From a virus, in IMG/VR virus record IMGVR_UViG_3300049595_000110, positions 1 through 20,336 of that record: 20,336 bases of DNA. One strand, given 5' to 3'. The notes beneath the pieces were generated by a model. The model ran no database searches. It saw nothing but the letters and a program-made list of their open reading frames with translations, and was not told where the DNA came from. The position numbers and the translations under genes are program-made. Positions 1-20,336 of the stretch are shown here, one piece after another. How positions within the stretch are numbered: the stretch's first letter is position 1; the number at the start of each line of letters is the position of its first letter.

Positions 1-69
1 GGTTTACAATTAGCCATGAAAGCAAGAAAGTGGAGAGACCAGAAAGGTTTAACCACTTCATTTGAATAG
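1..69 (+). CDS. 3' end of an upstream gene (partial)
   Basis: Frame 1 is open from the first base to a TAG at 67-69 and encodes a basic 22-residue tail ending in TTSFE. The stop overlaps the AGGAG ribosome-binding site (68-72) of the next gene, which is the spacing seen between other neighbours in this operon. It is therefore probably the C-terminus of a real early gene on the + strand. Too little is present to name a family. Confidence 0.5.
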   Translation, partial: GLQLAMKARKWRDQKGLTTSFE

Positions 70-76
70 GAGAAAA

Positions 77-529
77 ATGAGTAGCACTGAAGCACCAATC
101 AGTATCAATCTCAAAACAGCAGGAGGCACACAGATAACTCTGCGTGCAGAAACAGCAGACCAGTTTGCTGACATGATTGCACAAGGTATACATGTTATAA
201 CCGATGCAGTTACTGAAGTAGAACTAGCAGTCAAAGGGACATCAGCAAACAAGCCGATGTCAGTAGCAGACATTGCCTCTAGTTTCAATGCAAACATAGC
301 ATCCACAGAATCAGGTGGAGAAGAAACAGTAGAAGATAAATGGGGTAACACTTGGGTATATAACAAGCCAGGTGCACCATCATGTGAACGTGGTGTCATG
401 GTTCTTAAGTATGGTAAAGCACAGGCAACTGGCAAACCATACAAAGCATTCTATGACCCAGCAGCAGGTCCTCGTTGGACTGGGCCAAAAGTTCCAACAG
501 AACTACGTACTAAGCCAATCTTTGCTTAG
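77..529 (+). CDS. Conserved early phage protein with degenerate zinc-ribbon-like C-terminus
   Basis: Protein of 150 residues. The ATG at 77 is chosen over the in-frame TTG at 62 because AGGAG (68-72) lies 4 bases before it and the earlier start would overlap the upstream stop. Residues 1-60 look like an alpha/beta domain with an amphipathic helix; 65-85 is low complexity. The C-terminal part carries PSCERG followed by a GKPYKAFYDP motif. This resembles C-terminal zinc-ribbon segments (C-x-H-G ... GKPYKxFxCP) of proteins often found just before helicase genes in actinophages, but only one Cys remains, so metal binding is doubtful. The place directly upstream of the helicase, nuclease and primase suggests a DNA-replication accessory or single-strand-binding role. 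That function is inference. Confidence 0.75.
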   Translation: MSSTEAPISINLKTAGGTQITLRAETADQFADMIAQGIHVITDAVTEVELAVKGTSANKPMSVADIASSFNANIASTESGGEETVEDKWGNTWVYNKPGAPSCERGVMVLKYGKAQATGKPYKAFYDPAAGPRWTGPKVPTELRTKPIFA

Positions 530-542
530 TATTTTATAGTAA

Positions 543-573
543 ATGGGGGCTGAGTCGTGGTGCCAGCCCCCAT
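543..573 (+). other. Perfect 10-bp stem-loop before helicase gene
   Basis: ATGGGGGCTG (543-552) and CAGCCCCCAT (564-573) are exact reverse complements around an 11-base loop. The hairpin fills the 62-base gap between two co-directional genes, starting 13 bases after the stop at 529 and ending 18 bases before the helicase ATG. No T-run follows it, so it is not a standard intrinsic terminator. It may be a partial attenuator or an mRNA-processing/stability element. Confidence 0.6.
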
Positions 574-591
574 CTACAGTAAAGGAGAACA

Positions 592-1410
592 ATGAAAACA
601 TTAATTAGAAGTGTTAACAATACAAATGTAGGTGGCGAACCTTTACCTGCCGTCTTTAAAGTATTTGAAAATGCAGGAATGATATTACGTAGAGCAGAGG
701 TAACAGTAATAGCAGGCACCCCAGGTGCAGGCAAGTCATCAATTGCATTAGCAATTGCAGCCAAAACTAAACTACCAACTCTTTATTTTAGTGCAGATAC
801 CAATGCACATACCATGGCAATGAGATTGATTGCTATGACTGGTAACATCAGCCAGCAACAAGCAGAACAACTAATCAAACGTCAGCCAGAAAAAGCAAAA
901 GAAGTATTAGCCAATGGTAATCATTTGTTTTGGTGCTTTGAATCCAGCCCAACACTAAAAGATTTAGATGAAGAAGTATCAGCATTTGAAACCATTTGGG
1001 GCAAGAGCCCAGCACTTATAGTTGTAGATAATCTTATGGACATAGCAATGGATGGACACGATGAGTTCGGTGGTATGCGTGCAGCCATGAAAGAACTTAA
1101 GTATCTGGCCAGAGATACAAACGCAGCACTACTTGTATTGCACCATACCAAAGAAGGATATGAAGGCAGTCCATGTCAGCCAAGGTCATCAATCCAAGGG
1201 CTAGTCAATCAGATACCAGCAATGGTATTAACTATTGGTCAGATGAAACAAGCAGATATGAATTACCTATGCGTTGCAGCAGTTAAGAATCGCTATGGTA
1301 AGGCTGACCAGACAGGTAACAACTATGTTACCCTTGCATTCAACCCAGAATCTATGTATCTAGATGATGTTATGATTCGTTATATGCCACAGCAACAGGA
1401 GTTTGAATGA
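592..1410 (+). CDS. DnaB-like replicative helicase / RecA-fold ATPase
   Basis: Protein of 272 residues with a RecA/DnaB-type core. The Walker A motif GTPGAGKSS is at residues 42-50 and the Walker B strand ALIVVDN at 141-147. An LVLHHT strand at 181-186 sits at the sensor position, and a KNRYGKADQ motif (232-240) corresponds to the KxRxG arginine-finger region of DnaB. The N-terminal primase-interaction domain of full DnaB is missing, so this is the short phage form (AAA_25/DnaB C-terminal type). It would hydrolyse ATP to unwind DNA at the replication fork or act as a recombinase-like ATPase. The start is supported by AAGGAG seven bases before the ATG. The stop overlaps the nuclease start by four bases (ATGA), indicating translational coupling with the nuclease and primase genes. 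Confidence 0.88.
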   Translation: MKTLIRSVNNTNVGGEPLPAVFKVFENAGMILRRAEVTVIAGTPGAGKSSIALAIAAKTKLPTLYFSADTNAHTMAMRLIAMTGNISQQQAEQLIKRQPEKAKEVLANGNHLFWCFESSPTLKDLDEEVSAFETIWGKSPALIVVDNLMDIAMDGHDEFGGMRAAMKELKYLARDTNAALLVLHHTKEGYEGSPCQPRSSIQGLVNQIPAMVLTIGQMKQADMNYLCVAAVKNRYGKADQTGNNYVTLAFNPESMYLDDVMIRYMPQQQEFE

Positions 1411-1748
1411 GCAATCCACGCAAAGCAAAGGGTTCCAGCGCAGAAAGAGATGTAGTTAATTGGTTAAAGAAATGGTACCCATATGTAGAGCGTAGGATTG
1501 CAGGTGCACACTTAGATAAAGGAGACATAGCAGGAGTTAATGGTGTAGTTATAGAGGTAAAGAACCACAGAAAGTTAGACCTATCCGCATGGGTAAAAGA
1601 ACTAGAAGTAGAAATTCAAAATGATAAAGCATGGACAGGTGTAGTCATACACAAACGAACAGGTAAAGGAGATGTAGGAGAATGGTATGCAACAATGCCA
1701 GCAAAAATATGGATAGAATTAATTAGGAAGATTAATGGACAAACATGA
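1407..1748 (+). CDS. Holliday-junction-resolvase-like PD-(D/E)XK nuclease
   Basis: Protein of 113 residues with the layout of archaeal-type Hjc/RecB-like nucleases. An N-terminal helix carries SSAERDV (Glu13). It is followed by a GDI motif (Asp40) and a VVIEVKN strand holding the Glu50-x-Lys52 pair, and then two C-terminal strands. Together these form the metal-binding PD-(D/E)XK site expected to cut branched or recombining DNA. Arg/Lys-rich segments near residues 5-8 and 28-30 could bind DNA. It starts inside the helicase stop and ends 14 bases into the primase zinc-finger gene, so it belongs to a tightly coupled replication/recombination operon. Junction resolution is inferred from family and context; another endonuclease role is possible. 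Confidence 0.83.
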   Translation: MSNPRKAKGSSAERDVVNWLKKWYPYVERRIAGAHLDKGDIAGVNGVVIEVKNHRKLDLSAWVKELEVEIQNDKAWTGVVIHKRTGKGDVGEWYATMPAKIWIELIRKINGQT

Positions 1749-2076
1749 TGTATCTGCCTACTTAGTACACGTAGGCGCCACCCTGCCAGCAGTGGGGCAT
1801 GGTTGGCGCAAGATGAAGTGCCCATTCCACGGAGATAAACACGCATCATCAGCCGTTAACTACGAAGAAAATAGATTCAAATGTTTTGGTTGTGAAGCAC
1901 AAGGTGATGTATATGATTTAATAATGTATAAAGAAGGAGGTAATTATATTGAGGCTATCAAATTCGCAGAGAGCATATCTCTTGCAGGCAACAGACCAGT
2001 ACGCAAAGGACCTGCATCTAGCAACAGAATATCTTTCAACTCGGCATCTATCGGTAGAAGAGGGCAGAAGTTTTAG
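1735..2076 (+). CDS. DNA primase N-terminal CHC2 zinc-finger ORF
   Basis: Protein of 113 residues containing the CHC2 zinc-binding domain of DnaG-type primases. Ligands are Cys29-x2-His32 and Cys50-x2-Cys53, followed by the typical GDVYDLIM helix and an AIKFAES helix at about residues 74-80. This domain recognises template sequence during RNA primer synthesis. After about residue 82 the sequence becomes Ser/Arg/Gly-rich and loses family character, because the continuation of the primase lies in the next frame (1949-2581). The two frames overlap over 128 bases. The real functional part is therefore probably residues 1-82, with a non-homologous read-through tail. The ATG at 1735 overlaps the nuclease gene by 14 bases. 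Confidence 0.85.
   Translation: MDKHDVSAYLVHVGATLPAVGHGWRKMKCPFHGDKHASSAVNYEENRFKCFGCEAQGDVYDLIMYKEGGNYIEAIKFAESISLAGNRPVRKGPASSNRISFNSASIGRRGQKF
1934..1940 (+). promoter_or_regulatory. Strong internal Shine-Dalgarno for TOPRIM primase ORF
   Basis: AAGGAGG, continued by T at 1941, is a near-perfect anti-16S match lying inside the zinc-finger gene. It sits eight bases before a TTG codon at 1949 that opens the TOPRIM frame. It decides the start of that gene and argues for independent initiation. It could also pause ribosomes and stimulate frameshifting, as the prfB element does, but no clear slippery codon is visible next to it. Confidence 0.7.
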
Positions 2077-2581
2077 CCTAGGTGTAGTAGCAAACCCATT
2101 GCCAGGACACGAGGTATATAAAAATAGATTAGCAATCCCTTATATAACACCATCAGGTGTAGTTGATATTAGGTTTAGAAGCATGAACAATCACGAAGAC
2201 CCTAAGTATATGGGTGTACCTGGGGCTAAGACTACAATGTTTAATGCACAAATAGTATTAACAGCAGGTAGTTATGTATGTGTAACTGAAGGTGAGTTAG
2301 ATACAGTAGTGCTATCAGTTAAGACAGGTCATCCATCAGTTGGTATACCTGGAGTTAATAACTGGAGGCCATACTATGCAAAGATACTAGATGATTTTGA
2401 AACAGTAATTGTATTAGCAGATGGTGATAACGCTGGCTTAGAGTTTGGCAAAAGACTAAGTAGAGAACTACATAATGTTAATCTCTTACAAATGCCAGAA
2501 GGACACGATGTTAACAGTATCATTGTGCAAGAAGGAAAGGAGTGGATAGATGAGCGAATTCGAAAATGCTTGGGCAACTGA
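1949..2581 (+). CDS. DNA primase TOPRIM catalytic ORF
   Basis: Protein of 210 residues starting at TTG 1949 behind an ideal Shine-Dalgarno. The first 45 residues (helices ending in EEGRSFSLGVV) and the RLAIPYITPSGVV segment (60-72) match the N-terminal part of the DnaG catalytic core. A TOPRIM domain follows, with the acidic VTEGELD motif (Glu114) and the ADGDNAG motif (Asp158, Asp160) that bind magnesium for primer synthesis. A C-terminal helicase-interaction domain is absent, as is common in phage primases. It lies +1 relative to the zinc-finger ORF, so the primase is split into two polypeptides or joined by a frameshift. It overlaps the next gene by 32 bases. Confidence 0.87.
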   Translation: MRLSNSQRAYLLQATDQYAKDLHLATEYLSTRHLSVEEGRSFSLGVVANPLPGHEVYKNRLAIPYITPSGVVDIRFRSMNNHEDPKYMGVPGAKTTMFNAQIVLTAGSYVCVTEGELDTVVLSVKTGHPSVGIPGVNNWRPYYAKILDDFETVIVLADGDNAGLEFGKRLSRELHNVNLLQMPEGHDVNSIIVQEGKEWIDERIRKCLGN

Positions 2582-2861
2582 CGAAGATTTTTGGGAGTTT
2601 GTTGGAGACAATAGAAAGTTAGTTGGCATAGCAATATCAAATGGTCAAGGACTAGACATTCTTAATGCACTTAAAGATATCTATACTACGATAGAGAAAG
2701 AACCAGAGAGTGCTATGCGTATGCTTACACTACTAGGCACAGTTATATATGCCAGCAGCATAGGTGAAGGTAAACAATTTACAGATGAGATACAGGTAGT
2801 ATCAGCAATGGAACAATTTGATAGCAGTATGAAGGAGATGTTAGATGAAGAATCCAAGTGA
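2550..2861 (+). CDS. Acidic helical protein of unknown function
   Basis: Protein of 103 residues, predicted mostly helical and strongly acidic at both ends (SEFENAWATDEDFWEF at the N-terminus, MLDEESK at the C-terminus). The middle carries a hydrophobic helix around LTLLGTVIYASS that is too short and too polar-flanked to be a confident membrane segment. The ATG at 2550 is preceded by GGAAAGGAG. It overlaps the primase by 32 bases and the DUF1599 gene by 17 bases, so it is translated with the replication genes. I do not recognise the family; a small DNA-mimic-like or replication accessory role would be guesswork. Confidence 0.7.
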   Translation: MSEFENAWATDEDFWEFVGDNRKLVGIAISNGQGLDILNALKDIYTTIEKEPESAMRMLTLLGTVIYASSIGEGKQFTDEIQVVSAMEQFDSSMKEMLDEESK

Positions 2862-3138
2862 TGTTGATGTAATCCTCAACGAACTGCGTAGTATTATGAT
2901 GAAGAAGCAAGAAGATTACGGACCTTTGAACATCGCCCTTGCCCCTGGCGGTGCGATGAATGGGCTGAGGGTTAGGATGTATGACAAACTGGCTAGGCTA
3001 AATAACATGGCTGGTAAGGACGCCACGCCCAATTTTGAATCAATAGAAGATACCCTTATAGACCTGGCTAACTATGCAATAATAGGACTATTGGTACAAA
3101 GAGGACAATGGGAAGGTATCCACAATGTGGAAAATTAG
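2845..3138 (+). CDS. DUF1599 (nucleotide-modification-associated) domain protein
   Basis: Protein of 97 residues with the hallmarks of DUF1599. These are an N-terminal helix, a KKQEDYGPLN segment (about 20-29), a GLRVRMYDKLARLNN helix (40-54) and an ESIEDTLIDLANYAIIG helix (65-81). Conserved Glu, Asp and Arg/Lys positions in these helices resemble all-alpha NTP-pyrophosphatase-like folds. The family is found in phages and is linked to modified-nucleotide pathways by genomic context, so it may act on dNTP pools or base modification. That role comes from the family and is not shown here. It overlaps the previous gene by 17 bases. The 46-residue gene starts within its last codons. Confidence 0.8.
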   Translation: MKNPSDVDVILNELRSIMMKKQEDYGPLNIALAPGGAMNGLRVRMYDKLARLNNMAGKDATPNFESIEDTLIDLANYAIIGLLVQRGQWEGIHNVEN

Positions 3139-3265
3139 AAATCCATTTTACTGGGTAGATACACCCAGAGAAACTATACTTGTAGTTTGTTATCGTTGTT
3201 CCAAAAATTTTGCAATACATATAAAAAATGTACGAGTATATAATTATTGTGGTAATTGTAAATAA
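3125..3265 (+). CDS. 46-residue zinc-ribbon protein
   Basis: The frame from ATG 3125 to TAA 3263-3265 encodes a small basic protein with two CxxC knuckles, CYRCS (residues 22-26) and CGNC near the C-terminus. This is a single zinc ribbon. GGAAGG (3111-3116) lies eight bases before the ATG. The gene overlaps the DUF1599 gene end by 14 bases, and its stop directly abuts the sigma-like ATG at 3266, so the fit between neighbours is exact. It is the first of a group of tiny cysteine proteins. A role in nucleic-acid or protein binding is likely but unproven. Confidence 0.72.
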   Translation: MWKIRNPFYWVDTPRETILVVCYRCSKNFAIHIKNVRVYNYCGNCK

Positions 3266-3931
3266 ATGAATCAAGAGTGGGTACAAGAGTATGATTTGCT
3301 TGTGTCTACGCTTGGCATGGAGTATTCCAGAAAATATTCTATAGTTGAACCTTCAGATATAAAACAGATTTTATGGATGTGGTTTGTTACCCATCCAAAT
3401 AAATATACAGAGTGGTCTAAGTTACCACCCAAAGATAAAGAAAAACTAATTGCAAAGTCATTGCGTAATGCTGCTCTTAAATATTGTGAGCAAGAAAAAG
3501 CCCGTAAGTTTGGCTACGATATGGTTGACCTTTACTATTACGACCCATCAGTTATCGAAGCATTTCTCCCATCTATTTTGGCAGATAGTTATGAGATACC
3601 TAGCAAGATACAAGACCTTAACTTTAAATTTGGTAAATCAGGAGAAGTAACAGACGGAAACAATTGGCTAGTTCTTAGGTCAGATATTGAAAAAGCATTC
3701 AACAAGTTAGCAGAGGCTAAACAAAATATTTTAAGACTAAGATTTACAACGGACAATTATGAGTGGAACGACTTAGCCAAAGAATTAAACACATCCGCTG
3801 ATGGTGCACGTATGAGAGTTAGCCGTGCAATTAACTCTTTGATTAGAGTATTGGGTGGATGGCGTACTTACAGCGATACAGATAACTTAGAGGCTAAAGA
3901 TGAAGAAGAAGAAGATGACACAAGAGCCTAA
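3266..3931 (+). CDS. Sigma-70-like RNA polymerase sigma factor
   Basis: Protein of 221 residues with a split sigma architecture. Residues about 20-80 form helices resembling region 2 (SDIKQILWMWF, then SLRNAALKYCEQEKARKFG). Residues about 140-197 resemble region 4, with a Lys-Gln-Asn-Ile-Leu-Arg-Leu-Arg-Phe helix and a helix-turn-helix where LAKELNTSADGARMRVSRA fits the recognition unit. The C-terminus is a short acidic tail (DEEEEDD). It could direct host RNA polymerase to phage late promoters. The region 2 match is weaker than the region 4 match, so a sigma-like DNA-binding regulator remains possible. The start at 3266 abuts the preceding stop, and the 3' end overlaps the next gene by 32 bases. 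Confidence 0.75.
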   Translation: MNQEWVQEYDLLVSTLGMEYSRKYSIVEPSDIKQILWMWFVTHPNKYTEWSKLPPKDKEKLIAKSLRNAALKYCEQEKARKFGYDMVDLYYYDPSVIEAFLPSILADSYEIPSKIQDLNFKFGKSGEVTDGNNWLVLRSDIEKAFNKLAEAKQNILRLRFTTDNYEWNDLAKELNTSADGARMRVSRAINSLIRVLGGWRTYSDTDNLEAKDEEEEDDTRA

Positions 3932-4154
3932 AGAAATAAAAGATTTATTTAAAAAAGATTACAGCAATGCTATGGACCTACGTGGTAATCCCATTGGAGA
4001 TATATGTGTATGTGGTTCACAATTATTTACAGCAATAGTAGCCTTTGAGTCTGGTGAGATAGCGTTTTACTTTTTAGATGGTGAGTGTGTAGACTGTGGT
4101 TCATTGGTAACCTTACCCACACCAATAGATGATATAGGAATGGATTGTATGTAA
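3900..4154 (+). CDS. Small zinc-ribbon protein (84 residues)
   Basis: Basic N-terminus followed by a compact beta domain with CVCG (Cys36, Cys38) and CVDCG (Cys63, Cys66), a likely four-Cys zinc ribbon. The sequence between is hydrophobic beta-strand (LFTAIVAFESGEIAFYFL). The start is either ATG 3900 or ATG 3915; no strong ribosome site separates them. It overlaps the sigma-like gene and its TAA shares a base with the next ATG (TAATG), so coupled translation is expected. The domain looks like a rubredoxin-type knuckle without redox neighbours. The function is unknown. Confidence 0.72.
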   Translation: MKKKKMTQEPKEIKDLFKKDYSNAMDLRGNPIGDICVCGSQLFTAIVAFESGEIAFYFLDGECVDCGSLVTLPTPIDDIGMDCM

Positions 4155-4315
4155 TGCCCTACTATGATTTTGAGTGCAAGATATGTACTAAAGTAGAAGA
4201 AACAAATGATTCTGCTGCACCATTCTGTGGCTCTTGCGGAAATCTTATGACTCGTATATGGTCCTCTACACCAGTACATTTTAAAGGAAGTGGCTTCTAC
4301 TCAACAGGAGGATAA
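4154..4315 (+). CDS. FmdB-family small zinc ribbon
   Basis: A 53-residue ORF starting MPYYDFECKIC, with a second knuckle CGSCG and the C-terminal FKGSGFYST signature typical of the FmdB/CxxC_CXXC_SSSS regulatory-protein family. Cys8, Cys11, Cys28 and Cys31 are the likely zinc ligands. FmdB proteins are presumed regulators in bacteria, and small copies occur in many actinobacterial phages. The ATG overlaps the preceding TAA. An AGGAGG at 4306-4311 just before the stop serves the next small ORF. The length is shorter than cellular homologues, which often have longer tails. Confidence 0.82.
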   Translation: MPYYDFECKICTKVEETNDSAAPFCGSCGNLMTRIWSSTPVHFKGSGFYSTGG

Positions 4316-4316
4316 G

Positions 4317-4439
4317 ATTAAAAGACTACGTCATTTATTTTGTTTTAATTATATGTGGAAAGTAATAGACCCAAGTAAATCTTTATGGCATCTTAAGTGT
4401 ACTAGGTGTGGTTATCAAAAGGTGATTAATCTTGATTGA
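4317..4439 (+). CDS. Possible 40-residue CxxC protein with non-canonical start
   Basis: This frame runs from about 4290 to a TGA at 4437-4439 and encodes a Lys/Arg-rich peptide with a Cys near residue 9, two Trp residues and a CTRCG knuckle near the end. The pattern recalls short phage proteins of the form C-x3-H-x-W ... CxxCG, with Met in place of His. AGGAGG (4306-4311) lies five bases before an ATT at 4317, which could be a rare start. Alternatives are GTG 4290, which overlaps a poor ribosome site, and ATG 4353, which would lose the first Cys. The end overlaps the WhiB start by eight bases. The start is uncertain. Confidence 0.45.
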   Translation: MKRLRHLFCFNYMWKVIDPSKSLWHLKCTRCGYQKVINLD

Positions 4440-4716
4440 TTACCCAACATGGAAAGATATACCATCATGTACTGGTATTGATGTAGAAGTATTTTTTACT
4501 GAAGAAAAGGGTAATTATCCCCATCTTAATTATATTAAAAAACTATGCAGTACTTGCCCAGTACAAGTCCAATGTTTTGACTATGCAATTGAAAATTTAG
4601 TTGAAGGAATTTGGGGCGGTACTACTAAAAAAGAAAGGGATAAGCATAGAAGTAAACGTGGAATAATTGGTAAGACAGTTGTTCCTGCTTCTATATTTAA
4701 TAGTAATTATGAATAG
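4432..4716 (+). CDS. whiB: WhiB-family iron-sulfur transcription regulator
   Basis: Protein of 94 residues with the diagnostic WhiB cysteines Cys13, Cys39-x2-Cys42-x5-Cys48, which ligate a [4Fe-4S] cluster, and the GIWGG turn at 59-63 followed by a basic segment (KKERDKHRSKRG). WhiB-like proteins bind region 4 of the host principal sigma factor and redirect promoter choice, and phage copies can repress host whiB genes. It starts at TTG 4432 with AGGTG six bases upstream and overlaps the previous small ORF. It lies in the same operon as a sigma-like factor and zinc ribbons, consistent with transcriptional takeover. This gene is the main evidence that the host is an actinobacterium. Confidence 0.92.
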   Translation: MIDYPTWKDIPSCTGIDVEVFFTEEKGNYPHLNYIKKLCSTCPVQVQCFDYAIENLVEGIWGGTTKKERDKHRSKRGIIGKTVVPASIFNSNYE

Positions 4717-5236
4717 ACTATATTCTTTAACCCCAGAAGAAGAAGCCATTGCAGTTGAGGTTGGTTATCAAAGGCAAAAGCCATACTTTGGTGACCCTAC
4801 TCGTAATATAAATTATTCAGAAGGAGACCTCTGGGAGTTATGGCAACATGTTGTTGCTGCTGGTAGTGAATTAGCATTTGCTAGAATAATTGGCAATACA
4901 ACTTTCATTCCTCATTTTAATAAATGGAAAAATGAATTAGATATTCCTGGTCTTGGTGAAGTTCGTTATACATTTAATGACCAACCTAAATTAAGATATA
5001 CAAATAGAGATAATGATTCTCTTATTTATATATTAATGGCTGATGGATTACGTCATAAGACCAGACGTACTGCACCTGATTGGTTAGGAGTTCCATACAA
5101 AGCAATTGGTTGGTTATATGGTAGTCAATGTAAAGTAGATATGTTTAAGTATAATGAAAAATCTTGGTATGTTCCTGCAACATATCTCTCATCAATGGAT
5201 ACATTACCGTTGGAGCAATATGTCAAAACTATCTGA
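4709..5236 (+). CDS. Probable PD-(D/E)XK-fold-like phage protein
   Basis: Protein of 175 residues; ATG 4709 overlaps the WhiB stop by eight bases. The arrangement is suggestive of a nuclease-like core. A helix has AAGSELAFARIIG (Glu54). It is followed by LDIPGLGEVRYT (Asp78, Glu84-x-Arg86), with Arg where the catalytic Lys normally sits, then a strand LIYILMA and a YKAIGWLYG strand. In phage proteins of this kind the fold may be retained while catalysis is altered. I do not recognise a named family, so the nuclease assignment is structural inference from motif spacing. The 3' end overlaps the next gene by 17 bases, and that gene is also PD-(D/E)XK-like. Confidence 0.6.
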   Translation: MNRLYSLTPEEEAIAVEVGYQRQKPYFGDPTRNINYSEGDLWELWQHVVAAGSELAFARIIGNTTFIPHFNKWKNELDIPGLGEVRYTFNDQPKLRYTNRDNDSLIYILMADGLRHKTRRTAPDWLGVPYKAIGWLYGSQCKVDMFKYNEKSWYVPATYLSSMDTLPLEQYVKTI

Positions 5237-5603
5237 CTTTGATTTAGACCTGTCCGTTGGGCACGAAGGGGAATCCTTAGTCAATCAACTACTTACCAAT
5301 GGTAAAACTATTGAGGTTAAGACAGACCTTAAATGGAAGAACACGGGCAACTTATATATAGAAACAGTATGCTGGTCACATAACAATGAAGAGTGGTATC
5401 CGTCTGGTATATCTGCAACTAAGGCTGCATACTGGGCATTTGTATTAGAAGGAACTATATTGATAGTACCAATAGAACATCTTAAACATGCCTTAAGTTT
5501 GTATGGACACCCAATTACATGTAACATACCACCCAATCCATCAAAGGGTTATTTGATACGACCAGATAAAATCCTGCAAGTAATACAAGAGTTGGCTAAG
5601 TAG
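5220..5603 (+). CDS. PD-(D/E)XK nuclease-like protein
   Basis: Protein of 127 residues starting at ATG 5220 (GGAG just upstream); the longer frame starting at 5154 lies inside the previous gene and is not needed. The core matches restriction-endonuclease-like folds: an N-terminal acidic helix (GHEGESLVNQLL, Glu16/Glu18), a strand TIEVKTD with the Glu32-x-Lys34 pair, a TGNLYIE strand, then PSGISATKAAYW. The TGNLYIE ... SGI-x-x-TxAxYW signature recurs in phage nucleases of unknown substrate. It could act in recombination, packaging or degradation of host DNA. It is the last gene of the left operon and ends 15 bases before the terminator region. Confidence 0.72.
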   Translation: MSKLSDFDLDLSVGHEGESLVNQLLTNGKTIEVKTDLKWKNTGNLYIETVCWSHNNEEWYPSGISATKAAYWAFVLEGTILIVPIEHLKHALSLYGHPITCNIPPNPSKGYLIRPDKILQVIQELAK

Positions 5604-5618
5604 AAGGGGACTACTTAG

Positions 5619-5670
5619 AAAACAAAAAAACCCCCCAACCAGATAAAACTGGAAGGGGGGTTTTGTTTTG
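5619..5670. terminator. Bidirectional intrinsic terminator between convergent operons
   Basis: CCCCCC (5631-5636) pairs with GGGGGG (5655-5660) and CCAG (5639-5642) with CTGG (5649-5652), around an ATAAAA loop and an AA/AA internal mismatch. The stem is preceded by an A-rich run (5619-5630) and followed by TTTTGTTTT (5661-5669), so each strand has a U-tract after its hairpin. It lies between the last + gene (stop 5603) and the last - gene (stop 5677) and would stop transcription from both sides. Confidence 0.93.
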
Positions 5671-5676
5671 CTATTA

Positions 5677-5868
5677 CTACTTAGTAAGCCCAAACTCTGG
5701 TGCTGACTTGTCCAATGCTTTTAATATAGGACCAACTAAACCTGCAACAAATGCTGCTGCTAATACTTTAGGGTCACGTTGCCCTGCTGTATACAATGCA
5801 ACTGCTGCGGCAGCAGCGGCACGAATGTATGAGAGTGCAATTTGTTTTGCTTTTTCTTTATTTATCAT
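5677..5868 (-). CDS. Small membrane protein, possible holin
   Basis: Protein of 63 residues with a basic N-terminus (MINKEKAKQ), an Ala-rich helix (AAAAAAVALYTAG) and a second hydrophobic helix (VLAAAFVAGLVGPIL) joined by a QRDPK turn, then a polar tail ending FGLTK. Two short transmembrane helices are plausible. Similar Ala-rich peptides with a DPK turn occur beside endolysins in actinophages. The start is well supported by TAAGGAG five bases upstream. It follows the endolysin by eight bases and is the last gene of the late operon before the terminator. A holin role is inferred from size and place only. Confidence 0.7.
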   Translation of the reverse strand: MINKEKAKQIALSYIRAAAAAAVALYTAGQRDPKVLAAAFVAGLVGPILKALDKSAPEFGLTK

Positions 5869-5876
5869 GGTTCTCC

Positions 5877-6614
5877 TTAAAGGAACTTAATTAATTCAGC
5901 CCAAGTTTTTGGACCGATGATACCATTGGAATCAATTACATCGTGATTATCTTGGAACTTAATCACAGCAGCCTTGGTCTTAGGACCATAGATTCCATCA
6001 GCAACTAAAGCAAGGGCTTTTTGTACAATCTTTACGCCATTGCTTCTATCCCCAGGTTTAATAGTCCCAGGAAATTCTGGTTTATCTGATACTGGTATAG
6101 CAACATTAACTTCATTGCCTACATAGTTGGGGCGACCAAAACCTACAATAGATACCATTACCTTTTTCTTATTGGCAATATATCCACGAGTCTTAACGGC
6201 TACCTCACCACCATTACGCTGGTCTCCCTTGGGATTACCAGCAGTATTACCCTCGATACAAGTAACAGTTCCATCTCCGTTGTTTTCAATTACAATACCA
6301 ACGTGAGAGATTCTATCTACGTTATCTCCAGGGAAATCAAAGAAAGCAATATCGCCAGGTACTGGCTTAGCATTCTTAGCATCAGTCCAAACGTTCATCT
6401 TTTTAAATGCACCAGCACCAGCCACAGTAGATACCATATTAGGTACCTTTACTCCTGCTTGGTTAGCACACCACATAACAAATGAACCACACCAAGGTAG
6501 AAAGTTTGCCTTAGTAAAGGCACCATACTTGGTTTCATTATTCTTTGGACCTTCGATAGTTCCAACTTCTTTTTTGGCAACCTCAAGGATTGCAGCAACT
6601 GTTCCCTTTTTCAT
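5877..6614 (-). CDS. Endolysin: CHAP amidase/peptidase with PG-binding domain
   Basis: Protein of 245 residues. The N-terminal catalytic domain (about 5-160) is CHAP/NlpC-like, with the nucleophile in PWCGSFV (Cys42), the PGDIAFF turn (86-92), the SHVGIV histidine (His104) and a CIEGN segment (119-123) supplying the polar partner. The C-terminal region (about 183-245) is a peptidoglycan-binding domain of PF01471 type, with repeated GIYGPKT / GIIGPKTW elements. It should cleave the host cell wall peptide at the end of infection. There is no signal peptide, so it depends on a holin for release. The start ATG overlaps the upstream TAA (TAATG). Membrane-protein genes flank it on both sides, forming the lysis cassette. 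Confidence 0.92.
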   Translation of the reverse strand: MKKGTVAAILEVAKKEVGTIEGPKNNETKYGAFTKANFLPWCGSFVMWCANQAGVKVPNMVSTVAGAGAFKKMNVWTDAKNAKPVPGDIAFFDFPGDNVDRISHVGIVIENNGDGTVTCIEGNTAGNPKGDQRNGGEVAVKTRGYIANKKKVMVSIVGFGRPNYVGNEVNVAIPVSDKPEFPGTIKPGDRSNGVKIVQKALALVADGIYGPKTKAAVIKFQDNHDVIDSNGIIGPKTWAELIKFL

Positions 6615-6925
6615 TAGTTATAGTTAGGGTCAATCTTTGCTTGCTTATCTGCAGCCTGACGAGTTTCTACTTCTGTATCAGCAACAGTCTTTGCGCCTTT
6701 ATCTACAGTTGAAAATGCGGCATTAATTTCATCAAGAGATAATTTGCCATCATCCATAAATGCACGGGCTAACTTTTCTACTACTGCTGCTACTGCTGTA
6801 AGACCAGCCACAGTTACTGCTGTTATTGTATCTACACCAGCGATAGCACCAGCGCCAATCACAGATAAACCGCTTGCTGCAAATACTGCAACAATACGCA
6901 TTAATACATTTTTTAACGAGGCCAT
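6614..6925 (-). CDS. Holin-like membrane protein with half EF-hand motif
   Basis: Protein of 103 residues. Two hydrophobic helices (about 8-30 and 33-50) are joined by a short AGVDT turn. They are followed by a DDGKLSLDEINAAF segment (58-71) that looks like the second half of an EF-hand loop and is common behind holin helices in phages, then a charged Ala-rich tail. Its position directly before the endolysin, with TAATG coupling, makes it the strongest holin candidate here. AAGGAA precedes the ATG at 6925. No biochemical function can be proven from sequence. Confidence 0.78.
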   Translation of the reverse strand: MASLKNVLMRIVAVFAASGLSVIGAGAIAGVDTITAVTVAGLTAVAAVVEKLARAFMDDGKLSLDEINAAFSTVDKGAKTVADTEVETRQAADKQAKIDPNYN

Positions 6926-6944
6926 TTCATTTCCTTATCTATTG

Positions 6945-7043
6945 TTAAATTGACATCCAACCTTGATATTCAGCCTCTGGATTATCCATCAGCCATTGTT
7001 GCCTTAATTTATTTTGGTGTTCCCAATCAATATCATTACTCAT
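6945..7043 (-). CDS. 32-residue Trp-rich microprotein
   Basis: ATG at 7043 to TAA at 6945-6947. The peptide has three Trp residues (DWEHQ, QQWLMD, GWMSI) and an acidic, polar character with no membrane helix. It overlaps the end of the upstream 55-residue membrane-protein gene by eight bases. No good Shine-Dalgarno is visible, so it would depend on coupled translation. It fills an otherwise empty gap between two lysis-region genes. I cannot assign a family. Confidence 0.5.
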   Translation of the reverse strand: MSNDIDWEHQNKLRQQWLMDNPEAEYQGWMSI

Positions 7044-7203
7044 CGTTAGAGTTACGCAATGGATAAGTGATTGCCCAAACTACTAAAGTCAGTATGATTG
7101 CATAACCAACTACAGTCTTTGCAGAGCCAGTCAATACAACCCAAGCAATAAACATACCTAGCAAGGTCCATAATTGTTGAACCATATCTTTTAATACTTT
7201 CAA
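7036..7203 (-). CDS. 55-residue two-helix membrane protein, holin candidate
   Basis: The frame starts at TTG 7203, six bases after AAGGAG, and ends at TAA 7036-7038. A short basic N-terminus (MKVLKDMVQQ) is followed by helix 11-26 (LWTLLGMFIAWVVLTG), a SAKT turn, helix 30-49 (containing GYAIILTLVVWAITYP) and an acidic tail. This is a helical hairpin of small-holin size. The TTG overlaps the stop of the upstream secreted-protein gene by four bases (TTGA), so translation is coupled. It is distinct from the two other small membrane proteins nearby. Its ORF is under 60 codons and easily missed. Confidence 0.7.
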   Translation of the reverse strand: MKVLKDMVQQLWTLLGMFIAWVVLTGSAKTVVGYAIILTLVVWAITYPLRNSNDE

Positions 7204-8417
7204 GGTTTTCTCCTTTTGTATAACTTAATGTTGTCATTTGATGGCACACTAGTACCTCCACTTGTAGGTGTAGGTGTGGCTGTTTTAGCAGCGGAAGTTA
7301 CGGCTACTGCATTAACAGCAGCCTGAGTAGCAATAACGGAAGCAATGATTGTATTCTCTGATTCTGTTCTTTCTTCTTCAGACATATCAGCACCTATATT
7401 TGAAAGAGCAGTAAGCACCTCTGCTGGGTTATCAAAGATTGCTGAGATTAACTCTGCTGGATTCTCTAATAACTGTAGGGCTACTACTGTGCCAGCCTCA
7501 AGCACTACACCATTGTCTAATTGAACTGGTGTTTCAGGTGCAAGGGTTTCTAATTCAACTTCATTTGCCTGTACAACTTCTTCTACAGGTGGTGCTTCTT
7601 CTTCAACAGGTGGCTCTTGTTCTTCCATAGGTGGCTCTTCAGCCTCTACAGGTGGTTCCTCGACTGGGATAGGTGGTTCTTCCACTTCCTCAGGGGGTTC
7701 CTCAGCCTCTATAGGAGGCTCTTCTGCCTCTACTGGAGGTTCTTCAGCCTCAATGGGTGGTTCTTCTACTTCTGCTGGAGGCTCAGGCTCTACAGCAGGG
7801 GGAGGAATAACAATTGCAGGGGGTTCAGGTGCTACAACAGGAGGCTCAGGAGCAGGGGTTGGTGCTACTGGAGTACTGGTATCTACCGTTGCTGTAGTTC
7901 CATCAACTGTTGAAGTATTGGTATCAACCACAACAGTACCTGTATCTACTACTACAGTAGAGGTATCTCTAGGTGGTATCAAGTTACTGCTTAAAGTATA
8001 AGTTCCTATTGGTCTTTGACCAGCAACTACATAGTCATAAGATGTAGCACGAATTGTATAAGTATCAGCGTTTAATGTTCCGCTAAGTGCTGATGCAAAA
8101 TAATTATTTATAGAATGGTTACTATCATCATCTCCCCTAATAGGGTTGACGGTAGTGCTATCAGCAACGCCACGATATAACCATATCCAAGAATCTACCC
8201 AAGCCACACGCTCTACTGTTTGTGAATCAACCACTTCAAATCGTGGTCCAGTAGTGGTAGTAATTGTATAGGCTGTTGTTGTATCTACTTGAACTACTAC
8301 ATCTACATAAGCAGTCGTAGCATCAAGATTAATTATTACATCTTCTGCGCTTGCTGGATTTGGTATAAAAAGTAAACTAATCCCTATTACTAAGGAGCAT
8401 ATAAATTTGGTCAACAC
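7200..8417 (-). CDS. Secreted protein: signal peptide, PPC-like domain, Pro/Glu repeats
   Basis: Protein of 405 residues. Residues 1-24 form a Sec signal peptide (basic start, LVIGISLLFI core, PASA cleavage site). Residues about 25-145 look like a bacterial pre-peptidase C-terminal (PPC) beta domain, with RGDDDSNHSINNYF and TYTIRATSY ... GTYTLSS. Thr/Val-rich linkers (150-185) are followed by a Pro/Glu repeat region (about 185-280) built on EEPPxEA units. A conserved-looking helical domain (about 315-380, with ENPAELISAIFDNPAEVL) and a basic C-terminus (KLYKRRKP) complete it. It would be exported by the infected cell. No membrane anchor or catalytic motif is seen. The start is GTG 8417 with a weak ribosome site. 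It overlaps the next upstream membrane gene by 41 bases. The function is unknown. Confidence 0.82.
   Translation of the reverse strand: MLTKFICSLVIGISLLFIPNPASAEDVIINLDATTAYVDVVVQVDTTTAYTITTTTGPRFEVVDSQTVERVAWVDSWIWLYRGVADSTTVNPIRGDDDSNHSINNYFASALSGTLNADTYTIRATSYDYVVAGQRPIGTYTLSSNLIPPRDTSTVVVDTGTVVVDTNTSTVDGTTATVDTSTPVAPTPAPEPPVVAPEPPAIVIPPPAVEPEPPAEVEEPPIEAEEPPVEAEEPPIEAEEPPEEVEEPPIPVEEPPVEAEEPPMEEQEPPVEEEAPPVEEVVQANEVELETLAPETPVQLDNGVVLEAGTVVALQLLENPAELISAIFDNPAEVLTALSNIGADMSEEERTESENTIIASVIATQAAVNAVAVTSAAKTATPTPTSGGTSVPSNDNIKLYKRRKP
7578..7796 (-). repeat. Pro/Glu-rich repeat (EEPPxEA units)
   Basis: Residues about 208-280 of the secreted protein repeat a seven-residue unit of the form EEPP(I/V)EA. 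At the DNA level it is a 21-base unit on the - strand, seen as imperfect GGTGGTTCTTC-type repeats on the + strand. The copies have drifted at third positions. Such regions form stiff extended polyproline rods and easily change copy number. Confidence 0.8.
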
Positions 8418-8580
8418 GGGTTTCCAATCGGGTAATGCGTCCCTCTAGATTATGTCCCCCGTTACCATCAGGTTTAAGTTCTGATAGATAATGTTTTACT
8501 AACCATCTAATTGAACCAGCAAAACTGGCTACAATTGTTGCGACCGCTACTGCTAAGCCAGCCCAATCTGCGCTACTCAT
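8377..8580 (-). CDS. Small membrane protein with coiled-coil tail
   Basis: Protein of 67 residues with one hydrophobic helix (about 6-28, AGLAVAVATIVASFAGSIRWLV), a flexible Gly/Asn linker near 38-44 and a C-terminal amphipathic helix (GRITRLETRVDQIYMLL) that looks like a short coiled coil. The layout is N-out/C-in or a membrane-anchored oligomer. It is shared by many small actinophage proteins annotated as holins or DUF2746-like. The ATG overlaps the tail-protein stop (TAATG). Its 3' end overlaps the secreted-protein gene by 41 bases. It may be an antiholin, spanin-like or holin component. Confidence 0.75.
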   Translation of the reverse strand: MSSADWAGLAVAVATIVASFAGSIRWLVKHYLSELKPDGNGGHNLEGRITRLETRVDQIYMLLSNRD

Positions 8581-10841
8581 TATACGGTCCTAATCGTAAT
8601 TTCAATTACGCCTCCGAATCCATCAAACCTTCTGTCTGGTGGAGTCATGCGAGTAAATGAGATTTGTTCAATAATTACTTGACGAGTTTCGCCAGTAGTT
8701 AGGTCTTGCCAGGTAACAACATCGCCACCTTCTTCTATGTTTTCTAATATTTGTAATCTTTGTAAGGCTGAACCTTCATAGCCAGATATTACATTGTATC
8801 TATCTGTCTCTATATCAAAGCAATAAACAGGAAACTTTAAGTTTCTTTGTCTAGGCGTAGCAATAGTAGCCTTGGCCTGATAACCCTTAAATATAGGACC
8901 AGTTGATGTAGTACTTGAGTCACGATTAAATGTAAATTTATATGCTACATATTCTTGTGCAGTTTGAGGCTGAGATGTAGTTACCTCAACAGCAGTTACT
9001 CCTGCTTCATAGGTAATGTGGTCATATGGAACATCATTCTTATCTATAGTTGCTAGTGTTAATGAACCTTTAGTAAAGTCACCACGTGCTAATAGACGCT
9101 TAAAGTTCTTAGGTTCAAGGGTACCGTATCTAATATAACCACTAGTTAAGTAACCAGTTGGGGCAAGAGTAGATGCTGACTCAAGATAGATAGCACCATT
9201 GGTAGCCTCATATGCAGTACAGAATGTAAGTCTATTTGTAGCCCCAAGAAATGCAACACCTGTTGTGTAATGCTCTGTTGCTTGTGTTACTTGCAGGTCA
9301 TTAGCATAGGCAAAACGTAAAGTTTCAAGTTCGTTACCTAAATCAATACGAATAAGACCAGCATCTAATGCACCAATACCAGAGGCTGCCCAGATAAATC
9401 TATCTCTTGCAGCAAAGTCATACACTGGTTGTGATGATTCAAATATTAATGGACCATAAGATAGAGAACCATCTTGGTCATTTATATCTGCTACACGCAT
9501 ACCCTTGTTAGTGCCTATGCACATGTATCCTAAATAGTAATAAAGTTTCTCAACTATCTCACCAGCAGGTAACTCCGCAGCCACTACGGCTGAGGTAAGA
9601 GTAGGCATTACTCCTGCGGTTGATAGCGTGTACTTCTGAATAGTTGAGTAAATACCTGAGTGTCCAGCAGTATAGATAGCAGGACCAGAAGCAGACACAG
9701 ATGTGTAATGGTAGTTAGTATTAGGGTTAGTATAAATAGCAGTAGGTAAAGAGGTGGCAGATGTAGTTACTTCATACACTGCATTATTTACGCAAAGAAC
9801 AATACGGTCTTTAACAAACTCCATTGCTGCATATTTAATTTCAATGTTGCCGTCTTGGAACATCTGGGTAACATCACCAGATGCGCTAGGGTTAGAAGAA
9901 CCACTAATTGAATCTCCAGATAATGGTTTCTTAAACATAGTAAGACGCTGATTACCGCCTGATGTTTTGTTAGTTATCCAATAGGCATTAACACCATCAT
10001 CGCAAATTGCATATACTTTTTTATCAGTACCAGCAAGGTAATCAATGTAATGAATTACTGGGTCAGTTACACCAGTACCTGCTGGAGATACAGCAGTAGA
10101 GACTACGTCACCTGAGGTTTTAGCATAAGTAAAAGTAGTTGCTGTAGGCACAGTTGCAACACGGTAGGTACCATTAAATGTAGCATCTACCCCAGTAATA
10201 GTTATATCCATACCAACAGTTAGTCCATGTGATGCTGATGTGGTAAGGGTTACCACGTTAGTAGTCAAAGCCTTATTAGTAATAGATACAGTAATTGCTG
10301 GATAGATTTTATCTACATCGTATTCATCGTGTAGTAATACACCGTTTACATTACTCCATTGAATAGAACGAACGTGTTGATTAGGATGTTGATGGTCAGT
10401 ACCAACTACAGGACCAGTAGTAACGTGTGTATTTTCTGTATCTTTAAGTAGGGTTACCTGTCCCTTGGTCCAAACATCTACATTTTGTGAATCAGTAAAT
10501 CTATGGGCTACTACTTCACCAGCAGATGGGTCATAAAATTTAATACCAGTACCACTATGAAAAGATGATTGGCTTCTTAACCACCAACCTGTAAGTGATT
10601 GCTCACCTGGCTCTTGGTTATTATCAAATTGTTCTTTACGATACGGAGCAGTCTGTCTAATGTAAGGTCGTTCATCAGCAATAGCATAGAAGAATGGTTG
10701 CCCACCTAGGGCTACATCGTATGACTCTCCTGAGTTTTGCCATGTTGAAGTTGAAGATAGGATACCAATATCAACCGCAATTGCTCTACCAATATCAGCA
10801 ACAGGTGAACCACGACCTTCGGTTATATCACGACCAGCCAC
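8580..10841 (-). CDS. Large virion tail protein (nozzle/minor-tail-like)
   Basis: Protein of 753 residues, beta-rich throughout with repeated strand-turn units, and no signal peptide or membrane segment. Residues about 184-257 hold an inserted module with SHGLTVGMDITITGV and TFNGTYRVATV, a small beta domain reused in many phage structural proteins. The middle (about 265-560) has repeated blade-like segments (VYAICDDGVNAYWI, IYTAGHSGIYST, MCIGTNKGMRVADI, FIWAASGIGALDAG) that resemble a beta-propeller. This fits a podovirus tail nozzle or a large minor tail protein. Start GTG 10841 lies four bases after AAGGAG. It follows the glycosyltransferase. The structural role is strongly suggested by size, composition and late-operon position; the exact part of the tail is inference. 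Confidence 0.78.
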   Translation of the reverse strand: MAGRDITEGRGSPVADIGRAIAVDIGILSSTSTWQNSGESYDVALGGQPFFYAIADERPYIRQTAPYRKEQFDNNQEPGEQSLTGWWLRSQSSFHSGTGIKFYDPSAGEVVAHRFTDSQNVDVWTKGQVTLLKDTENTHVTTGPVVGTDHQHPNQHVRSIQWSNVNGVLLHDEYDVDKIYPAITVSITNKALTTNVVTLTTSASHGLTVGMDITITGVDATFNGTYRVATVPTATTFTYAKTSGDVVSTAVSPAGTGVTDPVIHYIDYLAGTDKKVYAICDDGVNAYWITNKTSGGNQRLTMFKKPLSGDSISGSSNPSASGDVTQMFQDGNIEIKYAAMEFVKDRIVLCVNNAVYEVTTSATSLPTAIYTNPNTNYHYTSVSASGPAIYTAGHSGIYSTIQKYTLSTAGVMPTLTSAVVAAELPAGEIVEKLYYYLGYMCIGTNKGMRVADINDQDGSLSYGPLIFESSQPVYDFAARDRFIWAASGIGALDAGLIRIDLGNELETLRFAYANDLQVTQATEHYTTGVAFLGATNRLTFCTAYEATNGAIYLESASTLAPTGYLTSGYIRYGTLEPKNFKRLLARGDFTKGSLTLATIDKNDVPYDHITYEAGVTAVEVTTSQPQTAQEYVAYKFTFNRDSSTTSTGPIFKGYQAKATIATPRQRNLKFPVYCFDIETDRYNVISGYEGSALQRLQILENIEEGGDVVTWQDLTTGETRQVIIEQISFTRMTPPDRRFDGFGGVIEITIRTV

Positions 10842-10842
10842 G

Positions 10843-11589
10843 TTACTCCTTAGGTTTTAGTTTTTCTGCTTCTTCTTTTAATTTTGCTGCTTGTTCTTGC
10901 ATCGCAACCATATTCCAATATAGTGCGTAGTAATCTATATCTAAACTAAATCGTTTCATATGCTTTACTAACGCACCTGTATGGGCGTGTACTGGTATGC
11001 CAGCAGCCCTTACCTTGCGGAAGAAAACAATATCTTCACCAATAAACTGGTCGCCTAATCCCTCTTGCTCAGCAAACATAGACTGGCTAGGATACTTAGC
11101 ACGTAATTTTGGCACAATAGATTTGTGCATTAGCACAAACCCCATACCAGCAGAGTCAACCTCTAGTAATTTATCTTTAGGTAGTGGATGTATGTACTGG
11201 ATTTCATACTCAGATATGTTCTTAAAGATACAAGGGAATGGTCTCATAACTGAGGACTCATTCTCCTTTGAAATAAAGTAAACACCACTAACTATTGGGC
11301 GTAGGTCTTTATCTGCTGCGTCCCATACCTTCTTAAGTACATCTGTAGTTAGATAGATGTCTGAATCTACCCATAGTATCCAGTCTGTCTTAACATCATT
11401 AGCCCATTTATCAAAGGCTACTTGTCTTTGTCTGCCTATCTGATTGCCTTGCACACGCATAGCATTGTTAATATGCATGCCTGCTTGTGGTGCTGTAAGT
11501 ATTACGTAGGTTAAACCTTCGGCAAACTTACCATCTACCATACCATTATCACACCAAGCAATGGTTACTGTTTCTTTTGGTCTTATCAT
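10843..11589 (-). CDS. GT-A family glycosyltransferase
   Basis: Protein of 248 residues with a GT2-like GT-A fold. An N-terminal nucleotide-binding part is followed by the WVDSDIYL motif, with the metal-binding Asp75-Ser-Asp77. Further on are VDSAGMGFVLMHKS (144-157), a GEDIVFF acid motif (184-190) and a KHMKRF histidine (His210) that can complete the metal site. The C-terminal tail is a charged coiled coil (KLKEEAEKLKPKE). It should transfer a sugar from an NDP-sugar to an acceptor that cannot be named from sequence. Being embedded between fibre and tail genes suggests glycosylation of virion proteins or alteration of host surface sugars. Start ATG 11589 has AAGGGG upstream; the 58-base gap before it holds no clear gene. 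Confidence 0.85.
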   Translation of the reverse strand: MIRPKETVTIAWCDNGMVDGKFAEGLTYVILTAPQAGMHINNAMRVQGNQIGRQRQVAFDKWANDVKTDWILWVDSDIYLTTDVLKKVWDAADKDLRPIVSGVYFISKENESSVMRPFPCIFKNISEYEIQYIHPLPKDKLLEVDSAGMGFVLMHKSIVPKLRAKYPSQSMFAEQEGLGDQFIGEDIVFFRKVRAAGIPVHAHTGALVKHMKRFSLDIDYYALYWNMVAMQEQAAKLKEEAEKLKPKE

Positions 11590-11647
11590 TATAGTCCCCT
11601 TATATTTGATTAGATGAGCAGTTTTAATCCGTGCTCAGGGATATAGA

Positions 11648-12049
11648 TTATACTGCAGGTATTGCTACTTTAATCCACTCTTTATTTATTTCAGACCACT
11701 TATAGAAGTATTCTTCCGTATCTTCTGGTTTAACAACTGGTGCTACCCATTGATAGGTTGTGTAATCTAATTTCCAAGATGGAAATGGTTGTGGTGCTAA
11801 GAATACATTAAATGATTCATCATATTTTCCACCAACCGTAGCATAATTTGCACGAATATTTCCATTGTAAGAAGTGCGTTTACAAGTTAGTCCAGCAAAT
11901 TGAGGTTGAGCAGCATAAAATTGCTCCCAAGCCTCACTTGAGCCACCAACTTGAGTGCCATCTAAATCAGTTTGTATTACATTTTCATCAACCCCAGTAA
12001 TTACTTTAACTACTATATTGTCTGAATTAATAAGTGCATAGTGTGCCAT
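11648..12049 (-). CDS. Fibre-associated / tail-fibre accessory protein
   Basis: Protein of 133 residues starting MAHYALI at ATG 12049, which overlaps the fibre stop (TAATG). The N-terminus (HYALINSDNIVVKVI) and the later APQPFPSWKLD and YQWVAPVVKP segments resemble small proteins that follow tail-fibre genes in aquatic phages, where they act as fibre assembly or tip proteins. It is rich in Tyr and Trp with mostly beta character. Chaperone versus structural tip cannot be decided from sequence. It is followed by the glycosyltransferase after a 58-base gap. Confidence 0.7.
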   Translation of the reverse strand: MAHYALINSDNIVVKVITGVDENVIQTDLDGTQVGGSSEAWEQFYAAQPQFAGLTCKRTSYNGNIRANYATVGGKYDESFNVFLAPQPFPSWKLDYTTYQWVAPVVKPEDTEEYFYKWSEINKEWIKVAIPAV

Positions 12050-13590
12050 TATGACCAACTCACATTTCCACTGCCTGCAGTAATTGTTGAAACTTTATAT
12101 GAACCATCTGTTGCGGTAGAGCCAGTTAAGCCAGCACCAATTGATATTGTTCCTTCGGAAGTTAGGTATCTAAAAATTATTATACCTGAACCACCCGTTC
12201 CGCCACCTGCGCCACTTTCATTTGTTCTACCACCACCGCCACCTCCTGTGTTGGCAGTTCCATTACCTGGAGTTGTAGTGCCAGTATATTGACCACCTTC
12301 TCCACCACCACCTTGACCTCCAGCACGGCTAGAACTTTGTCTAGAACTACCACCACCACCACCTGCGTAGTAAATTGAAGTTCCAGTTATAGAGTTTTGT
12401 TTTCCATCACCACCAGCACTGGTTGTACCAGCGGCACCTGCACCACCGCCACCGCCCATCTCATTACCGTTAGCCATTGGGCCGCCATTATTACCAAAAC
12501 CTAATCCACTATAACTGGCTTGTGTTGCAGTACCAGGAGTACCTGCACCACCGTTTTCTGACGCACCGCCTCCAGAACCACCACTATTACCATCTCTATT
12601 TTGATTCCAAGAACCACCACCGCCACCGCCAGTTGCTACATAGGTAGTAGTGTTAAAAGATGAGTCCGTACCATTACCACCCCTTGCATTACCTGGAGCA
12701 CTTCCTCCTCCGCCGACAGCAATAGCAAAATTTGTTGACTTTGATACTCCGTAACCAGTTGAGTAAACATATCCACCAGCACCGCCACCACCACCATAGG
12801 TGCTACTACCTCCACCAGCACCACCAGCAACAACTAGAATATCAAGAGTCACAAGTTCTGGAATTGTTACAGAGTTGGTAGCAGCAGATTCTGCACCATT
12901 TCCATTTGCATTAACTGTAAACACTTTAAAAGTATAAGAACTTCCCATTGTTAAGCCAGTAAATGTCATACTTGTAGCAGAAGTATTTGCTGCATTTTGA
13001 GTTGTTCCAGCAGTAGTTCCATTTAGATATGGAGTAACGGTAATAGCAGAAAGATTTTTTCCACCAGTAGCACCTAATGTCCAAGTTACTGTAACATTAG
13101 TGGTTGTCCCACTAGTAGATGCAGTACCAATAGTTGGTGCTTGTGGTCTTGTAGTTGCAGTTACTGCTGAAGCATTAGCACTATTTGTTGTTGTGCCAAA
13201 ATTGTTTTGAGCATTACCATAAACCGTAAAACTAGTTGCTGGTGTTAAGCCAGACACTCTTACTGTTGTAGATGAACTTGAACCACTAAATCCACCAGAT
13301 GTTGTAAAAGCATTATATTGAGTTGCTGTACTACCACCAACTCCAGGGGTAAATACCACATCAAAAGCACCACCAGATGCATAAGCAAAAGTTCCAACAT
13401 CAGTTACACTTGCAATAGTTGGAGTTGCTGGTGGTGCAGATGCTGCCACCCAATTAATTCCGTTATAAATTTCAAGAAGTTCTAAGGTACCATTATAATA
13501 AGTATCGCCAATTACAGGGCTGCCTGGACGGCTAGCGGTATCGCCAGAAGGTATACCACCTGCTGGTATTGGAAATTGTGAAATTGTCAT
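12049..13590 (-). CDS. Tail fibre/adhesin: two FnIII domains and Gly-rich tip
   Basis: Protein of 513 residues. A short N-terminal region (1-50) with a GDTYYNG / IYNGINWV element typical of fibre attachment modules precedes two fibronectin type III-like domains (about 55-145 and 150-243). Each has the GLTPATSFTVY or GLTMGSSYTFKV strand pair. Residues about 248-480 form a glycine-rich domain with many runs of three to five Gly separated by aromatic or polar residues, ending GSGIIIFRY. A short beta tail closes the protein. Polyglycine-helix tips of this kind serve as receptor-binding regions of phage adhesins. It is coupled to the genes on both sides by TAATG, so the fibre components are co-translated. 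Confidence 0.85.
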   Translation of the reverse strand: MTISQFPIPAGGIPSGDTASRPGSPVIGDTYYNGTLELLEIYNGINWVAASAPPATPTIASVTDVGTFAYASGGAFDVVFTPGVGGSTATQYNAFTTSGGFSGSSSSTTVRVSGLTPATSFTVYGNAQNNFGTTTNSANASAVTATTRPQAPTIGTASTSGTTTNVTVTWTLGATGGKNLSAITVTPYLNGTTAGTTQNAANTSATSMTFTGLTMGSSYTFKVFTVNANGNGAESAATNSVTIPELVTLDILVVAGGAGGGSSTYGGGGGAGGYVYSTGYGVSKSTNFAIAVGGGGSAPGNARGGNGTDSSFNTTTYVATGGGGGGSWNQNRDGNSGGSGGGASENGGAGTPGTATQASYSGLGFGNNGGPMANGNEMGGGGGAGAAGTTSAGGDGKQNSITGTSIYYAGGGGGSSRQSSSRAGGQGGGGEGGQYTGTTTPGNGTANTGGGGGGRTNESGAGGGTGGSGIIIFRYLTSEGTISIGAGLTGSTATDGSYKVSTITAGSGNVSWS

Positions 13591-13892
13591 TAGGCTATCT
13601 CCACTCCGCTGATATGAAAGTTAACTGCTGTTGTAGAAGCAGAACCTTTGATAGTGTCATTAGCATCTACTATTTGCTTTAAGTCAATAAAGATAGAAGT
13701 CTTAGCATCAATCGACACGCTAGATAGTATAGCAACATCGTCAAGTAATATTGATGCTGTTGCTGCAGATGTAGTTGTATTAGTTACGCCAACATTAGTT
13801 ACTACCGCTACTGCTGTAGCAGGAGTTGTATAGAGTGTTGTGCTGGTTGTTGTTGCTGCCCCCCGAAAGAGGACTTTAGATGTTACAGCCAT
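13590..13892 (-). CDS. Small Thr/Ala/Val-rich virion beta protein
   Basis: Protein of 100 residues with alternating Thr/Ala/Val strands (TTTSTTLYTTPATAVAVVTNVGVTN is split by turns), a FIDLKQIVDANDTI turn and a C-terminal VNFHISGVEIA strand. It looks like one all-beta sandwich of the kind found in small baseplate, fibre or decoration proteins. The position between two fibre genes suggests a fibre-linked component. The stop overlaps the following fibre ATG. No motif points to an enzyme. Confidence 0.7.
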   Translation of the reverse strand: MAVTSKVLFRGAATTTSTTLYTTPATAVAVVTNVGVTNTTTSAATASILLDDVAILSSVSIDAKTSIFIDLKQIVDANDTIKGSASTTAVNFHISGVEIA

Positions 13893-13911
13893 TAGTTACT
13901 GTATTCCTTTC

Positions 13912-15465
13912 TTAGAGAAGAACACCCATAAGAGTTTTAATCTCAATGGATTCTGTATCTACTTCAGACCAGGTTAGACCTGAAGTTGTTGCGGATGAAA
14001 CTGTTAGAACATAGCCAGAAGTTGAAGCAACTGGTAAAATTACATAGGCATCATTTGCGCTACCAACAATTAAATCGCCCTTTGCATTAATATCAACTTT
14101 ATTAACCGCATTAGCAGCGTTAGATTGTTGGGCATAATACTTAGCAGAAAATTCAGAACCATCTACTGTGCCATCAGTTTTAGTTGCCCACTGAGAAGCA
14201 AGGGTTGCAGATGATGCAGCGCTAGTAGCCGAAGTGGCTGCAGATGTAGCAGATGTAGCCGCACTAGTAGCAGATGTTGCAGCAGCACTTGCTGATGTAG
14301 CAGCGGAAGATGCAGAAGCAGCGGCAGCGGAGGTAGAAGCAGCAGCCGATGCTGCTGAAGTACTTGCAGAGTTGGCGCTAGTTAATGCTGAAGATGCTGA
14401 GGTGCTAGCAGATGATGCTGAAGTTGCAGCGTTTGTGGCTGAGGTAGCAGCAGCAGTTGCACTTGCAGCAGCCGAAGTAGCGCTAGTAGCAGCAGCCGTT
14501 TCTGAGGCAGCAGCAGAGGTGGCTGAGGTTGCTGCAGCAGTCTGGCTTGTAAGGGCGCTAGAGGCGCTTGTAGAGGCTGCTGTTGCACTTGCTGCAGCCG
14601 AGGTAGCACTAGTTGCTGCAGCGGTTGCGCTGGCTGCTGCACTAGTAGCGGAGGTAGCAGCGGCTGTAGCACTGGCTGCGGCTGAGGTAGCCGAAGTAGA
14701 TGCTGCTGTTGCTGAACCTAAAATGCTATCTACATAATCCTTTGGTGTAGCAGATGTTGCTGACATACCTGCACTAGATAGACCAGTAATGGTTGGGCTA
14801 CCTGAGATAGTAGGGCTAGTTAAAGTCTTGTTAGTTAAAGTTTGAGAAGCATCTGCAATTACAACAGTACCAGTTGTATTAGGTAAAGTAATTGTATTAT
14901 CTTGAGTAGGGTCTGTTACTGTAAGGGTAGTTTCAAAAGCATCTGCAGTAGCACCTTCAAATATAATAGAGGTAAACTCTGCCCCAGCACCAGAAGTAAT
15001 TGTTGGGTTAGTAATTGTAGGAGATGTTAAAGTTTTATTTGTAAGGGTTTGTGCCTTAAGGGTACCTACTACATTACCTTCATCTGAAGCAATACCGTGT
15101 AGGTCGTGGGTAGCAGTTCCATCATTATAAGCAGCCGTTGCTTCAATATGTAGGTTGGCCTCACGATAGTCACGGCCAATAGCCATATGCCTAACTACTG
15201 CACCAGCAGAGTGAGCCTGACCTACACCACTAACCTCAATACCACGGACTATGGTTAAGGTATTAGTTGATACCGCACTGACATCTACAATTTCTTCAAG
15301 GGCTGTATCTGGGTCAATTACTACTGTAAATCTTTCGGTTCCAGTTACTGTTGCACCACCTAGTAGTGATGTACCAGAACCAACAACCATAGTAACAGCA
15401 CCAGCAGTAATGGCTGATGTTAATGTAGTCTGTTGCGAACGGGATGAGTATTTGCGTGTTGTCAT
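13912..15465 (-). CDS. Tail fibre with long Ala/Ser/Thr repeat shaft
   Basis: Protein of 517 residues. Residues about 10-95 form a beta module ending with an IVRGIEVSGVGQAHSAGAVV element. Residues 137-230 carry two copies of a QTLTNKTLTSPTI repeat flanking an ITLPNTTGTVVIADA segment. Residues about 251-422 are almost only Ala, Ser and Thr, with a 14-residue unit similar to SATSAAASATAAAT. The repeat ends in the conserved SQWATKTDGTVDGSEFSAKYYA motif of phage fibres (about 424-445), followed by a tip domain. The repeat shaft is expected to form a trimeric rod. ATG 15465 has AGGAA upstream. It is the first gene of the fibre cluster and sits next to the connector-like gene, consistent with attachment to the tail. 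Confidence 0.87.
   Translation of the reverse strand: MTTRKYSSRSQQTTLTSAITAGAVTMVVGSGTSLLGGATVTGTERFTVVIDPDTALEEIVDVSAVSTNTLTIVRGIEVSGVGQAHSAGAVVRHMAIGRDYREANLHIEATAAYNDGTATHDLHGIASDEGNVVGTLKAQTLTNKTLTSPTITNPTITSGAGAEFTSIIFEGATADAFETTLTVTDPTQDNTITLPNTTGTVVIADASQTLTNKTLTSPTISGSPTITGLSSAGMSATSATPKDYVDSILGSATAASTSATSAAASATAAATSATSAAASATAAATSATSAAASATAASTSASSALTSQTAAATSATSAAASETAAATSATSAAASATAAATSATNAATSASSASTSASSALTSANSASTSAASAAASTSAAAASASSAATSASAAATSATSAATSATSAATSATSAASSATLASQWATKTDGTVDGSEFSAKYYAQQSNAANAVNKVDINAKGDLIVGSANDAYVILPVASTSGYVLTVSSATTSGLTWSEVDTESIEIKTLMGVLL
14200..14715 (-). repeat. Tandem Ala/Ser/Thr repeats within tail-fibre gene
   Basis: This interval encodes residues 251-422, in which a unit of about 14 residues recurs with small changes, first three times almost exactly and then more degenerate. 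In DNA it shows as GC-richer GCAGCAGCnGT-type repeats. Copy-number change by recombination is likely. The same tract leaves an open frame on the opposite strand that is a composition artefact. Confidence 0.85.
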
Positions 15466-15473
15466 TTATGTTC

Positions 15474-16388
15474 CTATCGGCTGTAGTGAACTCGGGCTGG
15501 GTACTGTTGCTGTTGTGCTTTTGTTTCCTCGGCCAAGCGCTGTGTGTATAGAGCAAAGAGTTGTCGTGTTGCATTTCCAGATGAACCAAATGGACGCTTT
15601 GAATCTGTCTCATCTGCTTGTGGGCTAACCATTGCAGCACGGGCTGGGTCAAGATAGGTAAGTAATCTATATGCAGCACCAAGAATTACCACGTCTCTTA
15701 CAGACTCAGGTAATCCAGTTGTTGTTGTAAATACATCTGAGTTAGTAGATAGTGCTGCTGGTTCAGTTGCATATACAACCTTTACAGTTCTACCAGGAGT
15801 AATAATATCTCCAATGGTTACTGTTTGTGATGTAGCACCCCAAGTAGTAATCTCTGGTAGTGCATCAAAGTCAAATCTTTTAACACGAATCCATTCTTTA
15901 GATGGACCAATGCTTTCCCAGTGCATTGTTAATATGTTTCTAATATTTAAATTCTCTAATTCATAGGTACTAACTGCTGCATTATATGTAAAGGTTGTCT
16001 GTTTAACTGCAAAGATAGATGAGCCTAATGCTCGAACTGTGTCATTGATGGCACGCTTTACTACGTAGCGTGGGAAGGTTGGGCTAATAATAACCCTGCT
16101 TCCAGCAGCAGCGGTAGATGGTGTGGTACCTAGATAGCCACGACCATACGGGGATATAGTTGCCGTACTAGCAATACGGTCAAATGAATCAACCCATAAT
16201 AATTCTTCACCAATTTCAATAGTACCTTTACCAAGGTCTGTACTTGCAAGTTGTAAAATTGTAGGGCTAGCAATGGTAGATGTTGTAGTGGCTAATGTTG
16301 CAGTAAGATGTGTAGATTTATCCTGCTGTAGGGTATAGCCAGCAAGGTTAATAAGAACTTCATCAACCATATTATTTAGAGTAGACAC
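15474..16388 (-). CDS. Connector/tail-adaptor-like structural protein
   Basis: Protein of 304 residues. A short N-terminal helix (LNNMVDEVLINLAG) is followed by an inserted beta module (about 25-104) ending GRGYLGTTPSTAAAGSRV, then a helix PRYVVKRAINDTVRAL (106-121). After that come beta-rich parts and a C-terminal helix (ATRQLFALYTQRLAEETKAQQQQ). Helix-beta-helix layout, size and place between head and fibre genes fit a podovirus adaptor or head-tail connector. The inserted module resembles that in the neighbouring fibre gene. The start is GTG 16388 with AAGGT nine bases upstream; an ATG six codons downstream is an alternative. The adaptor role is inference. Confidence 0.72.
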   Translation of the reverse strand: MSTLNNMVDEVLINLAGYTLQQDKSTHLTATLATTTSTIASPTILQLASTDLGKGTIEIGEELLWVDSFDRIASTATISPYGRGYLGTTPSTAAAGSRVIISPTFPRYVVKRAINDTVRALGSSIFAVKQTTFTYNAAVSTYELENLNIRNILTMHWESIGPSKEWIRVKRFDFDALPEITTWGATSQTVTIGDIITPGRTVKVVYATEPAALSTNSDVFTTTTGLPESVRDVVILGAAYRLLTYLDPARAAMVSPQADETDSKRPFGSSGNATRQLFALYTQRLAEETKAQQQQYPARVHYSR

Positions 16389-16399
16389 TATAATTTACC

Positions 16400-16636
16400 T
16401 TATCTGTACTTAGATGTTTTTTTGGCTATTGGTTTTGGTTGCTTAACAAATTGTTTGCCCTTTTTATTACCCGCAGCCTTAGCCTTATTGGTTGCAGCCT
16501 TTTCGGCAGGACTTAATGCAGCCCACGCTTTCTCAGGTAGATATCTTTTTTTGCCCTTAGATGGTTTACCGTCAGAAGTTTTCCACTTCTGTGCAGTCCA
16601 ATCCTTTAAAGACTTTTGAGATTTAGCAAGTGCCAT
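16400..16636 (-). CDS. Lys-rich small phage protein (78 residues)
   Basis: Highly basic protein with the signature SLKDWTAQKWKTSDGKPS, then KRYLPEKAWAALSPAEKAAT and a tail GKQFVKQPKPIAKKTSKYR. This pattern recurs in small proteins of aquatic phages and myoviruses. The central helix with ALSPAE and basic ends suits DNA or RNA binding. ATG 16636 overlaps the preceding TAA. It is the last member of the Lys-rich cassette before the connector-like gene. The biochemical role is unknown. Confidence 0.78.
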   Translation of the reverse strand: MALAKSQKSLKDWTAQKWKTSDGKPSKGKKRYLPEKAWAALSPAEKAATNKAKAAGNKKGKQFVKQPKPIAKKTSKYR

Positions 16637-16818
16637 TACTTATATCCTCCGCCAGCCTTCTTGTATTGCACAGCAAGTAATTGTGCCTTACGTGCTGACC
16701 ATTCCCCTGGGTCTCCACCCTTAGAACCAGCCTTAATCTTCTTAAACAATGCTGCTCTCATACTAGGCTTTGTATAGTTACCAGCCTCATTAACTTTAGA
16801 TTTAGTTTTCTTCTTCAT
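16636..16818 (-). CDS. Lys-rich small phage protein (60 residues)
   Basis: Starts at ATG 16818, overlapping the upstream stop by four bases (ATGA); the earlier TTG at 16824 is not preferred. The sequence has KVNEAGNYTKPSMRAALF, IKAGSKGGDPGEWSARKAQLL and ends YKKAGGGYK. The GGxPGxWSARKAQ and KxxGGGYK elements are shared by a family of tiny phage proteins (DUF5872-like by resemblance). It is strongly basic and predicted helical in the centre. The role is unknown. Confidence 0.78.
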   Translation of the reverse strand: MKKKTKSKVNEAGNYTKPSMRAALFKKIKAGSKGGDPGEWSARKAQLLAVQYKKAGGGYK

Positions 16819-17093
16819 CTGCAACTACAATCCCAAGCACGAAGTGATTTATTAATTCTAGAATTTGGGTCCTTTGCTGTTTTGGCAGAGGTTAACTTAG
16901 CCTTCATACCGCACATACGACCACAAAAAGACTTACGTCTAGCAGCAGACTTAGGTGACCTCTTGGCTTCACCAGCCTTAACTGGTGCCTTAAGGTTCAT
17001 GCCTTGTGCTCTAGCAGATGCCCTACCTTTGGCGTTCAAACCACCTTGAGGGTTCTTACCTTCTTTGCGTGTCCACGCTGGACTCTTTGCCAT
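16815..17093 (-). CDS. DUF6321-like Lys-rich protein with Cys motif
   Basis: Protein of 92 residues beginning MAKSPAWTRKEGKNPQGGLN, the characteristic N-terminus of DUF6321-type phage proteins. It continues with KAPVKAGE, RRKSFCGRMCGMKAKL and DPNSRINKSLRAWDC. Four cysteines (FCGRMC and DCSC) could bind one zinc. The start at ATG 17093 has GGAAGG ten bases before it; in-frame ATG 17102 and TTG 17111 are possible. It overlaps the 53-residue gene upstream by 38 bases. The conserved SPAWTRKEGKNP motif is seen in many phages next to portal or head genes. Confidence 0.78.
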   Translation of the reverse strand: MAKSPAWTRKEGKNPQGGLNAKGRASARAQGMNLKAPVKAGEAKRSPKSAARRKSFCGRMCGMKAKLTSAKTAKDPNSRINKSLRAWDCSCR

Positions 17094-17217
17094 ACTCCCC
17101 ATACCTTCCAAGAACAGACCTAATGATTCCGTTTTTACCCATACGAACCACTAGGCCGTCTTTAATTTGAACTGGATTAAAACCATCATGGCGTTTGTAA
17201 CTACCAGATGATGCCAT
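17056..17217 (-). CDS. 53-residue basic protein
   Basis: ATG 17217 to TAA 17056-17058, a frame too short for routine ORF cut-offs. The product starts MASSGSYKRHDGF, has a strand NPVQIKDGLVVRMGKNGIIR and a polar basic tail. It is less Lys-rich than its neighbours and may be a small beta protein. Its ATG overlaps the preceding TAA (TAATG), and its 3' part overlaps the DUF6321-like gene by 38 bases. The perfect end-to-end fit is the best evidence that it is real. Confidence 0.65.
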   Translation of the reverse strand: MASSGSYKRHDGFNPVQIKDGLVVRMGKNGIIRSVLGRYGEYGKESSVDTQRR

Positions 17218-17390
17218 TATTTTTTCTTACCTTTAACCTTTAATAAGTTAGGATTCTTTTTCTTAGCAGCACTACTTGCTTTCCTCGCACCCGCAGCCAA
17301 GATAGCGCCAGCACCTGCCATAGATATTCCTTGCTTCTTCGCAATCTGTTTCTGGGCTGCTTTGAAACCCATTCCCTTTTTGGCTTTCAT
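17217..17390 (-). CDS. 57-residue Lys/Ala-rich protein
   Basis: ATG 17390 to TAA 17217-17219. The sequence starts MKAKKGMGFKAAQKQIAKKQ, contains a hydrophobic Ala/Gly helix (ISMAGAGAILAAGARKAS) and ends with a Lys-rich tail. The GFKAAQKxIAKKxG motif recurs in small phage proteins. TAATG overlaps link it to genes on both sides. The amphipathic helix plus basic tail could bind DNA or membrane. No function is known. Confidence 0.72.
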   Translation of the reverse strand: MKAKKGMGFKAAQKQIAKKQGISMAGAGAILAAGARKASSAAKKKNPNLLKVKGKKK

Positions 17391-17590
17391 TATCTACCTC
17401 TACGTCCAGGTGGTGAGATTTTAGTTTCGGGTATAAAGAGTCCTGGATACTTATCTTCAATCGCTTTTTTAGCAGCAGCCTCCGCTGCAACCATATCTTT
17501 AGGAGATATTGATTTTTGATATGCATCAATTGCTGCCTTGCCTTTCAATACAGTAGGCTTAGGTTTTGGTTTTTTATTTGGCATTGCCAT
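17390..17590 (-). CDS. 66-residue Lys/Pro-rich protein
   Basis: ATG 17590, with a second in-frame ATG two codons later. The N-terminus (PNKKPKPKPTVLKGKAAI) is disordered and basic. A helix SPKDMVAAEAAAKKAIEDKY follows, then a PGLFIPETKISPPGRRGR tail. The stop overlaps the next ATG (TAATG). It belongs to the Lys-rich cassette. The family is not recognised. Confidence 0.7.
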   Translation of the reverse strand: MAMPNKKPKPKPTVLKGKAAIDAYQKSISPKDMVAAEAAAKKAIEDKYPGLFIPETKISPPGRRGR

Positions 17591-17591
17591 A

Positions 17592-17726
17592 TTACTTCTT
17601 CTTACCCATTTTCTTCATGGTCATCTTCTTCATAACCATCTTCTTATCTGACTTCTTGGCTGCTTTCTTAGCCATAGCCTTGCCCTTCATTGTGTAAGGG
17701 AACTTCTTTCCGTCTACCATTGGCAT
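17592..17726 (-). CDS. 44-residue Lys/Met-rich protein
   Basis: ATG 17726 to TAA 17592-17594. The N-terminus MPMVDGKKFPYTMKGKAMA is conserved-looking, and the rest alternates Lys with Met and Ala (KKMVMKKMTMKKMG). About 40 percent of residues are Lys. The frame begins two bases after the stop of the upstream 149-residue gene. VxGKKFPYTxKGKA is a recurrent start of tiny phage proteins encoded near head genes. It would bind nucleic acid non-specifically by charge; this is inference. Confidence 0.7.
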   Translation of the reverse strand: MPMVDGKKFPYTMKGKAMAKKAAKKSDKKMVMKKMTMKKMGKKK

Positions 17727-17727
17727 A

Positions 17728-18177
17728 TTATGCTCCTAGTTCGTTGATTGTTTTAGCGGTTTTTTTATCTATGTGTTTAGCATTTGGGTCCTTCTCAGCA
17801 TTGTAAGCCCTACCCAAATTCTCTGATGCTTTCTCTGCAGCAACTATCTTATTCATAGTAGTTCCTGCTGGTTGAATACCCTGTCTACGAGCATTCCTAT
17901 AGGCTTCTAGTTCGCCTTCCCATTTACGCATTGGCATAGATGCTCTGCCATTGGCATCACCTGTGCTCAATTGTAATCCTTTAGCCTTACATCCAAAGCA
18001 AGGATTAGCATCACAGTTGCTATGGTCTGCTTGAAAAACTTCTTCTTTAGTTATAAACGGTTTAGGTGATGTAGCATCACACTCAGTACATCCATATAAG
18101 GATACATACTGATTCATCTGACCATCTTTTAATTCATATGCCCAATCAAGAACCTTACTCTTGTGGTCGCATTCCAT
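17728..18177 (-). CDS. Cys/His-containing phage protein, possible zinc binder
   Basis: Protein of 149 residues. The N-terminal half holds two candidate metal sites: MECDHKSKV with YGCTECD, and QADHSNCDANPCFGCKAKG. This gives six to seven Cys and two His, enough for one or two zinc ions. The C-terminal half is helical and basic (MRKWEGELEAYRNARRQG ... AYNAEKDPNAKHIDKKTAK). The FGCKAKGLQLSTGDANG element is common in actinophage proteins next to capsid genes. ATG 18177 has AGGGGG upstream. It could be a small head protein or a packaging accessory. Confidence 0.72.
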   Translation of the reverse strand: MECDHKSKVLDWAYELKDGQMNQYVSLYGCTECDATSPKPFITKEEVFQADHSNCDANPCFGCKAKGLQLSTGDANGRASMPMRKWEGELEAYRNARRQGIQPAGTTMNKIVAAEKASENLGRAYNAEKDPNAKHIDKKTAKTINELGA

Positions 18178-18185
18178 ACTGCCCC

Positions 18186-18455
18186 CTATTGTGCTGTGAA
18201 GTTAGCCTCTGTAACTCCAACATTGCCTGCAATTAATCTTGTCTTGGTATCTTCGTCAACTATATGACGGCTGCCGCCAAGGTAAACCTCTTGGTAATTC
18301 TGTAAATCTTCATCTACTAAGTAGCGTACTTGCTTATATACACCATTATCACGAATAATAGTTATCCCACGATTTAACTTATAAAAGTAAAACAAGCGGT
18401 GTCCACCCGCTGGACCTTCTCTAACTATTGGTGTATCAAAAACATATGTAGTCAT
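18186..18455 (-). CDS. Small conserved head-region protein
   Basis: Protein of 89 residues, beta-rich, with REGPAGGHRLFYFYKLNRG and QEVYLGGSRHIVDEDTK segments and no Cys. It lies directly after the major capsid gene, behind a hairpin, as head-completion or decoration proteins often do. ATG 18455 has AAGGA five bases upstream. It is eight bases from the next gene. No family is recognised from sequence alone. Confidence 0.7.
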   Translation of the reverse strand: MTTYVFDTPIVREGPAGGHRLFYFYKLNRGITIIRDNGVYKQVRYLVDEDLQNYQEVYLGGSRHIVDEDTKTRLIAGNVGVTEANFTAQ

Positions 18456-18473
18456 TTAAGTCCTTTATTAAGA

Positions 18474-18501
18474 GAGGGGCAGGGCGTAAACCCCACCCCT
18501 C
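18474..18501 (-). terminator. Hairpin after the capsid gene (partial terminator)
   Basis: GAGGGG (18474-18479) pairs with CCCCTC (18496-18501), and inner GGG/CCC bases extend the stem over a mismatch. In the direction of transcription the hairpin follows the capsid stop and is trailed by TCTTAATAAAG, which is only a weak U-tract. It probably reduces read-through so that capsid is made in excess of downstream proteins. Confidence 0.65.
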
Positions 18502-18508
18502 ATTGCTA

Positions 18509-19714
18509 CTAAAGAGCAGCGATTGATGAACCTGATTCGATTCGATACAGTGCTTCTTCACGGTAGCGAGCAAAGCCAAGAACGCCATACCAACCCATTG
18601 GGCGATGACGCATTAACTTGTCAACTACTGGTCCGATAACTACATGTGGCTCTTCAGCAACGGCTTGTGCCATTGCTTGCTGGCCTGCAATAATTGTACG
18701 GAATACACGAGTTACAGGAGTTACGGTTACAACTGTTGTCGCTGTAACTGCAGCAGTGTTTGCTGTGTCTACAGTGAATGTTGTTGTTGAACCTGATGTT
18801 GAAATTGCGGTGATTTTTGCACCTGAAGCAACACCTGTTCCTGAAATCTTGTCTCCAACCTCAGCACGGCTAGCAATTACTGCAGAAGAAGCAACGCCGA
18901 ATGTAAATCCTGCTGATGTTCCTGCTACTGTTACTGCTGTTGTTGCTAATGTTGATTGGTCAGCACCATCCTTGGCTGAGTAAAGACGTGGTGATTCAAT
19001 ATAGAATGCACCTTCGTAGTTACCAATTTCTCCAGCCCAGATGCGGTCCTGTGAAGAACCGTATTGGTTAGGAAGTAGCCAGCCTTGGCCAGATGATGAC
19101 TCTGCACGTAGGTCATGGGATACCTCTGGGTGGATACCAGCCCAGTATAGTGAACCCTTACGTGCTACAGCCTTAGCAGAACGTAACTTAGCGATAGCCC
19201 TACGGATATCTGCTGAGTCAATTGTTGCTGCTGCTGTAACTGTTACTGTAGATGTTGCTGTAGCACCTGAGAAAATCTTGTTATCTCCGCCACGCAATGT
19301 TTCCATTGCTACTGCATCGATAGAATCTGCTAGGTTGTAAGCAATAATGTTTGCGATTGCTGGGTCTACATCAGCAAGGCTGAATAGTTCCAACGCACGT
19401 GTTACCAACACTGAGTTACCATACTCGTTAAGAGTAATAGAAACTGTTGTTGGTGTTGACAGTGCTACTGCGTCTGGGTCAGTTGTTTCTGCCAGAGTAG
19501 ATGTCTTTTGTGCCAAGTCAACGTACTTCTGTAGAACTACGGTTGAGCCTGGAATTGATTGACGGGCAGGTGTTTTATCTGCGACTGAACGAATTAGTGG
19601 TTCAGAACGGAGAGCAAACTCCAATAAGCGGTCATATGCTTGTTGGACAAGACCTGCACCACCAGCGGTTCCTCCAAGTGTGGACGAACCTACTCCTGTG
19701 TATGCATTAGGCAT
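18509..19714 (-). CDS. Major capsid protein, N4-gp56-like
   Basis: Protein of 401 residues. The N-terminal arm and the LVQQAYDRLLEFALRSEPL helix (22-40) are followed by the SIPGSTVVLQKY strand, the VSITLNEYGNSVLVTRALEL spine region (91-110) and a C-terminal FRTIIAGQQAMAQAV ... GPVVDKLMRHRPMGWYGVLGF segment. These features are typical of N4-gp56-family HK97-fold capsid proteins. Residues about 250-333 are a Ser/Thr/Val-rich inserted beta domain (VGDKISGTGVASGAKITAI), likely exposed on the capsid surface. Start ATG 19714 sits behind a near-perfect GGAGGTGA. A scaffold-like gene precedes it and a hairpin follows it, as expected for the most strongly expressed late gene. Confidence 0.92.
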   Translation of the reverse strand: MPNAYTGVGSSTLGGTAGGAGLVQQAYDRLLEFALRSEPLIRSVADKTPARQSIPGSTVVLQKYVDLAQKTSTLAETTDPDAVALSTPTTVSITLNEYGNSVLVTRALELFSLADVDPAIANIIAYNLADSIDAVAMETLRGGDNKIFSGATATSTVTVTAAATIDSADIRRAIAKLRSAKAVARKGSLYWAGIHPEVSHDLRAESSSGQGWLLPNQYGSSQDRIWAGEIGNYEGAFYIESPRLYSAKDGADQSTLATTAVTVAGTSAGFTFGVASSAVIASRAEVGDKISGTGVASGAKITAISTSGSTTTFTVDTANTAAVTATTVVTVTPVTRVFRTIIAGQQAMAQAVAEEPHVVIGPVVDKLMRHRPMGWYGVLGFARYREEALYRIESGSSIAAL

Positions 19715-19717
19715 TTG

Positions 19718-19725
19718 TCACCTCC
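19718..19725 (-). promoter_or_regulatory. Strong Shine-Dalgarno of capsid gene
   Basis: GGAGGTGA on the - strand is complementary to the 3' end of 16S rRNA over eight bases, with GGAGG six bases before the ATG at 19714. It is the best ribosome site in the late block, in keeping with very high capsid synthesis. Confidence 0.75.
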
Positions 19726-19752
19726 AAGGTGATTAGAATTACTATGGATTAA

Positions 19753-20229
19753 TTATTGATTTGCACGGAGGATGGCAAGAATTTCATCTGCAGATTGTGC
19801 ATTAGATATCTTTGTTTCCAAGTCCTCTGTACGTTCAGGGGTTAATGAATTCTGAGTAAGAACATCTTGCTGCCTTAAGGCTGCTCGATTAAGTTCTTGT
19901 TCAGGATTCGCAGACTCTGCGCTTTTTAATCCAAACAAATCAGCATTTTCGTCAAGCCAAGAATTAACTGACTCTTCACTAATGTCTTCTAAGTCTTTCA
20001 TAATTAAGCGTTGCGCCTTTAGATTAACGCCCTTCTTTTCTAGGACTTCCTTGACGACTCTCTCACGCTGCACCTTGGACAATCCCTCAAGTTGCTCAGT
20101 CAGTTCCTTGATACGTTTCTCATCTGCACGTTTGGCTTTTCTTAGTCTTTTAACTAAGTCATCGCCTTGCAGATTTGCATCGTTATCTTGGTTTTCGTCT
20201 TCTTCTTCATCCCAGTAGTTGTTGCTCAT
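19753..20229 (-). CDS. Scaffold-like capsid assembly protein
   Basis: Protein of 158 residues starting MSNNYWDEEEDE. ATG 20229 is chosen because AAGGGTGGG precedes it; the longer frame to 20322 has no good ribosome site. The N-terminus is very acidic (1-25). Residues about 28-65 are a charged coiled coil (LVKRLRKAKRADEKRIKELTEQLE). The rest is helical, with a polar tail ending SADEILAILRANQ. High charge, coiled coil, small size and the place immediately before the major capsid gene fit a scaffolding protein that guides capsid assembly. There is no protease motif in it. Confidence 0.8.
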   Translation of the reverse strand: MSNNYWDEEEDENQDNDANLQGDDLVKRLRKAKRADEKRIKELTEQLEGLSKVQRERVVKEVLEKKGVNLKAQRLIMKDLEDISEESVNSWLDENADLFGLKSAESANPEQELNRAALRQQDVLTQNSLTPERTEDLETKISNAQSADEILAILRANQ

Positions 20230-20309
20230 AGCAACCCACCCTTCTATTCGTTGATTAGTCGCAAGCCACAAGTCAATTCGGGGAAATTGGTTGGCTCTTG
20301 CTACCAGAC

Positions 20310-20336
20310 TTATACACCCCACGGGGCTGGTCTATC
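20310..20336 (-). CDS. Possible C-terminal end of an upstream gene (partial)
   Basis: On the - strand the frame from the window edge reads eight codons (DRPAPWGV) to a TAA at 20310-20312, about 80 bases before the scaffold start. It could be the end of the next upstream late gene, such as a portal. Evidence is limited to the open frame and suitable spacing. Confidence 0.3.
   Translation of the reverse strand, partial: DRPAPWGV

What the first reader, a model, noticed from the sequence alone, without database searches (positions are those of the whole stretch)
7200..8417. Secreted PPC-domain/proline-rod protein next to lysis genes
A Sec signal peptide, a PPC-like beta domain, a Pro/Glu repeat rod and a helical C-terminal domain are unusual for a phage late protein that is not obviously a virion part. 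It could coat the host surface (superinfection exclusion), help lysis of the outer layers, or be acquired from the host. The EEPPxEA repeat could span the thick cell wall.
Basis: partly seen in the sequence, partly recalled or inferred. Interest (0 to 1): 0.6.

Follow-up and report, generated by a model that had tools for sequence, protein, structure and literature searches.

The report
Modular cell-surface protein of lake actinophages
Viruses of freshwater actinobacteria carry an optional two-gene unit, usually beside their cell-bursting genes, that probably makes a long rod with a swappable binding tip on the surface of the infected cell; the unit is common in lake phages, absent from the annotated phage collection searched, and its exact job is untested.

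Summary
ORF 7200-8417(-) encodes 405 aa: signal peptide with AxA site, a PPC-fold domain (AlphaFold2 pLDDT 90; best solved match a collagenase PPC domain), a Pro/Glu rod and a conserved C-terminal module. It is much more than a single odd gene. The next gene is a 55-aa two-TM protein ("dn56"), translationally coupled to it: the Shine-Dalgarno lies inside the RRKP tail. The pair occurs in hundreds of IMG/VR contigs. The C-module and dn56 stay constant while tips (PPC, PA14, SUEL lectin, a two-Cys domain) and rods (Pro-rich or helical) are exchanged. No relative was found in INPHARED phages or GTDB contigs. Hosts are actinobacterial (WhiB in 39/45 contigs); the cultured Planktophila phages F5 and E7 are kin but lack the pair, and exact empty sites exist, so it is accessory. 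In 123/145 loci a peptidoglycan hydrolase gene follows within 2.5 kb, and among up65-bearing phages a holin-like gene occurs only with the pair. Best reading: a membrane-anchored, wall-spanning, glycan-binding surface protein deployed late as an accessory of egress, analogous to LysZ or spanins. Superinfection exclusion is the main rival. Localisation and function are inferred, not shown.

The parts
7200..8417 (-). secreted PPC-tipped rod protein, 405 aa, GTG start
   Evidence: relatives
8346..8417 (-). Sec signal peptide, residues 1-24, cleavage ASA|ED inferred
   Evidence: sequence; family statistics; coordinates
7977..8342 (-). PPC-fold tip domain, residues 26-147, with invariant D-S-W and DDDSNH
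   Evidence: AF2, Foldseek/VIA, alignment A6
7866..7970 (-). Thr/Val-rich DT(S/G)TVVVDT repeats, residues 150-184
   Evidence: (period 21)
7569..7862 (-). Pro/Glu rod (EEPPxEA repeats), residues 186-283
   Evidence: 21/42-bp periods; rod-length estimate
7203..7568 (-). conserved C-terminal module, residues 284-405 (TPVQLDNGVV...IGADMSEEER...RRKP)
7290..7385 (-). C-terminal hydrophobic helix, residues 345-376, marginal transmembrane candidate
   Evidence: AF2 helix; KD18 median 1.77 in 135 family members
7203..7217 (-). KRRKP tail whose codons AAAAGGAGAAAACCT hold the Shine-Dalgarno of the next gene
   Evidence: SD-like in 145/146 loci
7036..7203 (-). 'dn56': 55-aa two-TM protein, TTG start overlapping the rod gene's stop; obligate partner
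6945..7043 (-). possible 32-aa ORF between dn56 and the holin-like gene
   Evidence: translation only
8377..8580 (-). 'up65': 67-aa protein, one N-terminal TM segment plus coiled coil, overlaps start of rod gene
   Evidence: (phrog_9869)
6614..6925 (-). holin-like membrane protein (hol80 family)
   Evidence: (phrog_26427 strong, phrog_443 holin weak)
5877..6614 (-). CHAP + PG_binding_1 endolysin
5677..5868 (-). Ala-rich 63-aa membrane-type protein, last gene of the late operon
5631..5656 (-). terminator-like hairpin with T7 tail at the end of the late operon
4450..4641 (+). WhiB domain: indicates an actinobacterial host
   Evidence: E 2e-17

Best explanation
The gene and its 55-aa partner form an accessory surface-display cassette used at the end of infection. 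Shown here: the two genes occur together in every locus that could be read, are translationally coupled, combine a constant C-terminal module and constant small membrane protein with exchangeable ectodomains, can be absent from close kin, and mostly sit in the lysis module. Inferred: the protein is exported by Sec, its signal peptide is removed, its C-terminal helix is held in the membrane with dn56, the rod crosses the cell wall and the tip binds glycans of the host's own outer surface. Inferred function: a LysZ- or spanin-like accessory of egress, in which the tether between membrane and outer envelope helps the envelope come apart once the endolysin has cut the wall. The tip varies because host surface glycans vary.
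For: Pairing: dn56 beside the rod gene in 105/113 loci by single-sequence search, the other complete loci recovered by HMM; in the 80 best of >=591 dn56 loci all with enough upstream sequence carry the C-module upstream (for L208). Coupling: stop/start overlap and SD within the RRKP codons, 145/146. Tip exchange: PPC, PA14 and SUEL lectin over cut-off, two-Cys domain; N/C mosaics such as L031 vs L142, dS 0.13 vs 1.31. Accessory: 23 of 66 up65 loci have the cassette, 43 do not, with exact empty sites in L274/L275/L334; absent from cultured Planktophila phages F5 and E7. Lysis link: PG hydrolase on the same strand within 2.5 kb downstream in 123/145 loci; L203, L230 and L239 have rod, dn56, following small gene(s) and CHAP as their own strand-separate operon; hol80 in 16/23 cassette loci and 0 of the rest, CHAP vs M15 p = 6e-6. 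Precedent: LysZ of corynephages, a glycan-linked accessory lysis protein whose loss gives small plaques (PMC13056207).
Against: No experiment. In L155/L157/L161/L164-type phages the pair lies among head genes with no lysis gene detected nearby, and 21/145 loci had no detected hydrolase downstream. The lysis association is phylogenetically confounded. The C-terminal helix is only marginally hydrophobic and its model is weak. The conserved basic tail is partly explained by the overlapping SD. No outer layer is established for these hosts that would need a tether. Glycan binding by the PPC tip is by analogy only.
Confidence: 0.4

Rival explanations
1. Superinfection exclusion / receptor masking: the tip covers the surface glycan used as phage receptor, keeping other phages out late in infection and stopping progeny from being lost on debris, as Llp of T5 and BF23 does.
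For: Accessory and patchy distribution; exchangeable tips with glycan-binding domains on a constant anchor; Llp precedent, with unrelated blockers for different receptors (PMC4728585).
Against: Linked to lysis genes rather than to a receptor-binding gene, whereas llp lies next to the receptor-binding gene. In 20 cassette-bearing contigs plus F5 and E7, no gene family tracked tip type after correction for 75 tests; the strongest was the holin-like gene, p 0.003 uncorrected. Late operon, no separate promoter evident.
Confidence: 0.3
2. Sensor that sets lysis timing: the ectodomain reads conditions outside and, through dn56, restrains or triggers the holin, in the manner of T4 RI and T.
For: Membrane partner, co-operon with holin-like and endolysin genes.
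Against: No sequence or fold link to RI was found or looked for beyond the family libraries; rods tens of nm long are not needed for a periplasmic antiholin.
Confidence: 0.1
3. Adhesin that makes infected cells stick to particles, to grazers or to new host cells, or alters predation.
For: Adhesin-like design: lectin/PA14 tip, rod, membrane anchor.
Against: A benefit on an already doomed cell is unclear; no data on target.
Confidence: 0.1
4. Virion structural protein (fibre or decoration).
For: Late gene close to structural genes; in L159/L165 it lies among head genes.
Against: Conserved Sec signal peptides, membrane-protein partner, no homology to any PHROG virion family, dispensable in kin.
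Confidence: 0.05

Closest known systems
LysZ of Corynebacterium phages CL31 and Cog
   Same: Accessory protein of actinophage lysis modules proposed to act on envelope glycans from the outside of the membrane; dispensable (small plaques) (PMC13056207).
   Different: LysZ is 177 aa with one TM segment, N-in/C-out; here a cleavable signal peptide, a long rod, a C-terminal helix and an obligate two-TM partner. No homology claimed.
Unimolecular spanin (T1 gp11)
   Same: N-terminal export signal, C-terminal membrane-type helix, gene next to holin and endolysin (PMC6139136).
   Different: No lipobox Cys, an actinobacterial host, exchangeable lectin-type tips, needs dn56.
Llp receptor-blocking lipoproteins of T5/BF23
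   Same: Exported phage protein on the infected cell; unrelated versions may serve different receptors (PMC4728585).
   Different: Not a lipoprotein; lies beside lysis genes instead of the receptor-binding gene; rod and partner have no counterpart.
PPC domain / collagenase collagen-binding domain (PF04151 fold; 5sv5, 1nqj)
   Same: Same beta-sandwich fold for residues 26-147, acidic DDD motif.
   Different: Below detection by the Pfam PPC HMM; 13-14% identity; attached to a phage display cassette, not to a peptidase.
Cultured Planktophila phages LanE43AprE7/F5
   Same: Same phage backbone (capsid region 76% nt identity, same up65, phrog_11667-like and ala63 genes).
   Different: Lack both genes of the cassette and the CHAP endolysin; F5 uses an M15 endolysin directly after up65.

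Membership tests
PPC domain fold | beta-sandwich fold of pre-peptidase C-terminal domains | tested here: met
   AF2 pLDDT 89.9; Foldseek 5sv5 E 3.7e-4, VIA Z 10.5
PPC domain (Pfam PF04151) | match to the Pfam model over its cut-off | tested here: not met
   no hit
Unimolecular spanin | lipoylation signal (lipobox Cys) at the N-terminus | tested here: not met
   signal peptide ends ASA|ED without Cys; family mostly AxA sites
Unimolecular spanin | C-terminal transmembrane domain | tested here: inconclusive
   KD18 median 1.77, 122/135 at or above 1.6, but with conserved polar residues; AF2 pLDDT 60
Unimolecular spanin | located in the lysis cassette | tested here: met
   window gene order; 123/145 loci
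LysZ | single N-terminal TM segment, N-in/C-out | tested here: not met
   signal peptide with AxA site at the N-terminus and a hydrophobic helix at the C-terminus; no LysZ sequence was compared
LysZ | acts on envelope glycans and aids plaque formation | not testable with these tools
   needs a deletion phage
Llp-type receptor blocker | lipoprotein | tested here: not met
   no lipobox
Llp-type receptor blocker | adjacent to the receptor-binding protein gene | tested here: inconclusive
   neighbours are up65 and lysis genes, but the receptor-binding gene of these phages is unknown
Llp-type receptor blocker | expression blocks adsorption | not testable with these tools
   needs expression in a host strain
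Holin (dn56) | small protein with two hydrophobic segments in the lysis region | tested here: met
   alignment A4
Holin (dn56) | homology to a known holin family | tested here: not met
   no significant PHROG or Pfam match
Phage virion protein | homology to a known structural family | tested here: not met
   PHROGs: only phrog_25538 through the Pro/Glu repeat, none for the C-module

The most novel reading that the evidence does not exclude
The conserved C-terminal module plus dn56 is a dedicated two-component display platform by which apparently virulent actinophages place interchangeable glycan-binding tips, on rods some tens of nm long, on the surface of the infected cell: a new kind of phage-encoded cell-surface appendage, not reducible to holin, endolysin, spanin or receptor-blocking lipoprotein.
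Probability: 0.4. Interest if true: 0.8.

Novelty: new variant of a known kind. Interest (0 to 1): 0.62.

Why it matters
Nanopelagicales and their phages are among the most abundant lake microbes, and the first phages on this order were cultured only recently. A modular protein coded in hundreds of their phage contigs, with no annotated relative found, points to an unrecognised step in how such phages leave or defend a host cell. The constant anchor with exchangeable tips may record which surface glycans matter for these hosts, and cassette-free cultured relatives make a with/without comparison in a laboratory phage-host pair conceivable.

Tried and rejected
Pfam, PHROGs, NCBIfam and PDB sequence searches with the whole protein: nothing informative. 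The phrog_25538 hit is only the Pro/Glu repeat. tblastn of the rod protein, two diverse C-modules and dn56 against INPHARED: no match. C-module profile in GTDB contigs twice: pattern hits but no relative, so host origin was not supported. PDB profile searches with A6 and A3: nothing credible. Tip type versus other gene families in 20 cassette-bearing contigs plus F5 and E7, as a test of receptor masking: nothing survives correction for 75 families. 'dn56 without the rod' in L208 turned out to be rod, an inserted 75-aa two-TM gene, then dn56. A conserved RRKP sorting tail was considered as a stand-alone motif, but its codons carry the SD of dn56, so conservation there is not independent evidence. 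Lysogenic conversion: integrase found in 1 of 45 records only, though many are fragments.

Full report
What is there. The ORF at 7200-8417(-) is real and complete: GTG start, 405 aa. It has a signal peptide (residues 1-24, ASA|ED), a beta-sandwich domain (26-147), Thr/Val repeats (150-184), a Pro/Glu rod (186-283; 21/42-bp tandem array) and a C-terminal module (284-405). The Pfam PPC model does not see the beta domain, but AlphaFold2 on 28 relatives gives pLDDT 89.9 and the closest solved structure is the PPC domain of a collagenase, 5sv5 (E 3.7e-4; Z 10.5).

A large family. Searches of IMG/VR with the protein and with its two ends returned well over a hundred loci. N and C domains evolve under purifying selection (median dN/dS about 0.2-0.3) and the rod is looser (0.35-0.42); several pairs have nearly identical N domains but distant C domains, or the reverse, i.e. 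recombination between domains. In siblings the same C-terminal module carries other ectodomains: a two-Cys domain, a 'VSYQIPL' domain, coiled-coil rods, and in wider relatives PA14 and SUEL-lectin domains over the Pfam cut-offs. Of 135 complete members, 134 have a hydrophobic signal core preceded by K/R and 118 an AxA site; the C-terminal helix is marginally hydrophobic (KD18 median 1.77) and all have at least two K/R in the last eight residues.

An obligate partner. Immediately downstream lies a 55-60 aa protein with two hydrophobic segments and the motif TLLGMFxAWVVLxGSAKTVVGYAI (window 7036-7203). It is found beside the rod gene in 105/113 loci; of the remaining eight, five end at a contig edge and three were recovered with an HMM. 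A profile scan gave at least 591 loci; in the best 80 every locus with enough upstream sequence carries the rod gene with the same C-module, in L208 with one small gene inserted. Only the best 80 were read, which favours close relatives. The rod's stop overlaps or nearly touches the dn56 start, and the codons of the RRKP tail contain the Shine-Dalgarno of dn56 in 145 of 146 loci, with AGG strongly enriched there. This indicates translational coupling; it also means that conservation of the tail is partly explained by the DNA signal.

Accessory nature and hosts. WhiB, an actinobacterial marker, is present in the window and in 39/45 carrier contigs. The nearest annotated phages, OX376640/OX376641, are the cultured Planktophila phages LanE43AprE7 and F5 (PMC10202952). 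Neither has the rod or dn56 (HMM search), and in F5 up65 is followed directly by an M15 endolysin. Among 66 up65 loci with enough downstream sequence, 23 carry the cassette and 43 do not; L274, L275 and L334 are exact empty sites where up65 runs straight into the CHAP endolysin. The cassette is thus dispensable for assembly and lysis in kin. An integrase was seen in 1 of 45 contigs, so most carriers are not obviously temperate, with the caveat that many contigs are fragments.

Link to lysis. A PG hydrolase gene lies on the same strand within 2.5 kb downstream in 123/145 distinct loci. In L203, L230 and L239 the rod, dn56, the following small gene(s) and the CHAP endolysin form an operon of their own facing away from the neighbouring genes. 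Among up65 loci the holin-like hol80 gene occurs in 16 of 23 with the cassette and in none of the rest; CHAP rather than M15 endolysin goes with the cassette (p 6e-6). These associations are confounded by shared ancestry. Against a strict lysis role, L155/L157/L161/L164-type phages keep the pair among head genes.

Reading. Shown: a translationally coupled two-gene unit with a constant base and exchangeable ectodomains behind signal peptides, accessory, in the late region, and mostly in lysis modules of actinophages. Inferred: membrane anchoring by the C-terminal helix with dn56, a rod crossing the wall (about 38 nm here if the proline rod is extended; family medians 45 nm for proline rods and 59 nm for helical ones), and a tip that binds surface glycans. 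I commit to an accessory egress function, comparable to LysZ of corynephages (PMC13056207) or to a spanin (PMC6139136), at about 0.4. Superinfection exclusion or receptor masking (Llp-like; PMC4728585) is at about 0.3: the data do not separate the two, since both need the same surface binding. A test of tip type against other genes in 20 cassette-bearing contigs (with F5 and E7 as cassette-free reference) did not point to a receptor-binding gene. Virion protein is unlikely.

Membership. It is not a u-spanin (no lipobox), not LysZ (different topology; no LysZ sequence was compared), and not an Llp-type lipoprotein. The PPC tip is a PPC by fold only. dn56 has no known family. No relative of the cassette was found in 50,697 INPHARED records, and none of the C-module in GTDB contigs by two pattern-based scans. 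Library papers read here on lake actinophages did not mention it where searched, but the library is incomplete, so prior description cannot be excluded.

Noticed in passing
6614-6925 (-): Strong hit to phrog_26427, annotated 'nuclease', although the protein is a short holin-like membrane protein (weak phrog_443 holin): the PHROG label looks wrong.
   Followed up: partly
8377-8580 (-): up65: short protein with one TM segment and coiled coil, in at least 590 IMG/VR loci; its last 41 bp overlap the start of the rod gene. Possibly a lysis protein with a topology like LysF1b of mycobacteriophages.
   Followed up: partly
10843-11589 (-): Glycosyltransferase (phrog_34859, E 3e-115) in the late region; also reported in cultured Planktophila phages.
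   Followed up: no
L097:4517-5923, L198, L203, L240: Rods made of AEAARIAAE-type alpha-helical repeats replace the proline rods, a change of rod type with a similar estimated reach.
   Followed up: partly
L155, L159, L165: Same pair with a PPC tip 69-77% identical to the window's, but placed among head genes of a different phage type, implying transfer of the cassette or its tip.
   Followed up: partly
3266-3931 (+): Sigma-70 region 4-like protein (weak Pfam match), resembling the sigma factor reported in Planktophila phages.
   Followed up: no
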